A DNA stretch of 44,824 nucleotides from Gammaproteobacteria bacterium Ga0074134 (GTDB lineage Bacteria; Pseudomonadota; Gammaproteobacteria; Ga0077554; Ga007554), in the NCBI GenBank assembly GCA_001464965.1, contig LNEJ01000066.1, forward strand, positions 1 to 44,824, in the 5' to 3' direction. Numbering within the stretch: the stretch's first letter is position 1; every line of letters begins with the position of its first letter. The notes beneath the pieces were generated by a model. It searched no databases. It saw nothing but the letters and a program-made list of their open reading frames with translations, and was not told where the DNA came from. Position numbers and translations under genes: made by a program. Positions 1-44,824 of the stretch are shown here, one piece after another.

Positions 1-2211
1 ATGTATGGCTGCAATCTTTACCTGTCTTCCCTCATCAATTGAAAGCTTGGCATACTGGAAGCGTCCATGTATGTATAGCGAGCACGGCGACACTATCAAG
101 ATAAGTGTTTTGCGACGCGAGGATGGGTCAAGCTCTTGGGCCAGATATTCGCAGATGACGCGATTGAATGGCTCTGTGATTACCTTGCGGTTGAAATCTT
201 CGATTTCCAGCTTGATTTCATCCGGGGCCTTGAAGAGTTCAATCTGGTTTTTGCGAACGTCGTAGATCTTGATCTCATCGCCGATCTTCCAGGCAATGCC
301 GTTGGTGGAGAGCTCGGTCTTGATTTGAATCGGCGGTTCGTAATCGACAAGAAAGCCGTCGATGACGGCCTCGCGGTAGCTGTAGGTGTAGATCGGTGCA
401 CCGAAAATCTGCGTAGTATGCAGGGCCGGGGTGGCAGTGAGACCGATTTTGCAGGCGTCGAAGTAGTCCAGAACACGGCGGTACTTGGAGATGTAATCAT
501 CAAAACCACGGAAAGTCATCTCGGTGTCGGAGAGTTCACGGTCCAGTAGATAGCCACGGTGGCACTCATCCACCACGATGCAGTCATATTGGTCGACAGC
601 GGGCAAGGCTGAATCTTCGGCAGCGAACAACAGGCGCTGCACCATGCCTTGCACGGTGGCGATGTGGACGGCGGTTTCCGTGTCTGGGGCCTGCTCCTCC
701 AGCTCCTTGATGCCGAAGGTGTCGGCAAAGGTCTGGAGGTTTTCCATGCGGGTATCTTTGAAGGCGTTGGCAGCCTGTTCGCCCAAAGCCGAGCGATCAA
801 CCAGGAAGAGAATGCGGCGGAAGCGCTGGGCCTTGAGCAGGCGGTAGATCAAGGCGATGCAGGTTTTGGTCTTGCCGGTGCCCGTGGCCATGGCGAGCAG
901 CATTGCGCGTTGCCCGGCCTCGATGGCTCGCTCGGCGGCGCGGATGGCGTCCTGCTGGTAGTGGCGCAGAGGGAAGCCGTAGTTGAATGGCGTGTTCGCC
1001 AGTTGCTCGTGAGCACGGGCTTCGTCGCGTTTGATGAGTGCGGTCAATCCCTCCGGCGTGTACCAGCCATCCAGAGGATGGCCGATGTTATCCGCGCGGC
1101 GCAGGTCGCAGAACCAGATGCCGCTCTTGGTGGCAAGCTGGCGCAGAAAAGGACGGCCATTGGATGAGAACGCAAAGGGGATGCGGTTGGCGGCATCGCT
1201 ACCCCAATTTTCCGCCGGTAGCATGGTCTCGCTGCTCGGGGTGAATGTGCGACTGTAGCGCTTGGCCTGCTGCAATGCGCTGGAAACATCGACGTTCTTG
1301 CGCTTGGCTTCGACCACGGCAACCGGGGTCAAGCCGATGAACAGCACGTAATCCGCCGGGCCGCTTTCGGTAGGCCATTCGGCGATGGCGCGATTCCGGT
1401 TCTTCTCCGGGCGGATGCCCTGGTTGAATTTGAGGGCTTCTGAATCGGCTTCCCAACCGGCTAGCCGCAGTTGCTGGTCGATCAGCCTGCGGGTGTCAGC
1501 CTCGTCCAGTTGCACCGCGCTGGCGGCTGACTTGGCGGCGGTGAGCAGTTTAACGAAGACATCTTTGGGTTGTGCAGCGGCGATGCTCTGCTTTTCGGCC
1601 AGGCTTTTTACGAGTGCGAGCTTGGCCTGCTCCGTTTCGGTGGCCATGCTTTCCCAAAAGGCCTGCTCATCCTTAGCTTCGCGCAGGCTTATTTCGGTAG
1701 CGCTCAACTTTTCCGCCACCTGGGCATGGGTAGCCCGGTAATCGGCAAGCGTATGGTTGAGGCGTGCCATTTCAGCGCGCAACTCCGCACTTTCGTCCTT
1801 GGGCGGGGGCGGAGGAATAAAAGGGCCGGATTTATAGGCCGCGTCCTTGAAGGTGCGATGGAACCACAGACCCAGTTGCCAAGTGAGCTTGAGCGCTGTC
1901 AGCGCAGTGCGATGGTCGCCGGATAGTGCGTGGCTGGCCGCGTTGCCGGCACGGCGCACCTCGCCGAACATCTGGAAAACCTCGCGCGGCAGGATGCCGC
2001 TGTCCTGCAATCGACGCAGGAGGTCATGCTGGGTTTCTTCCGGGGAGACATAAAGGCCGGTGCGCGCTGCCAGCATTTGGGCCAGGGATTCGGCCAGTTG
2101 GCGCAATTTGAGAAGGCAGGTGTTGGGATCGTTGGCGAAATATTTTTCGGCGAGCATGCCCAGACGGAGCAGTTGCTCGTCGTGCTGGCTCAATACCGAA
2201 AAGTTTGACAT
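1..2211 (-). CDS. hsdR: Type I restriction enzyme R subunit HsdR, 5' part (no stop in window)
   Basis: HsdR is the ATP-dependent translocase and nuclease subunit of type I restriction systems. I translated the open frame by hand; it has no stop before the window edge. It begins MSNFSVLSQHDEQL after a good ribosome-binding site (AGGGGAAG). In order it shows a DUF4145-like N-terminal domain (about 10-125), a coiled-coil stretch (about 145-230), a PD-(D/E)XK nuclease region with VVEAKR near residue 300, and SF2 helicase motifs: ATGTGKT near 443 (Walker A), VVDECH near 547 (motif II) and GLTATP (motif III). After SRRKTLI, near base 100, the familiar helicase continuation is not recognisable although the frame stays open. 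This suggests an insertion or rearrangement there. No hsdM or hsdS is visible; they could lie to the left. It follows uvrA on the same strand after a 191-base gap. Confidence 0.85.
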   Translation of the reverse strand, partial: MSNFSVLSQHDEQLLRLGMLAEKYFANDPNTCLLKLRQLAESLAQMLAARTGLYVSPEETQHDLLRRLQDSGILPREVFQMFGEVRRAGNAASHALSGDHRTALTALKLTWQLGLWFHRTFKDAAYKSGPFIPPPPPKDESAELRAEMARLNHTLADYRATHAQVAEKLSATEISLREAKDEQAFWESMATETEQAKLALVKSLAEKQSIAAAQPKDVFVKLLTAAKSAASAVQLDEADTRRLIDQQLRLAGWEADSEALKFNQGIRPEKNRNRAIAEWPTESGPADYVLFIGLTPVAVVEAKRKNVDVSSALQQAKRYSRTFTPSSETMLPAENWGSDAANRIPFAFSSNGRPFLRQLATKSGIWFCDLRRADNIGHPLDGWYTPEGLTALIKRDEARAHEQLANTPFNYGFPLRHYQQDAIRAAERAIEAGQRAMLLAMATGTGKTKTCIALIYRLLKAQRFRRILFLVDRSALGEQAANAFKDTRMENLQTFADTFGIKELEEQAPDTETAVHIATVQGMVQRLLFAAEDSALPAVDQYDCIVVDECHRGYLLDRELSDTEMTFRGFDDYISKYRRVLDYFDACKIGLTATPALHTTQIFGAPIYTYSYREAVIDGFLVDYEPPIQIKTELSTNGIAWKIGDEIKIYDVRKNQIELFKAPDEIKLEIEDFNRKVITEPFNRVICEYLAQELDPSSRRKTLILIVSPCSLYIHGRFQYAKLSIDEGRQVKIAAIH

Positions 2212-2402
2212 TGCCGCTTCCCCTGCTTTACCGGGCCGCACTTGCCGGTTTGCCTTGCGTCTTGTTGGTTTTGATGCTGCCTTTTGCTGATTCTAGCATG
2301 GCCGCAGTAGGGGACGGCGATCACCCGCCACCCCTACCTGAACACCCCATCTAACTGCCGTTTCAAGGCTTGACCGTTCTCGCCTCGCGGCCTCTAAGCC
2401 CG

Positions 2403-5243
2403 TCAGGCAGGCAGATGTTCCCGCTCCAGCACCGATCTGAGAAACCGCCCGGTGTGCGAATCGGGGTGCGCGGCGATATCCTCGGGCGTGCCGACGGCCA
2501 GCACTTCTCCACCCTTGTCGCCGCCTTCCGGCCCCATGTCGATGAGCCAGTCGGCGGTTTTGATGACGTCGAGGTTGTGTTCGATTACCACGATGGTGTT
2601 GCCGTGGTCGCGTAACTGGTGCAGCACGGCGAGCAGTTGTTTGATGTCGTGGAAGTGCAGGCCGGTGGTGGGTTCGTCGAGGATATAGAGTGTGCTGCCG
2701 GATTCGCGCTTGGAGAGTTCACGCGACAGCTTGACGCGCTGTGCTTCGCCGCCAGACAGGGTGGTGGCGTTCTGGCCGAGCTTGATGTAGGACAGCCCGA
2801 CATCCATCAGGGTTTGCAGTTTGCGGTGGATGACGGGCACGGCGCTGAAGAAGTTCAACGCGTCTTCGATAGTCATATCCAGCACTTCCTGGATGTTCCT
2901 GCCCTTGTAGCGCACTTCCAGCGTCTCGCGATTATAGCGTTTACCCTTGCACACATCGCACGGCACATAGATGTCGGGCAGAAAGTGCATCTCCACCTTG
3001 ATTACGCCGTCGCCCTGGCAGGCCTCGCAGCGCCCACCCTTGACGTTGAAACTGAAGCGGCCCGGATTGTAGCCGCGTGCCCGCGCCTCCTGTGTGCCTG
3101 AGAACAGTTCGCGGATCGGCGTGAACAGGCCGGTGTACGTGGCGGGGTTGGAACGCGGTGTGCGCCCGATGGGACTCTGGTCGATGTTTACCACCTTCTC
3201 GAACTGCTCCAGGCCGATGATCTCCGCGCAGGGCGCGGGCTCTTCAGTGCTGCCGTAGAGCGCGCGCGCCGCCTGGCGGTAGAGGGTGTCGTTGACCAGG
3301 GTGGATTTACCGGAGCCGGACACGCCGGTGACGCAGGTCATCAGCCCTAGCGGGATGTCGACATTGACGCCCTTCAAGTTGTTGCCGCTGGCGCCGCGGA
3401 TGAGTAGCTGGCGTTCAGGATCGGGTGCGATGCGTGCGATGGGCAGGTCGATCTTGCGGTGGCCGCACAGGTATTGTCCGGTGAGCGATGCGGGATTGGC
3501 GATGATCTCTTGCGGCGTGCCTTGCGCCACGATCTTTCCGCCATGCACGCCCGCGCCGGGGCCGATGTCGACCACGTAATCGGCGAGGCGGATGGCGTCC
3601 TCGTCGTGCTCGACCACGATTACGGTATTGCCCAGGTCACGCAGATAGACCAAGGTGTGTAGCAAGCGCTCGTTGTCACGCTGGTGCAGGCCAATGGAGG
3701 GCTCGTCCAGCACATACATCACGCCCACCAGCCCCGCGCCGATCTGGCTGGCGAGCCGGATACGCTGCGCCTCGCCGCCTGACAGGGAGTCGGCGCTGCG
3801 GTTCAGAGTGAGGTAGTCCAGCCCGACGTTGACCAAAAAATCCAGCCGTTGGCCGACCTCCTTGACGATCTTGGCGGCGATTTCACCGCGCCAGCCGGGC
3901 AGTATCAGCCCGCCGAAAAACTCCCGTGCCCGTCCCACCGGCATGGCGACCGTTTCGGGCAGGGTTTTGCCGCCCACAAACACATTGCGCGCCTCGCGCC
4001 GCAGCCGGGCACCGTGACAGTCGGGGCAGGGCTGGGTGCTCAGGTATTTGGAAAGCTCCTCGCGCACCGCGCCGGATTCGGTTTCGCGGTGGCGGCGTGT
4101 CATGTTGGGGATGACGCCTTCGAAGGGGTGGGCGCGCCGGGCGGGTACGCCGCGCTCATTGTAGTAATCAAATTCGATATCTTCCTTGCCGCTGCCGAAC
4201 AGGATGATGTCACGCACGCGCTGCGGCAGATCCTGGAAGGGGACCTCGACATCGAAACCGTAGTGCCCGGCCAGCGCGCTGATCATCTGAAAATAGTAGG
4301 CATTGCGGCGATCCCAGCCGCGCACCGCGCCGCCTGCCAGGCTCAGCTCGGGATTGGATACCACGCGCGCCGGGTCGAAGAACTGCTTGATCCCTAAACC
4401 ATCGCAGCCAGGGCAGGCCCCCGCCGGGTTGTTGAACGAAAACAGGCGCGGCTCCAGTTCGGTGATGCTGTAACCACACTGCGGACAGGCGAATTTGGCG
4501 GAAAATACCACATCATCATGAGTGGGGTCGTCCATGAACGCCACGCGTGCCAGGCCGTCGGCCAGGCGCAACGCCGTCTCGAACGATTCCGCCAGGCGCT
4601 GCTGCACCTCGGGGCGTACCTTGAAACGGTCCACCACCACCTCGATGGTGTGCTTTTTACGCAGATCGAGCTTGGGCGCCTGATCCAGCTCCACCACCGT
4701 GCCGTCGATGCGCGCCCGCACGTAACCTTGCGCGCGCAGCTCCTCCAGCACCTCGGCGTATTCGCCCTTGCGCCCTTCCACCACCGGCGCGAGCAGCATC
4801 AGCCGTGTTTCGGCGGGCAGTGCCAGCACATGATCAACCATCTGGCTGACGGTCTGGGCATCGAGCACCACGCCATGTTCCGGGCAGCGCGGCTCGCCGG
4901 CGCGGGCATAGAGCAGGCGCAGGTAATCGTAAATTTCGGTGACGGTGCCGACCGTGGAGCGCGGGTTATGTGAAGTGGATTTCTGTTCGATGGAAATCGC
5001 GGGCGACAGGCCCTCGATGTGGTCCACATCCGGTTTTTCCATGATCGCCAGAAACTGGCGCGCATAGCTCGACAGCGACTCCACGTAGCGCCGCTGCCCC
5101 TCGGCATAGATGGTGTCGAAGGCCAGGGATGATTTGCCGGAGCCGGACAGGCCGGTGATCACGATCAGCTTGCCGCGCGGCAGGTCAAGGTCAATGTTTT
5201 GTAAATTATGAGTACGGGCGCCGCGGATGCGGATGGTTTCCAT
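2403..5243 (-). CDS. uvrA: UvrABC excision nuclease subunit A
   Basis: This is the DNA damage-recognition ATPase of nucleotide excision repair. At 946 aa it matches the family (E. coli 940). Visible are the first Walker A (GLSGSGKSS, about residue 31), a zinc-binding block (CPQCGYS with ACPGC downstream), an ABC signature ([12 protein letters not shown]), the second Walker A (GVSGSGKST), a second zinc module (CEACQGDG with PCDVC) and a second signature ([12 protein letters not shown]). The start is set at [15 protein letters not shown], which is where the family begins; the frame stays open upstream but that part has no family resemblance. It is divergent from a YajR-like exporter and close to ssb, a common proteobacterial arrangement. 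I saw no CTGT-N8-ACAG LexA box in the divergent region, so SOS control is not supported. Confidence 0.97.
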
Positions 5244-5273
5244 GCGACTACCTACTACCTGACTAGGTCTGCT

Positions 5274-5303
5274 AGTATACGCCCTTTTACCCCCATCAGG
5301 CAA
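5274..5303 (-). promoter_or_regulatory. Candidate sigma-70 promoter of uvrA
   Basis: On the minus strand TTGCCT is followed after 18 bases by TATACT, about 30 bases upstream of the uvrA start. Both hexamers are near consensus. The site was found by reading only. Confidence 0.5.
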
Positions 5304-5357
5304 AGAGCAGAGCACACCGTGGTTCGACGAACAAAGCAACACGTACATCAGCAGGGC

Positions 5358-6719
5358 ATGAACCCAGGGGAACGCAAGGCCGCGTTCTCGCTGTCCAGTA
5401 TCTATGCGCTACGCATGATGGGATTATTCATGATCCTGCCGGTATTCTCGCTCTATGCGCACGATCATCTGAGTGGTGCTACGCCCATGCTGATCGGCCT
5501 GGCGATCGGGATTTACGGCCTCGCCAATGCCGTTTTCCAGATCCCCTTCGGCATGCTGTCCGACCGTTTCGGACGCAAGCCCATCATCGCATCCGGCTTG
5601 GTGATCTTCGCTATCGGCAGCGTGGTGGCCGCGATGGCCGACTCAATCACTGGCGTCATCATTGGCCGTGCCTTGCAGGGCAGCGGAGCAATCGCCGCCG
5701 CCGTCATGGCGCTGGCCGCCGATCTCACCCGCGAGGAACACCGTCTCAAAATCATGGCCGTGATTGGCATGACCATCGGCCTGTCATTCTCCCTGTCATT
5801 CGTCGCCGGGCCTCTCCTTAACAGTTGGATCGGCGTCCCCGGCATTTTCTGGCTCACCGCCGTGCTGGCGCTGAGCGGCATCGCTGTGTTGCATTTCGGC
5901 GTGCCGCAACCGGAGCACAGCACATTCCATCGCGATGCCGAGGCCGTCCCGGGGCAATTCAAGGATATTCTTGCGGACAGGGAGCTGCTGCGCCTGAATT
6001 TTGGCATCTTCGCGCTGCACATGATTTTGATGGCGAGCTTCGTGGTGGTGCCGGTGGCGTTGCGTGATCACGCCGGACTCGGCGCCGGCCAGCACTGGAT
6101 GGTTTATCTGGGTGTGCAACTGGTGTCGATGGTGGCGATGGTGCCGCTCATCGTCCAGGCCGAAAAACACCGCCGCATGAAGCAGGTGTTCGTAGGCTCA
6201 GTTATTGCGGTAGCGCTGAGTCAAGCCGGACTGACCTTCGCCCATGATTCGCTGGCGGGCATCTCGTTGTTGCTGGTGCTGTTTTTTATGGCGTTTAATG
6301 TGCTGGAGGCCACGCTGCCCTCCCTGATCGCAAAGACCGCGCCTTCCCATAAAAAGGGCACGGCGATGGGCATCTACTCCACTACCCAGTTTTTGGGGGC
6401 CTTTTGCGGCGGGACGCTGGGCGGCTGGTTGTACGGCGCGTCCGGCCTGGGAAGCGTATTTTTGCTGTGCGCGATCATCGCGGCGGTTTGGGCGGGGCTG
6501 GCGGCCACCATGCGCTCCCCGCGTTATCTGAGCAATCATATGGTGAACGTTGGGCAGATCGACGAGGGGCAGGCGCGTGAGCTGACAACGCGCATGGCGC
6601 AAGTAAAAGGGGTGGCCGAAGTGACGGTCATCGCCGCAGATGGCGTCGCCTACCTCAAGGTTGATCCGCACATTTTGGATAATGACGCACTGCGTGAATT
6701 TTCAGCGGTGAAGGCGTAA
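5358..6719 (+). CDS. yajR: MFS efflux transporter, YajR-like, with C-terminal YAM domain
   Basis: This is an inner-membrane major facilitator transporter of 453 aa (E. coli YajR 454) and probably a proton-driven exporter; the substrate is unknown. The start [19 protein letters not shown] fits the family; the frame upstream is open but overlaps uvrA and does not look like family sequence. About 12 hydrophobic helices span residues 15-395. MFS motif A is clear in the first cytoplasmic loop ([11 protein letters not shown]). The final 60 residues form a soluble ferredoxin-like tail ([21 protein letters not shown]), as in the YAM domain of YajR. That tail is what separates it from other drug-efflux MFS proteins. 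It lies between uvrA and ssb. The transporter call is firm and the YajR subfamily likely. Confidence 0.85.
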
Positions 6720-6802
6720 TATATCCGCAAGCGGCACCGCCCCCAATGCGTTACGTGCCCTCCGGGGCATAACTTGAAACCCGAAACCTTAAGAGGCTCC
6801 CC

Positions 6803-7303
6803 ATGGCAAGAGGCATTAATAAAGTCATCCTGATCGGCAACCTCGGCAAAGATCCAGAAGTGCGCTACATGCCCTCCGGCTCCGCCGTAGCCAACGTCAC
6901 CGTCGCCACCGCCGATAGCTGGAAGGACAAACAGACCGGCGAAAAGAAGGAGAGCACCGAGTGGCACAATGTGGTGTTTTTCAACCGACTCGCGGAGATC
7001 GCGGGCGAATATCTCAAAAAAGGCTCGAAGGTGTATATCGAGGGTTCACTCAAAACGGAGAAGTACCAGGATAAAACCACCGGAGCCGACCGTTACATCA
7101 CCAAGATCGTGGCCAGCGAGATGCAAATGCTCGATAGCCGTGCCGGTGGCGGGGGGGATTTCCAGTCTTCGCAAGGGGGTGGGCGCAGCTCAAATCCCCA
7201 GGAGAGCTACTCTGAAGGGAGCAAGTCCGCAAAATCCCCCGCCGGATCGCAGCCAGCACCGGGCGGGAATTTTGATGACTTTGACGATGACATCCCGTTT
7301 TAA
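6803..7303 (+). CDS. ssb: Single-stranded DNA-binding protein
   Basis: SSB coats single-stranded DNA during replication, recombination and repair. The protein has 166 aa (E. coli 178). The N-terminal OB fold covers about residues 1-110 ([39 protein letters not shown]). A flexible Gly/Ser-rich linker follows. The acidic tip DDFDDDIPF is the conserved docking site for partner repair and replication proteins. A GAGG ribosome-binding site sits 8 bases before ATG. The gene ends just before a strong intrinsic terminator, so it appears to close its own transcript. Confidence 0.97.
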
Positions 7304-7355
7304 AGCCTGGTATGCCTGTCTCCCTTCAGGGTGAACACGAAGCAGCAAAAAGATG

Positions 7356-7381
7356 CCCCGCTTGATGCGGGGTTTTCTTTT
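7356..7381 (+). terminator. Intrinsic terminator after ssb
   Basis: A perfect 6-bp GC stem (CCCCGC / GCGGGG) with a 5-base loop is followed by TTTTCTTTTT, about 50 bases beyond the ssb stop. This is a textbook Rho-independent terminator. Confidence 0.9.
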
Positions 7382-7527
7382 TGCATGTAAGCTCCTGTTT
7401 AGAAAAAAATCGATTGTCCGATAACAGGTGACACCACTGCTGGAATTTCCCCATGATCACCGTGAAGGCATTGGCCCTTTACGGGTGTGACAATGAGGGG
7501 GCAATGCATTAACAAGGGAGATGAGAT

Positions 7528-10047
7528 ATGCCGATGAAAAGCACAATGCGTTCCTTCAAGTATGACTATATGGGACTGGATGCCGAGTCCATCAAATACT
7601 CGATGGCCAATCGACTTGAATACGAGGTAGGTAAGGATCTTCATACCGCTACCGATCGCGACTGGTACAACGTCACTGCCTATGCGGTGCGTGACCGCCT
7701 CATGGAGCGCTGGATGGAAACCATGCGCACCTATTACCGCGAAGATGCCAAGCGCGTCTATTACCTCTCCCTGGAATTTCTGATTGGCCGCACGCTGAGC
7801 AACAGCCTGCTCAACGTAGGGATCCAGGGAGAATGTGAAAAGGCGTTGCATGATATCGGGCTTAATCTGGAGGAGGTGCGCGAACTGGAGCCGGATGCGG
7901 CGTTGGGTAATGGCGGCCTCGGGCGGCTGGCGGCGTGTTTTCTTGATTCCATGGCAACGCTTGGCATACCGTCGTATGGCTACGGCATCCGTTATGAATA
8001 TGGCATGTTCACTCAACGTATCGAGAATGGCCACCAGGTTGAACATCCTGAAAACTGGTTGCGCTACGGCAATCCTTGGGAATTCCCGCGTCCCGAAGTG
8101 CTCTACCCTGTGAAATTTCATGGCCGGGTCGTGGAATATCCGGATGAAACTGGCCAGAAGCGCTACCACTGGGTTGATGCCGATGAAGTAATGGCGATGG
8201 CCTACGACACGCCGATTCCGGGCTATAACACCAACACCGTTAACAATATGCGTCTGTGGTCCGCCAAGGCGACGCGCGATTTTAATTTGAAATATTTCAA
8301 CGAAGGCAATTACATCAAGGCCCTGGAGGATAAAAATGAATCTGAAAATCTCTCCAAGGTACTCTATCCCGACGATACCACCGCGATGGGCCGCGAGCTG
8401 CGGCTAAAGCAGCAATATTTCTTTGTCAGCGCATCATTGCAAGACATTCTGCGCCGTTTCCATAAGGCTCATTACCACTTTGACAAGCTGCCGGAAAAGG
8501 TGGCAATCCAGCTCAACGATACCCATCCGGTGCTGGCCATTCCCGAGTTGATGCGGATATTGATGGATCTCCATGGCCTGTCATGGGAGCGCGCCTGGAA
8601 TATCACGGTGCGCACCTTCTCTTACACCAATCACACGCTGCTGCCCGAGGCACTGGAAACCTGGCCTGTGAAGCTGTTTGAGGAAATGCTGCCGCGCCAT
8701 CTGCAGATTATTTATGAAATCAACCACCACTTCCTGAAAGATGCCATGCATCAATTCCCCGGCAACTTCGATCTGTTGCGGCGCATGTCGATTGTCGATG
8801 AGGATAATGGAAAACGTATTCGCATGGGGCATCTGGCGGTAGTCGGAAGCCATAAAGTGAATGGCGTCGCGGCGCTGCACACCCTGTTGATGAAGTCGTC
8901 CACCTTTGCCGATTTTGAACGTTTCTACCCCGGCAAGATCGTCAACAAAACCAACGGCATCACGCCGCGGCGCTGGTTGCACCATGCCAATCCGCTGCTC
9001 TCTAATCTCATTACCTCGCGTATTGGCGATGAATGGACTGCAAATCTTGATGAGCTGAGGAAGCTGGCTCCACTGGCCGATGATCCCGTCTTCCGTGACG
9101 AATTTCGCGCCGTCAAGCGCGCAAACAAGGAGCGGGTTGCAGGGCTGGTCAAAAAACACCTGGGTATAGACGTCAATCCTGACGCGATGTTCGATGTGCA
9201 CATCAAGCGCATTCATGAATATAAGCGCCAGTTGCTAAACGTGCTGCATATCATTACGGTGTACAACCGCATCCGTTCCAATCCCGGTGCGCATGTCGTG
9301 CCGCGCCTGGTGATTTTTGCCGGCAAGGCGGCGCCGGGTTATGCAATGGCCAAACTGATTATCAAGCTCATCAATGACGTTGCCGACATCGTGAATAACG
9401 ATCCGGCCATCGGCAACCGCCTGAAGGTATTGTTTGTTCCCAACTACAACGTCTCCACGGCGGAAGATCTCATCCCGGCCAGCGATCTCTCGCAGCAGAT
9501 ATCCACGGCAGGCACGGAGGCTTCCGGCACGGGCAATATGAAACTCGCGCTCAATGGCGCCCTGACCATTGGCACACTGGACGGCGCGAATGTTGAAATC
9601 CGCGAAGAGGTGGGCGAGGATAATATTTTCATCTTTGGCCTGACCGCCCAGCAGGCCGAGGAGCTGCGCAGAAATGGTTACAACCCGTGGGATTATTACC
9701 ATGGCAACCAGGAGCTGAAGCAAGTGCTCGACATGATCGGCTCGGGATATTTTTCGCCCGACGAGCCTGATTTGTTCAAGCCTATCATCAATGCCTTGAC
9801 GCATAGCGGCGATCACTACCTGCTGCTTGCCGACTATGCCTCATATATATCGGCGCAAGAGCGGGTGGCCGAGCTTTATGCCGATCCTCATGAGTGGACG
9901 CGCAAGGCCATCCTCAATGTCGCGCATATGGGAAAATTCTCGAGCGACCGTACCATACGTGAATATGCTGAGGAAATATGGGACGTAAAGCCGGTAAAAA
10001 TCACGCTGGAACAGCGGGCGGAAGGTAAGAAGGTCAAGCAAAAATAA
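7528..10047 (+). CDS. glgP: Glycogen/starch/alpha-glucan phosphorylase
   Basis: GlgP releases glucose-1-phosphate from alpha-1,4-glucans with phosphate, in the cytoplasm. The protein has 839 aa, similar to bacterial GlgP/MalP and maize-type phosphorylases (about 800-840). The pyridoxal-phosphate lysine lies in GTGNMKLALNGA at residue 672, with the glucan and phosphate site features GNGGLGRLAACF, GYGIRYEYGMF and KTNGITPRRW. The start has a GGGAG ribosome-binding site. It stands alone, with no glgA, glgB, glgC or glgX nearby, between ssb and rho. The 225 bases upstream hold the ssb terminator and a short inverted repeat (CCTGTT at 7394, AACAGG at 7423) of unknown meaning. GlgP versus MalP cannot be decided from sequence alone. 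Confidence 0.95.
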   Translation: MPMKSTMRSFKYDYMGLDAESIKYSMANRLEYEVGKDLHTATDRDWYNVTAYAVRDRLMERWMETMRTYYREDAKRVYYLSLEFLIGRTLSNSLLNVGIQGECEKALHDIGLNLEEVRELEPDAALGNGGLGRLAACFLDSMATLGIPSYGYGIRYEYGMFTQRIENGHQVEHPENWLRYGNPWEFPRPEVLYPVKFHGRVVEYPDETGQKRYHWVDADEVMAMAYDTPIPGYNTNTVNNMRLWSAKATRDFNLKYFNEGNYIKALEDKNESENLSKVLYPDDTTAMGRELRLKQQYFFVSASLQDILRRFHKAHYHFDKLPEKVAIQLNDTHPVLAIPELMRILMDLHGLSWERAWNITVRTFSYTNHTLLPEALETWPVKLFEEMLPRHLQIIYEINHHFLKDAMHQFPGNFDLLRRMSIVDEDNGKRIRMGHLAVVGSHKVNGVAALHTLLMKSSTFADFERFYPGKIVNKTNGITPRRWLHHANPLLSNLITSRIGDEWTANLDELRKLAPLADDPVFRDEFRAVKRANKERVAGLVKKHLGIDVNPDAMFDVHIKRIHEYKRQLLNVLHIITVYNRIRSNPGAHVVPRLVIFAGKAAPGYAMAKLIIKLINDVADIVNNDPAIGNRLKVLFVPNYNVSTAEDLIPASDLSQQISTAGTEASGTGNMKLALNGALTIGTLDGANVEIREEVGEDNIFIFGLTAQQAEELRRNGYNPWDYYHGNQELKQVLDMIGSGYFSPDEPDLFKPIINALTHSGDHYLLLADYASYISAQERVAELYADPHEWTRKAILNVAHMGKFSSDRTIREYAEEIWDVKPVKITLEQRAEGKKVKQK

Positions 10048-10087
10048 GGGAGGCGGATTTTAGCCCCCCATCCCCTTCAGTGCATAG

Positions 10088-10121
10088 TTTGCAGGCCGAC
10101 GGGTGTCCGTCGGCCTGCAAA
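10088..10121. other. 15-bp perfect stem-loop between the convergent glgP and rho 3' ends
   Basis: TTTGCAGGCCGACGG pairs perfectly with CCGTCGGCCTGCAAA around a 4-base loop. It starts 5 bases beyond the rho stop and about 40 beyond the glgP stop. Neither strand has a T-tract after the hairpin, so it is not a standard intrinsic terminator. It may terminate weakly in both directions or protect RNA 3' ends. Confidence 0.7.
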
Positions 10122-10126
10122 AAATA

Positions 10127-11383
10127 TCACCGCTTCATAGAATCAAAAAACTCTGAATTGGTCTTGGTTGCCTTGAGCTTGTCGAGCAGAAACTCCATCG
10201 CAGCCAGATCTTCCATAGGGTGCAGCAGTTTGCGCAGAATCCACATCTTTTGCAGCTCGTCGGGGTGTGTCAGCAGCTCTTCGCGGCGCGTACCGGAGCG
10301 GTTGATGTTGATGGAGGGGTAAATACGCCGCTCGGCGATCTTGCGATCCAGGTGGACTTCCATGTTGCCGGTGCCCTTGAACTCTTCATAGATCACATCG
10401 TCCATGCGCGAGCCAGTGTCGATCAAGGCGGTGGCGATGATGGTCAAGCTGCCGCCTTCCTCGATGTTGCGCGCCGCGCCGAAGAAGCGCTTCGGGCGGT
10501 GTAGCGCGTTGGCATCGACACCGCCGGTGAGCACCTTGCCCGACGAAGGGATTACAGTGTTGTAGGCGCGTGCCAGACGGGTAACGGAGTCAAGCAAAAT
10601 CACTACGTCGCGCTTGTGTTCGACCAGGCGTTTGGCTTTTTCAATCACCATTTCCGCCACCTGCACATGACGGCTGGCAGGCTCGTCAAAGGTGCTGGAG
10701 ACTACCTCGCCACGCACCGAGCGCGCCATCTCTGTCACTTCTTCCGGGCGTTCATCAATCAGCAGTACGATCAGGTAACATTCGGGATGCTTGGCGGCGA
10801 TGGATTGGGCGATATGTTGCAGCATCATGGTCTTACCGGCCTTGGGCGGCGATACGATCATGCCGCGCTGGCCCTTGCCGATGGGCGCTACCAGGTCAAT
10901 GACGCGCGCGGTCAGGTCTTCCGTGCTGCCATTGCCCATTTCCATGGTGAGCCGTTCGTTGGCGAACAGCGGCGTCAAGTTCTCGAACAGCACCTTGTTT
11001 TTGGCGTTCTCGGGTGCCTCGAAGTTGATCTCGCTCACCTTCAGCAGGGCGAAGTATCGCTCCCCTTCTTTTGGCGGGCGGATCTTGCCGGAAATGGTGT
11101 CGCCGGTGCGCAGGTTGAAGCGCCGGATCTGGCTGGGCGAGACATAGATATCATCCGGGCCTGCCAGGTAGGAGCTGTCCGCCGAGCGCAGAAAGCCGAA
11201 ACCGTCCTGCAGGATCTCCAGCACGCCGTCGCCGGAGATGTCTTCGCCTTTGTGCGCATGGCCCTTAAGAATGGCGAAGATCACGTCTTGTTTGCGTGAT
11301 CGGGCCATGCCCTCGATGCCCATGGATTGCGCGAGGTCGATCAATTCGGAGGGTGATTTTTGTTTAAGTTCAGTCAGGTTCAT
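10127..11383 (-). CDS. rho: Transcription termination factor Rho
   Basis: Rho is a hexameric RNA-dependent ATPase that ends transcription. At 418 aa it matches E. coli (419). The N-terminal helical domain ([18 protein letters not shown]) is followed by the cold-shock-like RNA-binding domain with GFGFLR at residues 61-66. The Walker A is PPKAGKT (179-185), then Walker B (VVILLDS), the Q/R loops ([14 protein letters not shown]) and the conserved KMWILRK near the end. No long N-terminal insertion is present. It lies downstream of trxA on the same strand with a 261-base gap, long enough for its own leader and promoter. The trxA-rho order divergent from rhlB is conserved in gammaproteobacteria. 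Confidence 0.98.
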
Positions 11384-11575
11384 GATGGATGATCGTCAGG
11401 TTCTAGATGGGTATGCAGGTGAAGTTTAAAGAAACGAAAGCTCCTATGCGTAGGGGCGTAGGGGCGCTCGAATGTTTCTCGTGCCGCTGATGTGTTGCTG
11501 GGGGAGGTTCCGCTGTTGCCAGATATGCTGGCACTGCTCGAAAAAATTATTTGCGCTTTGTTGTAAAGCTACCAC

Positions 11576-11634
11576 TAAAATAGCGCCGCGTCTAGCCCCT
11601 CGCGGATTATATTGCGAGAGGCTAGACGCGGCGC
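11576..11634 (-). terminator. Terminator of trxA
   Basis: Just past the trxA stop, a stem of 21 bp with one mismatch (arms 11583-11603 and 11614-11634, loop of 10) is followed on the minus strand by TATTTTAG. The stem is very strong; the T-tract is short and interrupted. Confidence 0.75.
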
Positions 11635-11644
11635 ACGATACGGA

Positions 11645-11971
11645 TTAAAGGTTGCTATCAATAAACGCCGTCAATTGAGACTTCGAGACGGCGCCCACCT
11701 TGGTGGCTTCAACATTGCCATTTTTAAACAGCATCAGGGTGGGGATGCCGCGTATGCCGTATTGAGACGGTGTTGCCGGGTTTTCGTCAATGTTGAGTTT
11801 TGCGACCTTGATTCTGTCCGCGTACTCTTCAGCGATTTCGTCCAGAATCGGGGCGATCATCTTGCAGGGGCCGCACCATTCGGCCCAGAAATCGACCAGT
11901 ACCGGCGTATCGCTTTTCAGCACCTCGTTGTCGAAGGTGGCGTCGGTGACATAAATGATGTTTTTGCTCAC
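11645..11971 (-). CDS. trxA: Thioredoxin 1
   Basis: TrxA is the cytoplasmic dithiol-disulfide reductant for ribonucleotide reductase, PAPS reductase and other targets. It has 108 aa (E. coli 109). The active site WCGPC is at residues 32-36, preceded by VLVDFWAE. The cis-proline motif GIPTLMLF and the buried aspartate (VDFWAEW) are present. It is divergent from rhlB and upstream of rho, the same order as in E. coli. An AT-rich promoter lies upstream and a long hairpin terminator downstream, so trxA may be made mainly as its own short transcript. Confidence 0.98.
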
Positions 11972-12052
11972 GTTAGTGCGTCTCCGGGATTAATGTATGT
12001 GGTTTTGAGAGCCCGGTTATTGTTGTGCGGCTCTCTTACGTAGAGGGTTATA

Positions 12053-12084
12053 TATTATATAAAGGTTTATTTTCGCACATTCAA
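12053..12084 (-). promoter_or_regulatory. Candidate promoter of trxA
   Basis: On the minus strand TTGAAT precedes the AT block TATATAATATATAA, giving TTGAAT-N17-TATATA or TTGAAT-N19-TATAAT. It sits about 80-110 bases upstream of the trxA start. Confidence 0.5.
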
Positions 12085-12143
12085 GCTTAATCCGCCGCAT
12101 ATTTCAAGTCCAATCGCCCGGCAATTCTGTTATTCTTTGATTT

Positions 12144-13451
12144 ATGAACGATCATTTGTCAGATATTTCCTTTTCCAGTTTTGATTTTCCCGATTCTTTG
12201 AGGCAAGGAATCGAAGGCGCGGGGTTTTCCCGTTGCACGCCGATCCAGGCTGCAACCCTTCCGCTGGCGTTGTCGGGCAAGGATGTCGCAGGACAGGCGC
12301 AAACCGGTACCGGTAAAACGGCGGCTTTTCTGCTGGCTGTGATGAATCGCCTGCTGACGGTGCCCGCTTCTCCAAAGCGGCGCGCCAACCAGCCGCGCGC
12401 CGTGATATTGGCGCCGACCCGCGAATTGGCGATTCAGATCCACAAGGACGCGCTTCTTCTGGGCAGGCATGCCGGCCTCACTCTAGGATTGGTCTATGGC
12501 GGCACAGGCTACGAAGCGCAGCGCGCCATGTTCGGGGAGGGCATGGATATCCTGATAGGCACGCCGGGCCGCATCATTGATTACTTCAAGCAGGGTGTAT
12601 TTGACTTGAAGGCGGTGCAGGTGGCGGTGCTGGATGAGGCCGACCGCATGCTCGACCTTGGGTTCATCAAGGACATCCGCTTCCTGCTGCGCCAGCTGCC
12701 CAGGCCCGAAAAGCGTCTCAGCATGTTATTTTCCGCGACCCTGTCGCTGCGCGTCACCGAGCTTGCCTACGAGCACATGAATAACCCTCAGCTCGTGAAA
12801 ATCGAGAGCGATAAGGTGACGGCCGACAATGTCTCGCAGATCATTTATCACACCGCCAGCGAAGAAAAAATCCCCGCGCTGATCGGTCTGCTGAAGCATA
12901 TGGACCCCAAGCGCACCATCGTTTTCGTCAACACCAAGCGCGCGGCCGACCAGGTCTGGGCTCATCTTGAGAGTAATGGCTTCAAGTCCGCCATATTGTC
13001 GGGTGATGTGCCGCAGAACAAGCGCATGTCGTTGCTGGCGCAATTCCAGCAAGGCGAGCTGCCCGTGCTGGTCGCCACCGATGTCGCGGCGCGCGGGCTG
13101 CATATTTCCGAGGTCAGCCATGTGTTTAACTTTGATCTCCCGCAGGATGCCGAGGATTATGTGCACCGCATCGGCCGCACCGCGCGTGCAGGCGCAAGCG
13201 GCGATGCAATCAGCTTTGCCTGCGAGGAATACGCCTTTTCGATTCCTGAGATCGAAGCCTACATCGGCCACAAAATCCCGGTAGGCCGTCTCAGTGACGA
13301 GGTGCTGGCCACGCCTGTGACCCCTGCCGCCGCTGGCGGGTGGCAGGGCGGGGCGGGAGAGCGTAAGCACGGACCGCGCAACCGGCCCGCCCCCTCTGGT
13401 CAGAAGCACCGGAGGAGTTCAAGGCAAGAGCACAGACCGAGAAAAGGATAA
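12144..13451 (+). CDS. rhlB: DEAD-box ATP-dependent RNA helicase RhlB
   Basis: RhlB unwinds structured RNA for the degradosome. It has 435 aa (E. coli 421). All SF2 DEAD-box motifs are present: the Q motif ([13 protein letters not shown]), AQTGTGKT (I), PTRELA (Ia), TPGR (Ib), DEAD (II), SAT (III), VFVNTK (IV), [12 protein letters not shown] (V) and [10 protein letters not shown] (VI). The match to RhlB rather than RhlE or SrmB rests on [34 protein letters not shown] and [17 protein letters not shown], which track the E. coli protein closely, and on the trxA-rho neighbourhood. The tail after about residue 390 is basic and low complexity, usual for RNA contact. No clear ribosome-binding site precedes the ATG. 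Confidence 0.93.
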
Positions 13452-13486
13452 ACCCAAGAACACGTTATGGAACTAAGGAGCGAAGC

Positions 13487-14029
13487 ATGGCGCGCATGAT
13501 CTTTCCCGACCAAACCGATACGCGGGATTTGCCCGCTATTCAAGCCAGACTGGCGACGATAGGTATTACGCTACGCTACTGGCCGGCGCCTGCCCAGGCG
13601 CGCAGCCTGGAGCTGATGGAGAAGGCGGCGCTGGATGACGCCGAAAAGCAGGAATTGCTCGCTGTCGTTGATGATCGCTTTGAGGAGCTAAAGCGCGAGG
13701 CGGGTTATACCACGCGCGATATGATCGTGCTTCATGAAAACATCCCTGGCCTTGCCGAGATGCTCGCCAAGTTCGAAAAGATCCACTACCACACCGACGA
13801 CGAGGTACGGTACATCCTTGCAGGCAAGGGGTATTTCGGTTTTGTCGAGCCCGATGGCAAGCAGTTTATGCTTGAAGTGACGGCGGGCGATTATATCAAT
13901 GTCCCGGCCAACGCTGAGCACTGGTTCATTCTGGGTGATTCCAAGCGCATCAAGGCGGTGCGTTACTTTATCGACACGAGCGGCTGGACACCTGTGTATA
14001 CCGGGCGTCCTTTGCAGTTCGTTGCCTGA
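13487..14029 (+). CDS. mtnD: Acireductone dioxygenase
   Basis: MtnD oxidises acireductone in the methionine salvage pathway; the bound metal (Fe or Ni) decides whether ketomethiobutyrate or an off-pathway product forms. It has 180 aa and a cupin fold. The four metal ligands are H100, H102, E106 (in KIHYHTDDEVRYILAG) and H145 (in NAEHWF), the same pattern as the Klebsiella enzyme. A TAAGGAG ribosome-binding site sits before ATG. mtnB follows after 14 bases, clearly one transcript. The rhlB stop is 35 bases upstream, so read-through is possible. Confidence 0.95.
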   Translation: MARMIFPDQTDTRDLPAIQARLATIGITLRYWPAPAQARSLELMEKAALDDAEKQELLAVVDDRFEELKREAGYTTRDMIVLHENIPGLAEMLAKFEKIHYHTDDEVRYILAGKGYFGFVEPDGKQFMLEVTAGDYINVPANAEHWFILGDSKRIKAVRYFIDTSGWTPVYTGRPLQFVA

Positions 14030-14043
14030 TAAGGAGAAGATTT

Positions 14044-14673
14044 TTGGCGGCAACATTGGACCAGCTTGCGCCGCGCGCCGCCCTCGTTGAGATTGCGCGC
14101 GACTTTCATGGGCGCGGCTGGATGGCCGGCACAGCGGGTAATCTTAGTGTCCGCGCGGATGAGGGCAGTTTTTGGATCACCGCCAGCAGTCTGCCCAAGG
14201 GGCGCCTGGAGGAGACGGATTTTCTGCGGATGCGCATTCAGGATGGAGAGATTGTTGAGCGCTTGCGCGCCAACGCCAAACCCTCCGCCGAGTGTTCTAT
14301 CCATCAAGTCGTCTACCAACGTTTTTCTGAGGCGCGCGCTTGCCTGCATGTGCATACTGTCGACGCCTGCCTGGCGTGCGAAGACATCCCTTCTGCCGCC
14401 CAGGGAATGCCGCTGCCGCCATTGGAAATGGTGAAAGGGCTGGGAATATGGGAGCAGCATCCCGATGTCGCATTGCCGCTGTTCGACAACCTGCTCGATG
14501 TTACGCGCATAGCGGAGGCTATCGATCAACGCTTCCAGGCCGTCGTGCCGCGCGTTCCCGCGCTGATGATACGCGGGCACGGGATTACCGTGTGGGGCGG
14601 CGACGTGCAGGAGGCCTACAACCGCGTCGAGATTGTTGAATTCATCATGAGCTATCTCGCGCGGCGCAGATGA
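14044..14673 (+). CDS. mtnB: Methylthioribulose-1-phosphate dehydratase
   Basis: MtnB is a zinc enzyme of the class II aldolase family that dehydrates 5-methylthioribulose-1-phosphate, two steps before MtnD. It has 209 aa. Visible are TAGNLSVR (29-36), the SAECSIH region (81-87), the zinc pair H102 and H104 in CLHVHTVDA, and a third histidine in MIRGHGITVWG. The start is TTG, chosen because AAGGAG lies 8 bases upstream and the family begins here. It ends 2 bases before the stop of a convergent DUF2892 gene. The enolase-phosphatase gene mtnC, often next to mtnB and mtnD, is absent here. Confidence 0.93.
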   Translation: MAATLDQLAPRAALVEIARDFHGRGWMAGTAGNLSVRADEGSFWITASSLPKGRLEETDFLRMRIQDGEIVERLRANAKPSAECSIHQVVYQRFSEARACLHVHTVDACLACEDIPSAAQGMPLPPLEMVKGLGIWEQHPDVALPLFDNLLDVTRIAEAIDQRFQAVVPRVPALMIRGHGITVWGGDVQEAYNRVEIVEFIMSYLARRR

Positions 14674-14675
14674 AT

Positions 14676-14912
14676 TTATGCAGCCTTGCGTCCAGGCGAG
14701 CAAGAGGCCGTGGCGGGCACGCCCAGTTTCGTCAGGATTGTATCCATCAGGCACCAATTGGTGATGCCGCTCTGGAACAAATTCGCCCCGACAAACGCCG
14801 TGAACCACAGCCAATTCACGTTGTGAAACAGCGGGCTGGCTTCAACACCCAGGGCCAAGGATAACAGGATAAAAAAACCGGCGATGATACGGACAATACG
14901 ATTGATGGTCAT
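14676..14912 (-). CDS. Small DUF2892 (YgaP-type) inner-membrane protein
   Basis: This 78-aa protein has two hydrophobic segments (IVRIIAGFFILLSLALGV and WLWFTAFVGANLFQSGITN) with the NRIVRIIAG start and GANLFQSGITNWC pattern of DUF2892, the membrane module also found in the rhodanese YgaP. There is no rhodanese domain on this copy. Two cysteines follow: one in TNWCLM and one near the C-terminus. An AAAGGA ribosome-binding site supports the ATG. It is convergent with mtnB. The function is unknown; the module sometimes accompanies sulfur-transfer proteins, but nothing nearby proves that. Confidence 0.8.
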   Translation of the reverse strand: MTINRIVRIIAGFFILLSLALGVEASPLFHNVNWLWFTAFVGANLFQSGITNWCLMDTILTKLGVPATASCSPGRKAA

Positions 14913-15126
14913 GGCGGCGTCCTTTAGTTTATTATGTAATTCTAATATACATGCCCACGTCGCCTATTTCAACCCTCAAAACGGTAGTTAGCTGGGGTGG
15001 TGTGCGATTTGCAGGGTGCGGTGTATTCACTCCCACAGGGCGGGAGGGCTGTGGAGAGGGTGGCCTGAAACGTAAAAATATGACAATTATGCCGAGAGCC
15101 GCTGAAGGTGTGTGGAGAATAAGGTT

Positions 15127-15198
15127 ATGATCCTAAAAACCTCAGTTGGAGTCTACTGCGAATGCCTAATACACCGAATCTGCGCGAGAAAATCGTGA
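15127..15198 (+). other. Orphaned upstream start: 23-codon reading frame created by the element insertion
   Basis: The ATG in the left copy of the TATG target duplication keeps the well-placed Shine-Dalgarno (GGAGAATAAGG). It now opens into the element and stops after 23 codons (MILKTSVGVYCECLIHRI...). It was probably the original marC start context. I do not claim a functional peptide; it could influence marC translation. Confidence 0.4.
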
Positions 15199-15311
15199 AA
15201 TCTATCCTCACCGTAGCGGTTGGCTACGGCTGCGGAATATTTCACGATTTTCTCGCCCATCTTCAGCACCTTAGTCATTCTCGCTACGACTCCAACTGAG
15301 GTTTTTAGGAT
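15130..15311. mobile_element. MITE-like palindromic element, 182 bases, with TATG target duplication
   Basis: The ends are perfect 24-base inverted repeats (15130-15153 and 15288-15311, starting ATCCTAAAAACC). A second perfect 18-base pair lies inside (15184-15201 and 15239-15256, starting GCGAGAAAATCG), and the bases between them pair partly, so the whole element folds into one long hairpin. Both ends are flanked by TATG (15126-15129 and 15312-15315), which looks like a 4-base target duplication. No protein is encoded, so a transposase must act in trans. The right TATG contains the marC ATG. The family is not recognised. Confidence 0.75.
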
Positions 15312-15312
15312 T

Positions 15313-15945
15313 ATGACCGACTGGGGCCATTACGCGAAGGTTTTTACTGCCATATTCGTCATCGTCAATCCGCTTGGCGCTGTCCCTTTATTCCTGAGTC
15401 TTACGGCTGATCGTTCTGTCAGGGAACGCCACCGTATGCCGCGTATCACCGCGCTATCGGTGGCCATCGTGTTGGCTGTGGCCTGCCTGGCGGGTGACAC
15501 GATTTTGGGCTTCTTTGGCATCAGTATCTCCTCGTTTCGTGTGGGCGGCGGCATTCTTATCTTGTTGATGGCCGTTGCCATGATGAATGCCTCGACTGTG
15601 GCCGCCAAGCACACGCCAGAGGAGGCGGCCGAGGCGGCAGACAGGCAGAGCGCTGCGGTTGTCCCGCTGGCGATCCCCATACTCGCCGGCCCCGGCGCCA
15701 TCAGCACCGTAATCATTTACGCCCATCAGGCGACGGACTGGGTGGGGGTGGCGTTGGTCATTGTGAGCTGCATGGTTGTAGCACTCACAGTATGGGCGGC
15801 CCTGCGCATGGCGCTCCCATTGAGCACGATGCTCGGGCGAACTGGCATCAATATTGTCACGCGCCTGATGGGGTTGCTGCTTGCCGCTATATCAGTGGAG
15901 TTTATTGTGGATGGGTTACGTCAATTGTTGCCGGGGTTAAGCTAG
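15313..15945 (+). CDS. marC: MarC-family integral membrane protein
   Basis: The MarC/YchE/YhgN family comprises inner-membrane proteins of about 200-220 aa with roughly six helices; their transported substrate is unsettled. This one has 210 aa starting MTDWGHYAKVFTAIF. The family signature FVIVNPLGAVPLFLSLT is near the N-terminus, with helices also at ALSVAIVLAVACLAGDTIL, VGGGILILLMAVAMM, IPILAGPGAISTVII and GLLLAAISVEFIVDGL. The ATG lies in the right target duplication of the upstream element, so its native Shine-Dalgarno is now about 190 bases away; only weak GAGG and AGGA stretches precede it. A TTG at 15220, inside the element, is in frame and would add 31 residues. The original start is the conservative choice. 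Confidence 0.85.
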   Translation: MTDWGHYAKVFTAIFVIVNPLGAVPLFLSLTADRSVRERHRMPRITALSVAIVLAVACLAGDTILGFFGISISSFRVGGGILILLMAVAMMNASTVAAKHTPEEAAEAADRQSAAVVPLAIPILAGPGAISTVIIYAHQATDWVGVALVIVSCMVVALTVWAALRMALPLSTMLGRTGINIVTRLMGLLLAAISVEFIVDGLRQLLPGLS

Positions 15946-15971
15946 TCAATATGTGCCATGCGCATGGCGAA

Positions 15972-16050
15972 GGTAGCGAATAGCTAATGACCAGGGTATT
16001 CCCCTCCCACCCGTAAAAAAACCAACCCTTGCACTCAACTATTCGCTACC
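15972..16050. repeat. 12-base inverted repeat spanning the marC-rsmI junction
   Basis: GGTAGCGAATAG (15972-15983) and CTATTCGCTACC (16039-16050) are perfect complements 55 bases apart; the right copy overlaps the end of rsmI. The spacer contains a run of seven A. It may be a long-loop terminator for the convergent genes or a relic. Nothing decides between these. Confidence 0.5.
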
Positions 16051-16893
16051 AACCATTGTGACCGCCAGATCATATAAAAAGTTCTTTTTCTGTCCAGTAA
16101 GTTTTGCAGCCAGCACGGCGGCCTGTTTTACCGGCAGTTCGGTCAGCAGGACGCGCAGCACCCGTTGTGCTTCGGCGCTGCCTTCCGTTTCGTCGCGTGG
16201 CGCGGCGCCGTGTACCAGGACGACAAATTCGCCCTTTTGCTGATGAGCATCGGCGCCCATCCAGCCACACAGCGCCCCCAGCGTATCGCCATGAATAGTC
16301 TCGAACATTTTGGTCAGTTCGCGCGCCACCACCGCCCTGCGGTCCGCGCCGAATACCTGCGCCATGTCGTTCAGGGAGTCGAGGATGCGGTGGGATGATT
16401 CAAAAAAAGCCAGGGTGCGCGTGTCATTGGCAAGTTCGCTCAGCCGGTGGCGGCGGGCCGCCGATTTCGCAGGCAAAAAACCTTCAAAAACAAAGCGGTC
16501 TGTCGGTAGGCCAGAGGCCGACAGCGCGCTGATCAGGGCGCTGGGGCCGGGGACCGGAATGACGCGTACCCCCTGTTCACGAGCCGCGCGCACCAGATGG
16601 TAGCCGGGGTCGCTTACCAGCGGTGTACCCGCATCGCTGATCAGTGCGATTGATTCGCCAGCCTGCAAGCGGCTTACCAGTTCGGCGCAACGCTCGCGCT
16701 CATTGTGTTCGTGGACGGCGATGCACGGTGTCTTGATGCCGAAATGCCGCAGTAGCGGCATGCTGTGACGGGTGTCCTCGGCGGCGATTACGCCGGCTGC
16801 TGACAGCGCCTCCACCGCGCGCGGTGACATGTCGCCAAGATTGCCGATAGGGGTTGCCACGACATAAAGCACACCATTATTGTTGTTTGACAC
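16039..16893 (-). CDS. rsmI: 16S rRNA (cytidine-1402 2'-O) methyltransferase
   Basis: RsmI methylates the ribose of C1402 in the decoding centre of 16S rRNA, using S-adenosylmethionine. It has 284 aa (E. coli 286). The tetrapyrrole-methylase-type fold is clear: VVATPIGNLGDMSPRAVE at the N-terminus, AAEDTRHS, ALISDAGTPLVSDPG, PVPGPSALISALSASG and FFESSHRI. The C-terminal part (GQKKNFLYDLAV) is typical. It is divergent from the lpoA-like gene, as in the E. coli yraL-yraM pair. Confidence 0.96.
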   Translation of the reverse strand: MSNNNNGVLYVVATPIGNLGDMSPRAVEALSAAGVIAAEDTRHSMPLLRHFGIKTPCIAVHEHNERERCAELVSRLQAGESIALISDAGTPLVSDPGYHLVRAAREQGVRVIPVPGPSALISALSASGLPTDRFVFEGFLPAKSAARRHRLSELANDTRTLAFFESSHRILDSLNDMAQVFGADRRAVVARELTKMFETIHGDTLGALCGWMGADAHQQKGEFVVLVHGAAPRDETEGSAEAQRVLRVLLTELPVKQAAVLAAKLTGQKKNFLYDLAVTMVGSE

Positions 16894-16927
16894 TGCTTGC
16901 GATCCTCAAAAACCACCGTACTTGGCA

Positions 16928-16933
16928 TATAAT
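16928..16933 (+). promoter_or_regulatory. Candidate -10 box very close to the lpoA-like start
   Basis: A perfect TATAAT lies 6 bases before the chosen ATG. No good -35 is seen 16-18 bases upstream. If used, transcription would start near the ATG and give an almost leaderless mRNA. Confidence 0.35.
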
Positions 16934-16939
16934 CATGCC

Positions 16940-18100
16940 ATGCAACCAATATTAGTCATAGCCAAATACATATCATTCCTGCTTCTCGGCGCAGCGTTGG
17001 TGTTCGCGGGGCGCGCATTTGCCATCAATCCAGATGACGTTGTTACCGCAATACCGGAGCAGGCGCGCCTGGCCGAGCCGCCCGCCAATATCGCGTTGCT
17101 GCTGCCTTCCGGCGGCCCGTTTGCAAAAACCGCAGCCGCGGTGCGTGACGGCTTTTTCGCGGCCTATTACCAGCGTCTCAACAAGCTTTATCAGCCCACC
17201 ATCCGGCTCTATGACGCGGGCGTTCAGCCTGCTGCGGTGCTGGCGGCGTATCGGCAGGCACTGGCGGAAGGTGCGAATGTGGTGATTGGTCCGCTGGACA
17301 AGGACGGCGTGAAGGCGCTGGCGCGCAGTGCTGACTTGGCTGTGCCCACGCTCACGCTTAACTATACCGAGGACGAAAATATCGGGGCTGGCAATCTTTT
17401 CCAGTTCGGTCTGGCGCCGGAGGATGAGGCGCGCGCGGTGGCGGAGCGCGCGTGGCAGGATGGCCGCCGCCAAGCCGCCGTGTTAATCCCCGCGGGGGAG
17501 TGGGGCACGCGGCTGTTTAATACATTTAAAGCACGGTTTGAGGAGCTTGGCGGCAGCGTGGTTGCACAACAGACATATGACCCGGCGAGCAGTGACTTTG
17601 CAACCCCTGTGCGCACGCTATTCAATATCAGCAGCAAGGAGCGGCGCCGCCGTCAGGATGTAGATGCCTTGTTTCTCGCCGCCTTTCCACGCCAGGCGCG
17701 CCAGATCCGCCCTCAGTTGAATTTTAACTTTGCGGGTGATGTGCCGGTTTACGCCACCTCGCATGTTTACACCGGGCGGATTGACAAAAATGCCGATGCC
17801 GACGTGAATGATGTGCAGTTTTGCGACATGCCCTGGGTGCTGGAGGAAGGTCAGCAGGCCCTGTCGCGCACCATTGCGCAGCGCTGGCCTCAATCCGCAG
17901 ACCAGTTCAAACGTCTGTATGCGCTGGGCGTGGACGCCTATAATCTCTTGCCTTACCTGAGCCGGATGCGTGCGGACCCGAGTGAACGGATGGCGGGGGA
18001 AACTGGCAACCTGAGCCTCGATAAAGGGCAGCGTATTCGCCGGGGTTTGGTGTGCGCGCGTTTCGTGGATGGCGAGCCGCGCATCATCGCGCAGCCCTAA
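16940..18100 (+). CDS. lpoA: LpoA/LppC-like penicillin-binding protein activator, short form
   Basis: In E. coli, LpoA is an outer-membrane lipoprotein that activates PBP1A from outside the peptidoglycan; it has an N-terminal TPR half and a C-terminal type 1 periplasmic-binding-protein half. This protein has only 386 aa and matches the C-terminal half alone (IALLLPSGGPFAKTAAAVRDG, VVIGPLDKDGVKALARS, LTLNYTEDE, PVYATSHVYTG). Its N-terminus is a signal peptide ending GRAFA, without a lipobox cysteine, so it is probably soluble in the periplasm. The start is MQPILVIAKYISF; a longer frame exists but overlaps rsmI and would bury the signal peptide. Its neighbours (rsmI, yraN, dolP) are those of lpoA. 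Whether it still activates PBP1A is an inference. Confidence 0.8.
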   Translation: MQPILVIAKYISFLLLGAALVFAGRAFAINPDDVVTAIPEQARLAEPPANIALLLPSGGPFAKTAAAVRDGFFAAYYQRLNKLYQPTIRLYDAGVQPAAVLAAYRQALAEGANVVIGPLDKDGVKALARSADLAVPTLTLNYTEDENIGAGNLFQFGLAPEDEARAVAERAWQDGRRQAAVLIPAGEWGTRLFNTFKARFEELGGSVVAQQTYDPASSDFATPVRTLFNISSKERRRRQDVDALFLAAFPRQARQIRPQLNFNFAGDVPVYATSHVYTGRIDKNADADVNDVQFCDMPWVLEEGQQALSRTIAQRWPQSADQFKRLYALGVDAYNLLPYLSRMRADPSERMAGETGNLSLDKGQRIRRGLVCARFVDGEPRIIAQP

Positions 18101-18474
18101 TGATCCCCCCCAGCGGAAGGCCGCCGGTGCGCGGCGGTGAGGCGGAAGATCTGGCCTGCCGCTACCTGCTGGAACGTGGCTTGCAACTGGTCGAGCGCAA
18201 CTACCATTCTCCGTGCGGCGAAATTGACCTGGTGATGCGCCATGCGGGCAGCATCGTGTTTGTCGAAGTCCGCTACCGGCGCAGCGCGCGTTTTGGCAGC
18301 GGCGCGGAGAGTATCGACCGGCGCAAGCAGGCCAAACTTACCGCTACTGCGTTACACTATCTGCAGTCGCACAGGGCTGCGGCCAAATATCCGGCGCGTT
18401 TTGATGTGATCGCGATTTCACCCGGCGCGCAGCATGACGAAGTGCTCTGGATACAAAATGCGTTTGGGGCATGA
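18100..18474 (+). CDS. yraN: UPF0102 family protein YraN (nuclease-like fold)
   Basis: This is a 124-aa protein with a restriction-endonuclease-like core: GEAEDLACRYLLERGLQLVERNY, then GEIDLVM and VFVEVRYR, which carry the E/D-x-K-like acidic pattern of the family. The role is not established. The start ATG overlaps the stop of the lpoA-like gene (TAATG), indicating translational coupling. A longer frame begins inside the preceding gene but lacks family sequence. E. coli keeps diaA between yraN and dolP; here diaA is missing. Confidence 0.93.
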   Translation: MIPPSGRPPVRGGEAEDLACRYLLERGLQLVERNYHSPCGEIDLVMRHAGSIVFVEVRYRRSARFGSGAESIDRRKQAKLTATALHYLQSHRAAAKYPARFDVIAISPGAQHDEVLWIQNAFGA

Positions 18475-18500
18475 TGCCACTAATAAAATAGGAGATTGGC

Positions 18501-19082
18501 GTGAATAGAAAACTGTCTTTACTGATGATCATTGGATTTTTGACCGCCGCATTGTTGCAGGGCTGCGCCGGGGCAATCATTGCGGGCGGCGCAACCGGCG
18601 CCGCCGTGGCCAGCGACCGCCGCACGGTGGGCGAAGTAGTGGATGATCAGTCTATCGAATTTAAGGCAATGCGTGCGATATTCTCCGATTCCGAATTGTC
18701 GGACAAGGCACGCATCAGCGTCACCAGTTTTAATGGTGTGGTGCTGTTGACCGGGCAGGCGCCCACCGAAGAACTCCGTGCCCGCGCTGCCGATAAGGTC
18801 AAAGGCATTACAAAGGTGAAGCGGGTACATAACGAAATAACCATCGGCCAGCCCATCGCATTTCAGACCGCCAGCCGTGATTCCTGGATCACCACCAAGG
18901 TCAAAACCATGCTGCTGGGCGCAAAAGAGATCAGCGCCAATGATATCAAGGTGGTCACCGACAGCAGCGTTGTTTACCTGATGGGCGTGGTGACCCGCAA
19001 AGAAGCGGATATCGCCAGTGACATTGCCAGCCGCACCGATGGCGTGGAGCGCGTGGTCAGGATTTTTGAATATCTTGATTGA
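18501..19082 (+). CDS. dolP: Outer-membrane lipoprotein DolP, dual BON domains
   Basis: DolP (YraP) is a lipoprotein of the outer membrane that keeps envelope integrity and localises to division sites. It has 193 aa (E. coli 191). The signal peptide ends with a lipobox (LLQGC), giving a lipidated cysteine at residue 22; AGAIIAGGATGAA follows. BON domain 1 covers about 50-118 (VTSFNGVVLLTGQAP) and BON domain 2 about 125-193 (VVTDSSVVYLMGVVTRKEAD). The start is GTG with GGAG 8 bases upstream. Its place after yraN is conserved. Confidence 0.93.
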   Translation: MNRKLSLLMIIGFLTAALLQGCAGAIIAGGATGAAVASDRRTVGEVVDDQSIEFKAMRAIFSDSELSDKARISVTSFNGVVLLTGQAPTEELRARAADKVKGITKVKRVHNEITIGQPIAFQTASRDSWITTKVKTMLLGAKEISANDIKVVTDSSVVYLMGVVTRKEADIASDIASRTDGVERVVRIFEYLD

Positions 19083-19091
19083 GGATTTGCC

Positions 19092-19136
19092 CCGGATGTT
19101 TCATAAATGTGCGTCATGAATTGATGAAACATCCGG
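19092..19136. repeat. 13-base inverted repeat between dolP and the FAD oxidase gene
   Basis: CCGGATGTTTCAT and ATGAAACATCCGG are perfect complements separated by 19 bases, placed 10 bases after the dolP stop. There is no T-tract. It could be a processing or termination stem, or an operator for the next gene. Confidence 0.55.
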
Positions 19137-19166
19137 TGGATTCAACGCGGTAAACTCTAAAAAACC

Positions 19167-20564
19167 ATGATACCGCCTGTCTTTCTGGAACAGCTCACGG
19201 CCATCGCCGGAGCAGAAAATGTGCTGAGCGATGCCGCTGACTGCTGGCCGTATGGTTATGACAACAGCCGGCGCCATGCGTTGCCCGACGCAGTGGTCTT
19301 CGCCACCACGCATGAACAGGTGCGTGACATTGTGCGGCTGTGCAATCGCCATGACGTGCCGCTGGTGCCGCGCGGGCGAGGCACAGGCACCACGGGCGCC
19401 ACTGTGCCATTGCGCGGTGGACTGGTATTGGCGCTGGAGCGCATGGATCGCATTCTGCGCATAGATCCGGACAACCGCGTCATGGTGGTGGAGCCGGGCG
19501 TCACCAATCAGCAGGTGCAGGATGCCGCTGCCACGCACGGTTTTTTCTGGCCGCCCGATCCCACCAGCGCCGCTTTCTGTACGGTGGGCGGTAACCTGGC
19601 CTATAACTCCGCCGGGCCGCGCGCCGTCAAATACGGCACGCCGCGTGAAAATACTCTGGGTTTGCGCGCGGTCACCGGCGCGGGCGAGGAGATTCGCACC
19701 GGGGTCTATACCACCAAGGGTGTCGTTGGCTATGACCTCACGCGGCTGATCATCGGCTGCGAGGGCACGCTGGCGATCATCACCGAAGCGACGCTGAAGC
19801 TCACCCCGTTGCCAGAAACCAAACGCACCCTGCGCGCCGTCTACAGCGACATGCGCGCCGCTGCCGCCGCCGTGTCACGCATCATGGCGCAGCCCGTCAC
19901 ACCGTGCGCGCTGGAATTCATCGACGGCCGCGCAATCGAGATGATACGCAGCTATTCCAAGGCCGATCTGCCAACAGGGGCAGGGGCGTTACTGATGATC
20001 GAGGTGGACGGCTCGCAGGCCGCAATGGACGATGCGGTTGCGGCAGTAAACCGCGCCGCGCAAGGCGAAGGGCTGCTGGACCTATGGGCCGCCCGCACCC
20101 CACAGGAAGTCAGCGATTTATGGGCAACCCGCAAGGCACTGTCCCCCGCATTGCGTACTATTGCGCCAAAAAAGATCAATGAAGATGTCGTGGTACCAGT
20201 GTCGCGCATGGCCGAACTCATCGACGGCCTGGACGTGCTGGCACGGGAACACAACATTACCATCGTCAATTTCGGGCACGCCGGCAATGGCAACATCCAT
20301 GTCAACCTGCTTGTCGACCCCGATGACCCGGTGCAGATGCATAATGCCGAGCACTGTCTTGATAAGGTATTCAGCCTCGTCCTGGCGCTGAACGGCACAC
20401 TCTCCGGTGAACACGGCGTAGGCATCGAAAAGCGCGACTTCGTCAGCCGCGAGATTGACCCTCCCACTCTGGCGTTGATGAAACGCATCAAGGATCAGTT
20501 CGATCCTAAGGGGATACTTAACCCGGATAAAATGTTTCCGGCAGGCGGAATGCCGTATAACTAA
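19167..20564 (+). CDS. GlcD-type FAD-linked oxidase (2-hydroxyacid dehydrogenase family)
   Basis: This is a 465-aa flavoprotein of the VAO/PCMH superfamily, the group of glycolate oxidase subunit GlcD, D-lactate and D-2-hydroxyglutarate dehydrogenases. The FAD-binding half shows PLVPRGRGTGTTGATVPLRGG, MVVEPGVTNQQVQ, TVGGNLAYNSAGPRAVKYG, VVGYDLTRLIIGCEGTLAI. The C-terminal cap shows NFGHAGNGNIHVN, GEHGVGIEKRDF and ILNPDKMFP. No GlcE or GlcF partner lies nearby, so glycolate oxidation cannot be assumed; a single-subunit D-lactate-type enzyme is equally possible. The ribosome-binding site is poor (A-rich). A 13-base inverted repeat lies just upstream. Confidence 0.88.
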   Translation: MIPPVFLEQLTAIAGAENVLSDAADCWPYGYDNSRRHALPDAVVFATTHEQVRDIVRLCNRHDVPLVPRGRGTGTTGATVPLRGGLVLALERMDRILRIDPDNRVMVVEPGVTNQQVQDAAATHGFFWPPDPTSAAFCTVGGNLAYNSAGPRAVKYGTPRENTLGLRAVTGAGEEIRTGVYTTKGVVGYDLTRLIIGCEGTLAIITEATLKLTPLPETKRTLRAVYSDMRAAAAAVSRIMAQPVTPCALEFIDGRAIEMIRSYSKADLPTGAGALLMIEVDGSQAAMDDAVAAVNRAAQGEGLLDLWAARTPQEVSDLWATRKALSPALRTIAPKKINEDVVVPVSRMAELIDGLDVLAREHNITIVNFGHAGNGNIHVNLLVDPDDPVQMHNAEHCLDKVFSLVLALNGTLSGEHGVGIEKRDFVSREIDPPTLALMKRIKDQFDPKGILNPDKMFPAGGMPYN

Positions 20565-20699
20565 CAATGATGATAATATTGATTTTTTTCACCGAGGCAC
20601 ATTCGCTCTCCGAGAAATACGGCGCCTTGTGGTACGGCAGCAGCACCCTGGAGCGGGTTCGTGGCTGAGCAACCCTAGACATAAAACAAGGAAAAAACC

Positions 20700-21884
20700 G
20701 TGACCATCCATGAGTATGGGATCACCAGCTTTCAGTACATTGCTGCGGGCGCCGCGATTCTTGCCAGTGGCGGGGGCGGTAGCTATCGCGACGCCGTCAA
20801 CGTGATAGACGAGTTGGCCAAGAGATGGAGCGGCACTGTGAAGGTGCAGGATTACGACGGCGCGACAAACTGCTGCGTGATGGCCATCATGGGTTCGCCC
20901 GATGCCGCCGACAGCCTGACGCTGGCAAATATCGAATATTCCATCGCCAACACCGTCAACCTTTTCGAGAATACGACCGGCGTCACACTTGGCTGTGTTA
21001 TTCCGGTCGAAATCGGGCCGATCAACTCAATTGTGCCGCTCATCGCAGCTTCCATGTCCAGCAATGCTATTCAATGGGTCGTCGATGGCGACGGCGCTGG
21101 ACGGGCTGTGCCGGAGTTGCCGCAGACCACCTATAGCGGCAGTACCCTGCTCGCTGCGAGCCCGTGCGCACTGGCTAACGATGCCGAGACGACGGCCGCT
21201 TCACAGTCTGCCACGCTGAATGCCGCGACGGCCGCCCAGATTGAAACGCTGGCTGGCGGCATCGTGTCCGCCTTCGGCAGCTTCTCAGGGATTGCGCTCT
21301 GGCCTTCCAACGCCAGCAATGGCTATGCCTTGACAGGCAACTACATTGCCGGAACACTGGCGCAGGCATGGGCTCTGGGGCAATTCTTGTTAACCGCCTC
21401 AAGCGCCCCCTCAACCGCTGAGGTCGCGGCGCAGATCACCAGCATCACCGGACGCACGGCTACGCCCACAGTCACCAATTTTTACATCACCGCCGTTACG
21501 CAGTCGACTACCAATTCATCGCTTGATACGGGCATCATCCGTCTGGATAATGCGCCTGATCAGAATAGCAGTACTGAAACGCACTATCTCTACAATCTGA
21601 ACGAAAATCTGATCATGTATTCGAGCCTGAGCAACGTGCCCGACATTATTGCGCCAGATTCAATTTGCTATTACTCCGAAAGCACAGGCTTTGGTTTCTC
21701 CAATGCCAGCGATGATCTGGCGGTGTATTTCGATTCAGACACAGGCAAGAGCACGGGCAAGACAGTCAGCGTCATAAAAGTAGAGGCCGCACCGGCATTC
21801 TACAAGGCGGCCGGTGTTATAGCGTCATTCGCCCACCTGCTGCGCAACATTGGCTATGCCGGTGCGCTTCCTTATGCTGGTTGA
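20700..21884 (+). CDS. DUF917 / S-methylthiohydantoin desulfurase-like protein
   Basis: The N-terminal half (about 1-165) resembles DUF917, the domain of S-methylthiohydantoin desulfurase and related hydantoinase-associated proteins: AAGAAILASGGGGSYRDAV, VMAIMGSPDA, VIPVEIGPINSIVPL, VVDGDGAGRAVPELPQTTYS. The C-terminal 220 residues are rich in Ala, Ser and Thr and I do not recognise them. No signal peptide is visible. It has 394 aa. The start is GTG with AAGGA upstream. The next gene, a PAS-GGDEF-EAL protein, begins 9 bases after its stop, so the two are almost surely co-transcribed. There is no hydantoinase gene nearby, unlike many DUF917 loci. The catalytic function is unknown. Confidence 0.75.
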   Translation: MTIHEYGITSFQYIAAGAAILASGGGGSYRDAVNVIDELAKRWSGTVKVQDYDGATNCCVMAIMGSPDAADSLTLANIEYSIANTVNLFENTTGVTLGCVIPVEIGPINSIVPLIAASMSSNAIQWVVDGDGAGRAVPELPQTTYSGSTLLAASPCALANDAETTAASQSATLNAATAAQIETLAGGIVSAFGSFSGIALWPSNASNGYALTGNYIAGTLAQAWALGQFLLTASSAPSTAEVAAQITSITGRTATPTVTNFYITAVTQSTTNSSLDTGIIRLDNAPDQNSSTETHYLYNLNENLIMYSSLSNVPDIIAPDSICYYSESTGFGFSNASDDLAVYFDSDTGKSTGKTVSVIKVEAAPAFYKAAGVIASFAHLLRNIGYAGALPYAG

Positions 21885-21893
21885 GATGCAGGC

Positions 21894-24494
21894 ATGACTG
21901 AACAGGACATCAACAAGGATCGCCTGGAACTTGCCCTGGAAGCATCCGGTCTCGATCTTTGGGAGAACGATCTGGTTAGCGGAGATGTCACCTGCAGGGC
22001 GACGAAAACCTTTGCGGAACTCGGCTACAGCGATGAGGAAGCCCTCTTCTATATTGACGATCTTTTCACCATCATCCATCCGGATGACATCCCGGTGGTG
22101 AAGGCTGCCGTCGACGGCCATCTGACAGGCATTACAGCGCAATACCGTTGCGAATTCAGGTTGCGCGCGAAGTGCGGCGCCTGGGTCTGGTACGCCAACT
22201 ACGGCAAAATCATGGATCGCGATGGCAGCAACCAGGGTCGGCGATTTATCGGCGTGACGCTCAATATAGATGACAGAAAACGCAAGGAAGATGAACTTGA
22301 ACTCATCAACCGCAAACTGGCCGAGCAGAACGCGCTGCTCGAAAATGTGAATATCCTGCTGCAACACAACGAGGAGGTGTTGCGCGAAAGCGAAGCGTTA
22401 CTTAGAGAAACGCAACTCATTGCGGGCTTGGGTACTTATGTGCTGGATATCCCCGCCGGGCTATGGAAAGGTTCGGACCTGCTTGATAAGGTGTTTGGGA
22501 TAAACGAGGACTACGAGCGCTCGATAGAGGCATGGGTGGCTCTGTTACATCCCGGCGACCGCAGGATGGTGATCGACTATCTTAGAGATGAGGTTCTTGG
22601 CCAGGGCAAGGCCTTCGATAAGGAGTACCGCATCATCCGTCACGACGACCAGTCCGAACGCTGGGTGCATGGCTTAGGCAAGCTAGATTTTGATGCTCAC
22701 GGGCGTCCCCGGAAAATGCTCGGTACGATTCAAGACATCACCAAACGCAAGCATTATGAAGCCGACCTGCGCATTGCCGCGACCGCCTTTGAATCTCAGG
22801 AAGGCATGATAATCACCGACGCCAACCACATAATCCGGCGGGTTAACCAAGCATTTACTTCCATCACTGGCTACAACGCAGAAGATGTCATCGGCAAGAA
22901 TACGCGCATATTCAAATCTGGCCGTCAGGATGAAAATTTTTATGCTGCAATGTGGAAGACTCTCAACAACACTGGCGCATGGGGAGGCGAAATATGGGCC
23001 CAGCGCAAGAGCGGCGAAATCTACCCAGGGTATCTCACCATCACTGCGGTTAAGAACGCGGATGGTATGGTCTCCAATTATGTTGCCACACTCGCCGATA
23101 TTACCGCGAGCAAAATGGCGGCTGAAGAGATCCAGCATCTGGCGTTCTACGACCACCTTACAAGTCTGCCCAATCGCCGTTTGCTGCTAGACCGGCTTCA
23201 ACAAGCTTTAGCTTCCAGTGGCCGTAGCGGTAAAGAAGGTGCACTGCTGTTTATTGACCTGGATAATTTCAAGTCACTCAATGACACCCTTGGGCATGAC
23301 AAGGGAGACTTGTTGCTGCAACAGGTCGCACAACGCCTGGTGTCCTGTGTGCGTGAAGGCGACACTGTAGCGCGCCTGGGTGGTGACGAGTTCGTGGTGA
23401 TGCTGGAAGATCTGAGCGAACATACCATGGAAGCAGCAGAACAGACAGAAGAGATTGGCCAGAAAATCCTGGCCACTCTCAATCGTCCTTACCAGCTTGC
23501 TACGCACGAATATCACAGCACGCCCAGCATCGGCATCACCACGTTCAAAGGATACCAGCAGCCGATGGATGAACTGATGAAACAAGCCGACATTGCCATG
23601 TACCAAGCGAAGAAAGCAGGACGCAACGCCCTGCAATTCTTTGATCCGCAGATGCAGGAAACCATCAACACCCGTGTTGAATTGGAAGAAAAATTACGCG
23701 CAGCATATAAGAACCAGCAATTCAAGTTGTATTACCAAATCCAGGTGGATAGTGCATGGTCTCCTTTGGGGGCGGAGGTATTAATCTGCTGGCTACACCC
23801 TGAGCGTGGCTTGGTGTCTCCCGTGGAATTCATTCCGCTGGTGGAAGAAACGGGTCTGATACTGCCTATAGGGCGATGGGTTATGGAGACGGCCTGCGCC
23901 CAGCTCAAAATGTGGCAGCAAGATAGGCTAACCAGCGGCCTCGTTCTGTCAGTGAATGTCAGTGCCAAGCAATTCCGCCAGATTGATTTCGTGGCGCAGG
24001 TCCAAGAGCTCGTGCAGCGCCATGCCATCAACCCTAAGCTGATCAAACTGGAACTCACTGAAAGCATGCTGCTGGAAAACATCGAGGACACCATTGCAAC
24101 AATGAATGCATTGAAAGGAATCGGTGTCCAGTTTTCATTGGATGACTTTGGTACCGGATATTCTTCTATACAATATCTAAAGCGTTTGCCGCTTGACCAG
24201 ATCAAGATCGATAGGTCATTTGTGCGCGACCTCGTTGTTGACAGCAGCGACAAGGCAATTGTGAGCACCATTATTGCGATGGCGCAGAGCTTGAATCTGG
24301 AGGTCATTGCTGAAGGGGTGGAGACCGAAGAACAGCGGCAATTCCTCCTGAACAGTGGCTGCACTCACTATCAAGGATTTCTATTTGACAAGCCAGTTCC
24401 AATTGAGCAATTCGAAGTCTTGCTGAAGCAGCGATACCTGTTTGGCAAACCGGTGCCGATGGAGCAGCCTGAGGTGTTATTTACACAAGGTTGA
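21894..24494 (+). CDS. Triple-PAS GGDEF-EAL cyclic-di-GMP enzyme
   Basis: This 866-aa cytoplasmic protein has no membrane segment. PAS/PAC 1 covers about 10-130 (with FIGVTLNIDDRKRKEDE), a coiled coil about 130-170, PAS 2 about 175-290 (MLGTIQDITKRKHYE) and PAS 3 about 295-415 (VNQAFTSITGYNAEDVIGKN). GGDEF is intact (LGGDEF, 496-500), so diguanylate cyclase activity is likely. The EAL domain (about 605-850) reads EVL at 628-630 with ICW instead of the usual IRW; DDFGTGYSS and the ELTES and VIAEGVET motifs are kept, so phosphodiesterase activity is plausible but unproven. The last 38 residues are a tandem duplication (FLFDKPVPIEQFEVLLKQR then YLFGKPVPMEQPEVLFTQG). It is paired with the DUF917 gene upstream. 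Confidence 0.93.
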   Translation: MTEQDINKDRLELALEASGLDLWENDLVSGDVTCRATKTFAELGYSDEEALFYIDDLFTIIHPDDIPVVKAAVDGHLTGITAQYRCEFRLRAKCGAWVWYANYGKIMDRDGSNQGRRFIGVTLNIDDRKRKEDELELINRKLAEQNALLENVNILLQHNEEVLRESEALLRETQLIAGLGTYVLDIPAGLWKGSDLLDKVFGINEDYERSIEAWVALLHPGDRRMVIDYLRDEVLGQGKAFDKEYRIIRHDDQSERWVHGLGKLDFDAHGRPRKMLGTIQDITKRKHYEADLRIAATAFESQEGMIITDANHIIRRVNQAFTSITGYNAEDVIGKNTRIFKSGRQDENFYAAMWKTLNNTGAWGGEIWAQRKSGEIYPGYLTITAVKNADGMVSNYVATLADITASKMAAEEIQHLAFYDHLTSLPNRRLLLDRLQQALASSGRSGKEGALLFIDLDNFKSLNDTLGHDKGDLLLQQVAQRLVSCVREGDTVARLGGDEFVVMLEDLSEHTMEAAEQTEEIGQKILATLNRPYQLATHEYHSTPSIGITTFKGYQQPMDELMKQADIAMYQAKKAGRNALQFFDPQMQETINTRVELEEKLRAAYKNQQFKLYYQIQVDSAWSPLGAEVLICWLHPERGLVSPVEFIPLVEETGLILPIGRWVMETACAQLKMWQQDRLTSGLVLSVNVSAKQFRQIDFVAQVQELVQRHAINPKLIKLELTESMLLENIEDTIATMNALKGIGVQFSLDDFGTGYSSIQYLKRLPLDQIKIDRSFVRDLVVDSSDKAIVSTIIAMAQSLNLEVIAEGVETEEQRQFLLNSGCTHYQGFLFDKPVPIEQFEVLLKQRYLFGKPVPMEQPEVLFTQG

Positions 24495-24692
24495 TTGTCG
24501 TTGATGATATAGCTTGCACGCTGTGCTGCGTCTTTGACCGAGATCGTGAACAGAGCTTCTGATGGGCCAATCCGTGATTTTCGACAGCCCTCCTTGGCAG
24601 GGATAGGCGGTAATACTGTGCGTTTCCCAGGGCATTTGGCCGCGCGCTATTGCCGAATAGTCCAATCTAAGGGAAAATAACGTTCTTTGGGT

Positions 24693-24707
24693 CCCGGCCA
24701 GGCCGGG
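24693..24707. other. Palindrome in the 263-base gap before tkt
   Basis: CCCGGCC-A-GGCCGGG lies about 50 bases upstream of tkt. The rest of the gap (24495-24757) has no gene I can support. The palindrome could be an operator or hairpin for tkt, but nothing decides its role. Confidence 0.4.
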
Positions 24708-24757
24708 TTAACTTAAGGTTTTAGCTTTTATTTTCAAAGAGATTAGAGGAAAAATGC

Positions 24758-26752
24758 ATGCCTGCTTCCCGTAAAGATTTAGCCAATGCCATCCGTGCGC
24801 TTGCGATGGACGCCGTACAGAAGGCCAATTCTGGGCATCCCGGCGCGCCCATGGGCATGGCGGAAATTTCGGAAGTTTTGTGGAACCACCATCTGCGCCA
24901 TAACCCGGCCAATCCCAAATGGCCTGACCGCGACCGCTTCGTGCTCTCCAATGGCCACGGCTCCATGCTGCAGTACGCATTATTGCACCTCACCGGCTAC
25001 GACCTGCCGATGGAAGAGATCAAGCGCTTCCGCCAGTTGCACTCCAAGACCCCTGGGCACCCTGAATACGGTTACGCGCCTGGCATCGAGACCACCACTG
25101 GCCCGCTGGGACAGGGCATCACCAATGCGGTCGGCATGGCGATTGCCGAAAAGGTGCTGGCCGCCGAATTTAATAAGCCCGGCCATGAAATCGTGAATCA
25201 CCATACCTACGTGTTTCTGGGCGACGGCTGCTTGATGGAAGGCATTTCCCATGAGGCTTGCTCGCTGGCCGGTACGCTGGGCCTAGGCAAGCTGATCGCC
25301 TTCTATGATGACAACGGCATCTCCATCGACGGCCACGTCGAAGGCTGGTTTACCGATGATACCCCGAAGCGTTTCGAGGCCTACGGCTGGCATGTGATCC
25401 CGAATGTCGACGGTCATGACACGGCGGCGATAGAGGCCGCGATTCAGGCCGCCAAGGCCAATACCGGCAAACCCACGATGATCTGCTGTAAAACCGTGAT
25501 CGGCATGGGGTCGCCCAACAAGGCAGGCAGCCATGATTGCCATGGCTCCGCGTTGGGCGATGCTGAAGTGGCCGCAACCCGCGCCAATATCGGCTGGAAT
25601 TATCCGCCTTTCGAGATCCCGAAGGATGTGTATGCGGGTTGGGACGCGCGCATCAAAGGCGAGGGTCTTGAGAAGCTGTGGAATAACAAATTCGCCGAAT
25701 ATGCCGAGGCCTATCCCGCCGAGGCCGCCGAATTCACGCGCCGCATGAGCGGCGAGCTGCCCGCCAACTGGAATGAGCACGTTGACGCTTTCATAGCCAA
25801 GGTCAACGACAAAGGCGAAACCATCGCCACCCGTAAGGCCTCGCAAAACAGCATCGAGGGTCTCGCGCCCGCGCTGCCGGAGTTGCTCGGCGGTTCCGCG
25901 GATCTGGCCAGCTCCAACCTGACGCTGTGGTCCGGTTCGCGCGGTGTTTCCAAAAAGGATGGCGGCAATTATGTGTATTACGGCGTGCGCGAGTTCGGCA
26001 TGGCCGCCATGATGAACGGCATGGCGCTGCACGGCGGCGTAATTCCTTACGGCGCGACCTTCCTGATGTTCTCCGAATATGCGCGCAACGCCCTGCGCAT
26101 GGCGGCGTTGATGAAAATCCGTTCAATCTTTGTGTTTACCCATGACTCCATCGGTCTGGGCGAAGATGGGCCGACCCACCAGCCTGTCGAGCAGACGGCC
26201 ACGTTGCGCCTCATTCCCAATATGGATGTGTGGCGCCCCTGTGACACACTGGAGTCTGCTGTTTCCTGGGCGCGCGCCATTGAGCGCAAGGATGGCCCGA
26301 GCAGCCTGATCTTCAGCCGCCAGAATCTGCCTTTCCAGAAGCGCGACGCGGCAACCATTGCCAATATCAGCAAGGGCGGTTATGTTCTCTCCGAGGCCGC
26401 GGGTGGCAAGCCCAGGGTTGTGCTGATCGCCACCGGCTCCGAAGTGGCCCTGGCGACAGGCGCGCAACAGGTCTTGGCGGAAAAAGGCATCGCCGCGCGC
26501 GTGGTGTCCATGCCTTCCACCAACGTCTTTGACCGTCAGGACCAGGCCTATAAAGACAGCGTACTGCCCAAGGGCGTAGTGCGCGTGGCCGTGGAAGCCG
26601 GTGTGACCGAGTGCTGGCATAAGTATGTCGGTCTGGAAGGCGCGGTGGTCGGCATCGACACCTTCGGTGAATCGGCCCCGGCGGGTGACCTGTTCAAAGA
26701 GTTCGGCTTCACTGTCGAGAACGTCGTCAAGACCGTCGAGAGCGTTCTCTGA
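24758..26752 (+). CDS. tkt: Transketolase
   Basis: Transketolase moves two-carbon units between sugar phosphates in the pentose phosphate and Calvin cycles, using thiamine diphosphate. It has 664 aa (E. coli TktA 663). Visible are [20 protein letters not shown] at the N-terminus, the cofactor motif [13 protein letters not shown] (near 154) ending in DDNGISIDG, the pyrimidine-domain segment [18 protein letters not shown] and [18 protein letters not shown]. The start has a GAGG ribosome-binding site. It leads the run tkt-gap-pgk-pyk-fba, all on one strand, an order found in many autotrophic proteobacteria as part of cbb gene sets. Confidence 0.97.
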
Positions 26753-26764
26753 CAAATTAAAAAT

Positions 26765-26831
26765 GTAGGGTGCGCGTGCGTACCGAGCGATGTTGCTGAA
26801 TGATGTCGTGGCGCGTATGACGCACCCTGCG
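26765..26831. repeat. Palindromic intergenic repeat of the TAGGGTGCG type between tkt and gap
   Basis: GTAGGGTGCG at the left and CGCACCCTGCG at the right form terminal inverted repeats of a roughly 67-base unit. Repeats with TAGGGTG ends are common between genes in proteobacteria and cyanobacteria. A related unit lies on the other side of gap. Just downstream, a GCCGTTTTAAACGGC palindrome (26863-26877) precedes a run of seven T. Confidence 0.6.
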
Positions 26832-26872
26832 TTTTGAAATCAAGAATTATCAGCTTGAGTTGGCCGTTTTAA

Positions 26873-27928
<1,056 letters not shown>

Positions 27929-27933
27929 AAATA

Positions 27934-28024
27934 TAGGGTGGGTTAGCGATGTGTAAGCATCGCTAACCCACCAAGTTGTCGCGCAGCGACTCGATTGGTA
28001 TTCGATCGGCTAACCCACCCTGCA
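27934..28024. repeat. Palindromic repeat of the TAGGGTGGGTTAG type between gap and pgk
   Basis: TAGGGTGGGTTAGC at the left and GCTAACCCACCCTGCA at the right are terminal inverted repeats of a unit of about 91 bases starting 5 bases after the gap stop. A nested hairpin (GGTGGGTTAGCGAT / ATCGCTAACCCACC, 27938-27972) makes up its left third. This looks like a miniature mobile or REP-like repeat. It lies in the gap-pgk transcript if the two are co-transcribed. Confidence 0.65.
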
Positions 28025-28096
28025 TTTGTTAGAAAGAGCCATCAGCCAAGGGGCGAGCCTTCGCTGATGACTTTTAAATTCAGCCAGGAGTAAACC

Positions 28097-29278
28097 ATGT
28101 CTGTTATCAAAATGACCGATCTCGACCTCGCTGGAAAGCGGGTGTTGATCCGTGAAGATCTCAATGTGCCGCTCAAAAATGGCAAGGTGGCCGACGATAC
28201 CCGCATTCGCGCTTCCCTGCCGACCATCCAGTTGGCGATGAAGGCCGGCGCCAAGGTGATGGTGATGTCGCATCTGGGCCGTCCTGAAGAAGGCGTCTAC
28301 AGCGAAGACAACTCCATGAAGCCCGTTGCGGAGCATCTGTCCGGCCTGCTCGGCAAGCCGGTGCGGGTTGTCAGGGACTACCTGGGCGGCGTTGATGTCG
28401 CTCCCGGCGAGGTGGTGGTCTTCGAGAATGTGCGCTTCAACAAGGGTGAGAAAAAGAACACCGATGACCTTTCCAGGCAGTATGCCGCGTTGTGCGACAT
28501 TTATGTGATGGATGCCTTCGGCACTGCGCACCGCGCCGAGGCATCCACCCACGGCGTCGCCAAATTCGCTCCCACAGCCTGTGCCGGCCCGCTGCTGGCC
28601 GCCGAGCTGGAAGCGCTAGGCAAGGCGCTGGACAAACCCGCGCGCCCTATGGTTGCCATTGTGGGCGGCTCGAAGGTGTCGACCAAGCTCACCGTACTTA
28701 AATCGCTATCGAAAATCGTGGATCAGCTGATTGTTGGCGGTGGTATCGCCAATACCTTTATCCTGGCGGAAGGCCACAAAGTAGGCAAATCACTGGCGGA
28801 AGCCGATTTGGTGCAAGAGGCCAGGGACATCATTGCCGAGGCCCGCGCCAAAGGCGGCGACGTGCCTGTGCCGGTGGATGTGGTATGCGGCAAGGAGTTC
28901 TCCGAGTCCGCCGTTGCCACACTGAAGGATGTGAAAGACGTGGCCGATGATGACATGATTTTCGACTTCGGACCCAAGTCCAGCAAGCAATTGGAAGAAA
29001 TCATCGCCAATGCCGGCACCATTGTATGGAATGGCCCGGTTGGCGTTTTTGAGTTTGATCAGTTCGGCAACGGTACCAAGGCGTTGTCGATGGCTATCGC
29101 CAATTCCAAGGCATTTTCCATCGCGGGCGGCGGAGATACGCTGGCGGCGGTGGCCAAGTATAATATCGCTGATAAGGTTTCCTATATCTCCACCGGCGGT
29201 GGTGCCTTCCTGGAGTTTCTGGAAGGAAAGAAGCTGCCTGCCGTGGCGATTTTGGAAGAACGTGCTGCGAAGAAATAA
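28097..29278 (+). CDS. pgk: Phosphoglycerate kinase
   Basis: Pgk transfers phosphate between 1,3-bisphosphoglycerate and ADP. It has 393 aa (E. coli 387). The 3-phosphoglycerate site appears as [20 protein letters not shown] and [38 protein letters not shown] and [19 protein letters not shown] mark the hinge and nucleotide domain, and [11 protein letters not shown] the C-terminal phosphate loop. An AGGAG ribosome-binding site precedes ATG. It is third in the carbon-metabolism run. Confidence 0.97.
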
Positions 29279-29327
29279 GCTGTCGTTCACTGTAATCTGT
29301 ACATTTAAAATGGTGGAAACGGCACAA

Positions 29328-29379
29328 GGGGTCGTAAAGGCTTAACCAGAAAAGCACTGGTTAATTCCTTAACGGCCCC
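29328..29379 (+). other. Imperfect long hairpin between pgk and pyk
   Basis: From GGGG (29328) through TTAACCAG to CTGGTTAA and CCCC (29379), about 20 of 23 positions pair around a small loop. There is no T-tract. It could be an RNA processing or stability element that sets pgk apart from pyk in a shared transcript. Confidence 0.5.
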
Positions 29380-29432
29380 TGAAATGTCGCGCAGAGCGCG
29401 AATAAACTGGATTACGCTACGGAGTTATTGAT

Positions 29433-30878
29433 TTGCTAAGACGAACCAAAATTGTTGCAACACTCGGGCCCGCCACCGACGATCCAAAAGTGTTGGATGG
29501 CGTTATCGAGGCGGGTGTCGATGTGGTGCGCCTTAATTTTTCTCACGGCTCCTCCGAAGATCATAAGCGGCGCGCCGAGGCAGTGCGTAACCGGGCTGTT
29601 GCTTATGGCCGTCAGGTCGGTGTATTGGTGGATCTGCAAGGCCCCAAAATCAGGATCGACCGTTTCCGCGATGGCAAGGTTATTCTCGTTGAGGGTGCGA
29701 AGTTTGTCCTTGATGCAAGCTGTGGTGTCAACGACGGCGATGAGGAACGAGTTGGCCTTACTTACAAGGATTTGCCCAATGACGTGAATCGCGGCGACAC
29801 CTTGTTGCTTGATGACGGACGTATCGTGCTGTGGGTGGAGCAGGTTACAGGTCAGCAGATTGTCTGTCAGGTGGTTGTGGGCGGTGTGCTCTCCAATAAC
29901 AAAGGGATCAACCGCCAGGGTGGTGGCTTGTCCGCTGCGGCCATCACTGACAAGGACCGAGCCGACATCATAACCGCGGCGGAAATCCAGGCGGATTATG
30001 TCGCCGTCTCTTTCCCGCGCAGCGCGGCTGATGTCAACTATGCCCGCAGCCTGCTGCGTGCCGCTGGCGGCCATGGCAGCATTGTGGCGAAAATTGAGCG
30101 CGCCGAGGCCATTGAAGACCTGGAAGAAATCATTGCCGCCACTGATGCGGTGATGGTTGCGCGTGGTGATTTGGGTGTCGAGATTGGCGATGCCGAGTTG
30201 CCCGCCGTGCAAAAGCGCATCATCAAGCTGGCCCGTTCCATGAATCGGGTGGTGATCACTGCTACCCAGATGATGGAGTCGATGATCGAAAATCCGATTC
30301 CGACCCGCGCCGAAGTCTTTGACGTGGCTAATGCGGTGCTGGATGGCACGGATGCGGTGATGTTGTCGGCGGAGACAGCGAGCGGCAGATATCCCGCCAA
30401 AGCAGTGGCTTCGATGCACCGCATCTGTTTCGAGGCGGAAAAACAGCCATTGGCAATGACATCCGATCATCGCCTCAACACCCACTTCGGGCGTATTGAC
30501 GAGGCCATCGCGATGGCGTGCATGTATACCGCGAATCACCTTGGTGTAAAGGCTATCGCGGCGTTGACCGAATCCGGCTCCACTCCCTTGTGGATGTCAC
30601 GCATCAGCTCCGGCATCCCGATCTATGCCCTGACGCCGCACGTGGCAACGCGCAGAAAAGTGACACTGTACCGTGGTGTGTACCCCGTCAGCTTTGATGT
30701 CAATTCCACCGATCATGCGTTGGTGAATAAGGAGGCTATTGATGAGCTGGTGCGGCGTGGCGCGGTGCGCGATGGTGATCTGGTGATTATCACCAAGGGC
30801 GATCTGACTGGAGTGCAGGGCGGAACCAATGCCATGAAGATTGTGCGGGTGGGTGATCTTGTTGCCCCCCAAGGTTGA
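29433..30878 (+). CDS. pyk: Pyruvate kinase
   Basis: Pyruvate kinase makes pyruvate and ATP from phosphoenolpyruvate. It has 481 aa. The barrel shows [34 protein letters not shown], the catalytic-lysine strand [43 protein letters not shown] and [12 protein letters not shown]. The C-terminal domain is present ([23 protein letters not shown]). The start is TTG, supported by GGAG 8 bases upstream and by MLRRTKIV being the family N-terminus. It lies between pgk and fba. Confidence 0.96.
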
Positions 30879-30947
30879 CGGATGCGCTCAACTGGTGAAT
30901 CATTAATAACAACTTTTAACCTTCGATAACCCTATGAGGAGAATACC

Positions 30948-32012
30948 ATGGCTTTAATATCCCTGCGCCAGCTTCTGGACCATGCCGCTGAACACGGCTA
31001 TGGCGTGCCCGCGTTTAATGTGAATAATATGGAGCAGATGCACTCCATCATGCAGGCGGCCGATGAAACCGACAGCCCGGTGATCGTGCAGGCTTCTGCT
31101 GGTGCCCGTTCCTACGCCGGCGAGCCCTTCCTGCGCCACCTGATGTTCGCTGCGGTGGAAATGTACCCGCATATTCCCATTGTTGTGCATCAGGATCACG
31201 GCGCTTCCCCCTCCGTGTGCATGCGCTCCATCCAGAGCGGTTTCACCTCCGTGATGATGGACGGCTCCTTGATGGAAGATGCCAAGACCCCTGCCAGTTA
31301 TGACTACAACGTTGAAGTGACGCGCAAAGTGGTGGACATGGCCCACGCCTGCGGTGTTTCCGTGGAAGGCGAGCTGGGTTGTCTGGGTTCCCTGGAAACC
31401 GGCATGGCGGGTGAGGAAGATGGCAGTGGCGCGGAAGGTGTGCTGGATCACTCCATGCTGCTGACCGACCCCGAAGAAGCCGCGTCGTTCGTCAAGGCGA
31501 GCAAAGTGGACGCACTGGCCATCGCCATCGGCACCAGCCACGGCGCATACAAGTTTACCCGTCCGCCTACCGGCGACATCCTCGCTATCGGTCGTATCAA
31601 GGAGATTCATGCCCGTCTCCCCGACACCCATCTGGTGATGCATGGCTCTTCTTCCGTACCCCAGGAATGGCTGAAGATCATTGACCAGTATGGCGGTGAT
31701 ATCGGCGAAACCTATGGTGTGCCGCTGGAAGAGATTCAGGAAGGCATCAAGCACGGCGTGCGCAAGGTCAATATTGACACCGATCTGCGCCTGGCCGCCA
31801 CCGGCGCGATGCGCAAGGCGATGGGCGAGAACCCCAAGGAGTTCGACCCGCGCAAGTTCTTCAAGGCCGCCACCAAGGCAATGAAAGATATCTGCAAGAT
31901 CCGCTATGAAGCCTTCGGCACTGCGGGCAATGCCTCCAAGCTCAAGGCGATCAATCTGGAAGAAATGTACAAGCGCTATGCCAACGGCTCGCTCGATCCT
32001 CGCGTGAAATAA
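30948..32012 (+). CDS. fba: Fructose-bisphosphate aldolase, class II, Calvin-cycle subtype
   Basis: This zinc aldolase joins dihydroxyacetone phosphate with glyceraldehyde-3-phosphate (or erythrose-4-phosphate in the Calvin cycle). It has 354 aa. Zinc ligands lie in [10 protein letters not shown] and later histidines ([20 protein letters not shown]); [10 protein letters not shown] is the phosphate-binding stretch. The sequence is of the CbbA/class IIB type ([35 protein letters not shown]) rather than E. coli FbaA. A GAGGAG ribosome-binding site precedes ATG. It closes the tkt-gap-pgk-pyk-fba run ahead of a very strong terminator. Confidence 0.95.
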
Positions 32013-32019
32013 GCCGCGC

Positions 32020-32073
32020 GCCGGTTCCGGCCCCTTTCCCAATCCATGAAAGGGGCCGGAACCGGCATTTTTA
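32020..32073 (+). terminator. Intrinsic terminator after fba
   Basis: A perfect 19-bp stem (GCCGGTTCCGGCCCCTTTC and its complement) with a 9-base loop is followed by ATTTTTAT, 8 bases beyond the fba stop. It marks the 3' end of the carbon-metabolism cluster. Confidence 0.95.
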
Positions 32074-32142
32074 TCGCACCGGCATCTTGTTATTTTTCAC
32101 AAGATCGGTATCATGCACCACCTTACGTTATCACTCCTGAAC

Positions 32143-32218
32143 GGGCCGTTAGCTCAGTCGGTAGAGCAGCGGACTTTTAATCCGTTGGTCCTGCGTTCGA
32201 ATCGCAGACGGCCCACCA
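32143..32218 (+). tRNA. tRNA-Lys (anticodon TTT), CCA encoded
   Basis: A complete cloverleaf: acceptor GGGCCGT pairs with ACGGCCC, D arm TAGCTCAGTCGGTAGAGCA, anticodon loop CTTTTAA (anticodon at 32176-32178) closed by CGGA/TCCG, and T arm CTGCG-TTCGAAT-CGCAG. The 3' CCA is encoded. It is very close to E. coli tRNA-Lys. Such genes are frequent integration sites, but I found no duplicate of its 3' end downstream in this window. Confidence 0.97.
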
Positions 32219-32711
32219 ACTTTTCTTTGTCATAGACATATCCTGCTTCTTGGTTGTACCAGAAATGAGTGCAACTGCCCATGCACTGTTTTTGCACCAG
32301 CCGCGAAATGCTGCAAACACATGGAAGCACAGACGCCGCAAGTAAGAAAGAACCGAATGTGGGGTGTTTTTATGCACTTTTCCCACCTTTCGATATTTCG
32401 GCGTAGCCAGCCAGATGGTCGGCTGGACGCATACTGAGAAACGACAGAGAGAGCCGGTTAAGAAGAATCAGCTTTCGTTTGGCAGGTTGGGCCGTCTGCG
32501 CTGTATTGTTATGTGAATCTCCTTGGACATCAGGATGAATCATCGACCCGGAAAAAACCGGGTAAGAAAAACAGCAGAAATGATGACAAGAATGACAATA
32601 AAAATGGCTACTAACCAAACACGACGATCGTTGAAGATAGATTGAAGGGTCGTCTCAGAAAACGGAAAATAAAGCACGTTAAGCCAAGATGGACCGGTTT
32701 GCAGGTTGTGG
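32219..32711. other. 493-base region between tRNA-Lys and metR without a firm gene
   Basis: I find no convincing gene here apart from the weak 45-codon candidate listed separately. The sequence is more AT-rich than the flanking genes. It holds a 6-bp inverted repeat (ACCCGG, six A, CCGGGT at 32545-32562) that could be a weak end signal for metR. No attachment-site duplicate or insertion-sequence end was recognised. Confidence 0.5.
32540..32677 (-). CDS. Possible 45-aa single-span membrane protein downstream of metR
   Basis: The frame from a GTG reads MLYFPFSETTLQ, then a strongly hydrophobic stretch (VWLVAIFIVILVIISAVFL, about residues 20-38) ending RFFPGR. It starts 34 bases after the metR stop on the same strand. 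Against it: no Shine-Dalgarno, a non-ATG start, and the frame continues open into metR. The hydrophobic block with a basic end is the only positive sign. Confidence 0.22.
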   Translation of the reverse strand: MLYFPFSETTLQSIFNDRRVWLVAIFIVILVIISAVFLTRFFPGR

Positions 32712-33611
32712 CTACTCCAAGGCTGTAGCCAGGGGCATGCGGGCCAGATCAATGAAGGCGTGGAGGTAGTCAATACCGGTATCCGTCTCACGTGTTCCCA
32801 GAAAGATCTGCTTGGCGATGCCCGTTGGCCCCAGGCGAACTGGAACCACGTCCATCTTGTCGGAATATTCTTCTACCAGCCAGCGAGGCAGCGCCGCAAC
32901 GCCTCGCCCGCTGGCGACCATTTGCAGCATGATGTCGGTGGTCTCAATGACCTTGTGGCGTTTGGGGCTGACCCCTGCCGGCTGGAGGAACTGGTTGTAA
33001 ATGTCCAGCCGGTCGGTTTCCACCGGGTAGGTGATCAGTACCTCGCTGCCTAGTTGTTTTGGCTCGACATGTGTTGCCGTGGCCAAAGCATGGTGGCTGC
33101 TTACGACCAGTACCTGCTCATAATCGAATACCGGCTCGAAGCGCAGCCCAGGCTTGTACAAGGGATCGGGCGTCACCAGCAGGTCGATTTCATAACCGAA
33201 CAGTGCGCCAATTCCTCCGAACTGGAATTTCTGCTTGACGTCCACATCGACGTCCGGCCACCGGGCCAGGTAGGGTGACACCACCTTGAGCAGCCATTGA
33301 TAACAGGGATGGCACTCCATGCCGATACGCAGGGTGCCGCGCTCCCCAAGGGCGTACTGACGCAAGTGCTCTTCCGCCCGATCCAACTGGGGCAACACTC
33401 GGTCAGCGAGCCCCAGCAAGTACTCGCCGGCCTGGGTCAACCGCAGGCCGCGTCCTTCGCGTAGCCAGATGTCGGTGCCAAGCGCCTGCTCCAGCTTTTT
33501 CATCGTATGGCTCAAGGCCGACTGGGTCAGGTACAACACGCCGGCGGCGGCGGTCAGGGAGCCTTGCCGGTCGACTTCACGGATGATGGCCAGATGCATT
33601 CTTTCAATCAT
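32712..33611 (-). CDS. metR: LysR-type regulator MetR
   Basis: MetR activates metE and other methionine genes with homocysteine as co-inducer. It has 299 aa (E. coli 317). The N-terminal winged helix-turn-helix reads GSLTAAAGVLYLTQSALSHT. The effector domain carries stretches diagnostic of MetR rather than other LysR proteins: GMECHPCYQWL, LLVTPDPL, FDYEQVLVVSSHH, YPVETDRLDIYNQFLQPAGVSP and LPRWLVEEYSD. It is divergent from metE across 110 bases, the standard arrangement for autoregulated LysR pairs. I saw no perfect TGAA-N5-TTCA site in that gap, so operators would be degenerate. Confidence 0.95.
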   Translation of the reverse strand: MIERMHLAIIREVDRQGSLTAAAGVLYLTQSALSHTMKKLEQALGTDIWLREGRGLRLTQAGEYLLGLADRVLPQLDRAEEHLRQYALGERGTLRIGMECHPCYQWLLKVVSPYLARWPDVDVDVKQKFQFGGIGALFGYEIDLLVTPDPLYKPGLRFEPVFDYEQVLVVSSHHALATATHVEPKQLGSEVLITYPVETDRLDIYNQFLQPAGVSPKRHKVIETTDIMLQMVASGRGVAALPRWLVEEYSDKMDVVPVRLGPTGIAKQIFLGTRETDTGIDYLHAFIDLARMPLATALE

Positions 33612-33640
33612 GCGAACCCATGAACAAAATCGATTGATTA

Positions 33641-33670
33641 TTGAAATAATACCATTTTACTTCATATGTT
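33641..33670 (+). promoter_or_regulatory. Candidate metE promoter
   Basis: TTGAAA followed after 18 bases by TATGTT, about 50 bases upstream of the metE start, in the AT-rich metR-metE gap. MetR would bind upstream of or overlapping it. No cobalamin or SAM riboswitch could be recognised in the short leader. Confidence 0.4.
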
Positions 33671-33721
33671 GGTTTTTTTACCATGCAGCCACTCCCATCA
33701 TCATTCGAAGAAAAGGCAAAC

Positions 33722-36013
33722 ATGGTCACCACACACAATCTCGGCTTTCCACGTATCGGCGCAAAGCGCGAGCTGAAATTCGCCCTTGAGTCTTATTGGA
33801 AAGGCCAGTCCTCCCGTGACGAGCTGAAAGCGCTCGGCGCCCAACTACGTCAGCGTCACTGGCAAGAGCAGTCCGGTTTGGACCGGGTGCCGGTGGGTGA
33901 TTTCGCTTTGTACGATCAGGTGCTCGACATGAGCTTCACGCTGGGCAATCTGCCCGAGCGTGCCCGTGGCTTCCACGGTGATCCACTGGATAACTACTTT
34001 CGCGTGGCGCGCGGTCGCTCCGCCCAGGGTGCAGAGGAACACACGGGTTGCTGCGGCGGCATCGCCGCAGGCGAGATGACCAAGTGGTTTGATACCAATT
34101 ATCACTACATCGTCCCGGAGTTCACAGCCAACACCGAGTTCAAGCTGGATGTCTCGCGTCTTCTGGAACAACTGGGCGAAGCCAAGGCGCAGGGCGTCAA
34201 GGCCAAGCCCGTCATCATCGGTCCGGTCACCTATTTGTGGATTGGCAAAGCTAAGGACGATTCCAACAAGCTGGCCTTGCTGGAACATCTGCTCCCCGTC
34301 TACGCCGAACTGCTGGAGCAACTGGCCGCACAAGGGGTTGAATGGGTGCAGATCGACGAGCCGGTGCTGGTCACCGAACTGAATGCCGACTGGCAACATG
34401 CACTGAACCTGGCTTACCACAACCTCAAGAGCAGCCGCGTCAAGCTGCTGCTGGCCACCTATTTCGGCACCTTGCAGGACAACTTGCATCTTGCCAGCAC
34501 TCTACCGGTTGCGGGCCTGCATCTTGATGCGATCAACGCCCGCGACGAAATCCAGCCACTGCTCAACCTGCTACCGTCGCACAAGGTGCTGTCGCTGGGG
34601 GTCATCAATGGCCGCAACATCTGGAAGACCGATCTGAACGCGGTGCTCGACTGGCTGGAGCCGCTGGCCCAGAGCATGGGGGATCGGCTGTGGATCGCAC
34701 CATCCTGTTCGCTGCTGCACGTGCCGGTAGACCTCACCAGCGAGCAGAAACTGGATGCCGAGATCAAATCCTGGCTCGCCTTCGCGTTGCAGAAACTGGA
34801 CGAACTGAAGGTGCTGGTTACGGCATTGAACCAGGGGCGCGATGCGGTGGCTGCTGAACTGGCCGCCAACCAGGCCGCGATCGCGGCCCGCCGCGCCTCG
34901 CCGTGGGTGACCAATCCGGCCGTCAAGCGTGCCGTGGCGAAAATCAACCCAGCCATGGGCCAACGCAAGAGCGCCTATCCCGTCCGTGCCCGGAAACAGG
35001 CGGCATTGCTGAATCTGCCGGCCTATCCGACCACTACCATCGGCTCCTTCCCGCAGACCGCTGAAATTCGCCAGGCCCGCAGCCAGTTCAAGGCCGGCGA
35101 ACTGGATACGGCCGTCTACACGGCCGCCATGCAGGCCGAGATTGCCCGCTGCGTCCGCGAACAGGAAGCCCTCGGGTTGGATGTGCTGGTGCACGGCGAA
35201 GCCGAACGCAACGACATGGTCGAATACTTCGGCGAGCAACTCGATGGTTACGCCTTCAGCCAGTTCGGCTGGGTGCAGTCCTACGGCTCGCGTTGCGTCA
35301 AGCCGCCCATCCTGTTCGGCGACATCAGTCGCCCGCGGGCAATGACTGTCGAATGGATCAAGTTCGCCCAGTCGCTGACGACGAAGCCGATGAAAGGCAT
35401 GCTGACTGGCCCGGTGACGATCCTGAACTGGTCCTTCGTGCGCGACGACCAGCCGCGTTCGGTATCCTGCCAGCAACTGGCCCTGGCAATCCGTGAGGAA
35501 GTGCTGGACCTGGAAATGGCCGGGGTGAGGGTCATCCAGATCGACGAAGCAGCCCTGCGCGAAGGGCTGCCGCTGCGCAAGTCGCAATGGCAGCACTACC
35601 TGGACTGGGCGGTCGAGTCTTTCCGCATTACCGCCAACGGCGTGCGGGACGAAACTCAGATCCACACCCACATGTGCTACTCGGAATTCAACGACATCAT
35701 CGCCTCGATCGCCGACATGGACGCCGACGTCATCACCATCGAGACCTCGCGCTCGGACATGGAACTGCTCGATGTCTTCGACGATTTCAAGTATCCCAAC
35801 GAAATCGGCCCCGGCGTATATGACATCCACTCGCCGAATATCCCGACGCAGGAGCACATGGTGCAACTGATGAAAAAAGCCGCCGAGCGCATTCCGGCCG
35901 AGCGATTATGGGTGAATCCCGATTGCGGCCTGAAGACCCGCCAGTGGTCCGAGGTCATTCCCGCCTTGACCAACATGGTGGCGGCGGCCGAGACCCTGCG
36001 CGCAGCTCTCTGA
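33722..36013 (+). CDS. metE: Cobalamin-independent methionine synthase
   Basis: MetE moves the methyl group of methyltetrahydropteroyl-triglutamate to homocysteine without B12. It has 763 aa (E. coli 753). The N-terminal barrel starts [18 protein letters not shown]; the C-terminal catalytic barrel has [43 protein letters not shown], the zinc ligands in THMCYSEF and the distal cysteine in NPDCGLKTR, plus DIHSPNIP. The start [11 protein letters not shown] fits the family; an upstream in-frame ATG at 33683 would add 13 residues unlike it. Control by the divergent metR is expected. A terminator follows, so it is a one-gene transcript. Confidence 0.97.
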
Positions 36014-36038
36014 ACCAAAACCCTGTATTCTCATCCGA

Positions 36039-36068
36039 CATCCTGGACTCGTTCCAGGATGCTTTTTT
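36039..36068 (+). terminator. Intrinsic terminator after metE
   Basis: A 9-bp perfect stem (CATCCTGGA / TCCAGGATG) with a 5-base loop is followed by CTTTTTTC, starting 25 bases after the metE stop. Confidence 0.9.
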
Positions 36069-36082
36069 CTGCAAGGACACAC

Positions 36083-36229
36083 ATGTTTGAGCGCGATCGC
36101 TACAGCATCGCGCAAATCCGGCGCAATGCCCTGCGGTTATTGCGCCCTACGCGTTTCCATTGCTATGTGCGCGAAGGCGTATTGTCTCCTGCATGGGCGG
36201 GAGGAGATCATGATGGAGAATTTGGTTAA
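36083..36229 (+). CDS. Hypothetical 48-aa basic protein after metE
   Basis: The frame MFERDRYSIAQIRRNALRL... has an AAGGA Shine-Dalgarno at good spacing before ATG, directly after the metE terminator. It is arginine-rich and matches nothing I recognise. Inside its 3' end a second start with a strong GGAGGAGATC site opens a 17-codon frame (MMENLVNGGWCLPCMAT). Either could be a remnant of a lost gene. The rest of the 322-base gap holds only the metE and ctpA terminators. Confidence 0.3.
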   Translation: MFERDRYSIAQIRRNALRLLRPTRFHCYVREGVLSPAWAGGDHDGEFG

Positions 36230-36276
36230 TGGCGGGTGGTGCCTGCCCTGTATGGCTACCTGAGTAGTTATCAAAT

Positions 36277-36308
36277 AAAAAAATGGCGCTGAATAACCTT
36301 CAGCGCCC
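36277..36308 (-). terminator. Intrinsic terminator after ctpA
   Basis: Read on the minus strand, a 9-bp stem (GGCGCTGAA / TTCAGCGCC) with a 5-base loop is followed by ATTTTTTTATTTG. It lies 27 bases past the ctpA stop and ends the gpmI-envC-ctpA transcript. Confidence 0.92.
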
Positions 36309-36335
36309 CGATGTTTTAGCAGCCGTTGGGTTAGG

Positions 36336-37712
36336 TTAAGGCCCGCGCTCCCGCATGATGTTCAATCCTTTGAGCAGGTTTAACGCTTCGGATAACTGGT
36401 AGTCAGTGCTGGCCAGTTTGTCTGTTGTTTTCTTAGCATCTTTCTTCTTTGTATCTTTAGCGTCAGCGGGAGCAGGCGTGGTGGAATCCGCTGGTTTTGT
36501 GCCGGATTCGTCGCCCGTCTTACGGTTGCCGTTTTGCAGGTGGCCGGTCAGGTCGGCTTCCTTGACAGGTTCAAGAAGGGGGTTTTCACCCGCTGAAACC
36601 TTGACGTTTTCAAGGGCAATGTCTGGCGTAATGCCTTCGGCCTGGATAGAGCGCCCGGAAGGCGTATAGTAACGCGCCGTTGTCAGCTTCAGCGCCGCAT
36701 TATTGTCAATCGGCACCACGGTTTGTACGGAACCCTTGCCAAAGCTCTTGGTGCCCATCAATATTGCGCGTTTTTGATCCTGCAGTGCGCCGGCCACAAT
36801 TTCGGAGGCTGAGGCGGAACCGCCATTAATGAGTACTACCAGCGGTGCACCTTTCAGGATGTCGCCCGGTGTTGCTTGGAATTTCTGGTGCGAATCCTTG
36901 AGCCGCCCGTCGGTGTAGACGATCAGTCCCTTTTCCAAGAAGGCATCCGAGACCGCCACTGAGGCGTTAAGCACGCCGCCGGGATTGTTGCGCAGATCCA
37001 GCACCAGCCCCTTGAGCTTGTCACCATTCTCCTGCTTGAGTTTGCTGACGAACTGATTCAGGTTGTCGCCAGTGTTGGACTGGAACTGGGAAATGCGTAT
37101 ATAGCCAAAACCAGGCTCCAGGGTGCGGCCTTTGACGCTGCTGACCTTAATCACCGCGCGCTTGATTGTGAATTTCAGCGGCTTTTCCTGGCCTTCACGG
37201 GCGACGGTGAGTGTAATGTCCGTGCCTGGTTTGCCGCGCATGCGGTTAACGGCCTCGCCCAGGGTGAGGCCTTTTACGGGGGTGTCGTCGATGCGGATAA
37301 TCAGGTCACCCGCCTGGATGCCCGCCTGCTGGGCTGGGGTGTCGTCGATGGGGGAGATGACTTTCACAAAGCCGTCTTCCATACCGACTTCAATGCCCAG
37401 GCCGCCAAATTCGCCCGTTGTGCTGACTTGCAAGTCTTTGAATGCGTCGGCATCCAGATAAGCGGAGTGCGGGTCCAGCCCGGTCAGCATGCCGCGGATG
37501 GCATTCTGTAATAGGGTTTTGTCGTCCACCGGTTCGACGTAGTCGGTTTTGATTTTGTTCAGCACTTCGGTGAAGGTGCGCAGTTCATCGAGCGGCAGGG
37601 AGGCGGTCACGGTTTTTTCGCGTTCGGCGAAGACGCTATGCCCTACGCTGATGCCTATCCCCATCACCAATCCCAGGGTTAAAATTAAAAAATTACGGGT
37701 ATTGAACTTCAT
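36336..37712 (-). CDS. ctpA: C-terminal processing peptidase (S41 family, PDZ)
   Basis: A periplasmic serine protease that trims protein C-termini and, in several species, controls peptidoglycan hydrolases. It has 458 aa. The N-terminal hydrophobic segment (FLILTLGLVMGIGISVGHSVFA) is a signal peptide or anchor. A PDZ domain covers about 95-180 (GGLGIEVGMEDGFVKVISP, GIQAGDLIIRIDD). The S41 catalytic pair is S301 in GGSASASEIVAG and K326 in SFGKGSVQT, 25 apart as in E. coli Prc (S430/K455). The Lys/Ala/Thr-rich stretch near 385-430 is low complexity. It is last of gpmI-envC-ctpA, a conserved order. Confidence 0.94.
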   Translation of the reverse strand: MKFNTRNFLILTLGLVMGIGISVGHSVFAEREKTVTASLPLDELRTFTEVLNKIKTDYVEPVDDKTLLQNAIRGMLTGLDPHSAYLDADAFKDLQVSTTGEFGGLGIEVGMEDGFVKVISPIDDTPAQQAGIQAGDLIIRIDDTPVKGLTLGEAVNRMRGKPGTDITLTVAREGQEKPLKFTIKRAVIKVSSVKGRTLEPGFGYIRISQFQSNTGDNLNQFVSKLKQENGDKLKGLVLDLRNNPGGVLNASVAVSDAFLEKGLIVYTDGRLKDSHQKFQATPGDILKGAPLVVLINGGSASASEIVAGALQDQKRAILMGTKSFGKGSVQTVVPIDNNAALKLTTARYYTPSGRSIQAEGITPDIALENVKVSAGENPLLEPVKEADLTGHLQNGNRKTGDESGTKPADSTTPAPADAKDTKKKDAKKTTDKLASTDYQLSEALNLLKGLNIMRERGP

Positions 37713-37820
37713 GAATTACTCCAAGATGACACGTGAATATCCGCCACTTTCCTGCATTGCAACAGCATACAAGTTGCGAGTATCAAGATGCAAATAAACT
37801 ATATAAAATTATGGTGATGA

Positions 37821-39137
37821 TTATCTGCACCACAGAGCCGGATTGATAGGTGCGCCGGCGCGCCGGATTTCAAAATACAGGCCGGGACTCATCTGTCCGC
37901 CGCTGTCGCCCACGCTGGCAATCACATCCCCGCCGTTCACCCAGTCGCCGGTGTTCTTGCGCAGATTCTGGTTCTGCCCATACAGGCTCATGTAACCATC
38001 GCCATGGTCAATGATCAAAAGCAGACCGAAACCGCGCATCCAGTCAGAAAACACCACCCGGCCTCTGGAAATGGCCCGTACCTCCTGGCCTTCCGCAGCG
38101 GCAATCAGCACACCCTGCCACTTTGACGTGCCCAGCTTTCGAGAAGTTCCATACTGGGCGGCAATAGGGCCATGTGCAGGCCAGGGGAGCTTGCCCCGCA
38201 GACTGGCGAAGACCGATTTATCATCAATAGCTTCAGGAGTATCAGGCAGTGGCGTGGGAGGTAGGCCCGGAGCGCTGGGCTTTTCAGTCTGGGGTGGCCT
38301 TTGCGGTTTGTCTGGCTGGGTGCGTTTTGCGGCATTTGCCCGCCGTTGCGCTTCCGCGCGCCGTTGTTCCGCTGCACGCTGTTGCGCCTCTTGCAGCCTT
38401 TTTAATAGCTGGTTTAATTGCTGCTCGTCTTCCAGTAGACGTTGCAACTGTTGTTCTTTGCTCTGTATGTCCGCGCCGAGCTTGCTGAGCACGCCGCTGC
38501 GCTGCTGGCGGTTTTGCTCCAGGCGTCTTTTCTCCTGTTCGGTCTTGGTTTGTGCTTGCGCCAGCTGCTCAGCTTTGGTCTGGATGGATTGCTCCAGGGC
38601 TTCCAATTCGTGGAGGCTGGCGGTGACATTTTCAATGTGCGTCACGCGTGCGCGGTTGAAATAGTCATAGTAAACAACGCTGCGCCCGATGGCGGCCGGG
38701 TCTTGCTGGTTCAGGAGGATTTTCAAAAGATCCTGGCGGCCCATGGCATAGCTGGCACGCACCTGCTGGGCGAGGGCTAGTCGCTGTGCCGCAAGATTTG
38801 CCTGTTGCTGTTGTTGGCGTAAGCGTAGCTGCTTGAGGTCGTTGGTATGCTGTTGCAGTTCCTGTTGCAATATTTTCAGGGAACGGCTGACCTTGCCGGC
38901 CTCCATTTCGGTGGCCCGCAACTGGGAGCGCAACGCCGCCTGCTCGCCGCGCGCCGAATCCAGCGTGGAGCGCAGGCTTTGGATCTCGCCGCGCAGTTTT
39001 TTGAGTTCGGTGGTCTTGGCCTTTGGGTTGGCGTTGCTGTGTTTTTTGGCGGGTTCGGCAGGTGAATTTGCCGCCACCGCGTGCCCGCCGCCCACTCCCG
39101 CAGCGAGCAGCAATGCCAGCGTCATACGGATTTTCAA
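37821..39137 (-). CDS. envC: EnvC-like murein hydrolase activator
   Basis: EnvC is a periplasmic coiled-coil protein that switches on the amidases AmiA and AmiB at the septum. It has 438 aa (E. coli 419). A signal peptide ([22 protein letters not shown]) precedes long coiled coils (about 35-280, many Q, L, E and R) and a C-terminal LytM/M23 domain. The zinc-site histidines of active LytM enzymes are missing: SPGLYFEIR stands where HxH is usual, and SKWQGVLI replaces the HxGxD motif. This fits a non-catalytic activator. The TTG start overlaps the gpmI stop (TTGA) and gives the signal peptide its positive N-region; ATG at 39125 is the alternative. The Shine-Dalgarno is weak, in line with coupling. 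Confidence 0.9.
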
Positions 39138-40684
39138 ATCAATTTCATCAACGTCGTGCCACTCATCTCGGTGGGTTTGTTGATGCCCATCAGATATAGC
39201 ATGGTGGGCGCCACGTCCGCCAGGATGCCGCGGGAGGCCGCCACCGCCGGGCGCTGGCTGACAAATACGAAGGGCACCGGGTTGCTGGTGTGTGCGGTGT
39301 GCGCCTGGCCTGTGCTCTTGTCGCACATCTGCTCCGCATTGCCGTGGTCGGCGGTAATCAGCATCTCACCACCCGCCTTCTTCATGGCGTCGTATACCCG
39401 CCCCAGGCAGGCGTCTATGGTCTCGACGGCCTTGATGGCGGCGTCCATGCGGCCACTGTGTCCCACCATGTCCGGGTTGGCGTAGTTGCAGATCACCACA
39501 TCATATTTTCCGCTTTCAATGGCTTCGACCAGCTTGTCCGTGACCTGCGATGCGTTCATTTCCGGTTGCAGATCGTAGGTTGCCACCTGAGGCGAGGGGA
39601 TGAGAACACGGTCTTCACCGGGAAACGATTTTTCCTCCCCGCCGTTAAAGAAAAATGTGACATGGGCGTACTTTTCGGTTTCCGCAATACGCAGTTGATG
39701 CAGGCCGAGCCGGGAAATATAGGCGCCGAACACGTTTTCCAGCCGTTCGGCAGGGAAGGCCACCGGAATGGCGAAGTCCTTTTTGTATTCGGTGAGGCTG
39801 ACCACCGCGCCCAGGCGCGGCGTGGCGTTGCGTTCGAAGCCGTTGAAATCCGGTTCGATAAAGGCTTGCATGAGCTGGCGCACCCGGTCGGCGCGGTAGT
39901 TCATGAAGATTACGCTGTCGCCATCTTCAATGGAAACAGGTTTTTCTCCGGCGGGGACAATGGCGGTTGCCTGCACAAACTCATCAGTTTCGCCACGCGC
40001 ATAGGCCATTTCCAGCGCGCTGGCGGCATCGGATGCTTGGTAGGAGGCTTTGCCTTGGGTGATAAGTGCGTAGGCGGTTTGGACGCGAGGCCAGCGTTTG
40101 TCGCGGTCCATCGCGTAATAGCGCCCGATCACGGACCCAAAACGGCCACGTCCAAGCTGGGTGAATACGCCTTCCATGGCGGCGATGGAGGCGGCAGCGC
40201 TTTTCGGCGGGGTATCGCGCCCGTCGAGAAAGGCATGCAAGAAAACGCGTTGCGCGCCGCGTTCCACGGCGAGTTTGACCATGGCATAAATATGTTCTTC
40301 ATGGCTGTGAACGCCGCCAGGAGAGAGCAGGCCAAGGATGTGCACGGCCTTATTGGCGGCAACCGCTTCATCAACTGCGCGGGTCAGGGTCTGATTGGTG
40401 AAGAACGTGCCGCTTTTTATGGCGCGGTCGATGCGGGTCAGTTCCTGATAGACCACTCTTCCGGCGCCGAGGTTGAGATGGCCCACCTCAGAATTGCCCA
40501 TCTGTTCGGCGGGCAGGCCGACCGCTGTGCCCGAGCCATGAATCAGGGTATGGGGGTAAGAATTCCATAGGTGGTCCCACACTGGCGTGTGCGCGCCGAG
40601 AATGGCGTTGCCTTCGGTTTTTTCGCTGTAACCCCAGCCATCAAGGATAATCAGGGCCAATGGACGGTTTTTGATGGATGGCAT
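39134..40684 (-). CDS. gpmI: 2,3-bisphosphoglycerate-independent phosphoglycerate mutase
   Basis: GpmI interconverts 3- and 2-phosphoglycerate using two manganese ions and a phosphoserine. It has 516 aa (E. coli 514). The metal site begins [11 protein letters not shown] (D15); the catalytic serine is S65 in [16 protein letters not shown]. Further family blocks are [55 protein letters not shown] and [11 protein letters not shown]. The start [12 protein letters not shown] matches the family; an ATG 8 codons upstream is possible. It heads the gpmI-envC-ctpA operon and supplies the step after Pgk encoded about 10 kb away. Confidence 0.96.
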
Positions 40685-40728
40685 GATGATATCTTCACTT
40701 AAAAGCAATGTAAGGGCGGTTTTGTCTG

Positions 40729-40759
40729 TTGCTTATTCAACGGACTATCATTGTATAAT
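40729..40759 (+). promoter_or_regulatory. Candidate promoter of the arsR-rhodanese genes
   Basis: A perfect TATAAT (40754-40759) lies about 20 bases before the regulator start, with TTGCTT 19 bases upstream. Spacing is longer than ideal. An ArsR-type repressor would be expected to bind across such a site. Confidence 0.5.
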
Positions 40760-40778
40760 GTTTCGCTTGTAAAGGCAC

Positions 40779-41165
40779 ATGTTGGAGCCTGGTTCTAAGG
40801 GGCTGGGTTTGCACATCTTGGCGGGTGCTATGGGCAACGAAAATGACGGGCAGCTTATCCTTCATGAAGAGGATATCGAACAAGCATCGCGTTCACTTAA
40901 GGCGATCTCCCACCCCTTACGCCTGAAAATACTTTGTACCCTGGGCGACCGGGAAATCAGCGTTCAGGATCTGGTGGAAGCAGTAGGCACCTCCCAGAGC
41001 AATATCTCCCAGCACCTGGCCATTATGCGCGACAAGGGAATACTCGTGTCACGCAAGGATGCCAACCGGGTTTTTTACCGGGTTGGGGATGTCCGCACAC
41101 TGCGCCTGGTAAGCATGATGCGCGAAGTATTTTGCGACCATCAGCCTAAAAAGAAGCGCTATTGA
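40779..41165 (+). CDS. ArsR-family regulator with a BigR/SqrR-like cysteine pair
   Basis: A small winged-helix regulator of 128 aa: SLKAISHPLRLKILCTLGDREISVQDLV (helices 2-3), the recognition helix TSQSNISQHLAIMRDKGI and the wing ILVSRKDANRVFYRVGD. It has two cysteines, C53 in ILCTLGD and C119 in REVFCDH, 66 residues apart. In the persulfide sensors BigR (C42/C108) and SqrR (C41/C107) the two sensing cysteines are also 66 apart and sit in the same two helices. No metal site of the classical ArsR CxC type is present. It lies 45 bases upstream of a rhodanese gene. Start uncertain: ATG 40779 has AAAGG close by; ATG 40830 is the alternative. The persulfide-sensing role is inferred. Confidence 0.85.
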   Translation: MLEPGSKGLGLHILAGAMGNENDGQLILHEEDIEQASRSLKAISHPLRLKILCTLGDREISVQDLVEAVGTSQSNISQHLAIMRDKGILVSRKDANRVFYRVGDVRTLRLVSMMREVFCDHQPKKKRY

Positions 41166-41210
41166 TTTTGCATAGCGGCTTTATCTTCTAAATTATTTTT
41201 TGCAGGCCTC

Positions 41211-41636
41211 ATGGAAAAGCTCGGTAGTTTTATTCTTGATCACTGGATATTGTCGTTTTCCCTGGTGTTTGTCTTGGTGCTGTTGGTGAGCGAGACGTTA
41301 AAACGCAGGATGCTGGGATTCAAGGAGGTGAGTCCCTCCGATGCGATTCGCCACATCAACAAGGATGACGCTGTTGTGCTGGATGTGCGCGAAGACAAAG
41401 AGTACGCGGAAGGCCACATTTCCAATGCGCTGCATATCCCCGTGGGTGTTATCGATAAACGCTTGCAAGAGCTGGAGCCCTATAAGTCCAAACCCATCGT
41501 CGTCTATTGCCGCAGTGGCGACCGTGCGGCGCGCGCCAGCGCCGTCCTGCGCAAACAGGGGTTTGAATCGGTTTACAAGCTCAATGGCGGGATATTGGCG
41601 TGGAAAGCAGCCAATCTTCCCCTTAGTAAAAAATAG
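41211..41636 (+). CDS. yibN: Membrane-anchored single-domain rhodanese (YibN-like)
   Basis: Rhodaneses carry sulfane sulfur on a cysteine. This 141-aa protein has an N-terminal membrane span (HWILSFSLVFVLVLLV, 11-26), then one rhodanese domain (about 38-135): DAVVLDVREDKEYAEGHISNA, the active loop with C100 in VVYCRSGDRAARA, and LNGGILAW. It matches E. coli YibN in length, in anchor and in position just upstream of secB-gpsA. E. coli has grxC between yibN and secB; here it is absent. It follows the ArsR gene by 45 bases and is probably co-transcribed with it. Confidence 0.92.
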   Translation: MEKLGSFILDHWILSFSLVFVLVLLVSETLKRRMLGFKEVSPSDAIRHINKDDAVVLDVREDKEYAEGHISNALHIPVGVIDKRLQELEPYKSKPIVVYCRSGDRAARASAVLRKQGFESVYKLNGGILAWKAANLPLSKK

Positions 41637-41693
41637 TTCCGGGGCCCGCAGCCCCTCATCATTGATTTAAATTTAAATTAAGGAAATATACCC

Positions 41694-42173
41694 ATGTCGG
41701 ACAACTCTGAAAACCAGCAGCAGCCTGCCCAGGGGCGTTTCATCATCCAGAAGATCTATGTCAAGGATCTGTCCTTTGAAACACCCAACTCTCCCCACAT
41801 CTTCATGGAGAAATGGGAGCCCGAGGTGGGCTTGCAGATTGCCAACAATGGTGTTGTGCTGGGCGAGCACGTGCATGAAGTGGTGTTGTCCCTGACAGTG
41901 ACCGCCAAGCTGGGCGACAAGGTGGCCTATCTTGCCGAGGTGCAGCAGGCGGGTATCTTCAACGCCGAGGGTTTCAGCGATCACGACCTGGCAGGGATTG
42001 TCGGCAGCTACTGCCCGAACATACTGTTTCCCTTCGCGCGCGAGGTTGTTTCGGACCTTGTGACTAAAGGCGGCTTTCCCCAGTTGCTGTTGGCGCCCGT
42101 CAATTTTGACGCCCTCTACGCGCAACATTTACAGCAGCAGGGGCAAGCCGGGCAGCCGCAGGTTGCACATTAG
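41694..42173 (+). CDS. secB: Protein-export chaperone SecB
   Basis: SecB is a tetrameric cytoplasmic chaperone that holds preproteins unfolded and hands them to SecA. It has 159 aa (E. coli 155). Core family strands are visible: IQKIYVKDLSFETPNSPHIF, LSLTVTAKLGDKVAYLAEVQ, QAGIFNAEGF and the PNILFPFAREVVSDLVTKGGFPQLLLAPVNF block cut short here for length. An AAGGAAA ribosome-binding site precedes ATG. It sits between the rhodanese gene and gpsA. Confidence 0.97.
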   Translation: MSDNSENQQQPAQGRFIIQKIYVKDLSFETPNSPHIFMEKWEPEVGLQIANNGVVLGEHVHEVVLSLTVTAKLGDKVAYLAEVQQAGIFNAEGFSDHDLAGIVGSYCPNILFPFAREVVSDLVTKGGFPQLLLAPVNFDALYAQHLQQQGQAGQPQVAH

Positions 42174-42214
42174 TCCACAAATCGGCGGCTAGCAGAACGC
42201 CGGTCACGCTGACA

Positions 42215-43228
42215 ATGAATGCCGAAACCAAAGCCTCCCCCATTGTTGTGCTGGGCGCCGGTTCGTGGGGTACGGCGCTGGCCATTCTGCTTGCACGCAA
42301 TGGCCAGCCTGTCTGGATGTGGGGGCGTGACGCGCGGCACGTGGCGGAGCTGTCCGCCGCCCGCCGCAATGCACGCTTTCTGCCGGATGTTCCTTTCCCG
42401 GATTCCTTGAGTCTCACCAGCGATTTGCCGCAGGTTCTCGCGGTGGCGCGGGATATTTTAATAGCCGTGCCGAGCGCAGGGTTTCGCGCCACCCTGGGGT
42501 TGGTTGCCCCTCATGTTGGATCGGATACGCGCCTGGTCTGGGCCACTAAAGGGTTGGAGCCGGGCACCGGCCGGCTGTTGCACGAGATAGTAGCCGAAGT
42601 GCTGGGCGGCGCCATTCCAACGGCAGTGATTTCCGGCCCTACCTTTGCCCATGAGGTTGCGAAGGGACTCCCTACGGCGGTTACGGTGGCCTCCACATCT
42701 GAGGGTTTTGCCGCGCATCTGGCGGCAAGGCTGCACAGCAGCACCTTCCGCGCCTATACCTCTGCTGACGTGACTGGTGTCGAAGTAGGCGGTGCGGTGA
42801 AGAATGTGCTGGCGATTGCGGCGGGCATTGCCGACGGCTTGGGTTTCGGCGCCAATACACGCGCGGCGCTCATCACTCGTGGCCTGGCCGAGATGATGCG
42901 TATGGGCGGCGCGCTGGGAGCCCAGCGCGAGACATTGATGGGGCTGGCCGGATTGGGTGATCTCGTGCTGACCTGTACCGACAATCAGTCGCGTAACCGC
43001 CGGCTGGGCCTTGCCTTGGCGCAGGGGCAGACGCTGAACGATGCGTTGGCCGTCATCGGGCAGGCGGTCGAGGGGGTGCAGTCCGCGCGTGAAGTGTTGC
43101 ACGTCGCCCAGGCGCTGAATATCGAGATGCCCATTACCGAGCAGGTTTATCAGGTGCTGCATGCTGGGCGCAAGCCGCGCGATGCGGTGACCGCGCTGCT
43201 CAACCGTGATCAGAAGGCGGAGCTATGA
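42215..43228 (+). CDS. gpsA: Glycerol-3-phosphate dehydrogenase [NAD(P)+]
   Basis: GpsA makes glycerol-3-phosphate for phospholipids from dihydroxyacetone phosphate. It has 337 aa (E. coli 339). The Rossmann motif is VLGAGSWGTALA (GxGxxG); next come DILIAVPSAGFRATL, VWATKGLEPGTGRLL, VISGPTFAHEVAKGLPTA, the catalytic lysine in VGGAVKNVLAIAAGI and GLAGLGDLVLTCTD. The ATG follows secB by 41 bases without a strong Shine-Dalgarno. Order secB-gpsA is conserved. About 155 bases without a gene follow it. Confidence 0.97.
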   Translation: MNAETKASPIVVLGAGSWGTALAILLARNGQPVWMWGRDARHVAELSAARRNARFLPDVPFPDSLSLTSDLPQVLAVARDILIAVPSAGFRATLGLVAPHVGSDTRLVWATKGLEPGTGRLLHEIVAEVLGGAIPTAVISGPTFAHEVAKGLPTAVTVASTSEGFAAHLAARLHSSTFRAYTSADVTGVEVGGAVKNVLAIAAGIADGLGFGANTRAALITRGLAEMMRMGGALGAQRETLMGLAGLGDLVLTCTDNQSRNRRLGLALAQGQTLNDALAVIGQAVEGVQSAREVLHVAQALNIEMPITEQVYQVLHAGRKPRDAVTALLNRDQKAEL

Positions 43229-43319
43229 ACCTGAAAAACCCGGTCATTCACCAAGGCTACAAAAAAACACGAGAATATCCAAATACATATAGCGATTTTA
43301 CTGGCTGCCCGTCCGGTGA

Positions 43320-44057
<738 letters not shown>

Positions 44058-44291
44058 TGTGCCCCCTCTATACCCACTGTGTACACTATGGACGCCACCC
44101 GCATTGCAAGGAAGAGGTTACAGGATGCCAGCGGCAACAAGATTGCACGTATCAATTCGGTGAGGCTTCCAGAGTATTTTCCAATCCAGAAATGAGTCTG
44201 AACGGAGAGCGGGTAGACTCACCTGTGAGACCTCGATTCTGTATCGGTCTGGTTAGCAAAAGTGCACTGTTCGTGCTCCTGCGCTGTTTTC

Positions 44292-44824
44292 TCAAGCGCA
44301 TTTCTTGAGCGCTACGGAAATGGCTTGGAACAACCGCTGCCTAGCCTTGTTGAGCGCGGCAGCGGCTTCATTGTCGCTTATCTTTGAAGCGATTGCATCC
44401 AGTTGTTCAAACGTCACGCCGGGCTTGAGATATGTGCTGGCTTTTGGCAGTGACTTGAGCTTCTCGTAGGGTGTCATCATCTGCTCGTAGCGGTATTTCT
44501 TCCGCGAAGTTAACGTAGGGGTTAAGGAAGTCCACACAAAACGCGTTGATCTTTTCGGCGAACTGTTGCGGGATGTGCGCATAGCCCAGATGCTTGCGCG
44601 CCACGGTGCCATTCTTGGATTCTGCCAGCGCGTTGTCGTTGGAATTCTGGGGGCGAGACTTGGTGAACTCGATTCGCAGTTTCTCCAGCAGCTTCGCTAC
44701 CTGATAGTTGATGTACTCTGAGCCGTTATCCGCATGAAGTCCCAGGATGGCAAACGGAAACCCATCCAGTAACGGCCGGATGACCGGAAGCAGATAGGCC
44801 TCGCTGATCTTCTCGCAGGTGGTG
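44292..44824 (-). pseudogene. Decayed integrase-core (DDE) transposase, 3' part
   Basis: Read from the right edge, the frame gives LHADNGSEYINYQVAKLL and NSNDNALAESKNG, the second D and the E of the rve/DDE catalytic triad, then HLGYAHIPQQFAEKIN and DFLNPYVNF. At about 44502-44508 the frame shifts: the true continuation RKKYRYEQMMTPYEKLKSLP ... TFEQLDAIASKISDNEAA runs in another frame to its stop at 44292. By comparison with intact relatives as I recall them, roughly 16 residues are also missing at the junction. So the copy is broken by a small deletion plus frameshift. The 5' part lies outside the window. The 234 bases between murU and this remnant have no gene I can support and no recognised terminal repeat. 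Confidence 0.85.

Follow-up and report, generated by a model that had tools for sequence, protein, structure and literature searches.

A putative sulfane-sulfur-responsive ArsR repressor at the secB locus of many proteobacteria, and its candidate palindromic operator

In this work, we focus on an ArsR-family regulator encoded next to a rhodanese gene, secB and gpsA on contig LNEJ01000066.1 of Gammaproteobacteria bacterium Ga0074134 (assembly GCA_001464965.1). The whole stretch of 44,824 nucleotides that was analysed is called the window, and the features that we will refer to are the following:

14676..14912, minus strand: YgaP-like transmembrane protein of 78 aa, whose start is 17 bp from TATTATGTAATTCTAATA; predicted regulon member
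14930..14947, no strand assigned: another predicted operator, TATTATGTAATTCTAATA, which departs from TATTAG-N6-CTAATA at one base
39134..40684, minus strand: gpmI (Pfam iPGM_N and Metalloenzyme)
40740..40769, plus strand: predicted promoter/operator element ACGGACTATCATTGTATAATGTTTCGCTTG, conserved and AT-rich, overlapping a -10 box TATAAT at 40754-40759
40830..41165, plus strand: ArsR-family regulator, 111 aa from its likely start (Pfam HTH_5 and NCBIfam ArsR/SmtB, above cut-off)
41211..41636, plus strand: membrane-anchored rhodanese at the YibN position (Pfam Rhodanese, 7.4e-24)
41694..42173, plus strand: secB (Pfam SecB, 1.2e-55)
42215..43228, plus strand: gpsA (Pfam NAD_Gly3P_dh)

The order ArsR-rhodanese-secB-gpsA that the first-pass annotation had described is indeed present on the plus strand, and gpmI is divergent from the ArsR gene, a place that it also occupies in many relatives. 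As had also been noticed, grxC is absent from the 57-bp gap between the rhodanese gene and secB, the same gap that holds grxC in E. coli. The E. coli yibN-grxC-secB-gpsA genes form the same cluster, divergent from gpmM, and differ from the window by having no ArsR.

The longer open reading frame of the regulator spans 40779-41165 on the plus strand. A 1-base indel puts its ATG at 40779 out of frame in two close relatives, whereas the ATG at 40830 (MGN...) is kept, so that translation probably starts at ATG 40830 and yields a protein of 111 aa. Counted from there, the protein has only two cysteines, C36 (40935-40937) and C102 (41133-41135). The spacing of 66 residues that had been read between them stands, while their numbering as C53 and C119 probably has to give way to this one. 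In the AF2 (AlphaFold) model (pLDDT 87), C36 lies within helix 29-38 and C102 directly past helix 88-101, which puts the former in helix 2 and the latter at the end of helix 5. The alignment to BigR (3pqj), SqrR (6o8l) and HlyU is gapless, and the pair is thus in register with that of known sensors, as expected at first reading; in E. coli YgaV, the paired cysteines are one residue further apart than in the window ArsR.

A pattern search of species genomes matched 583 stretches, of which 503 encode a relative of the regulator, and the best 80 of these 503 were kept. Nearly all long loci show the order ArsR-rhodanese-(grxC)-(thioredoxin 2-like)-secB-gpsA, and many relatives carry grxC, often together with the thioredoxin-2-like gene (trx2), between the rhodanese gene and secB. 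The orthologues share at least 68% identity, with a clear gap to the next matches, at 52% and below (56 relatives). Loss of the cysteines among orthologues had been named beforehand as what would refute sulfur sensing; the first cysteine is conserved in 144/144 nonredundant orthologues and the second in 143/144. This set adds genome-search matches to the related loci, and it replaces a count on related loci only, which was biased because one of the search peptides contained C102. Among the syntenic orthologues, a single one is missing the second cysteine (L167, genome G308, 1492-1785); it ends in ..LLKTFSS, belongs to a genome without any exact copy of the palindrome described below, and is a natural test case for the loss of sensing. 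A divergent ArsR branch of about 50% identity (L159-L161 and L164-L166, families f53 and f97) is found beside ctpA; both cysteines are present there, and no rhodanese was found nearby. In the Gallionellales locus L082 (4995-8122), the ArsR gene is followed by DUF302, HlyD and SQR genes in place of the rhodanese gene and secB.

The rhodanese of the window keeps its catalytic cysteine, C100, in YCRSGDRA, as had been stated. This cysteine is present in 131/131 ArsR-linked copies against 24/30 copies from ArsR-less genomes (p 2.7e-5), and the CR[ST]G loop in 100/131 against 3/30. Judged from these sequences, its retention is consistent with a sulfurtransferase whose function is linked to the regulator. 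YibN of E. coli, which sits in the ArsR-less version of the cluster, is without the canonical catalytic cysteine (VVDGSGMQCQ); a displaced cysteine and a link to YidC have been reported for it (PMC12282094). The rhodaneses at the YibN position that have no canonical cysteine (L168, which is E. coli K-12, L212, L214, L215, L223, L226 and L228) all come from ArsR-less genomes.

We surveyed 370 genomes of the class with a completeness of at least 90%, calling the ArsR at E<=1e-24. An orthologue is found in 188/370 of them, soxB in 161/370 and dsrA in 124/370. The ArsR gene occurs in 119/124 dsrA genomes (odds ratio 61) and in 143/161 soxB genomes (odds ratio 29), both statistics ignoring shared ancestry, so that it co-occurs with soxB and with dsrA far above chance. 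The ArsR gene at the secB locus is a feature of many proteobacteria, above all of sulfur oxidisers. Thiothrix lacustris (L075) and Sulfuriferula multivorans (L089) are examples of cultured carriers. Neither soxB nor dsrA occurs in the window's own genome; it encodes an SQR with 63% identity to a Gallionellales SQR, which in turn matches solved sulfide-quinone reductase structures at 3.6e-165.

Footprinting of 136 ArsR upstream regions revealed an AT-rich element over the -10 box, at 21.8 bits against 9.2 for shuffled sequences. With the corresponding PWM, 40740..40769 is the top match of the window (29.3 bits, the next one reaching 14.7). The whole 30-bp PWM shows a weak palindrome symmetry. 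TATTAG-N6-CTAATA occurs within one mismatch at 11/136 of these promoters, where shuffles predict 0.45, and a reversed control pattern at 0 of the 136. This palindrome, which is new as a candidate operator linked to this ArsR, satisfies the consensus (A/T)TTAG-N9-A(T/A) of NolR, an ArsR relative (PMC12445080). Another pattern taken from the ArsR promoter, ATTATTGTATAATGTTTT, was rejected: it matched mainly ArsR promoters, and its other sites were at control level, so that the regulon appeared only with the palindrome. A match of 14.7 bits to the AT-rich PWM lies at 12044-12073 of the window, some 70 bp upstream of a gene for a DEAD-box helicase, and it misfits the palindrome.

Exact copies of TATTAG-N6-CTAATA number 259 against 38 of the reversed control in the 188 ArsR genomes, shared ancestry being ignored, and 59 against 36 in the 182 ArsR-less ones; in a sign test by genome, the palindrome outdoes the control 117:6 with the ArsR and 33:22 without it. 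The palindrome is thus over-represented only in genomes with this ArsR. Among sampled sites, 50/56 are intergenic in ArsR genomes versus 1/8 in ArsR-less ones. Among the genes that directly follow an exact site in ArsR genomes are those of sulphur globule protein (2), rhodanese (3), molybdopterin oxidoreductase (2), TolC (3), HlyD (2) and FadL (3), as well as ccoN and ccoG. Exact palindromes are also found before an inorganic pyrophosphatase gene and an acetolactate synthase-like gene (L238, L268, L242, L243), for which a sulfur role is not obvious, and before other genes that have no connection to sulfur. In the window's family, SQR promoters carry the palindrome, exact or with one change (G000, which is the window's own genome, G001, G002, G003 and G005), and in Gallionellales L082 the same palindrome, as TATTAGTATATTCTAATA, stands between the ArsR gene and DUF302-HlyD-SQR.

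When one mismatch is allowed, three sites are found in the genome that the window belongs to: one before sqr, at G000:C47:27558-27575, one before an HlyD gene and one before the YgaP-like gene. This is no excess over the two of the reversed control, and the case therefore rests on the position of these sites and on their counterparts in related species: all three, before sqr, the HlyD/RND genes and the YgaP-like gene, have counterparts in close relatives, and in the relative L307 an RND gene comes next after the HlyD gene. The YgaP-like assignment comes from the G003 orthologue of the 14676-14912 protein (Pfam YgaP-like_TM, 3.3e-13); a gene resembling it separates the ArsR and rhodanese genes in some relatives, L047 being one.

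These sites could be read in another way, with the ArsR as a local autoregulator and the palindromes as the sites of another sulfur regulator that co-occurs in the same genomes. The strict palindrome is indeed poorly matched at the ArsR promoter of the window, where 4/12 bases differ, and palindrome sites are also found in some ArsR-less genomes, one of which (L253, G275, at 1501) has an exact copy 52 bp before an SQR-like gene, so that another regulator may share the palindrome. We nevertheless hold this reading to be unlikely, considering that the palindrome is commoner than expected at the ArsR promoters themselves, that G000 has no second match to the ArsR protein at E<=1e-3, and that a PWM built solely from ArsR promoters picks up TATTATGTAATTCTAATA, the site of the YgaP-like gene (14.3 bits, third in the window, with 0.03 expected per shuffle).

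The known sensors of reactive sulfur species (RSS) form one ArsR cluster (SSN cluster 4), with cysteines in alpha2 and alpha5; in these proteins, sulfur forms a bridge between the two cysteines and the DNA is released, without any response to H2O2 (PMC10509353). The window ArsR has the winged-helix fold (Pfam HTH_5 and the AF2 model) and its cysteines in these same helices, and since the known RSS sensors work by bridging their cysteines and leaving DNA (PMC10509353), the same mechanism is the most likely one here. A general thiol-redox switch, answering to H2O2 or disulfide like RexT and controlling a rhodanese-grxC-trx2-secB operon for redox balance, would agree with the grxC and thioredoxin-2-like genes that the operon carries in many relatives, RexT itself controlling a thioredoxin (PMC8960804). 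It is quite improbable in our judgement: the adjacent Cys40/Cys41 of the RexT type in alpha3 is absent from the window ArsR, HlyU with its alpha2/alpha5 pair reacts with persulfides and not with H2O2 or glutathione disulfide (PMC10509353), and the predicted palindrome sites precede sulfur genes. A metal or arsenic sensor, which the NCBIfam name 'metalloregulator ArsR/SmtB family' would imply (NF033788, score above cut-off), is very improbable: CzrA and SmtB structures do rank level with the RSS sensors, in a fold comparison that fails to separate the two groups, but inspection of the window sequence and of the A1 consensus reveals neither a Cys-x-Cys in alpha3 nor a His in alpha5, HlyU, YgaV, BigR and SqrR outrank every metal sensor by sequence, and the gene neighbours are sulfur-related. 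The metal-sensor and RexT readings were set aside because these ligands and cysteines are missing.

Coming back to RSS sensing, the model gives Z scores of 14-15 to HlyU, YgaV, BigR and SqrR. In YgaV-YgaP of E. coli, an ArsR with paired cysteines (38% identity to that of the window by structural alignment) likewise stands beside a membrane rhodanese, and the targets predicted here also include a YgaP-like membrane protein. The two systems differ in that the rhodanese and the YgaP-like protein are separate genes in the window, where the ArsR belongs to a yibN-secB-gpsA cluster; the window rhodanese carries a hydrophobic segment of its own at the N-terminus and is not fused to a YgaP-like membrane domain as in a YgaVP-type pair. 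The predicted TATTAG-N6-CTAATA also differs from ATTC-N8-GAAT, which has been reported as the motif of SqrR/YgaV (PMC9774250). SqrR of Rhodobacter capsulatus and SoxR/sHdrR of Hyphomicrobium have the same alpha2/alpha5 cysteine pair and repress sulfide or sulfur oxidation genes, a predicted likeness to the window ArsR; their neighbouring genes include rhodaneses and RND pumps (PMC12423496). In a tree, the orthologues separate from BigR, SqrR, YgaV and HlyU with a support of 98/97, although the branches of the references are long and the bootstrap is unsettled, and the housekeeping cluster further sets the window ArsR apart from SqrR. The cysteine pair of BigR (Xylella, Acinetobacter) aligns without gaps, with 6.9e-18 to 3pqj; membership in BigR was rejected because the score of 77.8 bits is below the equivalog cut-off of 155 (NF040642), and the operon differs. 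NolR (Sinorhizobium), whose consensus fits the predicted operator, controls nodulation genes. By analogy, the regulator most likely works like BigR/SqrR/YgaV, without being a BigR by the curated cut-off.

The sulfane-sulfur sensing that the first-pass annotation had proposed agrees with the fold and the cysteine position, with the distribution across genomes, with the active site of the rhodanese and with the predicted operator; its other proposal, the control of a sulfurtransferase and perhaps of secB and gpsA, proves too narrow, as likely targets lie elsewhere, including sqr, the HlyD/RND efflux gene and the YgaP-like protein. As far as sequence allows one to judge, the best reading is that of a widespread, undescribed sulfane-sulfur-responsive repressor of the BigR/SqrR/YgaV kind, which very probably, by analogy with them, turns genes on as reactive sulfur accumulates, and whose control probably extends past its neighbours to sulfur genes in scattered places. 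We find it likely that this protein is a winged-helix repressor from the RSS-sensing branch of the ArsR proteins and acts as a homodimer. In its reduced form, it would bind the AT-rich palindrome, either strictly as TATTAG-N6-CTAATA or in a looser version, both at the promoter of its own gene and before scattered sulfur genes. Upon a rise in persulfide, sulfur atoms would bridge C36 and C102, and the bridged dimer would leave DNA and allow the target genes to be expressed. Both the binding of the palindrome by this ArsR and the persulfide chemistry at C36/C102 are inferred. In the window's organism, the predicted regulon would comprise ArsR-rhodanese(-secB-gpsA), sulfide:quinone oxidoreductase, HlyD/RND efflux and the YgaP-like membrane protein. 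The ArsR may control secB and gpsA as well; the AT-rich stretch of 57 bp that precedes secB could, however, carry a promoter of its own.

The sensing of sulfur compounds by sulfur oxidisers is described in the literature as little known (PMC10451225). No regulator of this description for gammaproteobacterial sulfur oxidisers was found in our literature search, nor any description of an ArsR with secB and gpsA, as had been claimed at first, the neighbourhood tables of PMC12423496 and PMC10509353 being outside that search. A broader proposal, for which the chances appear evenly balanced, makes this ArsR the main repressor of sulfur metabolism in these bacteria, acting via TATTAG-N6-CTAATA on sqr, sulfur-globule, sulfurtransferase, molybdopterin oxidoreductase, efflux and cbb3 oxidase genes as predicted targets, and ties protein export (YibN, SecB) to reactive sulfur. 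The candidate regulator also suggests a reason for the clustering of yibN, grxC and secB, which may form a thiol and protein-export unit that is sulfur-controlled in bacteria meeting sulfide, in contrast to E. coli, which has neither the ArsR at its secB locus nor the canonical YibN cysteine. With one candidate gene that nearly all the dsrA genomes sampled possess, a DNA site predicted for its product and a set of proposed targets, the question of sulfur sensing thus becomes testable.
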